From Chryseobacterium sp. G0162 (GTDB lineage Bacteria; Bacteroidota; Bacteroidia; Flavobacteriales; Weeksellaceae): a stretch of 64,000 nucleotides of DNA. Positions within the stretch are counted from its first letter, which is position 1; each line of letters starts with the position of its first letter. The notes under the pieces were generated by a model. It saw nothing but the letters and a program-made list of their open reading frames with translations. It had not been told where the DNA came from and ran no database searches. Both the position numbers and the translations under genes were made by a program. Where the stretch lies: positions 4,078,001-4,142,000 of the forward strand of contig NZ_CP033922.1 in NCBI RefSeq assembly GCF_003815715.1. Direction: 5' to 3'. Positions 1-64,000 of the stretch are shown here, in pieces.

Positions 1-212
1 GCTTTAGCGTCCATTTTACCCAATTCAGGAATATAATCTGCTACTTTACCCTGTGTGTAATAATTTCTGTTCTTTTCCAGGATGCTGCTTAAGGTTTTTT
101 CTGAAATGGTAGAAAGGTCTGCCGTTTTCTGAGCGTACATCACTGTATTTAAGGACAAAAATCCTGCAATAAGAATTCCTTTGGCGGAAAATAAAAAGCT
201 ATTTTTTTTCAT
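1..212 (-). CDS. glsA: Glutaminase, secreted, N-terminal part (runs off the window)
   Basis: The visible 70 codons read from an ATG at 212 towards the window start. They begin with a basic, hydrophobic signal peptide that should be cut after 'MYAQ', followed by a segment containing 'YYTQGKVADYIPELGKMD'. That segment matches the conserved N-terminal 'GKVADYIPxLAK' signature of the serine-dependent glutaminase A family (glutamine to glutamate plus ammonia). The catalytic Ser-x-x-Lys and later residues are outside the window. The signal peptide implies a periplasmic or exported enzyme, which is common in Flavobacteria and unlike the cytosolic E. coli GlsA. The call rests on one short motif. Confidence 0.62.
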   Translation of the reverse strand, partial: MKKNSFLFSAKGILIAGFLSLNTVMYAQKTADLSTISEKTLSSILEKNRNYYTQGKVADYIPELGKMDAK

Positions 213-458
213 GTAAATATTTTCGAATAAAAGTTTATAATAAGCCTCGAAAAAACAAAGATAAGGTATTTCATTTTTTGTGCAAGATTGGGTGTAGGTA
301 TACTGGGAAGATGGAGGGAAGATGGCATGAAGGATTAATTATTCCTCAGAAATAGGGAAATATTACATTTTCAATTGTGATATGAGTTGCAGTGAATGAC
401 TCTTGTGTTTTAATCCTTGGGGTATGGGCAAAAATTAATTTTAATTCCAAACGCTGAT

Positions 459-1787
459 TTATCTTTTTAGTTCAAAATCTTTGTGGAATAATATTCCATA
501 TTGATCAAGCATATGGGTTTTGCTATTTTCTTCCTTTGCATTTCCAGTATCAATATAATAGAGAGGGAACTTTTTGTTAATAATGTCTTCCTGATCTTTC
601 GGGCTAAGGTTTTTAACGATCTTTATATTGCTGTTTTGGTCAAAATTTCCCATCAGTGAAATTTGTTCGGAAAAATTACCTAAGTGGAAGATGGCAGGTT
701 GATTTTCGGAACGTTTTTTAATTTCCTGTATAACCTTTTTACAATAGGCCAATTCCTGATCTTCATACTCTTCATTAATAAATACGCTACCTGTAAACTG
801 AACTTTCTTTGCGGTTACGTGAATCAAAAATGGGGATAGGAATAATGCAAATAGTACAGGTTTCATTACTTTTTCATTCATTATGTATTGAAGAAGGATA
901 AGGATAAAAGGGACTGATGGAATTAAATAGCCTGGTTCCAATGGGTACCTGATAAAGAATATCAGATTGGAAATAATCATCATAATGCTGAATAGGGCAA
1001 AATGATTTTTAGATACATCTTTTAGCCTTTGATAGCCTCCCCTAAACAATTGGATGATTAAGCCTAGAATAATAGCCAGTATTCCTAAAGTTCCATAGAT
1101 GTATATTGTACCCAGACTTAATATACTTGCAAGATTAACTTCTGAGTCTCCATAACTTTGAAGGAAATTAATGCCATATTTTAAAATAACAGGTGAAAAG
1201 AAAATACAGGTGAAAATACCGGTTAAAACGGAGAATTGTAAGATTTTTTTTATATCCTTTTCAAGGTAAATGTATGCAAGAAAAAGAAAGGCCGGAAGAA
1301 AAATAATATTGTTGAACCTCGTGCTTATCATAAGTCCCAATAATAAAGCGGAAAGCCAGATCTTTTTATTGAGGAGATGATAAACGCCCGCCAGTAAAAA
1401 GAATAAAGACCAATTGTATTCCATTGCTGTTGTACTGTTGAGGTAGATAATGGGTACAAATGGGAATACGATGGTGATAAGAAAGGAAAGTTTGATATTA
1501 AGAAAGTTCAAAATCTTAAAAAGATATAGGCAGCAACCGGCTGTAAATAAAACTGACAGTAAATTGATTACCCAATAAGGATAATGATATACTAATGAAT
1601 ATAAAAATTCCGGTAATGGATATCCGGGAAAACGGGAAACATTATAAATATGATTTTCATAGAGTACTTTTCCCGTATATACTTCTCTCCAGGCATCCAA
1701 ATCAGTACCTAAACTATTAAAAATAAAAGGTAACCGTGACAGTAATACTATTAAAACTATCATTATTTCCTTACCATATTTTTTCAT
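459..1787 (-). CDS. Multi-pass membrane protein, GT-C glycosyltransferase-like
   Basis: 442 residues with roughly ten hydrophobic segments spread over the first 320 residues, then a soluble C-terminal part of about 110 residues. The N terminus has a first membrane helix followed by 'LGTDLDAWREVYTG', an acidic motif in the first periplasmic loop that is typical of GT-C lipid-phospho-sugar transferases (PMT/ArnT/GT39-like). A loop with 'SRFPGYPLPEF' follows, also a recurrent GT-C feature. The likely role is transfer of a sugar from a polyprenyl carrier at the outer face of the inner membrane. The acceptor cannot be inferred. It ends 150 bases before the convergent-free end region of the next minus-strand barrel gene, so the two may share a transcript. 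The family call is from topology plus one motif. Confidence 0.55.
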   Translation of the reverse strand: MKKYGKEIMIVLIVLLSRLPFIFNSLGTDLDAWREVYTGKVLYENHIYNVSRFPGYPLPEFLYSLVYHYPYWVINLLSVLFTAGCCLYLFKILNFLNIKLSFLITIVFPFVPIIYLNSTTAMEYNWSLFFLLAGVYHLLNKKIWLSALLLGLMISTRFNNIIFLPAFLFLAYIYLEKDIKKILQFSVLTGIFTCIFFSPVILKYGINFLQSYGDSEVNLASILSLGTIYIYGTLGILAIILGLIIQLFRGGYQRLKDVSKNHFALFSIMMIISNLIFFIRYPLEPGYLIPSVPFILILLQYIMNEKVMKPVLFALFLSPFLIHVTAKKVQFTGSVFINEEYEDQELAYCKKVIQEIKKRSENQPAIFHLGNFSEQISLMGNFDQNSNIKIVKNLSPKDQEDIINKKFPLYYIDTGNAKEENSKTHMLDQYGILFHKDFELKR

Positions 1788-1918
1788 TTTACCTGTTAAT
1801 TGTTTTCTGACACAAAATAAGTTCTTTTTTACTTAATAAAAGGATGATCTGAGGCTTATCTATAGATAAAATAAAGTATTTCGCCTTTTCCTGCAATTTA
1901 TCCTGAGAATATAGTGAG

Positions 1919-3151
1919 TTAAAAAACTTCTCCAATGTTGGCGAAAAAACCGTGTGAATTATTTTGGCCGAAACCATAATCTATACATAGGTTGGTGTTG
2001 CTGTGTTTGTTAAGTTTGATGCGTAATCCCACTCCGTATCCAAAGAGGAGTTTTTTGTATTCATCGGAAAGATCTGCGGAGAAAGACTGAACATTTGCAA
2101 AAACGACCCCTCCCAACAAACCGTTTCTGGTAATCCCAAAACGGTATTCATTTTCATAATAATACATGTTTTTTCCACGAAACCTGCTTTGTATGTATCC
2201 TCTTCCTGTGTTGTTCTGGTCATCCCAACCTGTACTGGGAAGCATAAGATAGGGTGGTGTTGTTTTACTTGTAGTTAGCCAGGCGAATCCCCAAAATGCG
2301 AGAATATTTTTTGAATTAGCCGGGAAGTGAACGTATTTTCTTGCGTCTATCTGAAGCGAAGACCAATTGGACTGGCTTCCCATGAAGGTAAAGTTAGGAC
2401 GATAAGTAATGCTTAAGTATTCACCGTTCTGAGGGTTGATCTGGTTGATTCTATTATCGTATAGAGCTTTTATTGCCAATCCTGATGCTCTCTCGGATGT
2501 TTTTAAATCCCGGGTGAGAAGGCGGCTGATTCTTGTTCCCAGTGAATCTGTGACCTTAATACTCCAAAATTGATCATAATAAATTCCTCCGCCCACGTAA
2601 AAGTCTTTTAATACATTAAACATAATGGATTGATGCAATTTTATATATTTAAAGTTAACTGTATAAGCGGTGTTTGAGTTTGCTTCTATTGAAATTCTTT
2701 TTCCTCCCAGTCCATATACTTCTGAGGGGTAATTAAGGTATTTGAAATCACTGATAAAATTGATTTTGTTACCCTTTGTCCAGATATTGGCATAGAGGGG
2801 AAAGATCGTCTGTTTATATTGTGAATAGGTGTAGCTGGTAGAAATATTAGAAATTTTCTGGTCTTTGGATCTTTGCTGATAGAACCCAATATTACCACTT
2901 ATAACCCCAGCAAATCCTGTTTGTAGAGTATATCCTGCAGCTGGAATCATAGACCAGTTGAATTTCTTCTCAGCACGAATGGTGTCACCGTTATTTTTTT
3001 TATGAAAGACGTTATGAAAAATATCTACAATGTCTTTTTGAGGTCTTTTAGATTCATATAGAGTATCGGATAAAAACCGGGATTGGTTGCTCTGAGCGTG
3101 GCAGAAAAAGGAAAAGAGAATAAACAGTGGGGAGGTGAAAATTCTTTTCAT
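1919..3151 (-). CDS. Outer-membrane beta-barrel protein, D15/BamA surface-antigen-like
   Basis: 410 residues from the ATG at 3151. An upstream ATG at 3181 adds ten residues before the signal peptide and is less likely. A signal peptide ends at 'FFCHAQ'. After a short linker the chain consists of alternating amphipathic strands, with glycine-rich 'FWGFAWL', 'GRGYIQSRFRGKN' and 'YYYENEYRFGI' segments. The 'GRGYxxxRFRGK' motif resembles the conserved loop-6 RGF/Y region of Omp85-type barrels. The protein ends in Phe, as outer-membrane barrels do. No POTRA domain is visible, so it is a barrel-only member. Function is unknown, and assembly or lipid export is a guess from the superfamily. Confidence 0.6.
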   Translation of the reverse strand: MKRIFTSPLFILFSFFCHAQSNQSRFLSDTLYESKRPQKDIVDIFHNVFHKKNNGDTIRAEKKFNWSMIPAAGYTLQTGFAGVISGNIGFYQQRSKDQKISNISTSYTYSQYKQTIFPLYANIWTKGNKINFISDFKYLNYPSEVYGLGGKRISIEANSNTAYTVNFKYIKLHQSIMFNVLKDFYVGGGIYYDQFWSIKVTDSLGTRISRLLTRDLKTSERASGLAIKALYDNRINQINPQNGEYLSITYRPNFTFMGSQSNWSSLQIDARKYVHFPANSKNILAFWGFAWLTTSKTTPPYLMLPSTGWDDQNNTGRGYIQSRFRGKNMYYYENEYRFGITRNGLLGGVVFANVQSFSADLSDEYKKLLFGYGVGLRIKLNKHSNTNLCIDYGFGQNNSHGFFANIGEVF

Positions 3152-3181
3152 GGTTGTGAATTTGTAATAACAATAATACAT

Positions 3182-3549
3182 ATAAATTCTTAGGCAAAAT
3201 AATCTGTAATCAAGGTGTTGTATTAGATAATTCTGTTGCTATTCAAATATGCTGTGATTAATAGTAATAAAGATCATTTTAGGTTTAAAATATTATTAAA
3301 AAATAAAAAATAAGATTACCTGTTGTGTTTTTGGTTAATTTTTTTCTTTAAAAAGTGTATTTTAATAGTATTAAATTCTGTTTTTGTGGTATAAAAAGGT
3401 GATAATTTGATTTTTTTGTAAATTATTTTGGGGTATGTTAATTGAGGTATAGTCAGTAATGATGGTGTTTTATTGATGTTAAATGTTTTATAATACAATT
3501 TTTTTCACTTATAAATGATTTTGTTGTTAAAATTTTCATTAATTTCCAA
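3182..3549. other. AT-rich intergenic region between divergent genes
   Basis: About 370 bases separating the minus-strand barrel gene from the plus-strand PKD protein gene, so it must hold both promoters. It is extremely AT-rich with many T runs. I could not single out a convincing -33/-7 pair. A 60-codon minus-strand reading frame here consists of Lys/Ile/Asn/Phe codons only and looks like chance. Confidence 0.4.
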
Positions 3550-3576
3550 ATGAAAATTAATACATTTTTATTAACC

Positions 3577-6500
3577 ATGAAAAACATCACTTATCTTAGT
3601 AGGCAGCACGTCTTCAGATGGCTCCTGCTATGTTGGCTCCTGGTACCTTGGGGTCTGCAAGCACAATCATCAACTCATGTTACCTGGGACTCTCAGGTCG
3701 GATGCCAAGTCCATCGGGGCGAAAAAGGCAATGGCGACAATTCTGTTGCTGCTGCAAGCGTCGAGACTGGTACATGTATCCGTGTCTGTGAGAATTCCAA
3801 TGTGACTTATACGGTCCACGGATCTAATATTTTAAATGTGCAATGGACTTCTGCGGGAGGAACTGTGCAAAGTGTTTCAGGTGCTTCCAATACACAAGCT
3901 ATTATAGCTTGGGGGGCTGCTGGAGGCGGCTTTGTACATGCAGTTATTCAATTTTTTGATGGAACAACTGAGACCCAAAATATTTGCATCGAGAAAATAA
4001 ACAAGCCGATTCCCAATTTTACGGTCCTTAATATGAAGGATAGAGTTTGTAAGAATACGGAGGTTCATTTTCAAAACCTTTCTCAGGCAAATGGAGGAAG
4101 TGATATTGTCAATTACTTTTGGGATTTTGGAGACGGAACAACTTCCACAGCCTTTGAACCTAATCACACATATACTTCAGCAGCAGGGCTTACTGTTAGT
4201 CTGACTGTAACCAATAAATGTGGTTGTTCAGAAACTGTTTCTCAAAAACTGGAAATTCTGGAATCACCACCTGTACAGATCAACTGTGCCTCGGTAGTGT
4301 GTGAAGGAAGTGTTGAAAAGTACAGTGTACTGAATGGATGCAAGGGTGACTGGAAAGTAATTGGTGGAACACTTTTAAATAATTATGGAAACGAAATCGA
4401 AGTTAGATGGGATCAGGTAGATCCGGAGGACGGCTTTGGATACGTAATGTATAAATCAGAGTGTGGATGTCCAGAGTGGACTACGGTTAAAATTCCTGTA
4501 ATTTTGAAAGCCGCAAAGATTAAAGGGCAAAGTGTAGTATGTACTGGCAGACAATATACATATTCACTTCCACAGTGGCCTACTACCAGTGTTGACTGGG
4601 ATGTAACAGGTCCTGGACTAGGTGAACTGACTTATAACCAACAAAGAAATGAAATTCTTTTCAAGGCAACAGTACCAGGTACTTATACTTTGACAAGTAA
4701 ATATTTCAATACTTTAATGTTATGCGGTGGAGAAGCAGCAAAAAAAATTGTTGTAGAACAGCCGGTAACCATATCAGGTGGAACACCTGAAATTTGTGTA
4801 GGCACATCTCAAACATTTACAGCTAGTCCTAATGTTCCTGTTATTTGGAATGTAACTTTAGATGGTGGGGTAGTGTATACTTCGCCACAACCAATCAGTG
4901 TACCTTTTAGTTATAATTTTGCAACACCGGGTACTTATATTGTAACAGCAGTTAAAGCAGGTGGAGGCTGTGAAAGCCAGGGAATACTTGTTAATGTAGT
5001 AGCACCACCAAAACCTCCGAAAGGACCAATTATTGGGGATGATGTGGTATGTACGGGAAGACCTTATGTTTATTCAATTGGTTTAACTCCAGCAAATGTG
5101 ATTCCGGTATGGACTGTAACAAATGGTACAATTATCGGGAGTAATGCAGGAAATTCTATCTCAGTTGTATTTGATACCGGGTTCCCTACATTCTCAGTGT
5201 CTGTTCGTTATAGAACACTAGGTCAGGCTGGTTGTCTTTCCAGTGCGATTACAAAAAACATAAAAGCAGTAGATCTTAATAAGGTTTCTATTGTTCAGAA
5301 TATGGGACCTTTCTGCCCAAGCAGCACGCAGAACTTCAGTGCGGTTTTAGGAAATATTGTTCCGGATTCTATGGAATGGAGTTTTGATCAACCTAATTTC
5401 GGAAGTTTTTCATCTGGGCAGGGAACGGCTAATATTGTGGTAAATATTAACGAAGTTTCAGGCGGGGTATATGATACTAATCTGAATTTGAAAATTGTAA
5501 AATGTGGTCAGGTGAAGATTATTTCTATGCCGATAAAAAAGATGGCTCTTCCAGTGATAAACTTTACCAATGTTGGAAAAATTTGTCCAGGTTCAGATCT
5601 TAATTTCACTATTAATCAAGGGGGAATTACTACAGCAACAAGTGTAACGTTTACTTTTGCTAATGGCAGTCATACAGAAAACTTTAATCAGTTCGGAACT
5701 TATAGTTTTCCGAATAACGGATATATTCAGAATAATACCGGAGGTAATGTTTCGCAAGTCGTTACAGTAACTATTAACGGGGCTAATTCATGTTCATACA
5801 AACCAACGGCAAGTGCTAATTTTATTATCCTTCCGGAAACAATTATTACGGTTTCACCAGTATATAATCTTCAGGTTTGTGATAGCCAGCCTTTAGCACC
5901 TTACACTCTTACTGCTAACAGTTCAACAGGGCTTACCAATATTTTAGAGTGGCAATGGTATAAAGATGGTTTACCATTGAATGGATTTACTACAAATTCA
6001 TATACATTGTCAGGAGTTGGCCTTGCAGGAACTTATCAGGTAAGAGCTAAAGATATCAATGGATGTTATGTGTACTCACAAGAGATTAAAGTAACCAATG
6101 CTTGTCCTACAGGCAATAACTGTACAACACCACCTACGGTTTATTTTGCCGCAGAATGGACTGATTGTAACAAAATTACTGTGAATTCTTTCAGCGTAAA
6201 TAATACGCCGGATCAGATTGAGTGGGTGTCTAATAATATCCTTACTATAATTAACGGGCAAGGGACAACTTCACCTGAGTTCCAAACCAATCTTGCAGGA
6301 GCACACATTGTGAGTGTTCGTTTAAGATATGGTACATGCTGGTATTCAACAAGCATTGAGGTTCGAAAACATTATGAACCTAAATTTGAGATTTCTCAGA
6401 CTTGTAATGGTAACGGATATAATGTAACTCTTTACAATACCTCTACGATATTCGATATTAACCCGAATGCTATTGTGTATAAATTTAGTTCACCAGGACT

Positions 6501-8487
6501 TCCTACACAGACAGGACAGACAGCAACTTATAATAATCTGCCACCAGGAACATACACCTTTACAATGTCAATGTTTGCGCCATCATATCTTTATCCTCCT
6601 TGTACGATTACAAAAACAATTACTTTGGCACCGACTCCTAGTACGGATTTCTTACTTCCGGCTATTGCATGTAAAGGAGAAGCGATTAATCTTTCGCCTG
6701 TGTCATATACTTCTGGAAATACTTACACATGGTATTTTGATGGAACAGCTTTTATTACTTCACAGCCAGGTTCGGTGGTTACATTTAATACTACCGGAAC
6801 AAAAACTGTAAAACTGGAAGTTAGGACTCCACAGGGATGTGTTTATACCTCTGCTACCGTTAATATTATGGTAAAAGATGCTAATTTTACTGGAAATATT
6901 CTTCCATTAAGTGCTGTTGCATGTGAAGGAAGTGCTCCGGTAGTGTCCTTTTCGCCGATAGGTACAGCACCGTCAGGTTATATTTGGATGAATGGCTCTC
7001 AGCAAGTACCTGGAGCTCCTAATTCAATGAGCTTTGTTCCTACGCAATCAGGAAGCTATTGGCCAATATTAATATCACCGGAAGGATGTAGATCTAATAT
7101 CATGAGCGAAAAAGCGGTGCCTATTACGATCAAAAAACCTCCGTATGTTAGTATTTCAGGACAAACAAATATTTGTTCAGGAAGTTCAGCAATACTTAAT
7201 GGTATTGTGACAGCTAATAACTTAGAGTACAGATGGAAGAAAAATGGTGCTCCAATTGGTACACTATGGTCTAATACCTTCCCAATTGTTTTCAATACAG
7301 GAGCGTTGTCTGCAGGTACTTATACCTTTACGTTAGAAGTACGTAGCCCTGGAACAACAGATTGTACTTCATCCAAAGACTTTATCGTAACTGTAAGCAA
7401 TCCGCCAGCACAGCCAACAATAACGTATACTCAAATAGAATGTACGCCGTATAAGGTGAAATTAACAGCATCTGGACCGGCGAATGGAGAGTATAACTGG
7501 AGCAATGGAATGACAGGACAAAGCATTGTTGTAGGAGAAGGAGGCGTGTATAAAGTGATATATACAGCTCCGACTGGATGTAAAACAGATAATGAAATAG
7601 CTGTACCATTAAGCATTGAAAGCCTTATGTGGGTGTTCCCTACAGGTTGTTATGATTACTGTAGAGATAAACAACGTTATGTACTGGGACCAAAAGGTAC
7701 TTTCGATTATCATCAATGGGAACTTTTTGGAACATCGCTTCAAAATGGAACCAATGATATCATTTATCCGTTCTATTATGTAAGCAGTGCAGGAACTTAT
7801 AGACTGAAAATTGAACAGAACATGCCATCAGGGCAAAAATGTGAATTCTATTCAGGACCATTGAACTATTATCCAGGCAAAGACTGTGGAGTAGAGACAC
7901 AATGTGACGTTGACGTTAAGATCGAAGCCTTCAAATGGGATGGAGATCATTATAATGTTCATGGAATGATATACAATAACGGTGGAATGCCGATCATGCT
8001 TAACATTTCAAGTCTTAATGGATACGGAACTTATTTACCATCTATGATTACCATTCCGGCAGGAGGTACTTATGATATGAATAGCAATCCATTGATGTTC
8101 TATCCAAATGCAAACTTCCCTGGAGGGACTGATGCAATCCTATTCATGGGTCAGGAAGACTGTAAATTTGTTGCTGAGCCACAGATTATAGGTAAACCTA
8201 GTATTGCCAATGCAGGAAAACCAAGTCTTACGACAGCGTCTTCTCTGAAATTGATGCCAAATCCAGCAAAGGATATCGTGAAGGTTTCATATAATACCGG
8301 TAATGAGAAATTGCCGGCAACACAGATCAAAGTTTTTGATACTATGGGGAATGTTAAATTCCATAAAGAACTGAAGTCATCTTCAGGAGAAGTGAATGTA
8401 GATGTCTCCAACTGGTTGCAGAGTACGTATATCGTTATTGTGCAGGCAGGAGAAAAATCATTGCAAGGCAAATTGATTAAAAATTAA
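3577..8487 (+). CDS. Large secreted PKD/Ig-like repeat adhesin with type IX sorting domain
   Basis: About 1636 residues from the ATG at 3577. An in-frame ATG at 3550 adds nine residues, but the second start leaves a normal signal peptide ending at 'WGLQAQ'. A PKD domain lies near residues 150-240 ('YFWDFGDGTTST', 'NHTYTSAAGL'). The rest is a string of roughly 80-100-residue Ig/PKD-like modules. Many open with a 'vCxG/CpG' turn and carry Cys pairs, for example 'SVVCTGRQYTYS' and 'DVVCTGRPYVYS', which suggests internal duplication. The last 80 residues ('LKLMPNPAKDIVKVSY', 'VFDTMGNV', 'GKLIKN') form a Por secretion (type A) C-terminal domain. The protein should therefore be exported by the type IX system and anchored at the cell surface. 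An adhesion or matrix role is inferred. Confidence 0.82.
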   Translation: MKNITYLSRQHVFRWLLLCWLLVPWGLQAQSSTHVTWDSQVGCQVHRGEKGNGDNSVAAASVETGTCIRVCENSNVTYTVHGSNILNVQWTSAGGTVQSVSGASNTQAIIAWGAAGGGFVHAVIQFFDGTTETQNICIEKINKPIPNFTVLNMKDRVCKNTEVHFQNLSQANGGSDIVNYFWDFGDGTTSTAFEPNHTYTSAAGLTVSLTVTNKCGCSETVSQKLEILESPPVQINCASVVCEGSVEKYSVLNGCKGDWKVIGGTLLNNYGNEIEVRWDQVDPEDGFGYVMYKSECGCPEWTTVKIPVILKAAKIKGQSVVCTGRQYTYSLPQWPTTSVDWDVTGPGLGELTYNQQRNEILFKATVPGTYTLTSKYFNTLMLCGGEAAKKIVVEQPVTISGGTPEICVGTSQTFTASPNVPVIWNVTLDGGVVYTSPQPISVPFSYNFATPGTYIVTAVKAGGGCESQGILVNVVAPPKPPKGPIIGDDVVCTGRPYVYSIGLTPANVIPVWTVTNGTIIGSNAGNSISVVFDTGFPTFSVSVRYRTLGQAGCLSSAITKNIKAVDLNKVSIVQNMGPFCPSSTQNFSAVLGNIVPDSMEWSFDQPNFGSFSSGQGTANIVVNINEVSGGVYDTNLNLKIVKCGQVKIISMPIKKMALPVINFTNVGKICPGSDLNFTINQGGITTATSVTFTFANGSHTENFNQFGTYSFPNNGYIQNNTGGNVSQVVTVTINGANSCSYKPTASANFIILPETIITVSPVYNLQVCDSQPLAPYTLTANSSTGLTNILEWQWYKDGLPLNGFTTNSYTLSGVGLAGTYQVRAKDINGCYVYSQEIKVTNACPTGNNCTTPPTVYFAAEWTDCNKITVNSFSVNNTPDQIEWVSNNILTIINGQGTTSPEFQTNLAGAHIVSVRLRYGTCWYSTSIEVRKHYEPKFEISQTCNGNGYNVTLYNTSTIFDINPNAIVYKFSSPGLPTQTGQTATYNNLPPGTYTFTMSMFAPSYLYPPCTITKTITLAPTPSTDFLLPAIACKGEAINLSPVSYTSGNTYTWYFDGTAFITSQPGSVVTFNTTGTKTVKLEVRTPQGCVYTSATVNIMVKDANFTGNILPLSAVACEGSAPVVSFSPIGTAPSGYIWMNGSQQVPGAPNSMSFVPTQSGSYWPILISPEGCRSNIMSEKAVPITIKKPPYVSISGQTNICSGSSAILNGIVTANNLEYRWKKNGAPIGTLWSNTFPIVFNTGALSAGTYTFTLEVRSPGTTDCTSSKDFIVTVSNPPAQPTITYTQIECTPYKVKLTASGPANGEYNWSNGMTGQSIVVGEGGVYKVIYTAPTGCKTDNEIAVPLSIESLMWVFPTGCYDYCRDKQRYVLGPKGTFDYHQWELFGTSLQNGTNDIIYPFYYVSSAGTYRLKIEQNMPSGQKCEFYSGPLNYYPGKDCGVETQCDVDVKIEAFKWDGDHYNVHGMIYNNGGMPIMLNISSLNGYGTYLPSMITIPAGGTYDMNSNPLMFYPNANFPGGTDAILFMGQEDCKFVAEPQIIGKPSIANAGKPSLTTASSLKLMPNPAKDIVKVSYNTGNEKLPATQIKVFDTMGNVKFHKELKSSSGEVNVDVSNWLQSTYIVIVQAGEKSLQGKLIKN

Positions 8488-8508
8488 TCCATACTTCATT
8501 TTAATAAG

Positions 8509-8540
8509 CAGTGTTCTCGGAAGAGAACACTGTTTTTTTT
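8509..8540 (+). terminator. Strong intrinsic terminator after the PKD protein gene
   Basis: A 10-bp perfect stem (cagtgttctc / gagaacactg) closed by a GGAA tetraloop and followed by eight T. It lies 22 bases after the stop codon. Confidence 0.9.
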
Positions 8541-8608
8541 ATAATTAAAGGAGAACTTTTGTCTCCATAATGATAATAGCAGTTTTTAATTTTTACAGAC
8601 GAGATCAA

Positions 8609-9418
8609 TTAATATGTTTCTTCACTATATACCTGTTTTCCAAGGTAGAAAAGTTCATGCTTCTTGAGATTCACATTATCCTCAAAAATATCATGAACAA
8701 AGCGAACCAATTCGTTTACCTTTTCCCTTTGGGTAATTCTTATCCGGGATTCAAAATTAGAAGTAAAGCCACTCTTAGTGTAGTTTAATGATCCGAGATA
8801 GGCAACTTTTCTGTCGATTATATAAATTTTTGAATGCAGGAACTTGTTGTCATAACGATTGTTTCTGACATACTTGAAATTTAATTTCTCGGAGTAATGG
8901 TAAGTGTAGATCTCCATTTTTCCTATTTCGGTTTTCTTTTCCCAGCATCTGAAGAATCCGTATAGAGAGGCAACAGCAACTATAAGAGCAATGAAATTAT
9001 TAGAATTGGTAAGGTCATCAACAAGATGTATTCCGAAGTAAATGAGCGAAAAGATTCCCAGGCAGAAAAGTCCAATAGAGGATAAAAAGAAAAGGCTCTT
9101 CAGACTTTCCCTTTTCTCTTTTTTCTTTACATCTGTCACCCGGTTCTGATGGATAAGTTTTCGTAATATATTTCCATATTGTTCAGGTCGGAGATCACTG
9201 AATGCCAGTCTCACGTTGATATTTCTGTTCTTCAGCATAAGAAGATCATCCAATTTTACTTCATCAATATAAGGGGAAACGATAAGGACTTCTGCTTTTG
9301 CATTCAGGATATCTTTATTCAATTGATTGCCTGCGTTTTGCCCGACAAATACTTCAACGCCTTCACTGTTTTCAGTATCAATTTTAAAATAATATTTTTT
9401 GTTTTCCTTATAATACAC
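8609..9418 (-). CDS. Phospholipase-D-like (HKD) membrane protein
   Basis: 269 residues. The only start that gives the full frame is a GTG at 9418. A single HKD motif is visible in the C-terminal third, 'HSKIYIIDRKVAYLGSLN' (His, Lys and Asp in HxKxxxxD spacing, then the G-S-x-N partner). Two adjacent hydrophobic segments near residues 110-160 ('LFFLSSIGLFCLGIFSLIYF' and 'NFIALIVAVASLYGFF') suggest membrane insertion between an N-terminal soluble part and the HKD part. PLD-family enzymes usually need two HKD motifs, so a one-motif protein would have to dimerise, as Nuc-type endonucleases and bacterial PLD-like 6 proteins do. Substrate (lipid or nucleic acid) cannot be told from the sequence. 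It converges with the terminator of the preceding plus-strand gene. Confidence 0.72.
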   Translation of the reverse strand: MYYKENKKYYFKIDTENSEGVEVFVGQNAGNQLNKDILNAKAEVLIVSPYIDEVKLDDLLMLKNRNINVRLAFSDLRPEQYGNILRKLIHQNRVTDVKKKEKRESLKSLFFLSSIGLFCLGIFSLIYFGIHLVDDLTNSNNFIALIVAVASLYGFFRCWEKKTEIGKMEIYTYHYSEKLNFKYVRNNRYDNKFLHSKIYIIDRKVAYLGSLNYTKSGFTSNFESRIRITQREKVNELVRFVHDIFEDNVNLKKHELFYLGKQVYSEETY

Positions 9419-9780
9419 GTTTGTTGTTCTTAAATGGTATTGAAATTATATGTTTTCGGATGTCTCTGTTTTTTAACAAGATCAGATCCAAAAACGCAGA
9501 CTAAGCCTGATATTGTACTTTAGGCGCCAAATTTACGTTTCTTTTTATTGTTTGCTTTACGGGAAAGCATAAAAAACTGATATCTTTTTAGCATCAGGCC
9601 TGGAATAATATTTCTAAAAAGCACTCTGACATTATCTGATACTGCCTTAGGACCCTTAAGTATATCATACCCAATAAATACTTTAAATAAGAAACTAAAC
9701 GGATTACATAAAAACTGGAATAAGGTAAATAATTTATTTTTTTGAAAGAATTTATAGGTGTTGCTTTGTCAAAAAAAAAC
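9419..9780. other. Intergenic region between divergent genes
   Basis: About 360 bases containing the promoters of the PLD-like gene (minus) and the NTF2-like gene (plus). A small hairpin (tgcttt-acgg-gaaagca, around 9552-9568) is present but lacks a T run. I see no credible coding frame: the longest, on the minus strand, has no start context or domain character. Confidence 0.35.
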
Positions 9781-10299
9781 ATGAAACAATTTTTATTTTA
9801 CGGATTAACGATAACTATATTTTTTATGACAACAGGAAATTTAAAGGCACAGAACAAAATATTTGAAAACGATGCAAAAACCATTGATGCTATCATGAAA
9901 GCAAGTTATGAGGTGGTGTCAGGTGAAAAAGGAGCGAAAAGACAATGGGAAAGAGATCACTATTTGCATCATCCCAAAGCGGTATATTCTTATTTTGACA
10001 AGGTAAAGCAAGAGCAGGTAACTTTGACATTACAAGAGTTTCATCAGGCAACGGATGATATGGTTTTTAGCACTGCATTTTATGAGAACGAAATTAACAG
10101 AGAAGTCAGAATTTTTGGTAATATCGCCCAGGTTTGGAGTACTTACGAGACAAGACTGGAAAAAAATGGTAAAGTGGCAAGAAGAGGAATCAACAGTATT
10201 CAACTCATTTTTGAAAATAACCGATGGTATATCATTGCTTGGATATTCAGTGGGGAAACCGACCAGAATTTAATCCCGAAAACATTCGATAGAAATTAG
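9781..10299 (+). CDS. Secreted NTF2-like (SnoaL/DUF4440-type) protein
   Basis: 172 residues from the ATG at 9781. A TTG-started extension of 13 residues would spoil the signal peptide. The signal peptide ends at 'GNLKAQ'. The mature chain has the helix-then-sheet pattern of NTF2-like proteins, with 'AIMKASYEVVSGEKG', 'FHQATDDMVFSTAFYENE' and closing strands 'FGNIAQVWSTYE', 'GINSIQLIFENNRWYIIAWIF'. That last pair is the usual C-terminal signature of DUF4440/SnoaL-like polyketide-cyclase-fold proteins. Such proteins are often stand-alone periplasmic binding or lumazine-like enzymes with no assigned reaction. It stands alone between its own promoter region and a terminator. Confidence 0.6.
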   Translation: MKQFLFYGLTITIFFMTTGNLKAQNKIFENDAKTIDAIMKASYEVVSGEKGAKRQWERDHYLHHPKAVYSYFDKVKQEQVTLTLQEFHQATDDMVFSTAFYENEINREVRIFGNIAQVWSTYETRLEKNGKVARRGINSIQLIFENNRWYIIAWIFSGETDQNLIPKTFDRN

Positions 10300-10356
10300 A
10301 AAAAAGGAAGATTGTCTCAAAAGTCAGGCTAATTGATTTTTAAGACAGCCTTTTTT
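10300..10356 (+). terminator. Intrinsic terminator of the NTF2-like gene
   Basis: Long imperfect hairpin directly after the stop codon. The arm 'attgtctcaaaa' pairs with 'ttttaagacagcc', extended by the A run on the 5' side against the T6 on the 3' side. Confidence 0.7.
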
Positions 10357-10460
10357 CATGATGAAAATTGAAAGATGACGTTTGATTTTGAGTATATTAT
10401 TTACTAAATCATAGTCTAAAAAGGAAACTTAATCTTAGTGTTATCTTCCAGCCTATTTCT

Positions 10461-10468
10461 TATTTTTG
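10461..10468 (+). promoter_or_regulatory. -7 promoter element (tatttttg)
   Basis: Matches the Bacteroidota TAnnTTTG -7 consensus, 36 bases before the ATG at 10504. It falls inside the longer GTG-started frame and so argues for the ATG start. No clear -33 TTTG is visible. Confidence 0.4.
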
Positions 10469-10503
10469 CAGAGCATACGCGACTAAACTGTTTATTTCAA
10501 CAT

Positions 10504-11202
10504 ATGAACAATACATTCTCTGACAATCATCAAATAGGAGTTGTTTCTACATTTTCTGAACTTATAAATACTCATTTTCAGGGAGAGATTAATGCGATGT
10601 GCTGGTACAGGAATTTAGACGGTGATTTTAAAGAAATTGTATCTAAGCTTTCTTTGAAAGAGAATATTACCGAAATTTCTGCGGGAGATCTTTTAGCATT
10701 GGAGTTATCGGAGAAAGGAAATACCGCCAGAGAAATAATCCTGAATGATTTACAGTTATTAACGGATTTCGGAGCATTGCCTTCCCTTAATCTGCTTAAA
10801 AATTACGAACGGGACGAGGAGTTCGATTTTATTTCAACGGATGTTTATTCGTATCACGTGGATCGTTCACCTATTGGAACAGATACTTTTTTATGTACCT
10901 ATCATGGTGCGGCGAGTGATATTTTGCCTAATGAACAGGCGCTACAAAAAATACAGGTTCCTGAAATCCGGAAAAAACTCAAGGAATTACATGATGGGCC
11001 GGAAGAAGAATTTGACGGTTTTTTGAAGGACTGTTTCTTCGATCTGCATTATCAGGCTCAGCCTAATGCACAACCTACAAACCTTGGAATAGGGCATCTC
11101 TGGCGACTGGCGGTAGATCATCCTGCACAGAAAGTGTTACCTTGTGTGCATAGGGCTCCTGTTGAAAATGAAGGTGAATATCGTCTGCTTTTGATCTGTT
11201 AA
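10504..11202 (+). CDS. DUF1826-like protein (putative metal-dependent oxygenase fold)
   Basis: 232 residues from the ATG at 10504. A GTG at 10438 would add 22 residues that overlap a -7 promoter element. No signal peptide. The central segment 'STDVYSYHVDRSPIGTDTFLCTYHGAASDILP' has the H-x-D plus 'CTYxGxxS/T' arrangement of DUF1826, and the end 'PCVHRAPVENEGEYRLLLIC' matches its closing 'HRSPxxxxxRLLL' segment. The H-x-D...H pattern resembles the iron triad of cupin/2-oxoglutarate-type folds, but no activity is established for the family. Some DUF1826 genes sit in zinc-responsive clusters. Nothing here shows that context. Tentative family call. Confidence 0.5.
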   Translation: MNNTFSDNHQIGVVSTFSELINTHFQGEINAMCWYRNLDGDFKEIVSKLSLKENITEISAGDLLALELSEKGNTAREIILNDLQLLTDFGALPSLNLLKNYERDEEFDFISTDVYSYHVDRSPIGTDTFLCTYHGAASDILPNEQALQKIQVPEIRKKLKELHDGPEEEFDGFLKDCFFDLHYQAQPNAQPTNLGIGHLWRLAVDHPAQKVLPCVHRAPVENEGEYRLLLIC

Positions 11203-11343
11203 ATCACTTTGATTAGGTAATGCTGTTTTATTGTAGTTGGGATTTCTCATTCAAAAGTAGTACCTTTAAAATAAATTATCCTTTATTTACGGTCTGTTGG
11301 CTTGTAAATTGATACTACAAACTGTATTGAATTTTGATGACTA

Positions 11344-13143
11344 ATGACTAGATCAATTGTAACTTTAATTTTCTTTTTAAGTGGTTTTTTATTGTTAAGT
11401 GCCCAGGAAAAGAAAGATTCACTTTATTACAAAATAGAAGAATTTTCGGATAAAAGAAAAGTCACTAAATTCCTTCATCGTTTCATATTTCGTAGGGAAG
11501 CAGATTCTACTTCCGTGAAGTCCAGAACTGAAAAACTTCCACAGGAAGCCTATAATAAAAAATATATCCGAAACATCAGGATCGAAACCATTGACCCTTT
11601 TGGATATGATTCTAAAGATCAGAAAGAAAAATTGAAATGGTACGATTGGTTTACAGACCACCTTCATTCCACAACAAGAACTTCTACTGTTAATAATTAT
11701 TTGCTTTTTAAAGAAGGGGAAGAGTATAATGCCCAGAAACTCTACGAATCTGAACGTTTGTTGAGAACAATGCCTTTTATAAACAGAGTGAATATCAGTG
11801 TTGCCGACGATACTTCCAATAAAGATTCTATTGATGTGGTGGTAAAAGTTCTTGATTCCTGGAGCTTAAAGCCAAGAATCAGTTACTCAGGAAGTAAGAT
11901 TGGCCTTGGAGTTACTGAAGAAAATGTATTGGGACTAGGCCACACCTTTGATTTCCTTTACAGAAATGACTCTAAAGAAAAGCAGGATTATGTTTTAGGA
12001 AGTTATACCACCTACAATCTTTTTGGATCTTACATTAGTGCTCAAATCCTCGGAGAACGGGATTTTTTGAGAAATGAAAGAATCAATTTTAATGTCAGAA
12101 GAGATTTTTTCTCCCCTTTAACAAAATGGGCGGGTGGTTTTACTTTTGAATATTTTATGCGGAATGTTTTACTTCCCTTAGAAACGGATACTGCATTTCC
12201 CGAAGTTCAGATCAAAGTATACAGCCAGGATTTGTGGGGTGGGTATCAGATCCCGGTGTCATCAGATCCCAGTGAAAAAGTTAGCAGTAATATTGCTGTT
12301 ATAGGAAGATTCCAAAACTATCAGTATAAAGACAGTCCTGGAATCGATCAGTATAAATATTTTAGTTCCTACAACAGTTTTTTGATGTCTGTGGGGCTTA
12401 TTAACAGACGGTTTTCAGTGCAGAAGAATATTTTTCAGTATGATTTACCGGAGGATATCGCTTATGGGAATTCTGTGAACATTATTGCAGGTGGCTTATC
12501 CAGAAATAAAGAAGTAAATCCTTATGCAGGAGTTTCTGCATCTTACGGCAGCTTTACAAAGTTGGGATATTTTACCTTGAAAGCACAGTTTGGAAGATTT
12601 TTTAATGAAGACAGCCAAAACAGAGAGTCTTTCCGTATAGATGGAACGTATTTTACGAATCTTATGGACTGGAAGTTTGCGAAAGTAAGACACTTCTTTT
12701 CTCCAACTTTAGCTTTGGGGAATCCACAACATAATTATTCTTATAAAGATAGAATCAATCTCACTTCGCCAGATGAATTTCCTGTTTATAATGCTGATTA
12801 CATTGGAACTAAAAAAATGGTCTTAAGGTATCAGCTTCAGATGTTTGTTAATAAAACCTGGAAAAACTTCCATTTCAGCCCTTATTTAACGATGGCAGTA
12901 GGATGGCTGGGTATGCCCAATGAAAAGCTGTTCAATACCCGTACAAATACTAAAATAGGAGTGGGAGTTTTGATTAATAATCCGTTTTTGGTGTTCAACA
13001 GGATTCAGGTTTCTTTTACCTATTATCCTCGTGTTCCATTTGATAATAACTCTGTTTTTGATTTTAACAGCAACCGAAACAATCTTCTCCCAATGAACAG
13101 TTTTGCTACGGAGGTGCCTCATTTTGTGAATTTTGGGAATTGA
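11344..13143 (+). CDS. POTRA plus beta-barrel outer-membrane protein (BamA/TamA-like)
   Basis: 599 residues with a signal peptide ending 'LLLSAQ'. Residues 75-180 look like a POTRA unit: 'NNYLLFKEGEEYNAQKLYE', 'SERLLRTMPFINRVNISV', then 'DSIDVVVKVLDSWSL'. That is the classic 'f-x-x-G-x-x-y...E..LR..pfi..v...' pattern with a final strand. The rest is a beta-barrel of alternating aromatic/Gly strands starting with 'GLGVTEENVLGLGHTF'. It ends with 'VPHFVNFGN', without the usual terminal Phe. It probably sits in the outer membrane and helps assemble or export a partner. It is not the essential BamA, which is larger and has several POTRA domains. A -7-like gaattttg at 11329-11336 lies only eight bases before the ATG. 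Confidence 0.68.
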   Translation: MTRSIVTLIFFLSGFLLLSAQEKKDSLYYKIEEFSDKRKVTKFLHRFIFRREADSTSVKSRTEKLPQEAYNKKYIRNIRIETIDPFGYDSKDQKEKLKWYDWFTDHLHSTTRTSTVNNYLLFKEGEEYNAQKLYESERLLRTMPFINRVNISVADDTSNKDSIDVVVKVLDSWSLKPRISYSGSKIGLGVTEENVLGLGHTFDFLYRNDSKEKQDYVLGSYTTYNLFGSYISAQILGERDFLRNERINFNVRRDFFSPLTKWAGGFTFEYFMRNVLLPLETDTAFPEVQIKVYSQDLWGGYQIPVSSDPSEKVSSNIAVIGRFQNYQYKDSPGIDQYKYFSSYNSFLMSVGLINRRFSVQKNIFQYDLPEDIAYGNSVNIIAGGLSRNKEVNPYAGVSASYGSFTKLGYFTLKAQFGRFFNEDSQNRESFRIDGTYFTNLMDWKFAKVRHFFSPTLALGNPQHNYSYKDRINLTSPDEFPVYNADYIGTKKMVLRYQLQMFVNKTWKNFHFSPYLTMAVGWLGMPNEKLFNTRTNTKIGVGVLINNPFLVFNRIQVSFTYYPRVPFDNNSVFDFNSNRNNLLPMNSFATEVPHFVNFGN

Positions 13144-13292
13144 TGAGAAGGATGAATATGTATTTTTCTAATATTGAATGAGCTGTTTCAAACTGGGTTT
13201 CATAAAGATTTTATTGTTTTCATAACTCCTTAATTCAGGCTTATCTCTGTAGTAAAAAGGTTTTGTTTATTTAGAGTTTAAATTTTTTTAAT

Positions 13293-13321
13293 TTGTAATT
13301 TATATACAAATTATAATTTTG
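13293..13321 (+). promoter_or_regulatory. Promoter with overlapping inverted repeat
   Basis: A -33 ttg (13293-13295) and a -7 taattttg (13314-13321) are 18 bases apart. An inverted repeat atttgta-N7-tacaaat (13291-13311) occupies the -33 element and most of the spacer. It is well placed for a repressor or activator of the TPR regulator gene starting at 13353. Confidence 0.5.
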
Positions 13322-13352
13322 TGCCGTTTTATTATAAAAGATTAAGCCGAAA

Positions 13353-14801
13353 ATGAACCGTATTCTACTTAAAACAGTGCTTATCCTTTTTTATATTTTA
13401 TGTTCGCCTGTAAAAGCAAAAAATAATGACAAGGCCTTACTATATAAAGAGGAGCTAAAACTATATACGCAAAAGATGATGCACGATCCTAAAACGTACA
13501 TCAGTAAATTTAATAAGCTCCGAGAAAAATCAATCAAAAGTCATGTATGGGATGTTGCTGCAGACTGTTTGTTTTATAAAGCCTGTTGTTTTTATTATGT
13601 CAATAAAAGTGACAGTTCTATTATCAATTCCCAAAAAGCTATTGAAGAGGCTGAGGAAAATCATTTAGACTATATAAAAGCAAAAGGAATGGGGGTTTTA
13701 GCATTAGAATATTCCCGAAAAGGTTTTACAAACCGTGCTTTTGAAACCTTAGAGGACGCATTGGCTTTAATTAAACCAAATGATCACTTAAATAAGTCTC
13801 TTTTATATGGTATGGGATTCCAGATTTCTTTGTATGCAGATGATAAAAAAAACATGCACAAATATTCCATCCTTAATCTGAATGAAGCCAAATTATCCGG
13901 TGAAAAAAATAGATTGAGAATCGCTCATATTGCAAAAGGTGAAATTGAACTTGATCTATTGAATTTTAGTCAGGCAGAGATTGATTTTAAAGAAGCATTG
14001 CGGCTTTCCGATCCTAAAGATAATTATCAAAATGCCCACATCAACCTTATTTTTGGAGAACTGTATTACCAACAAAAGAAATATGATACTGCCACATCCT
14101 TTCAGTTGAATGCTTTAAAATCGGCAATGGCTATCGGAGAGAAACACCTTCTCATTCAGATTTATGATGATTTAAAAAAAACATATAAAGCAGAAAATAA
14201 TATCAAAGATTACCAGATTGCTGATGAAAACTCTAAGGAGTTGAATGATACTCTACAAACTCTTAATCTGAAACAGCAGGAAGTAGTCTTAAATTCTTTG
14301 GAAAAAAGAGCAAAGGATGCTCAACAGAAAAAGACCAAAAATTATATTGTTATTCTAATCATTGCTTCTGTATTGCTGTCTGTTGCTCTCTTTTTCCTGG
14401 CGAAATACTATAAACGTTTTAGGAAATTAAGTTTTACCACAAAAGAAAAAGAGGATATCATTAATGAAAAACAACAGGAAATAAATCAGCTTCAAGAAGA
14501 AAACCAACGGGAATCATTGGAGGAGCTCCTTCGAAGTGCTGTGGAAAATGATCCTCCTTTTCTTAGAAAATATCAGGAAGCTTATTCGGTTTTTTTTGAA
14601 AAACTTACGGCATTATCTCCAAGTCTTACCACAGATGACCTTAAGTGTTGTGCGATGATGCATTTGAATTTTTCTGCTAAAGAGATTGCCGGTTATACCC
14701 ATTCTTCTATCCGAACTATTGAAAATAGAAAATATCGAATTCGTAAAAAACTCAACTTAGATTCTTCAATTGATTTAAATACATTTTTAAGAGATTTCTA
14801 A
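13353..14801 (+). CDS. TPR-containing transcriptional regulator with membrane segment and LuxR-like HTH
   Basis: 482 residues. A signal peptide-like segment is followed by about 280 residues of TPR-type helical repeats ('ALLYKEELKLYTQ', 'AEIDFKEALRLSDP', 'TATSFQLNALKSAMAIGE'). One membrane helix follows ('YIVILIIASVLLSVALFFLA'), then a coiled coil ('EINQLQEENQRESLEELL') and a C-terminal helix-turn-helix. In the HTH, 'TTDDLKCCAMMHLNFSAKEIA', read as two parts, is followed by 'YTHSSIRTIENRKYRIRKKL', the LuxR/GerE-like recognition helix. This is a frequent flavobacterial architecture: the repeats sense something in the periplasm and the cytosolic HTH binds DNA while membrane-bound. The target may be the next genes (small secreted peptide and tail-fibre cluster), which is a guess from position. 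Confidence 0.75.
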   Translation: MNRILLKTVLILFYILCSPVKAKNNDKALLYKEELKLYTQKMMHDPKTYISKFNKLREKSIKSHVWDVAADCLFYKACCFYYVNKSDSSIINSQKAIEEAEENHLDYIKAKGMGVLALEYSRKGFTNRAFETLEDALALIKPNDHLNKSLLYGMGFQISLYADDKKNMHKYSILNLNEAKLSGEKNRLRIAHIAKGEIELDLLNFSQAEIDFKEALRLSDPKDNYQNAHINLIFGELYYQQKKYDTATSFQLNALKSAMAIGEKHLLIQIYDDLKKTYKAENNIKDYQIADENSKELNDTLQTLNLKQQEVVLNSLEKRAKDAQQKKTKNYIVILIIASVLLSVALFFLAKYYKRFRKLSFTTKEKEDIINEKQQEINQLQEENQRESLEELLRSAVENDPPFLRKYQEAYSVFFEKLTALSPSLTTDDLKCCAMMHLNFSAKEIAGYTHSSIRTIENRKYRIRKKLNLDSSIDLNTFLRDF

Positions 14802-14804
14802 ACA

Positions 14805-14832
14805 TACTCTATTAGAGTTATCTAATAGAGTA
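14805..14832. repeat. Perfect 12-bp inverted repeat with 4-base loop
   Basis: tactctattaga-gtta-tctaatagagta begins three bases after the stop of the TPR regulator. There is no T run after it, so it is either a weak terminator, an RNA-stabilising hairpin or an operator. Confidence 0.7.
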
Positions 14833-14981
14833 CACTTTGGTCTGTTTGTATTTATTTGATAATCAAATTATTGCAACAATGTTTTTATTAAAGAGTAGAA
14901 ATAGAGTAGGCTGATTTTAGGTGCTGTTTTCGGTTGAGAATATATTTGTTATATAAATTTTAATTAAAATATATTCTACAA

Positions 14982-15251
14982 ATGAAACGAATGATTGTCC
15001 TTTTGATTGGGTTGTATTTCTCCGGTTTGACCTTTGCTCAAGTGGGAGGTAATGCTGTACAACTTGATCCCCCAATTAATTTAGATGCCAGAAGTACTTC
15101 CTCAGTGATCCGAGAAACTTCGCTGAATCTTGTAATGATTACAGAAAGGAATTCAATCGGATGTCCCGCCATCTCTAAATGGCAATACATCAGTGAAAAT
15201 TCCGGAAATACAGCTATTTCATATTCAAAACATTTTTATAATGCTATATAA
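14982..15251 (+). CDS. Small secreted protein, unknown function
   Basis: 89 residues with a clear signal peptide ('MKRMIVLLIGLYFSGLTFAQ'), leaving a mature peptide of about 69 residues. The mature part has no recognised motif. It contains 'ESSIRETSLNLVMITERNS'-type polar sequence in a looser form and one Cys-Pro ('IGCPAISKWQYI'). The last 11 bases overlap the start of the HTH gene at 15241 in another frame, which suggests translational coupling. It may be a secreted member of the tail-fibre-like cluster that follows. Alternatively it is the broken N terminus of a longer surface protein. I cannot assign a function. Confidence 0.55.
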   Translation: MKRMIVLLIGLYFSGLTFAQVGGNAVQLDPPINLDARSTSSVIRETSLNLVMITERNSIGCPAISKWQYISENSGNTAISYSKHFYNAI

Positions 15252-15696
15252 ACAAATACATATTGGCGAATGCATAGAGGAGAAAGTAAAACAGGAGGAT
15301 ATTGACATGGATCGCCTTATGCGTTTCCTTGATGTCTCAGAAGAAGAAATACTAAAAATGTACAAAGAAGCAGAAATTACCACCAATATGCTGCTGAAAT
15401 GGTCTAAAGTTCTTGAGTATGATTTCTTCAGAATCTATTCTCAACATTTAATTCTGTATGCTCCGCCTAAATGTCGCGATTCTGAACATAAAACAAAACA
15501 GTCACCTTTGCTTCCCATATTCAGGAAAAATATATATACCAAAGAGATTATAGAATTTATGATTGAAATGGTGAATGATGGGAAAAAGACAAGAGCTCAA
15601 ATAATGGAAGAGTATAAAATTCCTAAAACAACACTTTATAAATGGTTTGAAAAATATAATAAACAAGCACTAATTAATACCAGAACAAAAGGATGA
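15241..15696 (+). CDS. Helix-turn-helix protein (transposase-like orphan regulator)
   Basis: 151 residues from the ATG at 15241. A longer GTG-started frame overlaps the previous gene by 59 bases and is less likely. The N-terminal half ('IHIGECIEEKVKQEDIDMDR', 'FLDVSEEEILKMYK') resembles a degenerate XRE-like helical bundle. The C-terminal half ('TRAQIMEEYKIPKTTLYKWF') is a clear transposase-class HTH (HTH_28/Tnp-like). No DDE catalytic domain follows, so it is not a transposase itself. It overlaps the next gene by ATGA (stop and start share bases at 15693-15696), meaning the two are co-translated. Such pairs recur beside tail-fibre-like surface genes in flavobacteria and may regulate them. 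Confidence 0.6.
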   Translation: MLYKQIHIGECIEEKVKQEDIDMDRLMRFLDVSEEEILKMYKEAEITTNMLLKWSKVLEYDFFRIYSQHLILYAPPKCRDSEHKTKQSPLLPIFRKNIYTKEIIEFMIEMVNDGKKTRAQIMEEYKIPKTTLYKWFEKYNKQALINTRTKG

Positions 15697-16031
15697 AAAT
15701 TTTGATTGACAGGACTGTTAAAAATGAAAAGAGTAGACCCAACTTTAAAAGGATCTATGAAGATCTCATTCATTTTAAATATCCGGATAAAAGAAAAGAG
15801 CTTTGTGAAATATTAGACAAAGAAAAGCTTACAGACTACGACTTGATACGGTTGAATATCAGTTTGTTTGGTGATCAGCAACATAATCAGAAACTAAAAG
15901 CCTATGATAAAGAAACCATTATCAGGATGTTAGATTATCAGAAAAAAAACAGATTGAATAATACTCAATTGGCCATTCATTTTAACCTCAGTAGAAATAC
16001 GGTTACTAAATGGAAAAGAAGATTTATATAA
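15693..16031 (+). CDS. Second small helix-turn-helix protein of the pair
   Basis: 112 residues, ATGA-overlapped with the preceding HTH gene. The C terminus 'NNTQLAIHFNLSRNTVTKWKRRF' read in two halves is an HTH of the same class ('LAIHFNLSRNTVTKWK'). The N terminus ('YEDLIHFKYPDKRKELCEIL') is helical with no known fold. It probably works with the first HTH protein as a DNA-binding complex. Function is unknown. Confidence 0.55.
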   Translation: MKILIDRTVKNEKSRPNFKRIYEDLIHFKYPDKRKELCEILDKEKLTDYDLIRLNISLFGDQQHNQKLKAYDKETIIRMLDYQKKNRLNNTQLAIHFNLSRNTVTKWKRRFI

Positions 16032-16184
16032 AATTTATATAGAATAAGATAATGATATATTTAAATGCACCAGCTAAATCACAATATGTCAAAAAGTGAG
16101 TCTGGAATTTAATAGACAATGGTACTTTAAGTATATCAATATCTTTTTTATTAATAAGAAACCTAAATTACAAAACATAAAACT

Positions 16185-17177
16185 ATGAAACCAAAAATTA
16201 TTTTCAAAAATTATTTTTATCTGATTTTGCTTATCAGTGCTCAATTACACAGTCAGGTTGGGATTAACACAAATACACCAGAAGCAACATTAGATATATT
16301 AAGTAAAGGGAATACAGCTTCAACCAAAGCTGTCAGAATCAACAACTCAAACAATACCGAGATGATAACGGTGACAGATGCAGGAAGAGTAGGTATTGGA
16401 AAAGTAAATCCGGCAGGCTCCCTTCAACTGGCCACAACCGACGTTATGGGAATTATCAGTGAAAGATCATCTAATAGCACAACCGGTGCTCCTTCCTACT
16501 TAATATTGAGGCGAAATAATTCTACGAATCCTTCTGTTAATGGAGCAGTAGTATCAGCGCAAGCTTTAGGTGCGGTTCTTTTTTCCGGAAATTCAGGAGA
16601 TGGCTATAATGAAACAGGAGCTTTCATTAACATGTATCCTATGATCATAGCCTACGCAACACAAAATTTTTCTGCCACAGCACAGGGAGCTGAGCTTAGA
16701 TTCCTGACCACGACTAATGGAACGACAACAAATGCGGTGAGAATGACAATTGCTAATGATGGGAAAGTAGGAATAGGAAGAGTGCCTGCTACAAACATTT
16801 TGGAAATAGCGGGAGAAGCATCTAAGAATACTGCAGGCTCATGGGTTGCCAACTCTGATGCACGTCTTAAGAAGGATGTTCAACAAATTTCCAGTAATGA
16901 AGCTTTAGATAAATTATTAAAATTGAAAGGGGTATATTATTATTGGAACGATAATAATACGGGAATTAGTCGTCCGAAAGAAAAGCAAATGGGATTTATA
17001 GCTCAAAATATACAAGAGATTTTTCCAGATAAAGTAACTACAGATTCGAATGGTTATCTTCAAACAGTTTATGGAGACTATGATGCCATACTTGTGGAAG
17101 CTATAAGAGCATTACATCAAAAAAATCAAAATCTTGAAAATAGAATCACTGAACTAGAAAAAAGATTAAAAAAATAA
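16185..17177 (+). CDS. Tail-fibre-domain surface protein with peptidase S74 chaperone
   Basis: 330 residues. A signal peptide ends around 'AQLHSQ'. A beta-rich repetitive stalk follows ('TPEATLDILSKGNTAST', 'AGRVGIGKVNPAG', 'DGKVGIGRVPATN'). The C-terminal intramolecular chaperone of the S74 family is clear: 'NSDARLKKDVQQISS', 'YYYWNDNN', 'MGFIAQNIQEIFPDKV', then a final coiled coil 'RALHQKNQNLENRITELEKR'. S74 domains trimerise phage tail spikes and are normally cleaved by a Ser-Lys dyad in the 'SDxRLKK' motif, present here as Ser-Asp-Ala-Arg-Leu-Lys-Lys. Given the signal peptide this is a bacterial surface trimer, not a phage gene. Confidence 0.8.
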   Translation: MKPKIIFKNYFYLILLISAQLHSQVGINTNTPEATLDILSKGNTASTKAVRINNSNNTEMITVTDAGRVGIGKVNPAGSLQLATTDVMGIISERSSNSTTGAPSYLILRRNNSTNPSVNGAVVSAQALGAVLFSGNSGDGYNETGAFINMYPMIIAYATQNFSATAQGAELRFLTTTNGTTTNAVRMTIANDGKVGIGRVPATNILEIAGEASKNTAGSWVANSDARLKKDVQQISSNEALDKLLKLKGVYYYWNDNNTGISRPKEKQMGFIAQNIQEIFPDKVTTDSNGYLQTVYGDYDAILVEAIRALHQKNQNLENRITELEKRLKK

Positions 17178-17323
17178 AAAATACTTAAAATTAAATTTCG
17201 CTTGCTATCTTGTTATGTGAATCGGCAAAAATCTAACTATTATCTAAAGAGTATTTTAGCTTCCCCATGCTGGCGCGAGCGTATCGCTCGTTGCTCATTA
17301 TATAGTAAAGCGTAGACACAAAA

Positions 17324-17346
17324 AAAGCGAGTAAATAACTCGCTTT
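17324..17346. terminator. Bidirectional terminator-like hairpin
   Basis: A 9-bp stem aaagcgagt / actcgcttt with a 5-base loop, an A run before and T-rich DNA after. It closes the tail-fibre gene cluster. Confidence 0.6.
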
Positions 17347-17425
17347 AATTTTATAATAAACTTTTATGTTCTAAATTCTAAGAGAAGAATAACTATAAAT
17401 TTACTGATGGGTTCATAATGTCAAT

Positions 17426-17449
17426 TATTTCCCGATACAGAACTTAGAG
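17426..17449. other. Left attachment site of the island (copy of mnmE 3' end)
   Basis: 24 bases matching 34574-34597 at 22 positions. Read on the minus strand this copy still spells SKFCIGK and a stop (ttc tgt atc ggg aaa taa), with only synonymous differences from the real mnmE end. It lies 17 kb from mnmE with no gene attached, the signature of site-specific insertion at a gene 3' end. Confidence 0.8.
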
Positions 17450-17800
17450 CTCATTTTAAACCATTGTTTATTAGTTTGTTATCATTTTCGAGGGACAAAT
17501 GGGTCACACGATAAATTTAACCGTAATAAACTGTTTCAAAGATAGTTATATTTTTTAGTTCGAACCAAGTCAAATTTAAATTATTATTGATTTTCGATTG
17601 TAATTTAGTAATGGCTTTTTTTATCCTTGCTTTAATTTGATTTACATTTTGTACATCAGTTTGTTATGATTTTGTCACGAAATTATATGTGATTTTAGAA
17701 TCTTAGCAATTATCACAAACAAAAAACTCCTGCAAATCATTATTTTGTAGGATTTAAATATTTTTTGAGGCTTTTTGAAAACTCTAGTTTTCATTGGTTT

Positions 17801-17891
17801 AGGAGAGGGAGGGATTCGAAATTTTTTCATTTTTAGCCCTGTTAGTGCTGTTTTCCGACTGTTGTATAATCGCTTTGCCACGATTCTGCCA
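17801..17891. repeat. tRNA-3'-end remnant unit 1
   Basis: Starts with gagggagggattcgaa (the T-arm and acceptor strand of a minus-strand tRNA, no functional 5' half) and ends 65 bases later with tgccacgattctgcca. Same layout as the units at 17931 and 32134. Confidence 0.55.
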
Positions 17892-17930
17892 CAACCTTCG
17901 TTTATGCACTCCAAACTGCATTTTTTATGT

Positions 17931-18034
17931 CTTGGCGGAAAGGGAGGGATTCGAACTAACCCTATCAATTCAAAATCAACCTATATTTTAAGTACTTTTT
18001 ACAATAGCTGCCATGATTCTGCCATTTAATTATC
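17931..18034. repeat. tRNA-3'-end remnant unit 2 (tRNA-Ser-like)
   Basis: On the minus strand it reads TTCGAAT-CCCTC-CCTTTCC-G-CCA: T loop, T-stem 3' strand, acceptor 3' strand, discriminator G and CCA. The 5' T-stem does not pair, so this is a truncated tRNA end, Ser-like by discriminator and sequence. The unit ends with tgccatgattctgcca and ttaattat, which resemble the right-hand unit at 32213-32238. Confidence 0.6.
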
Positions 18035-18429
18035 ATCCCTAAAAAGCAATATAAACGCCAGCATATGTTTTAATCTATAATGATTTGACAAAGAGCAGTT
18101 TAATTCTTATATATTACAAATATAGTTATTTTCATTTTTCTAATAGAAAGTATTTATAGATAATCGAGGAGTCAAATCTATTATGGATGTTGTGATAAAA
18201 CTACAATTTGCATTGTAATAGCAAAATGATAGGTTAGGGGTGAATTGAAAAGCTAAAAAAATATTCCGATAAACCCTTTTCAATTCTGCAAATTTTTCTA
18301 AGTTAGTAGAAGAGAAAAAGTCTTCGCTAAGTTTGTCCTTTATTGAATATATTTTTCTTCGAAGCCCCGTACTCCGTCGATACTTTTCGGTTCTTTGGGT
18401 TTTATCTCTCTCTCAAAATAATGTGATAA

Positions 18430-19530
18430 ATGAAAAATAATTATCAAATTTTTATTAATTCCCGTAATAACCCTTGTTGGGTAGCATTTTTACATCCATT
18501 TACTTTTGTTGTTCCTGATGATGAAAAACCATGGGAAGTAAAACTTGAGGATATTAATAATATTTCATATAGTAATGGAAATTTGATAAGAATCGTTACT
18601 AAATTCGATATTGAAAAATCAGATTTGCCTGGATTAATTTGTTATGATGGTGCTTTGGCTATTCCAAAAAATGAAAACTTTAAAACAAAAGAATCGGCTT
18701 TAAATTATTTTAGCATATTTTTCACAAAATTATTACTAACAGATTTTTATGTTGAAGGCATTGATCATAAAGATATAGTTAATGGTAATTTAAATGAGAA
18801 CTGGTCGATTTGGCCAACAGATTTAGGCAATAGTTCTATATCTCAAACGCATTCAAAAATCAGAATGCTCGTTGCAAGTAATATGGACACAATACAACTT
18901 TCGAATCCAAGAATAATATATGTTCAAGAAATTCTAAATAAAATAGAACTCGGAGGAAAGATATTACAGCAAATACCAAATTTAAATGCAAAATTTCTTT
19001 TAAGAGGTATAACTGAATTTCGATATAAAAACTGGGATCTAGTTTTATCAAATTTATGGATCACAGTAGAACAGTTAATTGATTATATATGGAATAATAA
19101 GTTCCTCCTAAATAATGATAATCATCCGGATGTTGAAATACCAAATCGTAAAAAATCAATGAAGGAAGATTCTCGAACTTGGTCAGCTTCAATAAAACAA
19201 GAAATATTATTCCAAAGTAAATTAATAGATGAAGAAACATTATTTTACTTATCTAAAGCTAGGAAGATAAGAAACAAACTTGTCCACGAAGGAATAGCTG
19301 TTGAAGAACAAATAGCAAAAGACATTTTAAAAACGACAATTAAAATAATAAAATCAATTGTTTCAGATTCTGATTTAGATTATTTATTGGAAAAAGATTT
19401 AAATAATAATAATAATATATATAGGAAAGCTAATTTTACTCCTGATTTTGATTGTTGGAAAAATTTACCTGATAAAAATTTCGTAGAAAATGTATTTGGA
19501 AAGGATATAACGAAGAAAGCAAAAAATTAG
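18430..19530 (+). CDS. HEPN-motif protein, probable RNase of a defence or abortive-infection system
   Basis: 366 residues, very AT-rich (Asn/Lys/Ile-rich) compared with the neighbouring cargo genes, which suggests a separate origin. No signal peptide. The C-terminal third is helical and contains 'LSKARKIRNKLVHEGIAVEE'. R281-N-K-L-V-H286 is the R-x4-H catalytic motif of HEPN ribonucleases, in the 'a-R-x-x-R-N-x-x-x-H' context also seen in ApeA-type and RnlA-like proteins. The first 200 residues are of mixed alpha/beta character ('FLHPFTFVVPDDEKPWEV') and resemble no domain I can name with certainty; an ApeA N-terminal-like sensor is one possibility. It is followed by its own terminator, so it is a single-gene unit. 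The biochemical role is inferred. Confidence 0.55.
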   Translation: MKNNYQIFINSRNNPCWVAFLHPFTFVVPDDEKPWEVKLEDINNISYSNGNLIRIVTKFDIEKSDLPGLICYDGALAIPKNENFKTKESALNYFSIFFTKLLLTDFYVEGIDHKDIVNGNLNENWSIWPTDLGNSSISQTHSKIRMLVASNMDTIQLSNPRIIYVQEILNKIELGGKILQQIPNLNAKFLLRGITEFRYKNWDLVLSNLWITVEQLIDYIWNNKFLLNNDNHPDVEIPNRKKSMKEDSRTWSASIKQEILFQSKLIDEETLFYLSKARKIRNKLVHEGIAVEEQIAKDILKTTIKIIKSIVSDSDLDYLLEKDLNNNNNIYRKANFTPDFDCWKNLPDKNFVENVFGKDITKKAKN

Positions 19531-19610
19531 AAATATTTCTTTGAAAGCTGCTATTATTTATTTTGAAAGGCTAATTTATCAGGAAAATTTCTGTGACTAA
19601 AGGAACAATA

Positions 19611-19640
19611 AAAGCAGATCATAAGCTTGATCTGCTTTTT
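19611..19640 (+). terminator. Intrinsic terminator of the HEPN gene
   Basis: An 11-bp perfect stem aaagcagatca / tgatctgcttt with a 6-base loop, then T5. Confidence 0.85.
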
Positions 19641-19679
19641 CTGGATAGACGCGGAAAGCGCGGTGCATAAGGTACACGC

Positions 19680-19707
19680 CAAAAAAAAGCCATACTTACG
19701 CATGGCT
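19680..19707 (-). terminator. Intrinsic terminator of the minus-strand gene ending at 19756
   Basis: On the minus strand: agccat, 8-base loop, atggct, then eight T. Confidence 0.8.
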
Positions 19708-19755
19708 CAATTATCTCAGTATATGTTATTTAGTTCTCAATAAAAAATCATAAAA

Positions 19756-20574
19756 TTAGGCGATGTATTTATATCCGTAAATCATGACGAATTCCGGACC
19801 GGTGTCTTTTGTGGCTACAAGGGTAATTTGCTTTTTATCTGGAGTGTAAAGGCCAAGAACAAATATAAAATGATCATTTTTATCGGTTTTTTCGATAAAA
19901 GATTTAATTTCATCAGGGTTGTATTTCAGTTTATTGATATGTATATCAAGTTCAAAGAAGATGTCCCATAGCCGCAAATTAAGATGTTCTTGGTCGATGA
20001 TCTTTATTTCAAGTACAGGACGACATTCTTTCATTTTGGCAAGTTTGCGAAGTGCATTTATAGCTTCTGATGATAAAAGCCGTTCTTGGTCTGGAAAGGC
20101 TAATATTACCACAGGTGGCTGGTTATCAGAGGTACTTGCTGTAAACTGTACTCCCTCTGCAAGACCAAAGGATTCTTGTGTTGACATGGTACTTATTTTC
20201 TTGAAATTTTGGTTCCATTCGAAACTCCCCGGCTGTTCTGGATGATTCCAAAAACCGGTAGTAATTGAATGTAAAGTATTATTTTGTAAATTTTTTATGT
20301 TTGGGTAAGAAGTTTCTGTTTTTCCTGTATTGATCTCCATATTCAAGTCGGAATCAGTAAAATGAAAAATCAGATTGTAAATACCGGTTTCTTCATTGAC
20401 CGTGATTGCTAAATCAAACAGGTTTTCGTGCAATATATCCATAAGCTTTTTACTTTCAGATCTGTTTTTTAACATTAGGATAAGAAGGTATTTACCATTG
20501 GTCATGGGCTGGATAGATAGCCCGTCATATTGAAAAGTGGAAAGATCCTGTTCAGTCAGGGTAGTTTTTGACAT
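19756..20574 (-). CDS. Hypothetical protein of the island
   Basis: 272 residues, no signal peptide, no membrane segment. I recognise no family. It appears to consist of two similar alpha/beta halves. Each half has a strand-rich piece ending in an aromatic 'hhhFHF/FVLGLY' strand ('ETGIYNLIFHFTDSD' and 'KNDHFIFVLGLYTPDKKQ') and contains a Leu-rich helix with an acidic tail ('LMDILHENLFDLAITV' and 'LRLWDIFFELDIHINKL'). These may be an internal duplication. It is the only minus-strand cargo gene, transcribed divergently from the nuclease-TPR gene across a 100-base gap, a placement typical of a regulator or immunity partner. That is inference only. Confidence 0.5.
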   Translation of the reverse strand: MSKTTLTEQDLSTFQYDGLSIQPMTNGKYLLILMLKNRSESKKLMDILHENLFDLAITVNEETGIYNLIFHFTDSDLNMEINTGKTETSYPNIKNLQNNTLHSITTGFWNHPEQPGSFEWNQNFKKISTMSTQESFGLAEGVQFTASTSDNQPPVVILAFPDQERLLSSEAINALRKLAKMKECRPVLEIKIIDQEHLNLRLWDIFFELDIHINKLKYNPDEIKSFIEKTDKNDHFIFVLGLYTPDKKQITLVATKDTGPEFVMIYGYKYIA

Positions 20575-20676
20575 TAGTTTTGTTTTTTATAAATTTAGCG
20601 AAATGATTACAAGTAGAACAAAAAAATAAAGTTTATTTGTAATTTATCTTAATAACTAATAGCCTTAATTAATCAA

Positions 20677-21954
20677 ATGAGCTTACATAAACTTCATATC
20701 ATCGGAAAAAACCGTGACGCAGTAGCAACACAGAAAGGATTTACCTATCAACAGTTAAAAACCCTGGAGGACTGGGTCAGCAATCGGATCAATAATGGGG
20801 ATGAAGATATATACTGTGAATATGAAGACGATATATTTACGCAGGACAGTGTTTCGGGCAAGCTTACATTTAAGCAGATCAAGTTATATAGCACTAATTT
20901 TTCCTTTACCTCTGAGAGTCTTGTTAATGCTCTGGAAAATTTCTTTTCCCTATATGTGAAGGGCGAATATAGCTTGAATGAAGTTGAGTTTGTTTTCGAA
21001 ACTAATGTTTCTGTAGCAGGAAGAAATGTTGGAGATAATGACGCTAAATTATTGTCCGATTGGAATAAGAACCAGGGATTACTGTCCGAAGAACTATTAG
21101 GCAAGATCAGAGTGCGTATGCGAAAGATCCTTGATAATTATGTTAAAGAGAGACTCACAGAGCTTTCCGGAAAAGAAGCGACGAGGGAAGAAGCAGAGAA
21201 GGCGAAAATCGTGTATGATAGCCTTTCAGATCAGGATATCGACCAATTTATTAATTGCATCAAGTGGATATTTCATCGGGAAGAACCCAATGTAGCGGTC
21301 GAAAACGTTGTTGCAAATATCAAAGCGAATATTACCAAGCTTCCATTACCGTTGGAGGAAGATAGGATAGATGTTTATTTTGCACTTCTGTTGCAAGAAG
21401 TAATGCATAAATCCATTCAGGATGAACCTGAGGCCCGTAAACTTACCAAGGATCAGTTAGATTTAGTGCTTTTAAGCGCAGGTGAGGATGATGATAAGTG
21501 GTATGTTGAAATTTTTCAGCAGTTTAACGGTTATGCTCCGGAAATATTTTTAGCAGGTGAATTCCAGGCAGTAGTCAGTGCCGCTAGTTATTGCAGGTGG
21601 AAAAATATCTTTGATGGGCATCGGGAAATCTGGCTTAATCTTCTTATGTACTATATTGGCTCTGCTGACATCCCTTTGATTAGCAGGAGAAAGGCTATTT
21701 ATGAATATACTTTTTTAAAGATTGGGCATAATTTTAAGCAGGACCGAAGTATTTCTCCTATTTCAGGAGATCAGTCCCTAATTATGGAATATATCGAAAG
21801 CTGGGAGCGAGAGCCTGATCTTAGATATCTGGAATTGGATATTGTTTTCCTTCAACTGGTTAAAGCACAAATTAAAGGATTTGGACTGAAATTTCCAATG
21901 GACGTACTTAAACGGTGGGAATTGGATATATTACATTTTCTTAATAGGCAGTAA
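20677..21954 (+). CDS. DUF4297/Cap4-like nuclease domain plus helical repeats, N-terminal part of a split gene
   Basis: 425 residues. The N terminus has 'KGFTYQQLKTLEDWV', then 'IYCEYEDDIFTQD' (Glu50-Asp51-Asp52) and 'LTFKQIKLY' (Gln67-Ile-Lys69). This E-D-D...Q-x-K layout is that of the PD-(D/E)xK domain in DUF4297/Cap4-type antiphage DNA endonucleases. Helical material follows. The TAA at 21952-21954 is in the same frame as the next ORF, and seven sense codons (GAA to GAC) join it to the ATG at 21976. The intact protein would thus be about 911 residues. Either a nonsense mutation, a sequencing error or recent splitting explains this. The nuclease domain itself is complete. Likely role: DNA-degrading effector of a defence system. 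Confidence 0.58.
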   Translation: MSLHKLHIIGKNRDAVATQKGFTYQQLKTLEDWVSNRINNGDEDIYCEYEDDIFTQDSVSGKLTFKQIKLYSTNFSFTSESLVNALENFFSLYVKGEYSLNEVEFVFETNVSVAGRNVGDNDAKLLSDWNKNQGLLSEELLGKIRVRMRKILDNYVKERLTELSGKEATREEAEKAKIVYDSLSDQDIDQFINCIKWIFHREEPNVAVENVVANIKANITKLPLPLEEDRIDVYFALLLQEVMHKSIQDEPEARKLTKDQLDLVLLSAGEDDDKWYVEIFQQFNGYAPEIFLAGEFQAVVSAASYCRWKNIFDGHREIWLNLLMYYIGSADIPLISRRKAIYEYTFLKIGHNFKQDRSISPISGDQSLIMEYIESWEREPDLRYLELDIVFLQLVKAQIKGFGLKFPMDVLKRWELDILHFLNRQ

Positions 21955-21975
21955 GAAAACGAATCTAATGCCGAC

Positions 21976-23412
21976 ATGCTTTGCGAGATCTATGAACTAC
22001 AGGGGCACTTGGCACAGGTAAAAAACCCTGATTTTCTTGAAGGAAGCCGGGAAGCTTTTAGCTTTTATCGCAAAATTCTTCCCCTTTTGGAGAAAGCTAA
22101 CTTTTATTCGCTTTCCCAGCTCTATGCACAGATGCAGGAAATGACCAAGAATTTAGCAGAGTTAGGAGGTAACGATGAAATTGCGGAAGCAATTGATGAG
22201 TTTATGGGTGAAATAGAGGATCATGCAATAAAAAGTGGTCACCGGCATTACGCGGCGAAAAATCTCGTTGAAAGAGCTGATGCATACATAAATAAACATG
22301 ATCTTCCCAGTATGCTCAAAGCCCTGGAACTTCTGCATAAGGCAAAGGAAAAATGGCGCCTCGAATACACCAATAAAGGATATATATTGTCACTACTGGA
22401 ACTATCGAAGGTGTACGAAGCAATGGGTATGAGATATGCTGCAAAATATTATGCTATGATTGCGAGCTGGAATATTTGGCAAGCAAAAGATGATAGTCTG
22501 AGAAAATACCTTCCTAGAGCAATATTTTTTATTTTGCATATTGATTTTCTTCACGGGGCATGGGCTGCCTGTCTTTCAGAGTTTGAAATCTTTTTAAAAA
22601 CCAAGATAGAATTTGATGAAAAAGGTATTGATTACAGTAGTAAGTATTTTCTTGATGCAATTAGTGAAATTACATTTATTGCGGCGACAGGAAAAATAAT
22701 ACATCCTTGCGTAAATGGTATTCTGGAAAATATTAAATCCAGATTTGATGGTTTTTGGACCGATCATATTGACCCTTTATCCGATATTGTCACCACGGAG
22801 TTAGCAGATCCCGATAAACTTAATACTGTTCTTCAATCCAAACTGTCTGATATGCCATGGAATGATATTGGTAGGACACGAAAAATCAGATTTGTAGCAC
22901 TTGGCAATGAATGGAATTTTATATTTGAAAATTCAGAAATGATGACGGGTATTTCGGAGGAATTCATTGCAAATCTACAGATCCATCTTTGTGAAATTGC
23001 GCAGTCATATGCATCATACTTCAAGACAGGCGAATCTATTGTTGTACATATTTCGGAAGGGCATTTTCAACATGAATTGATAGGAGAAAATGAGTTTAAG
23101 ATATGGATTCCGGATTTTGACAGTACCGACGAAGAAGATATAAATATACATTACCGTTATCTGTCAACTCTTTCCAGGGTAATTCTTGAAAGTGTCTGCA
23201 AGTTAGAAAAGGAAGAGTATCTGAAATTTTATACTGAGGAATTACTAAAGTGCAAGGAAGTTGGCAGAAAAGTCTGTGAAGCATATAGTTTTCAGCGAAT
23301 CTATAAACACTCTATTATCAAGGACTCGGTAATTGTTGATGAGATTGTAAAATTGCCTGAATTTACGCCAGACGGTTTGCATATAAGATATGTTAATTGG
23401 CTTTCATTTTAA
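21976..23412 (+). CDS. TPR-like helical protein, C-terminal part of the split nuclease gene
   Basis: 478 residues, helical throughout, with TPR-like pairs ('EGSREAFSFYRKILPLLEKA', 'HYAAKNLVERADAYI', 'SLLELSKVYEAMGMRYAAKY'). The C-terminal 170 residues are mixed alpha/beta ('IRFVALGNEWNFIFENSE', 'IVVHISEGHFQHELIG') and look like a recognition domain. The ORF lies in frame with the preceding nuclease ORF, with only one TAA between them and no extra spacing. Its ATG is simply the first one after that stop. As a separate gene it would be a sensor subunit translated by re-initiation. As part of one 911-residue protein it is the sensor end of a nuclease-TPR effector. Confidence 0.55.
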   Translation: MLCEIYELQGHLAQVKNPDFLEGSREAFSFYRKILPLLEKANFYSLSQLYAQMQEMTKNLAELGGNDEIAEAIDEFMGEIEDHAIKSGHRHYAAKNLVERADAYINKHDLPSMLKALELLHKAKEKWRLEYTNKGYILSLLELSKVYEAMGMRYAAKYYAMIASWNIWQAKDDSLRKYLPRAIFFILHIDFLHGAWAACLSEFEIFLKTKIEFDEKGIDYSSKYFLDAISEITFIAATGKIIHPCVNGILENIKSRFDGFWTDHIDPLSDIVTTELADPDKLNTVLQSKLSDMPWNDIGRTRKIRFVALGNEWNFIFENSEMMTGISEEFIANLQIHLCEIAQSYASYFKTGESIVVHISEGHFQHELIGENEFKIWIPDFDSTDEEDINIHYRYLSTLSRVILESVCKLEKEEYLKFYTEELLKCKEVGRKVCEAYSFQRIYKHSIIKDSVIVDEIVKLPEFTPDGLHIRYVNWLSF

Positions 23413-23602
23413 CGTAAGCATACGAGAACAGTGGCTTTTATAGGTGTCGAAGAAACACTCGTCCATGTTTGGTTAATGAGCTATAGTTATATCAAATAAT
23501 CTGAAGAAACTATTGCTAAATAAAGTGTATTTTTGTTAGGTTACGCCTACTAAGCTAGTAGTAATGTCCATATTTTCCCGTTAGACCAAGCGAAATATAT
23601 TT

Positions 23603-26600
23603 ATGAGTAAACCTGAATATTTTCAGAATATTACAAAATACCTTATTAATTATGTTGCTTACCTTGAGTACAATAACTCATTGGGATTGAGTGACTATAC
23701 GATATTTGCTGAACATTCATTTAAAGATATTTTAAATAAGATTTTTGGCTGGAATCTTGTCAATGCAAATTTTATCAAAAAAAATCAAAGTAGCTATGAT
23801 CTTCTGTGTGAAAAAAATGGCGTTTTTGTTCAGGTTACTTCCAATAAGAAGCATAAGCAGAAGTATGACAGCAGTATTCAATCTTTTAAAAAGTTGAATG
23901 TAAGAGCGAACCGATTTATTGTTCTCTTTATCCGAATGGGGCTCAATAAACAACTGCTTGAATCAGTGAAGGAAAATGGAATAACTTATGAGGCATTTGA
24001 CGTCCCTAAATTATTGGATTATATATTTGAGAATTGCTCGACACCGGGGAAGTTTCAGGAGATCAATGAAATCCTGGAGGAAATGCTACAGCCAACGATG
24101 GTTGGATCTAAAAAGCACATTCCAATAAAATTACCGGAGCAGAAAATTATGCCCCTTTCCAATGGGATTTATGTAGATAGAAGCAGATTGGTAGAGGATT
24201 TATTTTCCTTTGTACAGAATGATAATGGTTTATTGATCGGTGGTCCCGGATATGGGAAGAGCTATATTCTTGAAGAGCTTCAGCGATATTGTGTTGAGCG
24301 CTCTGTTAATTGTTATCTGATCAGGATAAATGATCTTACAACCGGGACATATGAAGAAATAGGTGAAGAGCTTAAAGTCAATAGAGACTGGCTCGGTGTT
24401 CTTGGTCAATTAAAACATTCAGAGCATCGGTCGATACTTATTTTTGACGCCTATGATACGGCAAAGGATGGAACTCTGAAGGCGAATATCATGAAAGCTA
24501 TTAAAAAATCGCTGTCGGACCTGGGTGATGATTGGCGGGTTTTAGTCAGTGTCAGGACTTATGATGCTACAAAGTCAATAAAACTTTTAGAAATGTTTCC
24601 TAATGGCAACATTAATCGTCAGTTTTCCTGCCGTTATTTCGACATTCCGCAGCTTTTGGATACGGATGTAGAAGCTGCGCTGGATGCTATCCCAGAATTT
24701 AAGAATATTCTAAAAAAATGTAACGAGGAGTTACGTAAGCTACTAAGGATACCCTATTTTCTCAATATTTTCTATTTGATCCTGAATGGGGATAGATTCA
24801 AAGTCAAAACATTCATCGACGTGCAGAGCGAAGAGGAGCTTCTCAATAAATTCTGGACTAACAAAATTGATGATAGTCTCGAAAAAATAATATTTCTAAA
24901 AAAGATGACAGCTCACATGGCTGAAAAGCAAAGTTTATCCTGTGATCTCAGTCTAATTGTCAATGAACAGAACACCGCAGTATTACATGAGTTAATCAGT
25001 TCCGGGATTGTGGAGGAAGTTTCGATCACCAAACAAAAAATAGCGTTCACACACAATATCCTACTTGATTTTGCCATCGCAAAATTTCTTTTGCAGGAGC
25101 AGATAAAGGAGCAGGTAAACTATGTCCAGAAAAACGAAAAGATGCCTTTTATCTTTAGGCAGGCTTTTATCTACTTTTACAGCAAGTTATACCGGGATGA
25201 AAATGCTACTTTCTGGCAGCATTATTTCAAAATTGCTGAGCAGGACAGTCCTATATTTCGTCTGTTTCATCAAACTTCCCTTATCTACGTCCTGGTAAAT
25301 TTGTACAGGAAAGCGGAGGATATCGATATTATCTATTTGGAGCAAGACACACAGAAAAGAGCAAGTATTATTAAAAAGGTTTTGGAGGTCATCAGATTTA
25401 TAACCAAAGGTAACTTGCGGGAAAAAGATGTAGATCTTCTTTTAAGGGTTTCATCAGATCTCCACATCAGCCACCTGTGGGAAATAGGAATTTTGATTCA
25501 GAACGGCATTGAGCAGTTTTCGGGGACTAAAAATAGTAAAATGATTGCAAAGCTTTCGGCTGCCAGCTTTCTTTGCTTTGATTTTATCCTAGAAAAGAGA
25601 AAGGAGCTGCGATATAAAAACTATGTAGATCGCAATGGAGGATGGAGAATAATTCATAACCTATGCAGGACCCTGCCTTGTAATTCAGCTAAAGTCGAAA
25701 AGTATTTTAAACGTATTCTACTGCTGTTAAAAGAAGAAGACTTTCCGATCACCTATTTCAATGAACTTGCTGAAAATATCACAACTATTTTTTTATTTAA
25801 AAGGGGATTAGCGGTCAAGATATATAAAACTCTATATTTTCATGTTGAGAACAGCGATCGGGTGACAAACTTTGGAACCAGTGCATTAGTGCTTCGGAGC
25901 AATCGGAAACAAGATTTTAGTATGATCCATTATATATTGGAGGAAAAGTTTAATGAGCTTCTGGAAATTGACTTTGATGAAGCAATGAGGCTTGGATTTT
26001 CGATTTATGAGCTTGCCGATAATGGCTATGAAGGATACCGTTATCGCTCGGCGGAACTGAAAGTTGGAAAATTAAAATCCAAAATAAGGTCGGATTATTC
26101 CAGATATGACTTCGATGAGGATAAGGGCCCATCTTCTTACGCAGACAGAATTCTTCAATTTGTGTTTGAAAATTTCAATGAAAAGAAAAATTTTAATACC
26201 GGTGTTGGACATATTGAGAGTGTTATACCTGAAATCGTTTCGGCTATGCTATGGCGGCGATTAATCAAAAATATGGTAAAATACCCGGAGGCTATAGAAG
26301 GGATTGCTTATCAGGTTCTTATTGAAAGGCAGTTCTATATTTTTGACGAAACTTTATTTGAGTGCGGTGAGCTGCTCAATAAAGTATGGCCATATTTTTC
26401 GAAAGCAAAAAAGCAAAACGTTGAAAATGTAATTATTGCGCTGTTGAAAGCCACTGAATTCGACCTTTACCCGGGAATGGCAGAGAGCAGGGTGAACCAG
26501 TTGCTGAATTGTATTCCATTTGGAAACGTTATTAGTGATGCAGCAAAGGAAATTCTGGATAACCAAGAAAAAATTCCAAATCAGCCTTTAATACAGCACG

Positions 26601-28114
26601 GTAATCTGCTTGCTGATGTATCTTTTGCGACCAGGGAGGAGAAAATAATTAGACTTGGATTTTCACTTGATAGTATGAAGGATATGCTTAATTTCGAAAA
26701 AATTGAAGAGCTGGAAGCATTTAATAACCGTTTTGCTGATAAGCATGTGAAGCCTGTAAGGTCAGACTATCAAAATATTATGTCTTATCTTGAGTCTTTA
26801 TTTCTGGTATGCCAGCAGTGGCCAGAAATGCAGAAAATTAGCTTTGAGCTGGAAATAGCAAGATTTCTTTCCATTTTTTCGGAGCAGGGTAAATTGCTGA
26901 ATGCCAAGAAACAAGGGTTAGCAAAGAGAATTGCTATGCATTATATTAATGATCCTTGCTATCAGAAGGAAGCATATGAGGAAGGGGATCTGAAAGATAA
27001 GTGGGGAGTTTATGGCCCAACGGCAAGAAATATTTCAGTAAGGATACTGTTAAAATTGCTGCATGCATTCGGTGACAAGGAGATCCAGGGAATGGTAGCA
27101 GATTTAATGGCAGACAATGAAAAGATTACTAGATATTTTGCACTTGCTGGGTTACCTTACTTTTGGAGACATGATAAAGGGCTTTTCTGGAAAATTGTTG
27201 AAGAACGATCTAGGATAGAAGGTGATGGTATGAGTTTAAACAAATTGATGCTTGCGGTTTGCCATAATGACATTATGGATGCAGATCCTCTAAAAGTTGA
27301 AGATTTTGTGGCTTCAGTTTTACAAAAAATGAGCGATTCATTGATCGATCCTGCTCAGGAATATTGGCGTGTTTTGGTTGTCATCATGCTAAAAATGGTT
27401 GTATTCCAAAAGAGCGTACGTATGGGTGAAATCATTAGAGAAAACCTAGGAGTGAAACCCTTTGTCAATGGATTGATCTTTGAGATAATGAAAACAATTG
27501 ATCCGCACTCAGAAAAGAACAATTATATTGAAGAACCTGCGAAATATGAGGATCTGTTGGGTTTGGTTATGAGTATTGCCGAATACCAGTTTGAAATGAT
27601 CCAAGATCCAGCAGTTTCCAATGGAAAGAAATCTGATGCGTACGAAGTAGTCTACCACTTAATTATGCATCTTTATTTCACCGTTGATAGAGGCAAAGGT
27701 GAAAATAAGAATAATTCTATTGGCAGAATTGAAAAGCTGGCTTTCTACCATAAAATAAAACCGGTGATAACCTATATTGTAGAGCAATTGGTTCTCGAGC
27801 AAAGTGGCAATGCAACTGCTCGTGCGGGCTTTTATCTGATGCAAATGATAAACAGCCTTTTTGAACTGGATCCTCAGAACATGCTGTCTTTTACAGAGTC
27901 AATCGTCTGTTCGTCTTCCATATCTGGATTTACAAATGATTATTCAATGCTCAAGGAAATCATAAAAATGACGGAAGCTATTTTAACAGATTATCGTGAA
28001 TTGCTTGATCAAAAGGAGAATTTCAACAATCTGATTTCAATATTGGACTATTTTTCAAATTCAGGCTGGCAGGAAGCTATGGAGATGACTTGGAGGATAA
28101 AAGAGGCATTTTAA
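23603..28114 (+). CDS. SMEK-nuclease STAND NTPase with long helical sensor (Avs-like)
   Basis: 1503 residues. Residues 1-145 match the SMEK-type PD-(D/E)xK domain: Glu37 in 'FAEHSFKDILN', Asp66 in 'SSYDLLCEKN', and Gln77-Val-Thr-Ser in 'FVQVTSNKK'. Residues 185-480 are a P-loop NTPase of STAND type: Walker A 'GGPGYGKS' (213-220), Walker B 'SILIFDAYD' (277-285), sensor 'VSVRTYD' (315-321) and a winged-helix-like end 'KIAFTHNILLDFAIAKFLLQ'. The remaining thousand residues are alpha-helical HEAT/TPR-like repeats. This nuclease-STAND-sensor order is that of Avs antiphage sensors, which bind a phage protein, oligomerise and activate the nuclease. The specific Avs subtype is not one I recognise. 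It forms its own transcription unit. Confidence 0.68.
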   Translation: MSKPEYFQNITKYLINYVAYLEYNNSLGLSDYTIFAEHSFKDILNKIFGWNLVNANFIKKNQSSYDLLCEKNGVFVQVTSNKKHKQKYDSSIQSFKKLNVRANRFIVLFIRMGLNKQLLESVKENGITYEAFDVPKLLDYIFENCSTPGKFQEINEILEEMLQPTMVGSKKHIPIKLPEQKIMPLSNGIYVDRSRLVEDLFSFVQNDNGLLIGGPGYGKSYILEELQRYCVERSVNCYLIRINDLTTGTYEEIGEELKVNRDWLGVLGQLKHSEHRSILIFDAYDTAKDGTLKANIMKAIKKSLSDLGDDWRVLVSVRTYDATKSIKLLEMFPNGNINRQFSCRYFDIPQLLDTDVEAALDAIPEFKNILKKCNEELRKLLRIPYFLNIFYLILNGDRFKVKTFIDVQSEEELLNKFWTNKIDDSLEKIIFLKKMTAHMAEKQSLSCDLSLIVNEQNTAVLHELISSGIVEEVSITKQKIAFTHNILLDFAIAKFLLQEQIKEQVNYVQKNEKMPFIFRQAFIYFYSKLYRDENATFWQHYFKIAEQDSPIFRLFHQTSLIYVLVNLYRKAEDIDIIYLEQDTQKRASIIKKVLEVIRFITKGNLREKDVDLLLRVSSDLHISHLWEIGILIQNGIEQFSGTKNSKMIAKLSAASFLCFDFILEKRKELRYKNYVDRNGGWRIIHNLCRTLPCNSAKVEKYFKRILLLLKEEDFPITYFNELAENITTIFLFKRGLAVKIYKTLYFHVENSDRVTNFGTSALVLRSNRKQDFSMIHYILEEKFNELLEIDFDEAMRLGFSIYELADNGYEGYRYRSAELKVGKLKSKIRSDYSRYDFDEDKGPSSYADRILQFVFENFNEKKNFNTGVGHIESVIPEIVSAMLWRRLIKNMVKYPEAIEGIAYQVLIERQFYIFDETLFECGELLNKVWPYFSKAKKQNVENVIIALLKATEFDLYPGMAESRVNQLLNCIPFGNVISDAAKEILDNQEKIPNQPLIQHGNLLADVSFATREEKIIRLGFSLDSMKDMLNFEKIEELEAFNNRFADKHVKPVRSDYQNIMSYLESLFLVCQQWPEMQKISFELEIARFLSIFSEQGKLLNAKKQGLAKRIAMHYINDPCYQKEAYEEGDLKDKWGVYGPTARNISVRILLKLLHAFGDKEIQGMVADLMADNEKITRYFALAGLPYFWRHDKGLFWKIVEERSRIEGDGMSLNKLMLAVCHNDIMDADPLKVEDFVASVLQKMSDSLIDPAQEYWRVLVVIMLKMVVFQKSVRMGEIIRENLGVKPFVNGLIFEIMKTIDPHSEKNNYIEEPAKYEDLLGLVMSIAEYQFEMIQDPAVSNGKKSDAYEVVYHLIMHLYFTVDRGKGENKNNSIGRIEKLAFYHKIKPVITYIVEQLVLEQSGNATARAGFYLMQMINSLFELDPQNMLSFTESIVCSSSISGFTNDYSMLKEIIKMTEAILTDYRELLDQKENFNNLISILDYFSNSGWQEAMEMTWRIKEAF

Positions 28115-28355
28115 TCATGTTTTTTAGTATTGTTTATGGAGACCATATACATATATCGTAAGGTTTGCTATGTCAATTTAACTATAGTGGTAGAAAGCCA
28201 AGAGTTTTGAAATACCCGAACCTTTAGCAATGGTCCGATAAAAATATTGATACATTGTACAGTCATACTATAAAAAGAAAGAACTCGCACATTTTGTTAG
28301 GAATTTAGTACCTAATTTAAAATTTCTATATTAAACCCAAAAAAGATTTATTATT

Positions 28356-29324
28356 GTGGAAATGGACTGGATGGATACCGAGTATATAGAAACGGTGCTA
28401 AAAGATAAAAAAGGGCTTGAATTTCAGAAATACGTGGAAAATTTCCTTCGGAAAAAGTATGTCGGCGAGTTTCAGCAGGTGGATTCAAAAGGCAGGCTGG
28501 GGGACGGTGGGAAGGATGGGTATATACGGAGTACCAGGGAATATTTTGCAATATCCTCGCAAGAGGATGACCTGCCGCGGAAAATAAGACGGGATTTTAT
28601 TAGCTGCGTTAATAAGAACCTCCTTGTGAATAAATTCATTTTTGTAAGCTATCAAAAAATAGGTCCCAGGGAGTGCGATGTTCTTGACCAGTTGCAGTTG
28701 AATCACCCGGATATAAAGTTTGAAACGATGAACGCCAGGTATATTGCGAAGGAAATGGTTCACTTTTCAAAAAGGGACGTATTGGCGGTTCTTGGAAAGC
28801 CCTTGCCTTTTTTAGATCCGAACATAATCTATTTTCACGAAGAACGGGAAAAAAGAGTTTCTTTTACCCTTTGGGAGTCGGCAAAAGATTCCGTTCCTGT
28901 ATATATTGCTGTGGCAGTTGTATGTGGATTATTCTGTGGAATCTCCCTCCATTACATGACTGAAAGTGCCATGCTGTTAGCTTTTGTAGGTTCATTAGCA
29001 CTGTTGTTTGTTTACTATAAATTAGGTAAGAAGAGCCTAAAAAATTTTAAATATGCCCACAAAATAGTTTTCCTGATACTAACAGACAGACTTCGAAGAG
29101 GAGGGGAGACTATTCTTAACGAAAACTTCCATTTGACAGTAAGCTGGGATCAGGGGTGGAATTTTTCGATCCGGCATAGATCTGCAGACTGTATCAAAAA
29201 GGGCTGTTCGGGGAAAGTTTATCTGTATAATACGGAAGTGAACACCTTTATTGGAAGATGTGAAAAGGACGACATCAACCATACGTATAATGTGGATAGG
29301 AATTTTTACGCTGATCTGAATTAA
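28356..29324 (+). CDS. Restriction-endonuclease-like domain with two membrane helices
   Basis: 322 residues from a GTG; the ATG at 28362 is an equally good start two codons later. Residues 15-75 carry an Mrr-like PD-(D/E)xK pattern: 'LEFQKYVENFL' (Glu28), 'LGDGGKDGYIR' (Asp50 and Asp54) and 'YFAISSQEDD', where the usual Q-x-K is replaced by Ser-Ser-Gln-Glu. The catalytic Lys may therefore be missing or displaced. Two hydrophobic helices follow (about 180-199 and 203-221). The final 100 residues are beta-rich ('HLTVSWDQGWNFSIRH') with Cys pairs. A nuclease-like domain tethered to the membrane would be unusual. It may act as a sensor or as a membrane-disrupting effector. It lies downstream of the STAND gene with its own upstream region. 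Confidence 0.5.
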   Translation: MEMDWMDTEYIETVLKDKKGLEFQKYVENFLRKKYVGEFQQVDSKGRLGDGGKDGYIRSTREYFAISSQEDDLPRKIRRDFISCVNKNLLVNKFIFVSYQKIGPRECDVLDQLQLNHPDIKFETMNARYIAKEMVHFSKRDVLAVLGKPLPFLDPNIIYFHEEREKRVSFTLWESAKDSVPVYIAVAVVCGLFCGISLHYMTESAMLLAFVGSLALLFVYYKLGKKSLKNFKYAHKIVFLILTDRLRRGGETILNENFHLTVSWDQGWNFSIRHRSADCIKKGCSGKVYLYNTEVNTFIGRCEKDDINHTYNVDRNFYADLN

Positions 29325-29377
29325 TGTGCATTCTAACTGCTTTTTAAAGAACTTAGATTCTTGATTTTATTTATTCG

Positions 29378-29385
29378 TATATTTG
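29378..29385 (+). promoter_or_regulatory. -7 promoter element (tatatttg) for the DGQHR-HEPN pair
   Basis: Exact TAnnTTTG match 58 bases before the ATG at 29443. No clear -33 partner. Confidence 0.4.
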
Positions 29386-29442
29386 GAAATAGCATAACCT
29401 TAGGTGTAAGTTCACTTAGACAATAATTTCAAAATCGATTAC

Positions 29443-30696
29443 ATGTATAGTTTAAAAGTATTGGATCATAAAGACCTGAATGATAGGGAATGGGTTCTCT
29501 GTAAAGGGAATTTAAATGATTATTTGAATAGTTTAAAACCTGAATTTTACAATTTTTCTATTCAAAGGAAAATCATTGAGAATCAATATTTGGATACATT
29601 GGTTTCCACGGTCAAAGATGGCGATCCATTACCGATGATAACATTAACCCATAATTCTCCAAGATTAAATATTCAAATCGGAGGGGACATATTGTTAGAT
29701 ATGCACCATGTTGAAATTTTAGATGGTTTACAGCGTACTTTTAGGCTTTGGGCCCATAATCAGCTTGTTAAAGAGTTTTACCATTCTGGAATTGATGACC
29801 CTGGTACATTTGCAAAAGTGATCAAAGAGAAATATCCGATTTTCTTTGATACAGGAATTGTGACCTACGGTAAGATCAAGAATTTATTTGAGAATAATGA
29901 ATTTGAAACGATCAGAAATGCATATAGCAACTTCGAAGTTTATTTTATTGTCTGGTTGAATTTAAGTCCGAAGAGAGTAATTCATAAAATGCTTGTTTTG
30001 AATGCAGGACAAAAGAGCGTAACTATTACACATCAATTCGAACTGTTATTTTTATATCTGTGGGAAGATCTTCAAAAAGAATTGAAGGGTGAAATTCGGC
30101 TTTTCAGGGAAAAAGATAAAGAGGCATTTGCTATTAAAAGAGGTAAGAGAGAGGTTGGTGACTATTTATTTAGTTCAATTATCGTTGGTTTAAGATCTTT
30201 CATTGAAAAAAAACCTGTAAGGGTAAGTGTTGACGATCTAGATGTGACGGAACTTTTAAATGAGTCGAGTGAGTTTCCACTAAACGAAAATATTTTTAAT
30301 CCTGATTTTATAGCAATTTACCTCAGATATCTTAAAGATCTGGATGCTGCAGTAGTTGAAAAGTATGGTGAAGAGGGTAGCAAATGGTTCGTAAAAGATA
30401 CTACGCTGTCGGGATTGTTGGCCGGTATCGGGAGTTTTGCTGAAATCCATGACGAATTTTCAACAAATATGCTTATTGACTCTTATGTAGAAAATATCAA
30501 AAGACTAATTGATAAGGTGTATACATTTGGATTGAATCTTGAACAATTTACCGCTGAGTATAATATGTTATCCAGTCGATCTGTTAATATTGGATATTTT
30601 ATCAGAAATGTGATAAAGGACTATACTGTGAAGCTTTTATCAGGTAATAATCCAACGTGGAGCGAGGTATTTAGTTCAAATTATAAAAAAGCCTAA
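29443..30696 (+). CDS. DGQHR/ParB-like (DndB-related) protein
   Basis: 417 residues. 'HHVEILDGLQRTFRLWAHN' carries Asp94-Gly-Leu-Gln-Arg98, a variant of the DGQHR motif found in the DndB/ParB-Srx-like superfamily. 'KMLVLNAGQKSVTITHQFE' matches the conserved second segment of those proteins ('fvxiNxxqkxvs..h..dl'). Related proteins act as DNA-binding regulators, as in phosphorothioate islands, or as nuclease-like NTP-using enzymes. No Dnd genes are present here. The stop is followed after three bases by the ATG of the HEPN gene, so the two proteins are made from one message and very likely work together. Length is close to that of DndB-like proteins. Confidence 0.6.
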   Translation: MYSLKVLDHKDLNDREWVLCKGNLNDYLNSLKPEFYNFSIQRKIIENQYLDTLVSTVKDGDPLPMITLTHNSPRLNIQIGGDILLDMHHVEILDGLQRTFRLWAHNQLVKEFYHSGIDDPGTFAKVIKEKYPIFFDTGIVTYGKIKNLFENNEFETIRNAYSNFEVYFIVWLNLSPKRVIHKMLVLNAGQKSVTITHQFELLFLYLWEDLQKELKGEIRLFREKDKEAFAIKRGKREVGDYLFSSIIVGLRSFIEKKPVRVSVDDLDVTELLNESSEFPLNENIFNPDFIAIYLRYLKDLDAAVVEKYGEEGSKWFVKDTTLSGLLAGIGSFAEIHDEFSTNMLIDSYVENIKRLIDKVYTFGLNLEQFTAEYNMLSSRSVNIGYFIRNVIKDYTVKLLSGNNPTWSEVFSSNYKKA

Positions 30697-30699
30697 TGT

Positions 30700-31926
30700 A
30701 TGACTGGTAGAGAGATACTTTTAAGATTTTATAAGTTAGTACACGACCATTATACATTGGCAATTCCTGATTTTGACGACCAGTTATTAGTTGATTCCAA
30801 TGATGTCATTGTCGATAATATGAGGGCAACTCCAACAATAGTGGCAAAGCCGAAAATCCATGATTTTCTGAATGTTTTTAAGGAAAGTAAAATTGGTGCA
30901 GATTATTTAGACGATGAGTTTGATGTCCTGGAAGATGTTAAGATAATAGATTTTTCCTTAGCAGAATTTCAAAAAAGAAATCGTGCATTTAGCTATTCGG
31001 ATACCGAGTTTGGTTACCTGTCGTTGGTAAAGTTGTCCAAGATTTCTCCGTTATCAAGTATTTCTTCAACTTCCACGGAATACCGAACATTAATAGACTT
31101 CATTTCTACAGCAATCGAAAAAGGTGAAGATATTAAAGTAACGTCCTTATTGGACCTGATTGAAAATTCTGATGTAAATAGCGGATTATTAGTTCATAAA
31201 ATCGTTCCTACTAATAGTGACTTAAGTACCTATTCGTATTTATATTACAAAGAACTGTTACAAGGCGGAGAAATTGAATTGGATTCTGATTTAATGTATT
31301 CAGGTATTCATGGTGCTACAGCTACTTTGAGACCTACTACAAGATATGAGCAATATTTTGAGTTATATGATATTATCAATGAACTCAATTTAGCAAAGGA
31401 TATAATAACAAGATTTCTTAAACTTTATCATATAATAGAGTACTTAGTTTATAGAAGGGAGTTGGTCGAACTTGAGCAAAAGGCACGTACCAATCGCACT
31501 TTCATCAGAGAAATCCACAGCTTTACAGGCAAATCTCAGTCAGATAGCGAGTTAAATGTTCTCAAAAAAAATTTTAAGAAAATATTTGACGCTGAAATCG
31601 CTGCCAATGGATTTGATATTAATCCGCTTACAGTGCAAGCAGCTAGTTTCTTAAGAACTTACTGGGGGATCAATGTTGACGCTACCAACCGGTTGAATTG
31701 TACCGATGCCACGAATGTTGTTAATCTGATCTATAGAATAAGAAATAGTATTGTTCACAACAAAGAAAGCGAATTTCATATTACTACGTCAAATCCAGAT
31801 GAATATGGTGAAGTTATTGCTTTATTAAAAAAAATCATAGAGATTCTTGAGCGGCAAGTTTTGAACAAAATATCAAGTGATGATGTCATGATAAGTTATC
31901 AAAATGATCACATTGAACTTTATTAA
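30700..31926 (+). CDS. HEPN-motif protein paired with the DGQHR protein
   Basis: 408 residues, soluble. The C-terminal helical domain ends in 'LIYRIRNSIVHNKESEF', where Arg348-Asn-Ser-Ile-Val-His353 is the R-x4-H motif of HEPN ribonucleases or HEPN-fold toxins. Upstream helices 'FELYDIINELNLAKDI' and 'LKLYHIIEYLVYRRELV' complete the bundle. The first 200 residues are of unknown fold. The ATG lies three bases after the stop of the DGQHR gene. A HEPN effector held in check or guided by a ParB-like partner is the simplest reading, either as a toxin-antitoxin-like or an antiviral pair. I know of no named system with exactly this composition. Confidence 0.55.
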   Translation: MTGREILLRFYKLVHDHYTLAIPDFDDQLLVDSNDVIVDNMRATPTIVAKPKIHDFLNVFKESKIGADYLDDEFDVLEDVKIIDFSLAEFQKRNRAFSYSDTEFGYLSLVKLSKISPLSSISSTSTEYRTLIDFISTAIEKGEDIKVTSLLDLIENSDVNSGLLVHKIVPTNSDLSTYSYLYYKELLQGGEIELDSDLMYSGIHGATATLRPTTRYEQYFELYDIINELNLAKDIITRFLKLYHIIEYLVYRRELVELEQKARTNRTFIREIHSFTGKSQSDSELNVLKKNFKKIFDAEIAANGFDINPLTVQAASFLRTYWGINVDATNRLNCTDATNVVNLIYRIRNSIVHNKESEFHITTSNPDEYGEVIALLKKIIEILERQVLNKISSDDVMISYQNDHIELY

Positions 31927-31997
31927 AATTTACTGCAAAATTTTAAGAGAATTCATAGTTTGGCAGACTATAACAAGAAAAATATAGCAGATAGCGT

Positions 31998-32031
31998 AAT
32001 CCGGGGCCAATAGCATTGGCTTCGGATTTTT
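31998..32031 (+). terminator. Intrinsic terminator after the DGQHR-HEPN pair
   Basis: Long GC-containing hairpin: aatccg-g-ggccaa pairs with ttggc-tt-cggatt, then T5. Confidence 0.8.
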
Positions 32032-32056
32032 GTATCATAAGAATAAAGTTTAAAAG

Positions 32057-32094
32057 ATACCCCTTATAGAATCTTTACAGATTATAAGGGGTAT
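32057..32094. repeat. Perfect 12-bp inverted repeat forming a 38-base hairpin
   Basis: The outer arms ataccccttata and tataaggggtat are exactly complementary. The 14-base loop can form a further 4-bp stem (atct-ttac-agat). There is no T run, so it is not an ordinary terminator. It sits between the cargo terminator and the right tRNA-like unit. Confidence 0.75.
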
Positions 32095-32133
32095 GACAAT
32101 ATTGCTATGCATAAACGTTGGAAATCTTTTTTA

Positions 32134-32238
32134 AGGTTCGGATCTCTACACAGATTCGAACTATTCCTTTTCAAATAGTGTAGAATCACTGTTTTAATCA
32201 TTCTCAATTTATTACCACGATTCTGCCAAATAATTATA
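32134..32238. repeat. tRNA-3'-end-like remnant unit 3 (right side of cargo)
   Basis: Contains gattcgaact (32153-32162), a T-loop-like sequence as in the left units. After the same spacing, about 62 bases, comes ccacgattctgcca followed by aataattat. The last 20 bases match unit 2 at all but about three positions. It is in the same orientation as units 1 and 2. Confidence 0.55.
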
Positions 32239-32454
32239 AATTATATTTCAATTGCTATTACCAATAAACAAAGGAGTTGAATAGAACCAATAAAAAGGAC
32301 TCTAACATTCTCCTGCGGAACATTGAAGTCAATTTAGCATTGTTGAAACAGCTCCACTGTATTAAGATAGCCGGATGATAGGAGAGAGAGTATATTCTAT
32401 GTAACTCAAATTTTGCAGCTTCCTAAAATATTTTGTGAAAAAGAAGCTAGTGTT

Positions 32455-33582
32455 TTAATTTAATGAATTTTTACTATTCAAATCCAATTTAATTTTTTCC
32501 GAGGCCACTTTTGTTAGTTCATCTACAATCCTCAGATAAACCTCTGTGGTTTTAACATCCTTATGCCCTAATAATTTTGAGACCGTGTAGATATGCGTAC
32601 CCGATGTCAGCTGTAAAGTAGCGAATGTGTGACGAAAACCATGGAATGTAAAATGTTTTTTTATTCCAGCATTTTTAAGCCATTCAGGGAGGAATTTGAT
32701 TACGTCAGAATAGGTTAGACCCTCGAAAATTTTTGCATCATATTCACCATGAGGATTCAGTAGTGAAAGGGTATCATCTGAAATAGGGTAGTATTCTGCC
32801 TTTCCCGTTTTATTCTGCTTATATAGTATATAATAATTTCCGGATGTTCCCTGTATATCGCCCCACTTTAGATTTTCAATATCGCAGAAGCGAAGCCCGG
32901 TTAGTGCAGAAAACAGGCCTGCTTTCTTAACAAGAGGGGAGCTGCATTCGGAATTGGCCATTTTTTGTAATTCATCCCTAAAAAGGTAAGGTCTATGGGT
33001 ATCATTTATTTTGATATTATAAATGGCATTTCCGAGATCTGCCGAAATGTATCTGTTTCTATAGGCTTTTTTAAGAACGGATTTAAACCTTGAAAAATAA
33101 GTGGAAGCCGTATTCTTTTGAATTTTTCTTTTTGAGCGTCCAAGCGCAGGAGAAGATAGTAGATAATTCTTATACGCCTCACAGAGTGTTTCATTAAGAT
33201 GTTTAAATAGAAATACTTTGCCCACAAATTTTTTAAAATAGGTAACTGCCATACTCCAGTGCATGGATCCTGGTCTTTTATCTGCTTCTTTTTGAAAAAA
33301 CTCTACAAAATCAGCATTCAATTTTGTTTTAATCAGAAATCCATAGTCAGCATTATCAAGGTCAATTTGCCGCTGAGCACGTATATGCTGAGCCAATGAA
33401 GCGGTTTTTTTATTATGAAGTTTTTCAAATTCGGATTTCGGCCGATTGTAAATGTATAGTTTGAGATAAAATTTTCTAAGCAGCTTGCCGGTTGTTTCAC
33501 TTTGGATAGGGGGATAAATGTCTAAATACAAGCTTTTTCTTCCTTTACCTATCGGCTTATGGCGCAAGGTTACTTTTGCCAT
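32455..33582 (-). CDS. Tyrosine recombinase / integrase of the island
   Basis: 375 residues from the ATG at 33582. A TTG-started extension to 33639 adds 19 residues without domain character. The N terminus 'KVTLRHKPIGKGRKSLYLDI' is the arm-binding strand-rich domain of Bacteroidota phage-type integrases, followed by the SAM-like core-binding domain ('FLFKHLNETLCEAYKNYLLS'). The catalytic domain shows Arg in 'LTGLRFCDIENLKW', Lys in 'NKTGKAEYY', His-x-x-Arg in 'FHGFRHTFATL', His in 'LLGHKDVKTT' and the nucleophile Tyr in 'TEVYLRIVD' (about residue 349). All catalytic residues are therefore present and the enzyme should be active. It lies about 1 kb from the attachment copy at the mnmE end and is the likely driver of island insertion there. 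Confidence 0.9.
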   Translation of the reverse strand: MAKVTLRHKPIGKGRKSLYLDIYPPIQSETTGKLLRKFYLKLYIYNRPKSEFEKLHNKKTASLAQHIRAQRQIDLDNADYGFLIKTKLNADFVEFFQKEADKRPGSMHWSMAVTYFKKFVGKVFLFKHLNETLCEAYKNYLLSSPALGRSKRKIQKNTASTYFSRFKSVLKKAYRNRYISADLGNAIYNIKINDTHRPYLFRDELQKMANSECSSPLVKKAGLFSALTGLRFCDIENLKWGDIQGTSGNYYILYKQNKTGKAEYYPISDDTLSLLNPHGEYDAKIFEGLTYSDVIKFLPEWLKNAGIKKHFTFHGFRHTFATLQLTSGTHIYTVSKLLGHKDVKTTEVYLRIVDELTKVASEKIKLDLNSKNSLN

Positions 33583-33703
33583 GATCTTGGTATTAGGGAT
33601 TAGGGTAGATTTGGGGTTAGTCAAACTGACCCATAGCAAACGCTATTGAAGTCCTCTAAAATATCAGGAAGTCAATTTTACTCTATTTTGGAGGCTATTG
33701 ATT

Positions 33704-34054
33704 CTAATAAATTAGTGCCAGATCTAATACATTAATTCTTGTTTTTCTCACAGATAGGTTGATGGCTTTTAGGCGGCCTGTAGTAATTAAGAAATACACC
33801 ATTTTTGTACTGCATTTTAATATTGCAGAAGTTTCTTTGACCGTAAGGTATATCGGCGGACTTATAGATTGGTACTTTAGTTCTTCAATATTTCGAACCG
33901 CATACCTTGTGTAATCTATTTTTTTATTTCTTTGTTCGAGTTTATAGGCTTTTCTATTGCAAGTGTGACTACAGTATCTGGTAACTATAGTTTTAGCAAT
34001 GAATTTTGTACCGCAATATTGGCAGACTCTTTCAATTCTGATATTTGAGCTCAT
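33704..34054 (-). CDS. Excisionase-like HTH protein with N-terminal zinc ribbon
   Basis: 116 residues from the ATG at 34054. A TTG start at 34075 is possible but weak. The N terminus has four Cys in two pairs, 'VCQYCGTKF' and 'RYCSHTCNRK', a small zinc-binding knuckle. The C-terminal half 'YLTVKETSAILKCSTKMVYF' followed by 'TGRLKAINLSVRKTRI' is the MerR/HTH_17 excisionase-type helix-turn-helix with wing. It sits upstream of the integrase in the same direction, 120 bases away. It probably works as recombination directionality factor or as regulator of the integrase. The family is common beside Bacteroidota integrases. Confidence 0.68.
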   Translation of the reverse strand: MSSNIRIERVCQYCGTKFIAKTIVTRYCSHTCNRKAYKLEQRNKKIDYTRYAVRNIEELKYQSISPPIYLTVKETSAILKCSTKMVYFLITTGRLKAINLSVRKTRINVLDLALIY

Positions 34055-34572
34055 AATCAGATTTTTTAAGTCCAAAAAAATACTAATTCAGGCCATAGGC
34101 TTCAATAATGGCATTAGGGATGTCATTATACTCCTTTATTCAGGGCAACTCAATTAAATGGATACAAAATTCAGCCCAAAGATTAGGTTAATCTTTGAAA
34201 AATAATTCTAAAATTTAGTTTTTTAAGGGGGTATTCAAATTAAATAGGTTTTTCGGTTGATTACAATTTTTAAAAATAGTCAAGCGATGGAGTTTATAAA
34301 AACAATAATTTCTCCAATTTAAGGGTATATAGAATCCATTAGCCCTCTTTAAAGATCATTTAATAACCATTAGACTATTTTAGACCAAGGAATTCTATAA
34401 CCATTCTATTTTCTTTTGCTCGAATTTTTGTGATTTTATGCCAAAGGGACAAGAAAAGGGACAAAAATTCTAACCTTAAAAATTGCGAAATCACATAAGT
34501 TGCACAAAATCAAGGTGTTATTGAAATGTTGGTAAAAAGAGCAATTGGCTGTATATCAGTTGGTTATGTATT
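34055..34572. other. Right end of the island, no gene
   Basis: About 520 AT-rich bases. It holds two direct copies of agggacaa (34445-34452 and 34457-34464), 12 bases apart, and a third copy lies in the left end at 17491-17498. These may be integrase arm sites. Nothing else is recognisable. Confidence 0.4.
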
Positions 34573-35958
34573 CTACTTCCCGATACAAAACTTAGAGAAA
34601 ATATTCCCTAACACTTCATCATTGGTAACTTCACCTGAAATCTCACCTAGGTGCTCCAATGCATTTCTCAGCTCATAAGCCAATAATTCCGTAGAAATCT
34701 TAAAAGAAATAGCTTCTTTTACTTTGTTTACAGCATCCAAAGATTTTTGTAAAGCTTCGAAGTGACGTTGGTTAGTAATAACCACATTATTCTCTTGTGA
34801 TTTTAATTGTTCTACGTAAGAAGATAATTCATTTTTAAGATCCTGGATATTTTGATTCTCAACAGCCGATATCTTAATGAAATCAAGTTCATGAGAAATA
34901 GCATTTCTGAAGACATCTTCTACGGTTTCATATTTGGTAGGAATAACTTCGTCAATTTTTGTGGCACAGATGATTAATTTCAGATCCTCTCTTAATAATG
35001 ACTGGATCATTTCAATATCTTCTGAGAAATCTTCAGTAGCAGCATCAGCCAGATACACTAAAATATTGGCATTTTCTACCTTTTCCTTCGCTTTTTTTAC
35101 TCCAATGGCTTCAATTTCATCTACAGTTTCACGCAGTCCGGCAGTATCAATCAAACGGAAAGCATGACCTTTAATGTGAAGAACCTCTTCAATAGTGTCT
35201 CTTGTGGTTCCGGCAATATTACTTACAATAGCTCTCTCTTCTTTCAGTAAAGCATTGAGTAAGGTAGATTTCCCTGCATTAGGCTTCCCGATAATCGCAA
35301 CAGCAGTACCGTTTTTAATAGCGTTTCCATACTGGAAGCTCTCAATAAGAGAATTTAATTTAAGGTCAATTTTATCTAATAGTCCGCTTAAAGCAGTTCT
35401 GTCAGCAAATTCCACATCTTCTTCTGCAAAATCAAGTTCCAATTCTATAAGGGAAACAAAATTCAGAAGGTCAGTTCTTAATAATGATATTTCGTTAGTA
35501 ATTCCACCTTTTAATTGGTTGATGGCTACTTTTCTGGATGCTTCATTCTCAGAGGCAATCACATCAGCAATCGCTTCTGCCTGAGAAAGGTCAATTCTTC
35601 CATTGATAAAAGCGCGAAGTGTAAATTCTCCCGCTTTAGCCATTCTCGCCCCATTTTTAATAAGAGTTTCAAGAATACGTTTTCCGATGTGTGGTGAACC
35701 GTGAAAAGCAATTTCTACAGAGTTTTCTGTAGTGAAACTTTTCGGTGCCAGGAAAATGGAAAGCATAATTTCATCAATCGCTTCCTCGCCATCCATAAAA
35801 TACCCATAGTGGATCGTATGAGATTTCTGTTTCTCCAGCTTTTTTGCAGGAAAACTCTTCTGAACTATAGGTAAAACATCATTTCCGGAAACTCTGATAA
35901 TGCCTAAAGCACCTATTCCATTAGCGGTAGCCAGTGCACAAATAGTATCGTTATTCAT
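34573..35958 (-). CDS. mnmE: tRNA uridine-5-carboxymethylaminomethyl(34) synthesis GTPase MnmE
   Basis: 461 residues, the usual length. The N-terminal folate-binding domain starts 'NDTICALATANGIGALGIIR'. An inserted G domain carries G1 'GKPNAGKS' (224-231), G2 'GTTRDT' (250-255), G3 'DTAGLRE' (271-277) and G4-like 'ATKID'. The C terminus ends in the invariant 'FSKFCIGK', whose Cys is essential in this family. With MnmG it modifies the wobble uridine of several tRNAs in the cytosol. The 3' end coincides with an attachment site whose second copy is 17 kb away (see 17426-17449). The gene remains intact despite the island next to it. Confidence 0.97.
   Translation of the reverse strand: MNNDTICALATANGIGALGIIRVSGNDVLPIVQKSFPAKKLEKQKSHTIHYGYFMDGEEAIDEIMLSIFLAPKSFTTENSVEIAFHGSPHIGKRILETLIKNGARMAKAGEFTLRAFINGRIDLSQAEAIADVIASENEASRKVAINQLKGGITNEISLLRTDLLNFVSLIELELDFAEEDVEFADRTALSGLLDKIDLKLNSLIESFQYGNAIKNGTAVAIIGKPNAGKSTLLNALLKEERAIVSNIAGTTRDTIEEVLHIKGHAFRLIDTAGLRETVDEIEAIGVKKAKEKVENANILVYLADAATEDFSEDIEMIQSLLREDLKLIICATKIDEVIPTKYETVEDVFRNAISHELDFIKISAVENQNIQDLKNELSSYVEQLKSQENNVVITNQRHFEALQKSLDAVNKVKEAISFKISTELLAYELRNALEHLGEISGEVTNDEVLGNIFSKFCIGK
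34574..34597. other. Right attachment site of the island, overlapping the mnmE 3' end
   Basis: 24 bases matching 17426-17449 at 22 positions. They cover the last seven codons and stop region of mnmE, so insertion leaves a complete gene. Confidence 0.8.
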
Positions 35959-36634
35959 GCTGCAAATTTACGCTTTTTAATGCAAATTTTACAGAGGTTA
36001 CAATTTGGATTGTCTATACTTCTTATCATGAAGAAGTTTCCGGAATTATTTAGATGCTGAAATTATCTCTTAAACAGAAAAACAGGTTAAATTATATTAA
36101 TATTTTCATAATATCGGATAAAAAGAAGCCCTCTTTTTGTGCAAATGAGCATATTCCAATAGATAAATTTTATTATATGAGTAATAAGACATTGAAGGAC
36201 GAAAACGTGGAATTATTTATGGATTATACCGGATTTCAGAAGGATTTATGGACTGAATGAGTAAATTTTTTATAAATCGTAGAATGTTGATACATATTGC
36301 TTTATGCTTTTATTGATTTGCTCTTTTTGGGATGAAAGATCAATATAAACATATAATAATATTGAATTTTTAAATAATATGAAAAAAAATATGAAATATA
36401 TGTAGTTTTGATTTATATAGAATATTGTTTATCAATAAGTTGTTTTTGTTTAAAATTCTAACACTGTAAAAAAAATATTTTTGTTGAAAATGAATTTTGG
36501 AGTAGCGTTGCATTGTTATTTAAAATAGTAATGAAGTTTGGTATATTAATTGTTGGGTAGGGATTCGAAGATGTGAAAAAAGCACATATTTATAATTAAA
36601 ATATGAATAATCCGTTAATTTAGCATAAAAATAT
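35959..36634. other. AT-rich intergenic region with one doubtful small ORF
   Basis: About 675 bases between mnmE and the next plus-strand gene. A 68-codon frame at 36054-36260 (listed separately) is the only candidate. From 36260 to 36634 the DNA is almost pure A/T with no motif I can name beyond promoter-like AT. Confidence 0.35.
36054..36260 (+). CDS. Doubtful small ORF
   Basis: 68 codons starting 94 bases from the mnmE start, divergent to it. The first half is Lys/Asn/Ile-rich. The second half ('MSNKTLKDENVELFMDYTGF') has a more protein-like composition, and an internal ATG at 36177 would give 27 residues. It has no recognisable domain or signal peptide. It could be a remnant of a larger gene or chance. 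Confidence 0.22.
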   Translation: MLKLSLKQKNRLNYINIFIISDKKKPSFCANEHIPIDKFYYMSNKTLKDENVELFMDYTGFQKDLWTE

Positions 36635-37690
36635 ATGAATAACTTATTTTTTTTCGATTTTAATAAAAAAATGATTTTTTTATTAATGATTGCCTTCTAT
36701 GGGGTTGTAAGTGCCCAGACCTGTACGCCTTATACAGGGCAGGCAATGGTAAGCGGAAATACGTATTGTATTGATGGTAACTATACTACAGTGAGTGGTG
36801 TTACGATTCCGAATGGAGCAACGCTTATTGTAAAATCCGGACAGTTTCAGGTTTCCGGTATTCAGGTAATGGGCGATCTGGAAATTGGAGATGGAGCAAG
36901 CGTTAAGTCTAACGGTTCTATTCAGATTGGAACATTTGGTTCTCAACAGAATTCAAAAGTTAAGCTAGGGACAAAATCTTTTCTTTCTCTTACAGGGTCG
37001 GTTACTCAAGGAGATCCAACTTTTGGTGGACTTTATCCTGGAACTACCGCAGTTATTGAAATGGGAACCAGCAGTGTAGTGGAGATATGTGGAACATTTA
37101 CCCAACAGTCAACAACTTATCCATCTGTTGAATATGTTGGGATTCCTACCGGTAAAGCCTATTGTATTGCGAAAGCTGATGTAAGTGGTGGTGGCGGAGC
37201 TTCTATCATCAGTGATGATAGCCAGATTGTGGCTATTGCTATGGGAAGTGTGACAGGCCTTGGTATGGGAAATGCAAGTTTCTGTGGTCCTAATGCTACA
37301 TCCGCTACATGTCCATCACTTTGGCCGGCAGGATTATCTAATGATAAAACTAGTTGTGGTAATGCGCCTACAATTATTGATGATATGGATGCCTTTTGTA
37401 CAAAAGCAGGTACTACGGGAACTCCTGATGGATTTACCAAGTTTGGAATTACAATACAACAGAAAAACAATGCATGGCCAGAAAATGTTCCCAACGGATT
37501 TGTTGCGATGGAAGCAAAAGATAAAGGTTTCGTGATTACCAGAGTTCAGCATGTAAGCCAGACTCCACAGCCGGGAGATGCGATTGCCGACCCGAAAGAA
37601 GGAATGCTTTTGTATGATCTTCAGGATAAATGCGTGAAATTGTACAACGGAACAGCATGGAAGTGTGTAGAACGAAGCTGTAATAATTAA
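36635..37690 (+). CDS. Secreted surface protein, beta-solenoid-like
   Basis: 351 residues. The hydrophobic signal segment 'MIFLLMIAFYGVVSAQ' follows a short N-terminal extension, and an ATG at 36671 would start directly at it. The mature part begins with a Cys-flanked region and strand-turn repeats ('VSGVTIPNGATLIVKSGQFQ', 'GDLEIGDGASVKSNGSIQIG') that look like a right-handed beta-helix. The C-terminal 'DPKEGMLLYDLQDKCVKLYN' plus 'GTAWKCVE' is a module shared with the next protein and common at the ends of flavobacterial surface proteins. No type IX sorting domain is visible. It forms an operon with the next gene, 19 bases downstream. Function is unknown; a structural surface role is inferred. 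Confidence 0.62.
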   Translation: MNNLFFFDFNKKMIFLLMIAFYGVVSAQTCTPYTGQAMVSGNTYCIDGNYTTVSGVTIPNGATLIVKSGQFQVSGIQVMGDLEIGDGASVKSNGSIQIGTFGSQQNSKVKLGTKSFLSLTGSVTQGDPTFGGLYPGTTAVIEMGTSSVVEICGTFTQQSTTYPSVEYVGIPTGKAYCIAKADVSGGGGASIISDDSQIVAIAMGSVTGLGMGNASFCGPNATSATCPSLWPAGLSNDKTSCGNAPTIIDDMDAFCTKAGTTGTPDGFTKFGITIQQKNNAWPENVPNGFVAMEAKDKGFVITRVQHVSQTPQPGDAIADPKEGMLLYDLQDKCVKLYNGTAWKCVERSCNN

Positions 37691-37709
37691 TCTAAAAATT
37701 AGGAAAAGA

Positions 37710-38225
37710 ATGAAAAGCATAAAAAATATAAGCATAGCAATTGCCTTTTTTATTTTTAATACCTCTATTGCTCAGGTAGCAATTGGGAAACAAGTGGTAG
37801 ATGGAAACAGTACAGTGTTGGATTTCAATAATGTATCCGGAAATACAAATGGATTGATTCTTCCTGCAACCTCTGGACTACCAACAGGGTCTTTAGTGAA
37901 CGGAACATTTGTTTTTGATGTAACAGATAATAAAGTAAAGGTTTATGAAAATGATGTATGGAAATCTTTATCTGATGCAGGGAATTCAAGTGCTGTTATT
38001 GCTAACAATTCCGCAGAAGTAGGGAAAGGTGTAGTTATCGGGGCATCATCCAGTACTGCAGATGGAGTATTGGTATTGGAGTCTCCGGATAAAGCAATGA
38101 TCCTTCCGCAGATTGCAACTCCTCATATTAATGTGAAAAACCCATATCCAGGAATGATGTGTTATGATACAACCAGTAAAACATTGGCAATATTTGACGG
38201 ATCAGTATGGAATTACTGGAAATAA
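37710..38225 (+). CDS. Small secreted surface protein, partner of the preceding one
   Basis: 171 residues with a signal peptide ending 'FNTSIAQ'. Two copies of the same short module are seen: 'GTFVFDVTDNKVKVYENDVW' in the middle and 'PGMMCYDTTSKTLAIFDGSV' at the end. Both match the C-terminal module of the preceding protein (LLYDLQDKCVKLYNG). So the protein is essentially two 'label' modules around a Gly/Ser-rich linker. It is co-transcribed with the preceding gene and closed by a terminator. No enzymatic motif is visible. Confidence 0.62.
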   Translation: MKSIKNISIAIAFFIFNTSIAQVAIGKQVVDGNSTVLDFNNVSGNTNGLILPATSGLPTGSLVNGTFVFDVTDNKVKVYENDVWKSLSDAGNSSAVIANNSAEVGKGVVIGASSSTADGVLVLESPDKAMILPQIATPHINVKNPYPGMMCYDTTSKTLAIFDGSVWNYWK

Positions 38226-38287
38226 ACCTGAAATGAAATAATTTCCGGGGAAACCAGAAGTGTATAAGTTTATAATGTGTATTGAAG

Positions 38288-38321
38288 CAGTGGTATATGA
38301 ATATATATCACTGTTTTTTTT
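38288..38321 (+). terminator. Intrinsic terminator after the two surface-protein genes
   Basis: Stem cagtggtatat / atatatcactg with a small loop, followed by eight T. Confidence 0.8.
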
Positions 38322-39015
38322 ATGGTTATTATGATAAAAAGAGAGACTACACTTGAAAAGCTGTAATCTCTCAGTTAAACAAATAATATAAATTATAATA
38401 TTCTCAGTTTTCTATGAAAGGACGTGTATCATAATGCTGAGATATTATTTCATCATAGAATATCGTGTTAAATAGGCCTCTTTTTTATTTGTGTTTTTAA
38501 TTGATATTATTTGTTTAGATTATTAAATAAATCTCATCCCTTTTGATTTCTACCGTTTGTTTTTTTTTGTATTCGTAATACTTTTGTTAGATTAAATAAA
38601 ATGAGAGTAGTTTGTAGCGGGGTAAATTTTATATTTGATGTTTATTCTTTTAGAAGTGTTTTTTTTATTATGGTAATGGTTTATATTTTTCACATCACAA
38701 ACATATTCAATAATGATAAATTTTTCCAAAAAACAACATACGACATAGCTACACTATAGATACTACTTTGCCTGTAATTGATTGGTTTTTATATTGTTAT
38801 GTTTTTATTGGTAAGAATGGCAAAATTGCTTTTTGTAAAATGAAAATAGATAACCCTTCTTAGAAGAATCATTTTTTAGCTTTAATATGAGTTGTTTTTT
38901 TAATGAAAATACTCCTTACGATGTAAATTTTATACCCTATATTATGGAATAGATACGATTAAAAAGAGCGGGAATTTTAATATATAATCAGCTTTTTTAT
39001 CGCCTTAAGCAGCGT
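38322..39015. other. Gene-free AT-rich stretch
   Basis: About 700 bases without a supported gene. One imperfect hairpin at 38341-38376 (gagagactac... / ...gtaatctctc), preceded by an A run, reads as a terminator on the minus strand. No minus-strand gene upstream of it could be found. Confidence 0.35.
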
Positions 39016-39044
39016 GAAAAAACCTGCTCTTGAAGAGTAGGTTT
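39016..39044 (-). terminator. Intrinsic terminator of the Lrp-type regulator gene
   Basis: On the minus strand: aaacctactctt-ca-agagcaggttt with one mismatch, then T6. Confidence 0.8.
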
Positions 39045-39093
39045 ATGGTAAGTTTTAGGGTTTGATGTATTGATTTACAGTGTTATTTTTTAC

Positions 39094-39564
39094 TTATACA
39101 ATTTGGGCACTTTCTTTAATGCTGCTCATCACAAAAATACTTTTAGTCTGGCCAATTCCTTCAATCTCTGATAGCTTATTAATGAAAAATTCATGAAATT
39201 CATCCATGTTAGGAGCCAGGATCTTTAGCATAAAGTCAAAATCTCCGCTGATATTATAAAATTCAACCACTTCTTTCAATTTGCTGACTTCTTCAATGAA
39301 TTTTCCTGCCGTTTTTTTATTATGAACATTCAAGGCGATCATACAGATAACCATCATCCCTTTATTCACTTTTTTTCGGTCTACTACAGCAGTATATTCT
39401 TTGATAATTCCCTGTTTTTCCATACGCTTAATGCGTTCATGGGTAGGAGTAGGGCTTAGGTTGATTCTTGCTGAAATATCACGAACGCTCATCTTTGCAT
39501 CTTTTTGGAGGAGCCGCAGGATAGAAAGGTCTTTTTCGTCGGGAGTGTAATTTTCTGTTGGCAT
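39094..39564 (-). CDS. Lrp/AsnC family transcriptional regulator
   Basis: 156 residues, the standard length. The N-terminal HTH is 'DLSILRLLQKDAKMSVRDIS' then 'LSPTPTHERIKRMEKQGIIK', followed by the linker 'EYTAVVDRKKV' and the C-terminal RAM ligand-binding domain ('GDFDFMLKILAPNMDEFHEF', 'IGQTKSIFVMSSIKES'). Such proteins form octamers that bind amino acids or related metabolites. The gene is divergent from an MFS exporter gene across a 142-base gap, so it very likely controls that exporter and itself. The effector molecule is unknown. Confidence 0.92.
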   Translation of the reverse strand: MPTENYTPDEKDLSILRLLQKDAKMSVRDISARINLSPTPTHERIKRMEKQGIIKEYTAVVDRKKVNKGMMVICMIALNVHNKKTAGKFIEEVSKLKEVVEFYNISGDFDFMLKILAPNMDEFHEFFINKLSEIEGIGQTKSIFVMSSIKESAQIV

Positions 39565-39682
39565 TTGTTCTGTTTTATAGGATTAATTTTATGATTTTAG
39601 TTGTTTTGTTCTTTTAATTGATCTTATTTAGTTTTATTGTTCCAAATTTAATGTAAAATTTTTACTTACGTTCTGTTAATTT

Positions 39683-39690
39683 TAATTTTG
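39683..39690 (+). promoter_or_regulatory. -7 promoter element (taattttg) for the MFS gene
   Basis: TAnnTTTG match 16 bases before the ATG at 39707. The shared gap with the Lrp gene is the likely operator region. Confidence 0.45.
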
Positions 39691-39706
39691 CAGGAAATTT
39701 GAATAT

Positions 39707-41095
39707 ATGGATACAAGGAAAAATGTAATATTAATTTTAGCATCGGTGGGAACTTTTGTGGAGGCTTTGGATATTGCCATTATTAATTTAACCATTCCTT
39801 CTATTCAGGAGCAGTTTCACATCGGAGCAGGAACTGTTCAGTGGTTGCAAACGCTGTATGTATTGTTTTTTGGAGGTTTTCTGATTATTGGCGGAAAACT
39901 TTCCGATCAGATAGGAAGAAAGAAAATGTTCTTATTGGGAGCTCTGATTTTTATGCTCACTTCATTAGGAGCCGGTCTTTCCGAAAGCTTTAATATATTA
40001 GCCATATTCCGTGCTTTGCAGGGATTGGGGGCTGCATTGGTGATGCCTGCAGCCTTGTCTATTGTAACCAATACTTTCAGGGAAGAACAAGAAAGAAACC
40101 GGGCGATTGGAATCTTCAGTTCTTTTGCTGCTATTGGTTCGGGAAGTGGCCTTTCTGTAGGTGGGATTATCAGTACATACCTAAGCTGGCACTGGGTTTT
40201 CCTTATTAATGTTCCGATTCTTCTCATCACATTGATTTTGTCTTATTATTACTTACCAAAAGATGAGAAAAATGAAAAGGCACAAAAAGCAGATATTATT
40301 TCCGGAATATTAATGGTCGTTGGACTTTTAAGCCTTACCTATGGGACACATGAGCTGGTTCATATCAAAGAGCAGCCTTTTCTTGTGATAGGTTCATTAG
40401 TGGTTGCTGTACTGTTTTTAGTGATGGTATTCTTCAGGTTGAGAACTGTTGCAGAACCTTTATTTGATTTGAAGTTATTCAGACATGGTTCCCTGGTGGT
40501 TTCCAATGCGGCTTTTTTCACGCTGGGAGCATTTTTCATCGGGTTTTTATTCCTGATCTCTTTAATGCTTCAGAGGGATATGGGATATAGCGCAGCTTCA
40601 GCAGGATTGATGCTCGTACCATTTAGTGTTCTTTCAGCTTTAACAGCTAAATTTATACTGCCTCATGTTTCAAAACGATTGAGTTCATCTCAAATGGGAG
40701 TATTAGGATGGTCATTTATGCTGGCTGGGGGATTGTTGTTGTTGATTTCAGTGTATACAGGTCATCCGCTAACTATGGTTTTATTAGGATCTGCTTGTAT
40801 TTCGGGAATAGGGATGACGTTCTGCTTTACTGCACTTTCAGTGATGGGAATTCAGGATGTTGAACCTTCCAATTACGGATTGGCATCAAGTTTGAGTTCT
40901 ACAAGTTACTTCCTGGGAGCTGGAATCGGGCTTTCATTCATGACTTTAATGAGTCAGGTCTTTCCTTCAGAATTTGCAGTGGGAAGCCTGAATCTGATCG
41001 TACTGATTAGTTATGCTCTTTTAGCCCTTGGAATGTTATTCTATTTTATATTAAAAAGCTTAAAAATGAAGCAGACAGAAGTGGCTGTTTCATGA
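39707..41095 (+). CDS. MFS multidrug exporter (DHA2/EmrB-QacA type)
   Basis: 462 residues with 13-14 predicted membrane helices. Motif A is 'GKLSDQIGRKKMFLLGALIF'. Motif C-like 'SSFAAIGSGSGLSVGGIIST' and the first helix motif 'DIAIINLTIPSIQEQF' (the D1 motif of the 14-helix drug:proton antiporters) support the DHA2 group. It should export hydrophobic compounds or amino-acid-like substrates using the proton gradient. The divergent Lrp regulator hints that an amino acid or derivative is the signal. A terminator follows. Confidence 0.88.
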   Translation: MDTRKNVILILASVGTFVEALDIAIINLTIPSIQEQFHIGAGTVQWLQTLYVLFFGGFLIIGGKLSDQIGRKKMFLLGALIFMLTSLGAGLSESFNILAIFRALQGLGAALVMPAALSIVTNTFREEQERNRAIGIFSSFAAIGSGSGLSVGGIISTYLSWHWVFLINVPILLITLILSYYYLPKDEKNEKAQKADIISGILMVVGLLSLTYGTHELVHIKEQPFLVIGSLVVAVLFLVMVFFRLRTVAEPLFDLKLFRHGSLVVSNAAFFTLGAFFIGFLFLISLMLQRDMGYSAASAGLMLVPFSVLSALTAKFILPHVSKRLSSSQMGVLGWSFMLAGGLLLLISVYTGHPLTMVLLGSACISGIGMTFCFTALSVMGIQDVEPSNYGLASSLSSTSYFLGAGIGLSFMTLMSQVFPSEFAVGSLNLIVLISYALLALGMLFYFILKSLKMKQTEVAVS

Positions 41096-41129
41096 TAAGC
41101 GACCTTAAAATTACACAAACTATATGAGC

Positions 41130-41164
41130 AAGGAATTGGTGTTTAGGCACCGGTTCCTTTTTTT
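41130..41164 (+). terminator. Intrinsic terminator of the MFS gene
   Basis: A 12-bp stem aaggaattggtg / caccggttcctt (two G-U pairs), 6-base loop, then about eight T. It lies inside the long frame that could start at 41124, which argues against that start. Confidence 0.85.
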
Positions 41165-41192
41165 TGCTTTTCACAGTATCGCCCTTCTTTAC

Positions 41193-41200
41193 TACCTTTG
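41193..41200 (+). promoter_or_regulatory. -7 promoter element (tacctttg) directly before an ATG
   Basis: Consensus TAnnTTTG ends four bases before the ATG at 41205, so the message may be leaderless or nearly so. Confidence 0.5.
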
Positions 41201-41204
41201 TAGC

Positions 41205-41951
41205 ATGAGAATACAAATCATTAGTGACCTTCATCATGAATTTGGAAGAACTGAATTATGTTTTGATAATGCAGATGTTATTGTGCTGGCTGGTGATATT
41301 AATCTGGGAACTAAAGGAATTAAATGGATCAAGGAAATTATTCCTGATAAACCGGTAATATATGTATTGGGGAATCATGAATATTATAAAGGAGCATATC
41401 CGAAAACACTTCATAAAATAAAAGAAGTGGCCAAAGATTCCAATGTTTTAGTGCTTGAAAACTCTTTTGTAGACATTGAAGATATTCGTTTTCATGGAAC
41501 TACTTTATGGACCGATTTTTCAATCTTTGGAAATCCTGTGAAATACGGAATGATCTGTCAACCGAAGATGAACGATTATAAAAAGATCAGGCGTGATCCG
41601 TCTTACTCAAAAATGAGAACCATAGACACGTTCAAAATTCATCAGCTTTCAAAAGTATGGTTGCAGGAGAGTCTTGAAGTTTCAAAAGAACTTAAAAATA
41701 TAGTCGTTACCCATCATGCACCAAGCATTCAATCTGTACCGGAACATTATAAGGAAGATCCATTGACCTCTGCTTATGCATCCAATCTGGAGCATATGAT
41801 TCTTGAGCATCAACCATTATACTGGATTCATGGGCATATTCATACACCGTGCAGGTATCATATTGGAAAGACCGAAATCATTTGTAATCCCCATGGATAT
41901 ATCGATGAAAAGTATAATGGATATGAGAACGAATTGATTGTTGAAATATAG
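41205..41951 (+). CDS. Calcineurin-type metallophosphoesterase
   Basis: 248 residues from the ATG at 41205, chosen because the upstream in-frame ATG at 41124 lies before a terminator and a promoter. Motifs in order: 'ISDLHHEFG' (D-x-H), 'VIVLAGDINLG' (GD), 'YVLGNHEYYKG' (GNHE), 'VVTHHAPSIQS' (H) and 'WIHGHIHTPCRYHIG' (GHxH). These are the complete two-metal site of the family. It is a cytosolic phosphoesterase of unknown substrate, often a nucleotide or 5'-phosphate. A stand-alone gene, 170 bases before the AraC regulator gene. Confidence 0.88.
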   Translation: MRIQIISDLHHEFGRTELCFDNADVIVLAGDINLGTKGIKWIKEIIPDKPVIYVLGNHEYYKGAYPKTLHKIKEVAKDSNVLVLENSFVDIEDIRFHGTTLWTDFSIFGNPVKYGMICQPKMNDYKKIRRDPSYSKMRTIDTFKIHQLSKVWLQESLEVSKELKNIVVTHHAPSIQSVPEHYKEDPLTSAYASNLEHMILEHQPLYWIHGHIHTPCRYHIGKTEIICNPHGYIDEKYNGYENELIVEI

Positions 41952-42094
41952 GAAGAATTAGTTTGGCTTAAAAGGTTTGCTATTATTGGTGATAAGTAAC
42001 TTCTGCTATTCCTTTCCTTTGACGAAGTGGTTAATGTGTCGTTTTTGCTTTACTATGTGCCTCTTTTGTCTTTTCCCGGTTTCCTCTTTTTCAC

Positions 42095-42102
42095 TACCTT
42101 CG
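42095..42102 (+). promoter_or_regulatory. -7 promoter element (taccttcg)
   Basis: One mismatch to TAnnTTTG, 20 bases before the ATG at 42123. It supports this start over an upstream GTG. Confidence 0.4.
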
Positions 42103-42122
42103 TGCCCTACAATCCATTTCCT

Positions 42123-43049
42123 ATGGCTAAAAAGTCCCCTAAAGAATCTCTCCAGGAACCCGATTTTGTTTCACAGCTGGCTTTTGATGAAGTGTTACAG
42201 CAAGTAGAATTTGATCTCAGGATCAAAGAGTTTGTGGTAATGGAAATTGACAGAGCAAATTATATTATCAAACCTAATATGCCCTATCGCTCAGATTATT
42301 TCTGTATTTTTTTGGTTCAGGAGGGGAGTGTGGGGTTTAGATTGGATGATAAAAAATATATGGTCTATAAAGGAGATATTGTCTTTTGTCCTATGGCAGA
42401 GACTTTTTGGGTAGATGATATTGCGGATGATTATAATGCCAAATATATTTTCTTTTCGGTAGATTTTATTTCCCAGGCTGGTTTTAATTATAAATCTAAT
42501 AATGTTCTGAAGAGTTTGTCATCAGACCCTACTCATATTGTAAGGAATGAACCGGAACTTTATAAAAGGTTACAATTCTACCTTGATGAATTGAAGATGT
42601 TGAATAACAAGGAGAAAGATAATTATTATTTTAACGAAATGATCTGGCACCACTTCTCGTTGGTTATCTATGAAATCGATAATTATTTCAAAAAAATTGA
42701 AAAGCCGCATTCGGTGACCCCTAGGGAAGACGAACTGACCACCAGTTTCTTTATACTTGTTCAGCAATATTTTAAAGACGAACACAATGTACAATTCTAT
42801 GCGGACAAGTTATTTATTAGCCGGAAATATCTTACCAAAGTGATCAATAAAACAATGTTCAAAACACCTAGGGATATTATTCATCAGGTATTGGCAGTAG
42901 AAGCAAGATTATTGCTCAGAAATCCGAATCTTAATGTCAATGAAGTAGCTTCAAAGCTTAAATTCTCAGATCAGGCGTCCTTTAGTAAATTTTTCAAAAA
43001 ACATACAGGGAGAGCTCCTCTGGAGTATAGGAAAGATGATTTGTATTGA
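42123..43049 (+). CDS. AraC family transcriptional regulator of the RND efflux operon
   Basis: 308 residues from the ATG at 42123; the GTG at 42027 would add 32 unstructured residues. The N-terminal half is a cupin-like ligand domain ('IIKPNMPYRSDYFCIFLVQE', 'KKYMVYKGDIVFCPM'). The C-terminal AraC/XylS double HTH is clear: 'NVQFYADKLFISRKYLTKVI', 'LNVNEVASKLKFSDQASFSK', 'FFKKHTGRAPLEYRK'. It lies 200 bases before, and in the same direction as, a complete RND pump operon, the usual place for its regulator in flavobacteria. The ligand is unknown. Confidence 0.88.
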   Translation: MAKKSPKESLQEPDFVSQLAFDEVLQQVEFDLRIKEFVVMEIDRANYIIKPNMPYRSDYFCIFLVQEGSVGFRLDDKKYMVYKGDIVFCPMAETFWVDDIADDYNAKYIFFSVDFISQAGFNYKSNNVLKSLSSDPTHIVRNEPELYKRLQFYLDELKMLNNKEKDNYYFNEMIWHHFSLVIYEIDNYFKKIEKPHSVTPREDELTTSFFILVQQYFKDEHNVQFYADKLFISRKYLTKVINKTMFKTPRDIIHQVLAVEARLLLRNPNLNVNEVASKLKFSDQASFSKFFKKHTGRAPLEYRKDDLY

Positions 43050-43252
43050 TAATCAATGAGTTGTATTTAAGGTGTCTTTTTGATAAAAAATTGACTTATT
43101 TTTGATTTAAATTTTAGAAATATATCATTCAATTTATCTATGAATGATATTTCTCATGTTTTTTAAAATAAGGAGTCTTTTTGACAAAACAAGGGGTTTT
43201 TTGAATAATTCTATTGAATTTTTTTCGTTCGAATTTTGTGGCGAAAATTTAA

Positions 43253-44410
43253 ATGACTAGAGTTATGCAAAGATTTTTTGTTCAAAAATCAACACTACTT
43301 TTTCTTGCACTCATTGCATTGGCGGGATGTAAGAAAGGGAATCAAAACCAGGCTTATCAGCAACAGGCACCAGAACTTCCTGTAGAAATAGTACAACAAG
43401 GAGACGCTTCAGTTTCCAGAGAATATGCAGCATCGGTTGAAGGAATCTCTAATGTAGAAATCAGACCTCAGGTAACAGGATACCTAAGTAAAATTTTTGT
43501 AGATGAAGGAGATTATGTGAGAGCCGGGCAACCACTTTTTAAAATTGAAGACAGAATATTTGCTGAACAGATGAAAAGTGCGCAGGCTGCATTGATTACA
43601 GCGCAGGCTAATCTTTCGACGTCTAAAATTGATCTGGACAGAAAAAAGGAACTTTTAAAAAATAAAATGGTTTCCGAAATACAGGTGAAGGAGGCTGAAG
43701 CGGCTTATAATGCAGCTAGAGGAGCAGTAAGCCAATCAACATCTTCCATTGAATCGGCAAAGATCAATCTTAATTTTTCTACGATTAAAGCTCCGGTAAG
43801 TGGATTTATCGGAAGATTCAATTATCGTTTAGGAAGCTTGATGACACCAGGAAACCAGGAAGCGATTACCCTACTGTCAGATATTCATCAGGTGTATGCC
43901 TATTTCAGCTTAAGTGAAAATGACTTTAATAACTTCCGGAAACAATATGTAGGAAGCAGTATTGATGAGGTTATTAAAAACACTCCGGCAGTATCTCTAT
44001 TGCTTTCCGGTGGTGAAAAGTATGCTGAGACAGGAAGGATTGATGCTGTTGAAGGGCAGTTTAATAAAACTACGGGTTCTATTACTTTAAGAGCAAAATT
44101 CAACAACCCGAATAATATCCTGAGAAGCGGAAATACAGGAAAGATCTTATTGGATCAGTTCTATAGCAATGTTGTGTTGCTTCCGATTGCATCTACCAGA
44201 ACCATTCAGGATAAAGTTTTTGTGTTTACGATCAAGAATGGAAAAGCAGAAATGCTTCCTGTAGAAGTCAGTGGAAAAACGGGTGATAATTTCATTGTTT
44301 CCAAAGGGTTGAAAGCTGGAGATCAGTATATCGTTTCCGGTTTCGACAGATTACAGCCGGGAACTCCTGTAGTGGCACAAAAGAAAAATGCTCAACAGAA
44401 AAAATCGTAA
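43253..44410 (+). CDS. RND efflux periplasmic adaptor (AcrA/MexA type lipoprotein)
   Basis: 385 residues. The lipobox 'ALIALAGCKK' gives a lipid-anchored protein in the periplasm. The lipoyl half-motif 'RPQVTGYLSKIFVDEGDYVR' and its partner 'FSTIKAPVSGFIGRFNYRLG' flank an alpha-hairpin coiled coil ('AQANLSTSKIDLDRKKELLK'). Beta-barrel and membrane-proximal domains follow ('SGNTGKILLDQF', 'VFVFTIKNGKAEMLPVEV'). It links the inner-membrane pump to the outer-membrane channel encoded next. It is first in a three-gene operon, nine bases before the pump gene. Confidence 0.93.
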   Translation: MTRVMQRFFVQKSTLLFLALIALAGCKKGNQNQAYQQQAPELPVEIVQQGDASVSREYAASVEGISNVEIRPQVTGYLSKIFVDEGDYVRAGQPLFKIEDRIFAEQMKSAQAALITAQANLSTSKIDLDRKKELLKNKMVSEIQVKEAEAAYNAARGAVSQSTSSIESAKINLNFSTIKAPVSGFIGRFNYRLGSLMTPGNQEAITLLSDIHQVYAYFSLSENDFNNFRKQYVGSSIDEVIKNTPAVSLLLSGGEKYAETGRIDAVEGQFNKTTGSITLRAKFNNPNNILRSGNTGKILLDQFYSNVVLLPIASTRTIQDKVFVFTIKNGKAEMLPVEVSGKTGDNFIVSKGLKAGDQYIVSGFDRLQPGTPVVAQKKNAQQKKS

Positions 44411-44419
44411 GAAGAAATC

Positions 44420-47400
44420 ATGTTAAAGAAAATTATAAAAAGACCCGTACTGGCCACGGTTATTTCCGTGTTGCTTGTTATTCTCGGGATTGTCGGTATG
44501 GTCAGCCTGCCGATTACAAAATTCCCGGATATTGCACCGCCTACCGTGATGGTAACGGCTGCCTATCCCGGAGCTAATGCTGAAACAATTGCAAGATCTG
44601 TGGCTCCACCATTGGAAAACGCCATCAATGGAGTAGAAAATATGGATTACATTACTTCTACAGCGAGTAATGATGGAACATTGAGTATTACTGTGATCTT
44701 TAAACTGGGTACAGATCCGGATCAGGCTGCGATTAACGTTCAGAACAGGGTAGCACAGGTAACCAACCAGCTTCCTGCTGAGGTGATCCAGGCCGGAATT
44801 ACTACGGTAAAGAGACAGAATAGTATGATTGCGATGGTTTCCTTAACGAGTAAAGATGGTTCAATGAGTGATCTTTTCCTTGAAAACTATGCAAAAATCA
44901 ATATTGTTCCGGAACTGAAAAGGGTGAAAGGAGTAGGTGATGCTATGGTGTACGGTAACAAAGATTATTCTATGCGAGTATGGCTTGATCCGAATAAACT
45001 GGCTTCCTATAATCTTACTCCATCTGATGTTTCCCGTGCGATTCAGACCCAAAATCTCGAAGCAGCACCCGGAAGATTAGGGGAAAGAAGTAAAGAAGTA
45101 ATGGAATATGTTCTCCGGTATAAAGGAAAATTTACCGAGCCTGAACAATACGAAAATATTACCATTAAAGCATTAAGCGACGGGTCTGTTTTGAAATTAA
45201 AAGATGTTGCCAGAGTAGAGTTTGGAGCTTACAGTTATACGGTTTCCTCTAACTTTAATAAAAAGGCTTCTGTAACGATGGCGATCTTCCAGATGGCGGG
45301 TTCCAATGCGAACGAGGTTCAGATTGCACTACAGGAAAGAATGAAGGAATTGGAAAAATCTTTCCCGGCAGGAATGGATTATGAAATTCCATATGCGACT
45401 AAAGAGGCATTAGACCAATCAATTGAACAGGTAATTCATACCTTGATTGAAGCATTTATTCTTGTATTCATTGTAGTGTATATTTTCTTACAGGATTTCC
45501 GATCTACTTTAATTCCAGCCATTGCAGTACCGGTTTCGATTGTAGGAACGTTCTTCTTTATGAAGATTTTTGGATTCTCTATCAACATTCTTACATTGTT
45601 TGCCCTGGTGCTCGCGATTGGTATCGTGGTGGATGATGCCATTGTAGTGGTAGAAGCCGTTCATGCTAAAATGGAGCATAAAAAACTGAATCCAAGAGCA
45701 GCCACCATGTCTGCGATGAGTGAGATTACAGGAGCTATTGTTTCCATTACTTTAATTATGTCTGCGGTATTCGTTCCGGTAGCATTTATGAGTGGGTCCA
45801 CAGGGCTGTTCTATCAACAGTTTGCTTTAACATTAGCAATTGCTATTATAATTTCTGCTATCAATGCATTGACTTTAAGCCCAGCTTTATGTGCATTATT
45901 CCTTAAACAGCATCATGGGGGAACTCATGAAAAAATGAACTTTAAAGACCGTTTCTTTGCTGGATTTAATGCGAGTTTTAATAAGCTGACATTCCGTTAC
46001 GGAAAAGCGGTACTGTTTCTTTTGAAGAAAAAGTGGATTGCAGTGGCCATGATTGTAGCGTTTGGAGGATTGTTTGCCTGGATGTCTATGACCACTCCAA
46101 AAGGATTTATTCCTGACGAAGATCAGAGTTTTATTATTGTAACGGCTAACCTGGCACCTGGAGCGTCTAAAGACAGAACATCCAAAGTAGTATCTGATAC
46201 GGAAGATCTTTTGATGAAAAATCCTGCGGTAGATAAAGTGATTTCTGTAGATGGGCTGAACTTATTCAGTGGATCAATGTCTTCCTCAGCAGCTTCTATT
46301 TTCGTTAAATTAAAAAATTCAGGAGAAAGAGGAGCTGTCAGCAATATCAATGATATTATCGGGCAGACGCAGGGAATGCTTTCCAAAGATAAAAGAGCGA
46401 ATTTCCTTGTAATCAATACGCCAACGGTTGATGGTTTCGGAAATACGAGTGGAATGGAGCTTGTGCTTCAGGATCGTACCAATGGAGAACTTCAGAACCT
46501 TGGAAATATTTCCTACGGAATGATGGGTGCTTTGATGCAGAGACCCGAAGTGGCGGTCGCATTTACCACTTTTGATGTTACCTATCCTCAGTTTGAAGTG
46601 CTTGTAGATGAGGTGAAATCCGCTCAGCTTGGAGTGAATGTTTCTGATGTATTGGGAGTGATGCAGGGATACTACGGAAGTATTCAGGCTTCAGATTTCA
46701 ATAGATTTGGGAAATATTACAGAGTTTTAGTACAGTCTACTCCAGAAACGAGACAGGATAAAGAATCTCTGAATGGACTTTTTGTTAAAAATAACCTGGG
46801 ACAAATGGTTCCTATTAATACTTTGGTGAGTTTAAAGCAGACAACAGGAGCTGAGGTGGTAGACCGTTTCAACCTTTTCAATTCATCCAATTTAACAGTA
46901 ATGGCTGCGCCGGGTTACAGTACAGGACAAGCTATGGCGGCTGTAGAAGAAGTAAGCAAGCAGGTTCTTCCTCCTGGATATACTTATGATTATAAAGGGA
47001 TGAGCCGTGAAGAGGCAGGTTCCAGTTCGCAGTCAGTAATGATTTTTGGGTTGTGTATTGTATTTGTATTCTTCCTTTTATCAGCACAATATGAAAGTTA
47101 TATTCTCCCATTCGCTGTATTGATCGCTATTCCTGTAGGATTATCAGGCGTTTTTGTGGGAATTACTTTCGCAGAGTTATCTAATAATATTTACGTTCAG
47201 ATTGCTCTTGTAATGTTGATCGGGCTTTTGGCGAAGAACGGTATTTTGATCGTGGAATTTGCTATCCAGAGACGAAGAGCTGGAAAAAGTCTTATTGCTT
47301 CAGCGGTGGAAGGAGCAAAGGCAAGATTACGTCCGATTTTGATGACCTCTTTGGCATTCATTACAGGATTGCTTCCATTGATTTTTGTAGTAGGACCGTC

Positions 47401-47560
47401 AGCAATGGGTAATCATTCTATTGGATATGCGGCAATTTCAGGGATGCTTTTTGGAACCATCTTAGGGATTTTTGTAGTTCCGGTACTTTTTGTGATGTTC
47501 CAGGCTTTGCATGAGAAAATCAACGGAAGAGTAGTAACTGATGCAGATTGGGAATATTAA
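44420..47560 (+). CDS. RND efflux inner-membrane pump (AcrB/MexB, HAE1 type)
   Basis: 1046 residues, the typical length, with twelve membrane helices. It starts 'KRPVLATVISVLLVILG' and carries the proton-relay pair Asp-Asp in 'AIGIVVDDAIVVVEAVHAKM' in helix 4 and the Lys in 'IGLLAKNGILIVEFA' in helix 10. The large periplasmic loops contain 'PPTVMVTAAYPGANAETIAR' and 'TPKGFIPDEDQSFIIVTANL', both usual for HAE1 pumps. It extrudes drugs, bile-salt-like compounds or dyes using the proton gradient, as a trimer with the adaptor and channel. Substrate range cannot be read from sequence. Confidence 0.96.
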   Translation: MLKKIIKRPVLATVISVLLVILGIVGMVSLPITKFPDIAPPTVMVTAAYPGANAETIARSVAPPLENAINGVENMDYITSTASNDGTLSITVIFKLGTDPDQAAINVQNRVAQVTNQLPAEVIQAGITTVKRQNSMIAMVSLTSKDGSMSDLFLENYAKINIVPELKRVKGVGDAMVYGNKDYSMRVWLDPNKLASYNLTPSDVSRAIQTQNLEAAPGRLGERSKEVMEYVLRYKGKFTEPEQYENITIKALSDGSVLKLKDVARVEFGAYSYTVSSNFNKKASVTMAIFQMAGSNANEVQIALQERMKELEKSFPAGMDYEIPYATKEALDQSIEQVIHTLIEAFILVFIVVYIFLQDFRSTLIPAIAVPVSIVGTFFFMKIFGFSINILTLFALVLAIGIVVDDAIVVVEAVHAKMEHKKLNPRAATMSAMSEITGAIVSITLIMSAVFVPVAFMSGSTGLFYQQFALTLAIAIIISAINALTLSPALCALFLKQHHGGTHEKMNFKDRFFAGFNASFNKLTFRYGKAVLFLLKKKWIAVAMIVAFGGLFAWMSMTTPKGFIPDEDQSFIIVTANLAPGASKDRTSKVVSDTEDLLMKNPAVDKVISVDGLNLFSGSMSSSAASIFVKLKNSGERGAVSNINDIIGQTQGMLSKDKRANFLVINTPTVDGFGNTSGMELVLQDRTNGELQNLGNISYGMMGALMQRPEVAVAFTTFDVTYPQFEVLVDEVKSAQLGVNVSDVLGVMQGYYGSIQASDFNRFGKYYRVLVQSTPETRQDKESLNGLFVKNNLGQMVPINTLVSLKQTTGAEVVDRFNLFNSSNLTVMAAPGYSTGQAMAAVEEVSKQVLPPGYTYDYKGMSREEAGSSSQSVMIFGLCIVFVFFLLSAQYESYILPFAVLIAIPVGLSGVFVGITFAELSNNIYVQIALVMLIGLLAKNGILIVEFAIQRRRAGKSLIASAVEGAKARLRPILMTSLAFITGLLPLIFVVGPSAMGNHSIGYAAISGMLFGTILGIFVVPVLFVMFQALHEKINGRVVTDADWEY

Positions 47561-47577
47561 TTCAAATGATTTTAACA

Positions 47578-48990
47578 ATGAAAATTAAAAATATAGCATA
47601 TATCGCATTCATTTCGGGAACGGCTGTTTCTTGCGGAGTCCAGAAGTATGAACAGTCTGAAGTGAAAATGCCTGAAGCTTTCAGAAGTGACAGTGTTGTG
47701 GTTGAGCAGAATGACAATATTGCGAAGATCGGTTACAAAGACTTTTTCAAAGATCCGGTTTTGGTACAATTGATTGATAAAGCAATGGTGCAGAATAATG
47801 ATTTGCAGGTAGCTTTAAAACAAATAGAATTTGCTTCATTAGCGTATACGCAAAGCAAATGGGGAAATATTCCTACAATCAATGCCACTGCGAATGCCAC
47901 TATCAACCGTGCTTCAGATAACAGTATGAACGGAATGATGGGGAGGCAGTTTATGGGAAAGAGGTATACAGAAGATTATACGACAGGGCTCAATTTTTCG
48001 TGGGAAGCTGACATCTGGGGAAAAATTAAAGGAAGAAAGGAGCAGGCATTAGCAGACTATCTAAAAACCCAGGAAGCAGCGAAAGCGGTAAAAACACAAG
48101 TGGTGGCAGCAGTCGTTCAGGGCTATTACAATCTTTTGATGCTGGATACTCAATTGGAAATTACAAAATCCAATCTTACCTATGCGGATACTACCCTGAA
48201 ATTTTTGGTAAAACAGCAGGAGCTTGGATTAACAACAGCTTTAGCGGTACAACAACAGGAAATTGTAAAAGATCAGATCCTGAAAACAATTCCGGCGATT
48301 GAAAGTTCTGTGGCTACACAGGAAAATGCTTTGAGTCTATTAACGGGTTCTATGCCTGAGAAAATCGAAAGAAGTGCAAGTCTGAATACTATTCAGTCTC
48401 CGGACCATATTTCTGCGGGAGTTCCCTTAGAATTATTAAGCTATAGGCCAGATATAAAAACTGCTGAGTTGGAAGTGAGGAAGAGTGCCGCAGCAATTCA
48501 TGTGGCCAAAATGAGCATGTATCCGTCATTGAATATTACGGCTCAGGGCGGAGTAAATGCCTTTCAGGTCAGTCATTGGTTTAGTATTCCGGGATCTCTT
48601 TTCGGAATGGCTGCCGGAGCCATTGCCCAGCCTATTTTGAATGGAAAACAGCTGAAAACGCAGTATGAACAGTCTAAAGTATTGGCAGATCAGGCTGAAA
48701 TAGGTTTTAAACAAGCTGTATTGAAGGCAGTAGGAGAGGTTTCTGATGCACTGGTACAGATTCAGAAACTGGAAGAACAACAGAAAATTGCTGAAGGATT
48801 GGTTGTGAAGTCTAATGAAGCTGTAAAGAAAGCGGATTTGTTATTCAAATATAACTCTGCAACCTATGTAGAGGTCATTATGACACAGACCAATAAGCTT
48901 AATGCTGAATTGGAACTGGCTTCTCTGAAAGCTCAGCGATTGAACGCAATCACTGCACTGTATCGCTCCGTAGGTGGCGGATGGCAATAA
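47578..48990 (+). CDS. Outer-membrane efflux channel (NodT/OprM type lipoprotein)
   Basis: 470 residues from the ATG at 47578. A TTG at 47548 would overlap the pump gene and add ten residues before the signal peptide. The lipobox is 'GTAVSCG'. Two long helical hairpins show TolC-type repeats: 'AMVQNNDLQVALKQIEFASL', 'GLNFSWEADIWGKIKGRKEQ' and 'LELLSYRPDIKTAELEVRKS', the last being the RPDI hallmark of the NodT family. It forms the trimeric outer-membrane exit duct of the pump. A terminator lies directly behind it. Confidence 0.94.
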   Translation: MKIKNIAYIAFISGTAVSCGVQKYEQSEVKMPEAFRSDSVVVEQNDNIAKIGYKDFFKDPVLVQLIDKAMVQNNDLQVALKQIEFASLAYTQSKWGNIPTINATANATINRASDNSMNGMMGRQFMGKRYTEDYTTGLNFSWEADIWGKIKGRKEQALADYLKTQEAAKAVKTQVVAAVVQGYYNLLMLDTQLEITKSNLTYADTTLKFLVKQQELGLTTALAVQQQEIVKDQILKTIPAIESSVATQENALSLLTGSMPEKIERSASLNTIQSPDHISAGVPLELLSYRPDIKTAELEVRKSAAAIHVAKMSMYPSLNITAQGGVNAFQVSHWFSIPGSLFGMAAGAIAQPILNGKQLKTQYEQSKVLADQAEIGFKQAVLKAVGEVSDALVQIQKLEEQQKIAEGLVVKSNEAVKKADLLFKYNSATYVEVIMTQTNKLNAELELASLKAQRLNAITALYRSVGGGWQ

Positions 48991-48999
48991 AGTAAAATT

Positions 49000-49034
49000 A
49001 AACCTGCTTCGTCTTTAGATGCAGCAGGTTTTTA
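49000..49034 (+). terminator. Intrinsic terminator of the RND operon
   Basis: An 8-bp stem aaacctgc / gcaggttt, 16-base loop, T5. Confidence 0.8.
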
Positions 49035-49047
49035 ATCCAAAATTATT

Positions 49048-49602
49048 ATGAAGGATACAAATATACAGGAGGGAATTATTTTAATTCCGGATTTTAGCGG
49101 ATTTACCGAATTTGTGTTCAATACCAAACTTTATACAGGAGAATATATTGTAAGACAACTACTTTCTACACTGATTGATGTGAATAATCAGTATTTTGAA
49201 ATTTCTGAAATTGAAGGTGATGCTATTTTGTTTTATCGGTATGATGAACATCCATCGTATCAGAATATTTCAGGAATGCTTTGGAAAATGCGCAATGCAT
49301 TCAACAGAAAAATAAAAGAATTGAGTAAAAGCTTAAGTACTACCATAGATTTATCTTTGAAATTTATTGTCCATTATGGGGCATTTTCACAGTATAATAT
49401 TGGAAGTTTCAGAAAATTGTACGGGAAACCGATTGTAGAGGCGCATCAGTTATTGAAAAACGGATGGGCACAGCAACCTTCATATGCTTTATTCAGTAAT
49501 TCTTTTTTAGAAAGTACGAGTAATCAGGAAGCTGATTTTAATGAAGATCAGCATCATCTGCCAGAAGTAGGTATGATCCATTATTTTGAAAATGTAAACT
49601 AG
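49048..49602 (+). CDS. DUF2652 protein (adenylate-cyclase-like fold)
   Basis: 184 residues, soluble. 'GIILIPDFSGFTEFVFNTKL' and 'EISEIEGDAILFYRYDE' match the opening of DUF2652, a small family with a class III nucleotide-cyclase-like fold ('pDisGfTxF', 'GDaxfFy'). The Asp and Gly-Asp positions of the metal site are kept. No catalytic partner residues for ATP are evident, so it may be a degenerate cyclase. It is a stand-alone gene between two terminators. Confidence 0.75.
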   Translation: MKDTNIQEGIILIPDFSGFTEFVFNTKLYTGEYIVRQLLSTLIDVNNQYFEISEIEGDAILFYRYDEHPSYQNISGMLWKMRNAFNRKIKELSKSLSTTIDLSLKFIVHYGAFSQYNIGSFRKLYGKPIVEAHQLLKNGWAQQPSYALFSNSFLESTSNQEADFNEDQHHLPEVGMIHYFENVN

Positions 49603-49647
49603 CATATTTTTTATTTTTTAATCCTTGTAAATTTGCTATTGCTAGCG

Positions 49648-49673
49648 GCCCGGGGTGAGATCCGGGCTTTTTT
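49648..49673 (+). terminator. Intrinsic terminator of the DUF2652 gene
   Basis: gcccgg, 8-base loop, ccgggc, then T6. Confidence 0.85.
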
Positions 49674-49927
49674 ATGGGTAAAATGAAAATAAATAATGTT
49701 AAAGTTTGGTTAATAGAAATTATTATCATGATGGATTTATTGTATATATGTTGGGAATAAGGGTTTTTAATTGTTTGTTTTATCTTAATAATTGTTATTT
49801 TTTTAAATTATTTTTAAAAATGAATTTAGTAAACTGTTAAAACCTAGAAGTTTATTTCGTTCTTTAATTTTTTTGATGTAACAAATGTTAGCGTATAGTG
49901 GTCTTATAGATAAAACTAAGATTTCAC

Positions 49928-52111
49928 ATGAAAAGAATATTATTTTCTATAGCAGCATTAACGGGTTCTTTGGTTCTGGCCCAGACTCAGGCTCCAGATC
50001 CAGTTGCTAAGGATACTGTAAAGGGAAATGCAAAAGAGATAGAAGCGGTTACCATTGTAGCGAGAAAACCAACAGTAGAGTCTAAAGTAGACCGAACTGT
50101 TTTTAATGTGGCAAACAGTGCTATCGTAGCTGGAAATACTACATGGGATGTACTGAGAATGACCCCACTGGTAAGTATTGACAATAGTGACGCTATAAAA
50201 GCGGAAGGGCAATCGGTCACAGTATATATCAATGATAGAAAATCAGTTTTTACAGGAAAAGAATTAAAAGAATACCTTAAAACGATTCCGGCAGATAATC
50301 TACTGAAGATCGAGGTGATTACAAGCCCGTCTTCACGATATGAAGCTTCCGGTTCTGTAATCAATATTGTTTTGAAAAAACGCGATGATGAAGGATTAAA
50401 AGGAAGTATTTCACTCAGTAACAGGCAGAGTACAAAAAATACACAGTATTCCAACTTCAACCTGAATTACCACAAAAAGAAATTTACGCAAACCTTTATA
50501 GGAAGTTATTCTAATAATAATTATGTACAAAAAGGTTCCAGTAATATTGTGTTTTATGCTGACAATACCCTCAATAGGGATTTGAGCTATCAAACCATAT
50601 CCAGAAGTGAAACGCCATCACTTTCCTCTACTTCCGAATTTGAGCTTAATGATAAAAATAATATAGGAGTTGTCCTGGAGTATTATCAAAGCCGTGGTTT
50701 ATCTTCATCAGATACAGACGGGAGAGAATATGATTATCTGAAAAAAGATTTTATTGATTATCATCAGGCTCAAAACGCGAATACCTTTTACCGTAATCTG
50801 GGAACGAATGCTTTTTATAAATATTACGATAAAGAAAAAAACAGGATCCTGGATATTAATCTAGGAACCAATTACTCCGGAAATGATAATAATGAGCTCA
50901 TCAATAAAACAATATTAAATGATCCAAATATTAAAGAAATAGGATCAGTAAATAATGGGCAGATGCGTAATTATTATCTGAAAGTAGATTATACCCAGCC
51001 ATTAGGCAAATCCTGGGGAACAATTGAAGTAGGAGGAAAAACAGAACTCAACAATCATGTAATTCCTAATAATCTTTATGGATACAGCTTGGGGACTTCT
51101 GAATATGCAGGGCTTTCAACAAGGGATAAATTCCATTATGAGGATAATATAACTTCTGTATATGCCAACTATAGCAAAACGTTTTTCAAGAAACTGGAAA
51201 CCAGGATAGGTCTTCGATATGAATATATTGATTTCAAGGTAAGACAGGACGTTGCAGGAACCGAAAGAAAAGACGGCTATGGTACTTTTCTCCCTAACTT
51301 ATTGCTGAAATATAATTTTTCAGATAAATATGATTTGAGCCTTACTTATGACCGTAGAATCTGGAGACCCTGGTATTCGGAATTCAATCCTTTTTTAACT
51401 CCATCCATTGACGGAACGTATTCCAGAGGAAATATGGATCTGAATCCAAACCCTAACGACAGGCTTTATCTGAAGTTTGGAATCCTGAAAAAGTATTTTA
51501 TTTCTGCAAGATATATGTATACCAATCAGGATTACTGGACTACTTATTCCAGTGAAGGAGGAAGAAATGTATCTTTCCCCGGAAACTTTAATGGGAAAGT
51601 TGAGAAATATTACATTTTTGCCAATACCAATCAGAATTTTCTTAAAAATAAGCTGAATCTGAATGTTGGCTTCGGCTGGTACTATATTGATAATCATGAT
51701 TTCAATTTGAAGAATGATATCGGAGGGAGAGCATATATCAATTATTGGGGTGGTTCTGCCAATCTTTCTTATACGAACCTTTTCAATAAAAATATTAACC
51801 TGAGTGCCTGGATGGAAATCTCCAATCAGAACAATGGAAATACTCAAGCCAATAATACCAACGTGTTCCACAATATTTCCATCACAAAAATATTTCCTAA
51901 AACACAGATGGAGGCCAGTATACAGCTGATGAATATCTTTAAACGACCTTATTCTGATGATATTACTTACAATCAGGGAGGAACAGTCAGAAGATATGAA
52001 TTATGGGATTGGTATGGGGTGAATGTCACTTTTGTAAAGCGTTTCGGGAACCAGAAAGTGAAAGAAAATACCAAAACGGATGTTGAGAAAAATGCTGGAG
52101 GAGCAAAATAA
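49928..52111 (+). CDS. TonB-receptor-like outer-membrane protein (plug plus OMP_b-brl_3 barrel)
   Basis: 727 residues. The signal peptide ends 'GSLVLAQ'. No N-terminal carboxypeptidase-like (CarboxypepD_reg) domain is visible. The plug domain starts 'EIEAVTIVARKPTVESKVDR' and contains 'VTVYINDRKSVFTG' and 'LLKIEVITSPSSRYEASGSV', the typical plug end 'P.a.ydA.G..GvIni'. The barrel is the 'outer membrane beta-barrel family 3' kind ('SLTYDRRIWRPWYSEFNPFL', 'ASIQLMNIFKRPYSDD'). Such proteins lack a clear TonB box and their ligands are mostly unknown; peptide or siderophore uptake is possible. A large gap upstream suggests it is regulated alone. Confidence 0.8.
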   Translation: MKRILFSIAALTGSLVLAQTQAPDPVAKDTVKGNAKEIEAVTIVARKPTVESKVDRTVFNVANSAIVAGNTTWDVLRMTPLVSIDNSDAIKAEGQSVTVYINDRKSVFTGKELKEYLKTIPADNLLKIEVITSPSSRYEASGSVINIVLKKRDDEGLKGSISLSNRQSTKNTQYSNFNLNYHKKKFTQTFIGSYSNNNYVQKGSSNIVFYADNTLNRDLSYQTISRSETPSLSSTSEFELNDKNNIGVVLEYYQSRGLSSSDTDGREYDYLKKDFIDYHQAQNANTFYRNLGTNAFYKYYDKEKNRILDINLGTNYSGNDNNELINKTILNDPNIKEIGSVNNGQMRNYYLKVDYTQPLGKSWGTIEVGGKTELNNHVIPNNLYGYSLGTSEYAGLSTRDKFHYEDNITSVYANYSKTFFKKLETRIGLRYEYIDFKVRQDVAGTERKDGYGTFLPNLLLKYNFSDKYDLSLTYDRRIWRPWYSEFNPFLTPSIDGTYSRGNMDLNPNPNDRLYLKFGILKKYFISARYMYTNQDYWTTYSSEGGRNVSFPGNFNGKVEKYYIFANTNQNFLKNKLNLNVGFGWYYIDNHDFNLKNDIGGRAYINYWGGSANLSYTNLFNKNINLSAWMEISNQNNGNTQANNTNVFHNISITKIFPKTQMEASIQLMNIFKRPYSDDITYNQGGTVRRYELWDWYGVNVTFVKRFGNQKVKENTKTDVEKNAGGAK

Positions 52112-52125
52112 AAAGTTAGTTCAAT

Positions 52126-52162
52126 AAAAAATAAAGGTTTCATATTGAAACCTTTATTTTTT
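52126..52162. terminator. Terminator of the receptor gene, also terminator-like on the other strand
   Basis: aataaaggtttca-tat-tgaaacctttatt, a perfect 13-bp stem, A run before and T6 after. Confidence 0.85.
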
Positions 52163-52424
52163 ATTTCAATGCTGTATTTTTTATAGGCAGATAAGTTAAA
52201 AAAATCTGTGTAATCCGTATGATCTGCGGGAAGTTTTCTGAAGATTTGAATCACTAAAATTATAGCCGGCGCTATTGATAAAGGAACCTTTTTTATTCAT
52301 CAACGATGGGAAGCTGGCTTCTTTAAAGTTTTTATTTTTCTTGATGGTTAAAAATTATTTAAGTTCCCGCGGATCTCACAGATAGATGAGAACGTCTACT
52401 TAGGCACAGGAATCTGCGAGAAAT

Positions 52425-52455
52425 AAAAAAGCAGGCTTCAAAACTGAAACCTGCT
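52425..52455 (-). terminator. Intrinsic terminator of the beta-glucosidase gene
   Basis: On the minus strand agcagg-t-ttcagttttgaa-g-cctgct, then T6; 73 bases after the stop. Confidence 0.75.
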
Positions 52456-52527
52456 TCATAAATTCTACAAAATTAATTAGATAGATAAGTTAGTCGTCAA
52501 ATAGTAATTTCCATCTTCTATCCATTA

Positions 52528-54786
52528 CTATTTCAACGTAAACTTTATTTTTGTTTTGATGGCATCCGAAGAATTACCCATTAAAGCTTCAAAGTCTCCC
52601 GGTTCTGCTACCCAATCGTGTTTTTGAGCATCAAAGAAACTTAATGCAGATTTATCGATGGTGAAAGTCACTTCTTTTTGTTCTCCAGGGTTTAAATAAA
52701 CCTTTTCAAAGCCTTTTAATTCTTTGGCAGGGCGTGGAACAGATGATTTCAAATCGCTGATGTAAAGCTGCGCAACTTCGGCTCCGGCTTTTTTTCCTGT
52801 ATTTTTAACGGTTACCGTAAAAGTAATAGTATCGTTCTGTGATAAACTTGTTTTATCTGCTTTTGCTTTTCCAAATTCAAATGTGGTATAGCTTAATCCA
52901 TGTCCGAAGCTGAAAAGAGGTTTAATGTTTTTGGTATCATGCCAGCGGTATCCTACAAATACACCTTCGTTGTAAGTGATATTGATCGGGTTTTTCTGAT
53001 CTTTTCCTTTTCCTGCAGCCAATTCATCTTTCTGACCAGGATATTCTCCAAGTTGATGAGCTGAATTATCTTCAAGCTTTACAGGGAAAGTAAACGGAAG
53101 TTTTCCTGATGGGTTGGCATCACCTGCTACAATAGAAGCAATAGAATTTCCAGCCTCAGAACCCAGATACCATGCCTGTAAAACTGTTGGTACCTCTTTA
53201 ATCCAAGGCATGGCTACTGCATTTCCTGAAACTAAAACTACAGCCAGATTTTTGTTAGCTTTAGCTAATGCTGTAATCACATTATCCTGGTTGTAAGGTA
53301 ATCCATAGCTCTTTCTGTCATTTCCTTCACTGTCCTGGAAGTCTGCTTTGTTTAATCCGCCAACGAAAATTACGTAATCGGATTTTTTTGCTAATTCTAC
53401 AGCTTCATTGATTAGTTCCGCTTCAGAACGGGTGTCTTTCAGGTCCTGTCCGGATTTTACCCCGTTGTACTCTCCACCAATGTCACCTACATACCCTCTG
53501 GCATATTGCACATCAGCTTGTTTTCCAAATCTATTTTTGATTCCGTCTAAAGGAAGAGTTTCATATTTTACTTTTAAGGATGAAGAACCACCGCCCACAG
53601 TCATAATCTTGATGGCATTCTCACCAACAACAGCAATTCTTTTAGCCTTATTAACATCGATTGGAAGTATATTTCCCTGATTTTTTAACAGAACAATTCC
53701 TTCTTCCCCGATTTCTTTAGCTACAGCTTTATGTTCTTCAGAAGCGATATTTCCGAAAGGTTTATTTCGGTTCATTGTCGTTTTGTAGGCAAGACGAAGC
53801 AGTCGGGTTACCTTATCATCAAGTTCTTTAGTTCCTACTTTTCCTGCTTTAATCAGGTCAAGATATGGTTTTGCCAGATAATAATTATCATAGGCATTTT
53901 TGGTTCCGGCAGAAAGACCATTCGTCCATGATCCGAATTCAAGATCCAATCCGTTATGGATAGCCTGCTCAGTATTGTTAACAGCACCCCAGTCGGAAAC
54001 CACTACACCTTTATAATTCCATTCTTTTTTCAGAATATCATTTAAAAGGTATTGATTCTGGCTGGCATACTGACCTTTATACATATCATAAGCGCCCATA
54101 ATCGTCCACGAATCTCCTTCTGTCACTGCTGCTTTGAATGGAGGCAGGTAAATTTCATATAATGTTCTGTCATCTACATTTACATTGCTGGTATGGCGGA
54201 ACATTTCCTGATTGTTCAGGGCAAAGTGTTTAACAGAAGTGGCTACCCCATTAGATTGTACCCCTTTGATATAAGGAACTACCATTTTTGAGGTCAGATA
54301 AGGATCTTCACCCATATATTCAAAGTTTCTGCCATTTAGAGGAGTTCTGTAAATATTGACACCTGGGCCCAATAGAATATCTTTCTTTCTGTAACGGGCT
54401 TCTTCTCCCAATGCTTTACCGTAGTTCCAGGACATTTTTTTATTCCAGGTAGCTGATAAGGCGGTAAGGGCAGGGTAGGCGATAATGGAGTCGTTGGTCC
54501 ATCCGGCTTGATCCCATTCGTCCCACATGACTTCAGGACGTACCCCATGAGGGCCGTCAGTCGTCCAGAATTCAGGAATTCCTAATCTTGGAACACCGGG
54601 AGAACTGAATTTTGACTGCGCATGCAGCATAGCTACTTTTTCTTCCAGGGTCATTCTGGAAAGGGCATCCTGAATACGCTGTTCTACAGGTTTTGATTCA
54701 TCTAAATAAATGGGAGTAGTGTTCTGGGCCATATAAGAAACAGAAATAAAGGTGAATAGACTTACAATGGCGGTTTTCTTTAACAT
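52528..54786 (-). CDS. bglX: Beta-glucosidase, glycoside hydrolase family 3
   Basis: 752 residues, close to the 765 of E. coli BglX. A signal peptide ends 'FISVSYMAQ', so it is periplasmic. The GH3 barrel contains 'GIPEFWTTDGPHGVRPE', 'KHFALNNQEMFR' (the K-H pair) and 'GVVVSDWGAVNNTEQAIHNG', whose Asp in S-D-W is the nucleophile. The second domain has 'EEGIVLLKNQGNILPI'. The C-terminal fibronectin III-like domain is 'KNTGKKAGAEVAQLYISDLK'. It removes terminal beta-linked glucose or xylose from oligosaccharides. It is alone in its unit, without a SusCD pair nearby. Confidence 0.93.
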   Translation of the reverse strand: MLKKTAIVSLFTFISVSYMAQNTTPIYLDESKPVEQRIQDALSRMTLEEKVAMLHAQSKFSSPGVPRLGIPEFWTTDGPHGVRPEVMWDEWDQAGWTNDSIIAYPALTALSATWNKKMSWNYGKALGEEARYRKKDILLGPGVNIYRTPLNGRNFEYMGEDPYLTSKMVVPYIKGVQSNGVATSVKHFALNNQEMFRHTSNVNVDDRTLYEIYLPPFKAAVTEGDSWTIMGAYDMYKGQYASQNQYLLNDILKKEWNYKGVVVSDWGAVNNTEQAIHNGLDLEFGSWTNGLSAGTKNAYDNYYLAKPYLDLIKAGKVGTKELDDKVTRLLRLAYKTTMNRNKPFGNIASEEHKAVAKEIGEEGIVLLKNQGNILPIDVNKAKRIAVVGENAIKIMTVGGGSSSLKVKYETLPLDGIKNRFGKQADVQYARGYVGDIGGEYNGVKSGQDLKDTRSEAELINEAVELAKKSDYVIFVGGLNKADFQDSEGNDRKSYGLPYNQDNVITALAKANKNLAVVLVSGNAVAMPWIKEVPTVLQAWYLGSEAGNSIASIVAGDANPSGKLPFTFPVKLEDNSAHQLGEYPGQKDELAAGKGKDQKNPINITYNEGVFVGYRWHDTKNIKPLFSFGHGLSYTTFEFGKAKADKTSLSQNDTITFTVTVKNTGKKAGAEVAQLYISDLKSSVPRPAKELKGFEKVYLNPGEQKEVTFTIDKSALSFFDAQKHDWVAEPGDFEALMGNSSDAIKTKIKFTLK

Positions 54787-54809
54787 ATTGCCTTTTTAAT
54801 GGATTGAAG

Positions 54810-54842
54810 CAAAAATAAACAAAATTTTTATATTATCTCAAA
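54810..54842 (-). promoter_or_regulatory. Bacteroidota-type promoter of the beta-glucosidase gene
   Basis: On the minus strand a -33 tttg (54842-54839) and a -7 tatttttg (54817-54810) are 21 bases apart, 24 bases before the ATG. Confidence 0.5.
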
Positions 54843-54866
54843 TTGAGAAAATAAATTTTGAAACAT

Positions 54867-54897
54867 AAAAAAACTGCCTACAAAATTGCTGGCAGCT
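54867..54897 (-). terminator. Intrinsic terminator at the end of the methionine transport operon
   Basis: On the minus strand ctgcc, 12-base loop, ggcag, then T7. It lies about 180 bases after the metQ stop. Confidence 0.65.
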
Positions 54898-55074
54898 TGT
54901 TATTTATTGGAAGGTAGAAATCTGTTGGGAGAGATTTGTAGATAATAGACTGAGAGATGCAATATTTGATGTCAATAGTCAATTTTGCTTCGCAAGTGAA
55001 TCGTTAATTAGGAGTGAAGGGATAACGATCTTGAACTTTAAACCTCGCACTCTACTTCTCAATCTTCAGGCTCA

Positions 55075-55881
55075 TTACCATCCTTTCACAGCTCCTCCTT
55101 TGAAAACTTCCAGGGCTTTCTTTTCCACTTCATCAGATTGGTAAGCTTTAACAAAGTTTTTTACCTTCTGGCTGTTCTTATTATCCTGTCTTGCCACGAC
55201 AAGGTTAACATAAGGAGAGTCTTTATCTTCTTTAAATATACCCTGCTTTTCTGAATCCAATCCGGCTTGTGCAGCAAAATTATTGTTGATGATTCCTACT
55301 ACAACATCTCTGTCATCCAAAACCCTTGGGATCTGTGCTCCTTCAATTTCCATAATTTTCAGCTGTTTTGGATTTTCAGTAATATCGGTAACCTTTGGAA
55401 GCAATCCAACCCCTGCTCTTAGTTTCAGTAAACCGTTTTTCTGCAATAGAAGTAAGGAACGTCCACCATTGGTAGGGTCATTGGGAATAACAATAGTGCT
55501 CCCATTTTGTAACTGGTTAAGATTGTTAATTTTCTTTGAATAAGCTATAATAGGGTAGACAAACGTATTTCCTACAATAGCAAGATTATATCCTCTTTGT
55601 TTTGATTGTTCGGTTAAATAAGGAGCATGCTGAAAAGCATTCACATCAATATCTCCATTCATCAAAGCTTCATTGGGAACAACATAATCATTGAAAGGAA
55701 TCAGCTCCACTTCAAGGTTGTATTTTTCCTTTGCTACTTTTTTAGCTACTTCAGCCACTTCCTGCTCTGGTCCATAAGTAATTCCCACTCGGATAAAGTT
55801 CGGATCATCTTTTCTTCCTGAACAGGCACTGAAAAGAAGTACTCCAGCAGCGATTAAACCTAAAATTTTTATTTTTTTCAT
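55075..55881 (-). CDS. metQ: Methionine ABC transporter substrate-binding lipoprotein MetQ
   Basis: 268 residues. The lipobox is 'GVLLFSACSGRK'. NlpA/MetQ family features are present: 'RVGITYGPEQEVAEVAKKVA', 'ELIPFNDYVVPNEALMNGDI', 'DVNAFQHAPYLTEQSKQRGY' and 'IPNDPTNGGRSLLLLQKNGL', all in the usual order. It captures methionine (often the D form too) in the periplasm and hands it to the MetNI transporter encoded just upstream in the same operon, with a 99-base gap after metI. Full length. Confidence 0.95.
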   Translation of the reverse strand: MKKIKILGLIAAGVLLFSACSGRKDDPNFIRVGITYGPEQEVAEVAKKVAKEKYNLEVELIPFNDYVVPNEALMNGDIDVNAFQHAPYLTEQSKQRGYNLAIVGNTFVYPIIAYSKKINNLNQLQNGSTIVIPNDPTNGGRSLLLLQKNGLLKLRAGVGLLPKVTDITENPKQLKIMEIEGAQIPRVLDDRDVVVGIINNNFAAQAGLDSEKQGIFKEDKDSPYVNLVVARQDNKNSQKVKNFVKAYQSDEVEKKALEVFKGGAVKGW

Positions 55882-55980
55882 TCTATTCTTTTTAATTTGT
55901 AAAGAAGTTAAAATAGTAAAATCACAAAAGCAGCGTTCGTTTATTTATTCTCCTTTACTCAAAAACTCTATTACTTCAAC

Positions 55981-56637
55981 TTATCTATGGTCAAACCTCT
56001 TAGAAAGTCTATCTCCCATAAACTGGATGATAAAAACCAAAAGTACTAGTAAGATCAATACCGTATTCATAATCACAATATCATAACCGATATATCCATA
56101 CTGGTATCCAACCTGTCCTAATCCACCGGCACCTACAGCACCACCCATCGCAGAATACCCTACTAATGTGATTAATGTAATGGTTGCATTATTAATCAAT
56201 GAAGGAAGTGCTTCCGGAAGTAAAACCTTTCTGATGATCTGAAAAGGGGAAGCGCCTAAGGCTCTCGCTGTTTCTATTAATCCGTGAGGAACTTCGATAA
56301 GGCTGTTTTCAACCAATCTTGCAATAAAAGGGGCTGCTCCCACACTTAATGGAACCAATGCTGCATTGACTCCAATGGAGGTTCCCGCTAAAACCCTTGT
56401 AAAAGGGATCATCCACACAATTAAAATGATGAACGGGATCGCTCTGAAAATATTGACAATAATGGATAATGCTCTGTAGTAGATCACATTTTCTAACAAC
56501 TGTCCTTTTCTTGTTAAAAATAAGAGAATTCCAACGGGGAGCCCTAAAACAAATCCAAAAAATCCGGATACGAATGTCATATAAATTGTTTCCCAGGTTC
56601 CTTTTGCCAAAAGGGCAAGTACTGCATCACTAAGCAT
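55981..56637 (-). CDS. metI: Methionine ABC transporter permease MetI
   Basis: 218 residues with five membrane helices. The coupling-helix motif 'IETARALGASPFQIIRKVLL' is the EAA loop that docks on MetN. 'NIFRAIPFIILIVWMIPFTR' and 'GAVGAGGLGQVGYQYGY' are typical for MetI. Start and stop overlap metN by eight bases, so the two are translationally coupled. It forms the homodimeric membrane channel for methionine. Confidence 0.95.
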   Translation of the reverse strand: MLSDAVLALLAKGTWETIYMTFVSGFFGFVLGLPVGILLFLTRKGQLLENVIYYRALSIIVNIFRAIPFIILIVWMIPFTRVLAGTSIGVNAALVPLSVGAAPFIARLVENSLIEVPHGLIETARALGASPFQIIRKVLLPEALPSLINNATITLITLVGYSAMGGAVGAGGLGQVGYQYGYIGYDIVIMNTVLILLVLLVFIIQFMGDRLSKRFDHR

Positions 56638-57658
56638 ATCCTTTTACTGTATTTTGAATTTTGTTCTGATTAAAATAATAGATGGCCTTCTGGTTTTCCT
56701 CAGCCTCTCCTTGAAGTTGCAAAAGTAGTTTACCAAAATTAGAATTCCCAAAATATTCTACATCTGCTTTCAAAAGTTTGTAAGGGATTTTATGTTCATT
56801 GTATAAGGCTGAAAGAATCTGTTCAACACTTATGTTTTCGTTAAGTTCTATTTCGACCAATGGAAATAGACCTTCCTGAGGTTCTTTCTGTAGCCTGGTA
56901 TTGAGTTCCTGTGGCAGGGTCATGATGTCTGAATTTATAAATTGTTGGATCACCGGATTTTCCCGGTTTGAAATGATCTCACTTAATGTTCCTTTAGCTA
57001 ATAGTTTTCCTTTGTCTATCACGGCAACGTGATTACAAACAGCTTTAATGACTTCCATTTCATGGGTAATCAGAAGAATAGTAATTCCTAATCTCACATT
57101 AATATCCTTTAGGAGCTGTAAAATAGATTGGGTGGTAACCGGATCCAGTGCACTGGTGGCTTCATCACAAAGCAACAGGTGAGGATCATTGGCTAAAGCC
57201 CTTGCGATGGCCACTCTTTGTTTCTGTCCTCCGGAAAGGTTTCTTGGGTAATCATGGGCTTTATCTTCAAGGCCAACAATCTTCAGTAATTCGTTGACCT
57301 TTTTATTGATTTGATCTTTGCTGATGTGGTCCAGCTCCAGAGGAAGTGCTACATTATCAAAAACAGTTCTTGAAGAAAGAAGGTTAAAGTGCTGGAAGAT
57401 CATTCCTATTTTTTTACGTTCTTCAGCAAGCTGCTTTGAACTTAATTGGGTGAAATCCTTTCCATTAATAATGATCTGCCCTTCATCCGGTCTTTCCAAC
57501 AGATTAACGGTACGGATCAGGGTACTTTTTCCGGCACCGGAGAAGCCTATGATACCTACAATATCTCCTTTATCAATGTTGAGGCTCACCTGGTCCAATG
57601 CCTTAAATGCCTGCTTCTTCTGATGGAATGTTTTTGATATGTTTCTGATTTCTATCAT
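56630..57658 (-). CDS. metN: Methionine ABC transporter ATP-binding protein MetN with NIL domain
   Basis: 342 residues. Walker A is 'GFSGAGKSTLIR', the signature 'LSGGQKQRVAIARAL', Walker B 'LLLCDEATSALD' and the switch His 'LLITHEME'. The last 80 residues ('PLVEIELNENISVEQILSAL', 'KLLKADVEYFGN') form the NIL domain, which binds methionine and shuts the transporter off when the cell is replete. It starts 18 bases after the stop of the EamA gene, which places both in one operon behind the leader described at 58764-58862. Confidence 0.96.
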   Translation of the reverse strand: MIEIRNISKTFHQKKQAFKALDQVSLNIDKGDIVGIIGFSGAGKSTLIRTVNLLERPDEGQIIINGKDFTQLSSKQLAEERKKIGMIFQHFNLLSSRTVFDNVALPLELDHISKDQINKKVNELLKIVGLEDKAHDYPRNLSGGQKQRVAIARALANDPHLLLCDEATSALDPVTTQSILQLLKDINVRLGITILLITHEMEVIKAVCNHVAVIDKGKLLAKGTLSEIISNRENPVIQQFINSDIMTLPQELNTRLQKEPQEGLFPLVEIELNENISVEQILSALYNEHKIPYKLLKADVEYFGNSNFGKLLLQLQGEAEENQKAIYYFNQNKIQNTVKGYA

Positions 57659-57676
57659 TCTGATGTTTTATACTAT

Positions 57677-58675
57677 TTAAATAGGCTGATATCTTTTGCC
57701 TGCCCTGTTAAAAAATCTTCTAACTCTTCTGATTTTGACCTTAGACCGTTTGGAAAGCTTGAAATACTTGGTGACATTGGTCAGCAATACTCCCAGCAAT
57801 ATGATTGTCAAACCATATAACTGGCCTCCATTGATACTTTGATTAGCCACAATCCATCCTGCAATAACCGTAACAATAGGGTTAATGTAGGTATGGGTAC
57901 TTACCAATGCAGCGGGTTTCACGGACAACAGCCAAATGTACGACAAATAAGCGACTATCGATCCAAAGAAGATCAAAAACAGAACACCTGCCCATGCTGA
58001 TACAGGCACGTTTGAAGCGGAAAAATGAGTCCATTCTCCTCTGAATAAGGCAATAAGAAAAGCCGCTACTCCTGCTACAATAAGCTGCTGGGCAATATTC
58101 ATAAAGGTAGAATGTGAGGCTGGATTTTTCTTGGAATATAGAGAACCTAAAACCCATGCAATAGAACTGAATCCCAATACTACAAAAGCAGTAATCCGTA
58201 ATTGAGGATCAGCAGAAGCATGTGCCGCAGTAGAGTTTACACTTCCTTTTAAGAAGAATATCAATCCTACGAATCCAATCATCAGACCTATCGGAATAAA
58301 CTTATCTGAAAAATAGTATTTCCAGTTTTTTCTATCGATGGCAATGAACCAGAAGGGTCCGGTGGCAATAGAGATTGCAGCTTCTGAAGCTGTTACATAC
58401 TGTTCGCCCCAGGCTACAAGACCTGTTCCTCCGGTAAGGATAAGAACTCCGGTAATGGCATTTTTCTTCCAGTTGACCAGAGAATTTGCTTTTTCCCCTT
58501 TAGACAATAAATACCCCATCATCAAAACCCCTGCTACCAGAAATCTCAATCCCGAAAGAATGAACGGAGGAAAACCTTTCAAGCCAAATGAAATAGCTAA
58601 AAACGTAATCCCCCATATTACATAAATGTTTGTAAATGCCAATGGAACCAGCCATTTGTTTTTAGAATTGCTCAT
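57677..58675 (-). CDS. EamA/DMT family transporter, first structural gene of the methionine operon
   Basis: 332 residues, about ten membrane helices, in two EamA repeats ('YVIWGITFLAISFGLKGFPP' and 'GSIVAYLSYIWLLSVKPAAL'). A basic C-terminal tail follows ('KRSKVKIRRVRRFFNRAGKR'). Family members (RhtA, YdcZ-like) export amino acids and metabolites or act as uptake permeases. It lies between a methionine-rich leader peptide with terminator and metN, so methionine or a sulfur compound is the most likely substrate. That is inferred from context. EamA genes are not usual parts of met operons. Confidence 0.82.
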   Translation of the reverse strand: MSNSKNKWLVPLAFTNIYVIWGITFLAISFGLKGFPPFILSGLRFLVAGVLMMGYLLSKGEKANSLVNWKKNAITGVLILTGGTGLVAWGEQYVTASEAAISIATGPFWFIAIDRKNWKYYFSDKFIPIGLMIGFVGLIFFLKGSVNSTAAHASADPQLRITAFVVLGFSSIAWVLGSLYSKKNPASHSTFMNIAQQLIVAGVAAFLIALFRGEWTHFSASNVPVSAWAGVLFLIFFGSIVAYLSYIWLLSVKPAALVSTHTYINPIVTVIAGWIVANQSINGGQLYGLTIILLGVLLTNVTKYFKLSKRSKVKIRRVRRFFNRAGKRYQPI

Positions 58676-58710
58676 TTTTATTTTTTTTAATGTTTTGGTT
58701 TTAAATAAAA

Positions 58711-58736
58711 AAGGCCCTACAACTTGGTAGGGCCTT
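58711..58736 (-). terminator. Leader terminator (attenuator) before the EamA-metNIQ operon
   Basis: On the minus strand aaggccctac, 6-base loop, gtagggcctt, then a T-rich run. It lies between the leader ORF stop (58764) and the first structural ATG (58675), that is inside the operon's 5' leader. The upstream arm can instead pair with bases 58769-58760 (see finding). Confidence 0.88.
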
Positions 58737-58763
58737 CAAAAGTATGTCATATTAAAAGTAAGG

Positions 58764-58862
58764 TCACCCACAGTATTCTTGATGCACAGGCATACACATA
58801 TCCTTCATCATGTTTTTAATGATGTATTTATGAGTTGCATTATTCTTTGTTATTGTGCTCAT
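58764..58862 (-). CDS. Methionine-rich leader peptide, 32 residues
   Basis: The ORF runs ATG (58862) to TGA (58764). It reads MSTITKNNATHKYII, then KNMMKDMCMPVHQEYCG. Residues 18, 19, 22 and 24 are Met, four of seven codons, far above chance. The ATG follows a -7 element (tatatttg, 58896-58889) by 26 bases. A strong T-tailed terminator follows the stop by 28 bases, and then the EamA-metN-metI-metQ genes start. This is the layout of a ribosome-mediated attenuation leader: a ribosome slowed at the Met codons would leave the segment around the stop codon free to hold the terminator open. The peptide itself probably has no other function. Too short for usual gene calling. Confidence 0.72.
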   Translation of the reverse strand: MSTITKNNATHKYIIKNMMKDMCMPVHQEYCG

Positions 58863-58888
58863 TTTATTTTATTTCCTGAATACGTCTG

Positions 58889-58896
58889 CAAATATA
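58889..58896 (-). promoter_or_regulatory. -7 promoter element (tatatttg) of the leader and methionine operon
   Basis: Exact TAnnTTTG on the minus strand. Transcription would start near 58884, about 20 bases before the leader ATG. No perfect -33 TTTG, only a T run near the expected place. Confidence 0.5.
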
Positions 58897-59157
58897 TAAT
58901 ATAATTTCTATTAGTCTACTAAAAATGTAGGGTTTTTGAATATTAAATTATTATTAACTGTTTAACTTGCTGTTTTTAAATTGTTTAGTCTTTTTGTTTT
59001 TTTCTATTTTAAGCTGTTTTGAATATGGCTTTTTCATTTTAAATTCATTTTCCATTGAGATTTCCGGTTTTTTACGTTGTAAGAAAAATAAAATAAATTA
59101 AAATTTTTAAGAATTGTATAAAATGGGATTTCAGCATAACACTTTATCTTCATGATA

Positions 59158-59177
59158 AAAAGAGTTGGCTCTCAACT
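59158..59177 (-). terminator. Terminator-like hairpin on the minus strand
   Basis: On the minus strand gagttg-agagc-caactc followed by T5. It would end any transcript leaving the MarR-operator region leftwards, but no gene lies there. Confidence 0.4.
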
Positions 59178-59237
59178 CCTATGATTCCTGTAAATTTTAA
59201 AATAGTTTTCATTTTTAACAATATTTATGATTAGACA

Positions 59238-59255
59238 TTAATGACTAGTCATTAA
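59238..59255. promoter_or_regulatory. 18-bp perfect palindrome, probable MarR operator
   Basis: ttaatgactagtcattaa is fully self-complementary. It overlaps the -7 element taaatttg (59253-59260) of the SDR-marR operon, so a bound repressor would block the promoter. Size and symmetry fit a MarR dimer site, and a MarR gene is in this operon. Confidence 0.6.
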
Positions 59256-59295
59256 ATTTGAAATATCAATTTTATTAATTTTAAAAAGAATCAAT

Positions 59296-60043
59296 ATGAA
59301 ACGTTTTGAAAACAAAGTTGCTTTTATTACAGGAGGAAATTCAGGAATTGGGAAAGCTGTGGCTGTTTTAATGGCAAGAGAGGGAGCGAAGGTTGTTATT
59401 GCCGACCTTAAAGAGAACCGGGAAACCCTGGAAGAAATTCTGAAAGAAGGAACCGACGCAAAATTTATTGCATGTGATGTATCGAATCATGAAGAAGTGG
59501 AAAGTTAATGAAACGATAGAGGCGTTCGGAAGTTTGGATATAGCGGTTAATAATGCAGGAATTGTAGACGCATCTCCTGTTCATGAAAAGACAATAGAAG
59601 AATGGCAGAAAGTTCTTAATATCAATCTGAGCGGGGTGTTTTATGGAATGAAATATCAGATTGCCCAGATGAGAAAACAGTCAACAGGTGGGGCTGTTGT
59701 GAATATGGGCTCTATCATGAGCCAGGTTGCTGAATTCGGAATTGCTTCGTATGCTTCATCAAAACATGGGTTGGTAGGCCTTACCAAAGTAGCTGCGTTG
59801 GAAAACGGAACTCATAATATTCGTGTTAATGCGATTGGTCCGGGATATATAGAAACCCCTTTGTTAATGGACAATGCAGCACAAAGTACAGAGTACAGAT
59901 CTTATATGGAATCTAAACATGCGATGAAAAGATTGGGAAAACCCGAGGAAATTGCAAAAGCTGTATTATTTTTGGCATCAGATGACGCAAGTTTCTGTAC
60001 AGGAGCTTATCTTCCGGTAGATGGAGGTTATCTGATACAATAA
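59296..60043 (+). pseudogene. Short-chain dehydrogenase/reductase, frameshifted
   Basis: Two overlapping frames together make one SDR of about 248 residues. Frame one (59296-59508) carries the NAD(P) motif 'TGGNSGIGKAVA' and the acidic 'VVIADLKENRE', and hits TAA at 59506. Frame two (from about 59503 to 60043) continues without loss: 'NETIEAFGSLDIAVNNAGIV', catalytic Ser in 'NMGSIMS', Tyr-x-x-x-Lys in 'YASSKHGLVGLTK', 'NAIGPGYIETPL' and the end 'GAYLPVDGGYLIQ'. The break lies within gtggaaagttaatg. Its frame change of +1 fits loss of about five bases between short agtt repeats, or gain of one base. All catalytic residues survive, so the change may be recent or a sequencing error. MarR is downstream. 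Confidence 0.82.
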
Positions 60044-60056
60044 TTAAAATAAAGAA

Positions 60057-60494
60057 ATGAAAAAAATAAAAGCGGGAGATCTTCCACTTCGAAGACAGCT
60101 GGGAATTACCATGGTGGAAACATATCATCATGTATATGAAAAATCGCAAGAGTTTTTTGCCGGTTATGGGCTTACTTCCCAGCAGTATAATGTGCTTTCG
60201 ATCCTGCATGATGCGGGCCAGCCATTATCTACTTCTGCCATTTTGAAAAAGATGTTAGAGAAAAACGCAGGAGTATCCAGACTGGTAGACCGATTGATTC
60301 TAAAAGAATTGGTTGAAAAAAGTGTGAATACAGAAGATAAACGCCTGATAGATGTTGCACTTACGAAAAAAGGAAATTCTTTATATAAAAAAGTGACTGA
60401 CCATCTAGCGGGGGTAGATGATGTGTACAATGCATTGACAGATGAAGAAACAGAAACTCTGATCCGCCTTTTGGAAAAAATGAGAAAAATTTAA
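60057..60494 (+). CDS. MarR family transcriptional regulator
   Basis: 145 residues, standard length. The winged helix covers 'LTSQQYNVLSILHDAG', 'LSTSAILKKMLEKNAGVSRL' (recognition helix), 'VDRLILKELVEKSV' and the wing 'NTEDKRLIDVALTKKGNSLY', all in order. It starts 13 bases after the SDR stop, so it is in the same transcript. The palindrome over the shared promoter at 59238-59255 suggests repression of the SDR gene and of itself, relieved by a small aromatic or phenolic ligand as is usual for MarR. The ligand is not known. Confidence 0.92.
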   Translation: MKKIKAGDLPLRRQLGITMVETYHHVYEKSQEFFAGYGLTSQQYNVLSILHDAGQPLSTSAILKKMLEKNAGVSRLVDRLILKELVEKSVNTEDKRLIDVALTKKGNSLYKKVTDHLAGVDDVYNALTDEETETLIRLLEKMRKI

Positions 60495-60679
60495 TCTCAA
60501 ATACAGGATCTGAAAAGAAATGAATTGAATAATTTTTTAAATCATTTGTGATGTTTTTTTTGTTTTGAAAAAAATAATTTTGTTTTCATTAAACTAAAAG
60601 GAAGGTAGAAAAAATAGATGCTGCGGTTTTTTAGTGGAAAATATATTCGGTTATTAAATTTCATAAGATTCTTTTCTAC

Positions 60680-61567
60680 ATGAGTACACATATCAAGCCT
60701 CTTGAAAATAAACAAAATCAAAAATACCACTTCATTCCGGATGTTCCTGATATGATTTCATATCAGAACTTCCGGAATGAAGCTATGGATGGTATTGCAG
60801 GAACAGAAGAGGCCTTTTCATTATTTTTAATAAAAAAAGGTCATGGAACTCACACAGTAGACGGAGAAGTAAAAGAAGTTCAGAACAGACAGCTGCATTT
60901 TGTATTTTCAGGGCAGATCAACCAATGGGATCTGGGATTTGGTTATGAAATAGATCGTATAATGATCTCTGGGAAAATATTTGAAACTTTCGGCAGTTAT
61001 CTAAAATACCCTTTCACTCATTATATGAAGTTGGGAAACATTAGTTTATCAGCAGAAAGTTTTGAAAAATTTCAATATGAATTTATCAATATTGGAGCTG
61101 AGGTGAAAAGTGGGCCGGAAGGACAATTAACTTCTGAATTCAGGCTTAAAGTCATCATGTTGATGCTGAGCAAAGAAATCTACAGGCTTCATTATGAAAA
61201 AAGAATGGATTCTGCCTGTCTTCTTTCTAAATTTATTACATTGGTATTTGAACATTTTCGAGAACAAAGAACAGTCAGTTTTTATGCCGATAAATTGTCT
61301 GTTACAACCAATTATCTGAATATTCTGTGCAATAAGCACCTAGGAAAAACAGCAACCGGAATCATAAGCCGAGAATTATTAGCAGAAATCAAACAATATC
61401 TGGCGGCTTCCAATGTATCAATTAAAGAATTAGCTATTCTGATGAATTTCAGTTCAATCACCAGTTTTTATGCTTTTTTTAAAAAGTACACGGGAATGAC
61501 ACCCAAAGAGTTTCAAAATCAATATACAGGCATAAACGTACTGAATAGAATACCGGAAGATCTATAA
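60680..61567 (+). CDS. AraC family transcriptional regulator
   Basis: 295 residues. N-terminal cupin-like sensor ('GHGTHTVDGEVKEVQNRQLH', 'FVFSGQINQWDLGF') and C-terminal AraC double HTH: 'VSFYADKLSVTTNYLNILCN', 'VSIKELAILMNFSSITSFYA', 'FFKKYTGMTPKEFQNQY'. It is closely similar to the next gene in the HTH part ('NYLNILCnKhLGkTA' against 'NYLNILCkKyLGrTA'), so the two come from tandem duplication. Target genes are unknown; the SDR-marR operon is the nearest neighbour. Confidence 0.9.
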   Translation: MSTHIKPLENKQNQKYHFIPDVPDMISYQNFRNEAMDGIAGTEEAFSLFLIKKGHGTHTVDGEVKEVQNRQLHFVFSGQINQWDLGFGYEIDRIMISGKIFETFGSYLKYPFTHYMKLGNISLSAESFEKFQYEFINIGAEVKSGPEGQLTSEFRLKVIMLMLSKEIYRLHYEKRMDSACLLSKFITLVFEHFREQRTVSFYADKLSVTTNYLNILCNKHLGKTATGIISRELLAEIKQYLAASNVSIKELAILMNFSSITSFYAFFKKYTGMTPKEFQNQYTGINVLNRIPEDL

Positions 61568-61706
61568 TTTTCAAAAACTATAATTTCCATTAAATCTCCG
61601 ATTATGAGAAAAGAATTCTTATCCGATTAAGATAAGAAAGTATTCCTGTCGCTTTATTTCAAAGTGGTATGATACTTATAAAAATAAGCAACATTTAAAT
61701 GTATTG

Positions 61707-62594
61707 ATGAATATGAATGAGAGAAACATTCCAATTCAGCGGATCCGGGAGGTTCAGGAAAGATTGAAAATATATCATGATATTATTTTTTGCCAATCCA
61801 AGGGATCTTATTATTGGTATAACCCTATTCGTCATGATTTTCTTTCACTGATATTGTTTGAAAGCGCAGAGGGAAAGCATATCATTGAGGGGAAAGCATA
61901 TCTCATACAAGGGAAGCTGCTTCATCTGGTATTTCCAGGTCAGATCCATTATTGGAATTGTGAAAGCCAACATGAGATCTGCCAGCTATTTATAAGCGAG
62001 AATATATTTGAAAGAATGGAACGATTGATGCCGTTTCCGATTTTTATGTACAAAAAAAAGCCGGTTATTGATCTGGATGATGAGGATTTTAACAGATTCA
62101 TGCATGAGTTCAAGGATATTCGGGATGAACTTCAAATTCCCTCTCCGGTGATGAGCGAAATTATTTACTCCAAAATGAAAATTATCGTCAGAAATATTGC
62201 TAAAGAAGTACAGAAAAATACAGAATACCTTAATGTGTATGAAAGCCATCCAGTTCTTTTTGATTTTATGAACCTTTTGAATAAAAACTTCAGACAGGAG
62301 AGAACCAAAAAATATTATGCAGACCAATTAAGGATCAATGCTAATTATCTGAATATTCTCTGCAAAAAATATTTGGGACGAACAGCCATCGAAATAATAC
62401 ACAATCAAACCATAGAAAAGATAAAATATAAGCTGATGATGACAGCTGATCCTTTGAAAGATATTGCCTTTGACTTTAGCTTTCAAAACTATGGGCATTT
62501 TTCAGGTTTTGTTAAAAAACATACAGGAATTACTCCAAAAAAATTCAGGGAACTGTATGGAATACCTGTCGAGAAAAGGAGTAATCAACAATGA
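61707..62594 (+). CDS. AraC family transcriptional regulator, paralogue of the preceding one
   Basis: 295 residues from the ATG at 61707 (a TTG one codon earlier is less likely). The sensor half has 'EGKHIIEGKAYLIQGKLLHL' and 'VFPGQIHYWNCESQHEICQL', the same layout as the preceding protein ('vF.GQI..W'). The C-terminal HTH has 'KKYYADQLRINANYLNILCK', 'PLKDIAFDFSFQNYGHFSGF' and 'VKKHTGITPKKFRELYG'. Sister of the upstream gene after duplication, with its own 140-base upstream region. No regulated operon is obvious. Confidence 0.9.
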   Translation: MNMNERNIPIQRIREVQERLKIYHDIIFCQSKGSYYWYNPIRHDFLSLILFESAEGKHIIEGKAYLIQGKLLHLVFPGQIHYWNCESQHEICQLFISENIFERMERLMPFPIFMYKKKPVIDLDDEDFNRFMHEFKDIRDELQIPSPVMSEIIYSKMKIIVRNIAKEVQKNTEYLNVYESHPVLFDFMNLLNKNFRQERTKKYYADQLRINANYLNILCKKYLGRTAIEIIHNQTIEKIKYKLMMTADPLKDIAFDFSFQNYGHFSGFVKKHTGITPKKFRELYGIPVEKRSNQQ

Positions 62595-62869
62595 AAAAAT
62601 GAGTTTTAAAGAAAATTCATAACATGGAAAGTTATATGGGAAAAAAAGTGTAATAAGGAGGATTGGAAATGGATAGGCTTCTGCAATGCTCATGAAATAA
62701 ATCTGTGTTTTCGAATAAAATAGACAATCTTTCCGATGATTTTGATACATTTATCCATTTCCGAAGCTAAGAACATTTTCAAAAGCTTTGACATTCAATG
62801 ACTCTGAATCTAAATTAGCTAAAGTCAAAAAAAATCCCGATTTTTGCCTCCTTCAATAAACCTGAGTTC

Positions 62870-64000
62870 ATGAAATTATGTATTGCCGAAAAACCAAGTG
62901 TTGCCAGAGATATTGCCAAAGTATTAGGTGCTACCGCATCTAAACAAGGCTATATGGAAGGAAACGGCTATTGCGTGACATGGACGTTCGGACATCTTTG
63001 TACCCTAAAGGAACCTCACGATTACGGTCCGCAATTCAAATCCTGGAATTTATTTTCACTGCCTATTATTCCCAGCAGTTTTGGAATAAAACTAATTCAG
63101 AATAAAGGAGTAGAAAATCAGTTTAAAGTGATTGAAAGGCTAGTCGAAGAATGTGATGAGGTCATTAATTGTGGGGATGCCGGGCAAGAGGGAGAATTGA
63201 TCCAGCGTTGGGTACTGCAGAAAGCAAAATGCAACAAACCTGTTCAGCGTTTATGGATTTCTTCATTGACGGAAGACGCTATCAAAGAAGGTTTTGCCAG
63301 CCTGAAACCGGCAGAAGATTATAAAAACCTATATCTGGCTGGAAATGCCAGAGCAATAGGAGATTGGCTATTGGGGATCAACGCAACAAGGCTTTTTACC
63401 AAAAAGTTTGGGGGAAATAAAGCTGTTCTTTCCATTGGAAGGGTACAGACTCCTACATTAGCTATGCTGGTTCAGCGTCAGAAAGAAATTGATGCTTTTA
63501 CTACCGAAGAATATTGGGAACTGAAAACCAAATATCGTGAGGTGGTTTTCAATGCTGCGATTGATCGTCTTAAAACGTTAGAGCGTGCAGAAAAAGGGTT
63601 AGAATATCTTAAAGTAAATCCTTTTGAAATCGTTTCGTTTGAAATTAAAGAAGGAAAAGAAAAAAATCCACGGCTTTTTGATTTGACCGGATTGCAGGTT
63701 GAAGCCAACAAAAAATACGGATATTCAGCAGAGAATACATTGAATTATGTTCAGAGTCTTTACGAAAAGAAGCATGTCACCTATCCGCGTGTTGATACTA
63801 CATACTTATCAGATAGTTTATATCCGAAAATAGAAGGAATTCTTCGAAAGATGTATCCATACCAGGAGTTGATTGCGCCTTTATTGGAAGCTCCGATTCC
63901 AAAGTCAAAAGCGGTGTTTGATGATACCAAAGTTACCGATCACCATGCGATCATTCCTACGGAAGTTCCTCCTTCCCAAAATCTGAGCAGAGAAGAAAAA
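62870..64000 (+). CDS. topB: DNA topoisomerase III, N-terminal part (runs off the window)
   Basis: 377 codons visible. The start 'MKLCIAEKPSVARDIAKVLG' is the TOPRIM opening of type IA topoisomerases (Glu in 'AEKPS'). The acidic TOPRIM motif appears as 'NCGDAGQEGELIQRW', the form usual in Bacteroidota TopB. Further conserved blocks are 'RLWISSLTEDAIKEGF', 'NARAIGDWLLGINATR' and 'LSIGRVQTPTLAMLV'. The catalytic Tyr lies in 'HVTYPRVDTTYLS' (residue 305). It relaxes negatively supercoiled DNA and decatenates replication intermediates. The remaining C-terminal half is outside the window. Confidence 0.95.
   Translation, partial: MKLCIAEKPSVARDIAKVLGATASKQGYMEGNGYCVTWTFGHLCTLKEPHDYGPQFKSWNLFSLPIIPSSFGIKLIQNKGVENQFKVIERLVEECDEVINCGDAGQEGELIQRWVLQKAKCNKPVQRLWISSLTEDAIKEGFASLKPAEDYKNLYLAGNARAIGDWLLGINATRLFTKKFGGNKAVLSIGRVQTPTLAMLVQRQKEIDAFTTEEYWELKTKYREVVFNAAIDRLKTLERAEKGLEYLKVNPFEIVSFEIKEGKEKNPRLFDLTGLQVEANKKYGYSAENTLNYVQSLYEKKHVTYPRVDTTYLSDSLYPKIEGILRKMYPYQELIAPLLEAPIPKSKAVFDDTKVTDHHAIIPTEVPPSQNLSREEK

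Follow-up and report, generated by a model that had tools for sequence, protein, structure and literature searches.

The EamA-metN-metI-metQ operon of Chryseobacterium sp. G0162 is preceded by a candidate ribosome-mediated transcription attenuator with Met and Cys control codons, a reading of the sequence to which we assign a probability of about 0.8. The window, that is, the whole stretch of DNA analyzed here, is 64,000 nucleotides long, and the elements of the proposed attenuator and its operon lie on its minus strand as follows:

58911..58931, minus strand: operator-like palindrome CCTACATTTTTAGTAGACTAA, covering the -33 region.
58889..58896, minus strand: -7 promoter element TATATTTG, of the Bacteroidota type TAnnTTTG (from sequence and relatives).
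58862-58764, minus strand: leader peptide ORF MSTITKNNATHKYIIKNMMKDMCMPVHQEYCG, 32 codons plus TGA (from sequence and ORF list).
58791..58811, minus strand: putative control codons Met18 (58811-58809), Met19, Met22, Cys23 (58796-58794) and Met24 (58793-58791).
58760..58771, minus strand: 5' half of the putative antiterminator, GTGGG-TGA-CCTT, with the stop codon inside, assigned by its pairing with the 5' terminator arm.
58737-58710, minus strand: predicted intrinsic terminator GAAGGCCCTACCAAGTTGTAGGGCCTTT-TTTATTT, whose 5' arm (from 58736) is also the putative 3' half of the antiterminator.
58675-57677, minus strand: EamA-family transporter (Pfam PF00892, E 9.4e-29).
57658-56630, minus strand: MetN-like ABC ATPase with NIL domain (TIGR02314, 445.5 bits against a cut-off of 499.7; PF09383).
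56637-55981, minus strand: MetI permease (NF008049, 378.4 bits, cut-off 212).
55881-55075, minus strand: MetQ substrate-binding lipoprotein (NF008285, 398.8 bits, cut-off 374).

A preliminary description of this DNA had placed the promoter, the 32-codon ORF, the terminator and the EamA-metN-metI-metQ order at these positions, and sequence, ORFs, Pfam and NCBIfam bear all of them out. Pfam and NCBIfam concur on the operon, except that MetN falls under the strict equivalog cut-off, and the nearest relatives of the window's EamA are from Chryseobacterium. The promoter assignment applies TAnnTTTG, the Bacteroidota -7 consensus, to TATATTTG at 58896-58889 (minus strand). The leader peptide carries Met at residues 1, 18, 19, 22 and 24, and Cys at residues 23 and 31; the two Cys residues had gone unmentioned in the preliminary description.

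The leader recurs beyond the window. Among the best 80 of 100 EamA relatives together with the window itself, a unit of leader ORF plus terminator was present at 78 of 81 loci; it was missing at L049, where the contig ends inside the gene, and at L077 and L078, whose EamA genes stand without any leader. Units were identified by a mechanical scan that looked for a short ORF with a terminator after it, followed by hand corrections: 86 were found automatically, two (L069, -303; L079, -541) were dropped because they do not qualify as Met/Cys leaders, and three more were entered manually (the first unit of L066, with a GTG start, and the second units of L073 and L074, the last comprising only the final 19 codons of a longer open frame), giving 87 units in 78 loci. 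The distance from stop codon to stem was 24–27 nt in 66 of the 86 automatically found units. A conserved stop-to-terminator layout had been proposed earlier as a check by alignment, and its recurrence in 78/81 loci is more than chance would give.

Gene context varied within narrow limits. The order EamA-MetN-MetI-MetQ was found in 69 of the 80 relatives' loci, and EamA-MetN-MetI in one more that meets a contig end; EamA stood alone in 10, L066 being one of them owing to a contig end. At two of these solitary EamA loci, the next gene either encodes an amino-acid permease nearest BcaP (L072, a Flavobacterium MAG; 565.5 bits versus a cut-off of 690) or has no match to any NCBIfam model (L068). 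The leader also stands directly before metN, in L118, L120 and L121 of the genus Chryseobacterium and in L138, L142 and L143 outside it; L138, L142, L143, L118 and L120 had not been used in forming the idea and display the identical arrangement. A leader located before EamA or straight before metN is tied to transport genes, not to one gene. In a fourth MetI locus outside the genus (L144), the contig ends inside metN and the leader region lies off it. Two records are noted on their own account: in L069, a Bacteroidetes MAG, a peroxiredoxin gene (6635-7270; NF009668, 215.8 bits, cut-off 211) lies between EamA and metN, and in L063, a record named Glaciecola amylolytica, the operon proteins are 73–80% identical to those of the window, so the name probably misfits the sequence.

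Within the genus, 140 of 148 sampled genomes carry the leader, 133 as matches to a leader-peptide profile and 7 by eye. MetI was looked for solely in the 15 genomes lacking a profile match: the 7 with MetI all bear a leader recognizable by eye, one of which (L204) has lost the 5' part of its ORF at a contig end, and in the remaining 8 nothing scored as MetI above the cut-off. Run against 395 genomes of the phylum, the profile hit 14, 7 in the genus and 7 outside; the outside hits, at E 0.00397 or worse, lie by eye in unrelated sequence, indicating that the profile misses the majority of distant leaders. A search of the window's genome for paralogous leaders returned only the known one. The scan likewise recovered no Met/Cys-like leader with terminator at PALP, Cys/Met-PLP and PAPS-reductase-family genes of that genome (L096-L114), loci that reach only 1.5 kb past the match, so that the leader of a longer operon, lying ahead of its first gene, would escape.

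Codon-level conservation points to translation of the leader ORF. In the 48 of 65 Chryseobacterium-type leaders that have 32 codons, compared in pairs differing at no more than 35% of sites, pn/ps was 0.48 in frame versus 0.85 and 0.72 in the other two frames. The second half of the ORF had a ratio of 0.40 and the first half one of 0.60; some selection thus acts on the N-terminal half as well, which attenuation would not require. In the 65-leader alignment, the 128 gap runs within the ORF (counted as runs and not as independent events) are without exception 3 or 6 long, and the spacer often has runs of 1, 2 and 4. In-frame selection and gaps in threes constitute good but indirect evidence that the ORF is translated and, with the 133/148 profile matches, rule out a chance ORF. 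Loss of the ORF or of its Met codons in close relatives, which the preliminary description would have taken as contradicting its proposal, was absent: the ORF and at least one internal Met codon persist in each of the 65 aligned Chryseobacterium-type leaders, that of the window among them.

In-frame selection would also be expected of a stable small Met/Cys-rich protein, for example a metal-binding one, encoded ahead of an ordinary terminator, and Met/Cys-rich motifs do bind copper in other proteins. Such a protein predicts neither the pairing of the stop region with the 5' terminator arm nor a Met/Cys cluster at a set distance from it, and we regard it as very improbable. To a known riboswitch or T-box we give next to no credence: a SAM riboswitch does exist elsewhere in the window's genome (L083), but the ORF described here is under in-frame selection, and Rfam returned no match at gathering threshold in the window, eliminating both a SAM riboswitch and a T-box as candidates.

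The placement of Met and Cys codons indicates what the leader would sense. In a zone 15–36 nt before the antiterminator half, picked after the distances had been seen, 42 Cys and 42 Met codons occur among 152 codons from 21 representatives; both residues are present there in 21/21, and the observed Cys or Met count was attained in 0 of 5,000 codon-order shuffles. None of the other residues is clearly enriched in this zone. Among the 32-codon Chryseobacterium leaders, M18, C23 and M24 occur in 48/48 and M19 in 47/48, but M22 in 7/48; the four internal Met codons claimed by the preliminary description are all present in the window, and one of them, Met22, is not conserved. Cys codons match Met codons in number and in precision of placement, which makes the label "methionine" too narrow. 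The attenuation logic behind that label is strongly backed by conserved ORF, codon placement, terminator and between-genus complementarity, but the restriction to Met is not, and the Met-only reading was rejected on the codon counts. A bivalent sulfur-amino-acid (Met + Cys) attenuator is the best reading of the comparison, the simplest version being that shortage of either sulfur amino acid would stall the ribosome at one place.

A narrower form of the attenuator explanation, overlapping with it, supposes that Met only or Cys only sets the response and that the other residue is carried along. The operon encodes a methionine-type transporter and the leader's run of Met codons hardly varies within Chryseobacterium, as expected for Met; a Cys codon lies 16–32 nt before the antiterminator half in 18/18 representatives, as expected for Cys. 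Both are equally enriched at the same place; neither residue alone explains the other, and we consider a single-amino-acid attenuator unlikely. Distinctly improbable is an arrest peptide, in which the nascent Met/Cys-rich chain would stall the ribosome on Met, SAM or another ligand, as do TnaC and the plant arrest peptide CGS1. The stall site would then be unchanged, and a MMMxCCMP core does appear in the majority consensus of 37 leader peptides; however, beyond the start, conservation in that alignment reaches 90% in no column, and stalling at high Met would turn an importer on when Met is plentiful.

The Met + Cys attenuator further calls for an alternative pairing that excludes the terminator. 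As the preliminary description had pointed out, 58769-58760 (GGG-TGA-CCTT) is complementary to 58736-58730 (AAGGCCC), and the duplex between the antiterminator 5' half and the 5' terminator arm amounts to -11.1 kcal/mol in the window. Over 60 distinct Chryseobacterium-type rows, 96.2% of cells are paired in the register GTGG/CCAC plus CCTT/AAGG, part of which is replaced by GGG/CCC in the window. No covariation was detected in the antiterminator inside Chryseobacterium (no cell changed on both sides, and shuffles do as well), so that pairing there is inseparable from sequence conservation.

Comparison between genera yielded a clear signal. For 18 divergent representatives, chosen by similarity <0.72, the summed duplex of stop region and 5' arm was -196.0 versus -127.7 (sd 11.2) for permuted partners, with 0 of 50,000 permutations as good; for 23 representatives it was -241.8 versus -163.4 (sd 12.4; 0/50,000), and for 21 representatives including newly fetched loci -224.9 versus -146.8 (sd 12.0; 0/100,000). 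Six units joined this last analysis, from which L121 was left out as near-identical to L120. The first permutation test, run with two later-dropped units in and the three hand-added ones not yet included, gave 0/20,000. Stop regions therefore fit their own 5' arm better than the arms of other genera, despite unrelated sequences. With the 3' terminator arm as control partner there was no gain, 48,937 (18 set) and 46,005 (23 set) of 50,000 permutations being as good or better, and pairing of the stop region with the 3' arm was accordingly discarded as an antiterminator in these two sets. Single representatives vary: the mean z was -2.1, with z above -1 in 4/21, and the best-pairing 20-nt window lay within 12 nt of the stop in 14/21 (5.4 expected) and elsewhere in 7. 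Among the six new units, shuffled stop regions were as good in 328 of 1000 trials for the second unit of L142, in 88 for L143 and in 56 for L138. The sequences contain a putative antiterminator over the stop-codon footprint, mutually exclusive with the terminator, with weak cases among them.

The stem of the window terminator has 11 pairs if a closing G-U is included and 10 by Watson-Crick pairing only. Scanning 54500-60500 gave 6 terminator-like sites, of which this one is the longest; shuffled sequence yields 4.4 (sd 2.1), and the terminator scan alone is consequently no evidence. Across the 60 distinct Chryseobacterium-type rows, 98.5% of its cells are paired and 27 carry a compensatory change, all at a single pair. 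Compensatory changes in both stems, the second check proposed earlier, were thus seen for the terminator at that one pair but not for the antiterminator inside Chryseobacterium.

Partition functions were calculated for the leader RNA with a 27-nt ribosome mask; passages of PMC13236596 assume a footprint of ~26 nt. In this model, a ribosome on M18–M24 or C23 left the antiterminator at a mean pair probability of 0.54–0.55 before the 3' arm was made, and a ribosome on the stop codon or C31 reduced it to 0.00. With no ribosome the value was 0.54, as likely as with a stalled ribosome. Hairpins inside the ORF appeared in the predicted fold and had no effect of the trp 1:2 protector kind on the antiterminator in this model. 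In the complete leader with its 3' arm, the terminator won wherever the ribosome sat (0.94–0.99). Because completion of the 3' arm makes the terminator thermodynamically favored, the switch has to be kinetic, and its outcome would depend on the order and pace of events.

The sequence and comparison layer of the model comprises the ORF, codon placement, terminator, alternative pairing, conservation and tandem copies; from it we infer where transcription starts, that the ORF is translated, that the ribosome stalls and so senses tRNA, in which direction the operon responds and what the transporter carries. RNA polymerase probably starts ~20 nt before the leader ATG, and the ribosome would follow. 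When charged Met- and Cys-tRNA are ample, the ribosome would reach the stop codon and cover GTGGG-UGA-CCUU, the terminator would form and the operon would be off. When either tRNA is short, the ribosome would stall at Met18-Cys23-Met24, 19–37 nt upstream of the antiterminator half, and the freed half could pair with the emerging 5' terminator arm, pre-empting the terminator and allowing transcription of EamA-metNIQ. Tandem units, with a separate ORF and terminator for each, occur at 9 of 78 loci (L062, L066, L068, L071-L074, L076 and L079) and at L142, one of the two units having been added by hand at L066, L073 and L074; read-through at tandem loci would need two stalling events.

Upstream of the leader, a palindrome within 3 mismatches of TCTACTNNNNNAGTRGACTAA occurs in 65/65 Chryseobacterium-type loci (within 2 in 63) and lies 14–15 nt before the -7 box in 64/65. 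The -7 box itself was found in 64/65, in 47 of them 26–27 nt before the ATG. In the Flavobacterium-type loci L068, L071-L074, L076 and L079, a -7-like box lies 7–10 nt before the first leader ATG, so that the leader mRNA would be nearly leaderless. Searching the window's genome for TCTACTNNNNNAGTRGACTAA with up to 2 mismatches gave 14 matches versus 11 for a reversed control, which makes single palindrome sites weak evidence; the 14 correspond to 10 distinct places because palindromic sites are hit on both strands. Sites lie at G000:C1:775244, 2061547, 3294436, 3421938 and 4206332. One-mismatch sites include those at L083, where a SusC-like gene (by eye) follows a SAM riboswitch (by Rfam), and at L084, with a peroxiredoxin-like gene (by eye); another site precedes a 103-aa small protein (L085, by eye). 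The palindrome sites may possibly mark a sulfur regulon.

A second Met/Cys-rich short ORF, ending in MCFESMMCKMMML, lies before a SusC-like gene (by eye) at G000:C1:4205891-4206281 on the minus strand (L092/L168) and is preceded by a two-mismatch palindrome site. Similarity to it at the DNA level was found in 55/148 genus genomes, its own included; the ORF is kept in 18/19 fetched relatives, with the end MCFxxMMCKMMM exact in 13. Downstream of it are a hairpin CCTCC..GGAGG and a T-run, with no standard terminator by eye. On the opposite side of the same palindrome, a structured-looking leader (by eye; L093, ~1700-1820) precedes an adenosine-deaminase-like gene and has no Rfam match at gathering threshold.

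On the broader picture we are evenly divided: a Met/Cys attenuator family may span several Bacteroidota families, shortage of either tRNA opening the operon and tandem copies acting as two independent stalls with a steeper or AND-type response, and in Chryseobacterium it may lie under a sulfur-type palindrome common to the SAM-riboswitch locus and to a second Met/Cys leader ORF before a SusC-like receptor.

The known forms of methionine control are chiefly riboswitches, T-boxes and repressors, and a bivalent Met + Cys leader, if true, would be a further solution. To our knowledge, transcription–translation coupling in Bacteroidota is not settled. In classical attenuation the ribosome has to follow the polymerase closely, which makes the Met/Cys leaders a ready in vivo test of coupling in this phylum; the attenuator family, if true, would imply tight coupling in Bacteroidota, where translation starts without Shine-Dalgarno pairing. 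Thanks to the tandem copies, one attenuator can be compared with two on the same gene in natural loci.

Leader-peptide attenuation in Flavobacterium and Bacteroides is already suspected, so the class is known and the Met + Cys form is the variant. In passages of PMC9723704, such attenuation is proposed upstream of amino-acid biosynthesis operons of Flavobacterium psychrophilum, with structured 5' elements before pheA, hisG and others, and passages of PMC7366714 describe short ORFs "reminiscent of leader peptides" in 5' UTRs of Bacteroides thetaiotaomicron; these leaders have their phylum in common with the present one. The words "methionine" and "eamA" are absent from the main text of PMC9723704, and the parts of these two papers that were covered contain no Met/Cys leader or metNIQ target. 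Nor did the open-licence literature, in the portions covered, yield a Met or Met + Cys leader or any leader before metNIQ, an absence that is correspondingly weak.

Elsewhere, portions of PMC2965389 treat his leader peptides in Firmicutes, and portions of PMC1262725 treat leader-peptide attenuators of trp and ilvB in Actinobacteria as well as actinobacterial Cys leader ORFs, which have runs of Cys close to the stop and for which no conserved terminator was detected. Mycobacterial polycysteine ORFs are cited in PMC13236596, which names them translation attenuation. These Cys leaders are likewise short ORFs with Cys codons before sulfur genes; the present leader differs in containing Met as well, together with an intrinsic terminator and an antiterminator that overlaps the stop. 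The mycobacterial class (Cys only near the stop, no terminator hairpin) was rejected for the present leader, which has Met codons and a terminator. Tandem attenuators are described for Salmonella mgtCBR in PMC3641672, with two short ORFs in one leader as here; that operon serves a Mg2+ transporter, whereas the present tandems are two similar Met/Cys modules with their own terminator each. The trp, his, phe, thr and ilv attenuators of Proteobacteria share the short ORF, control codons, intrinsic terminator and antiterminator over the terminating ribosome's footprint. In contrast to them, the leader described here has Met and Cys codons, a transporter operon as its target, a bacteroidotal host and tandem copies at some loci; no protector effect like that of trp 1:2 was seen in its folding model.
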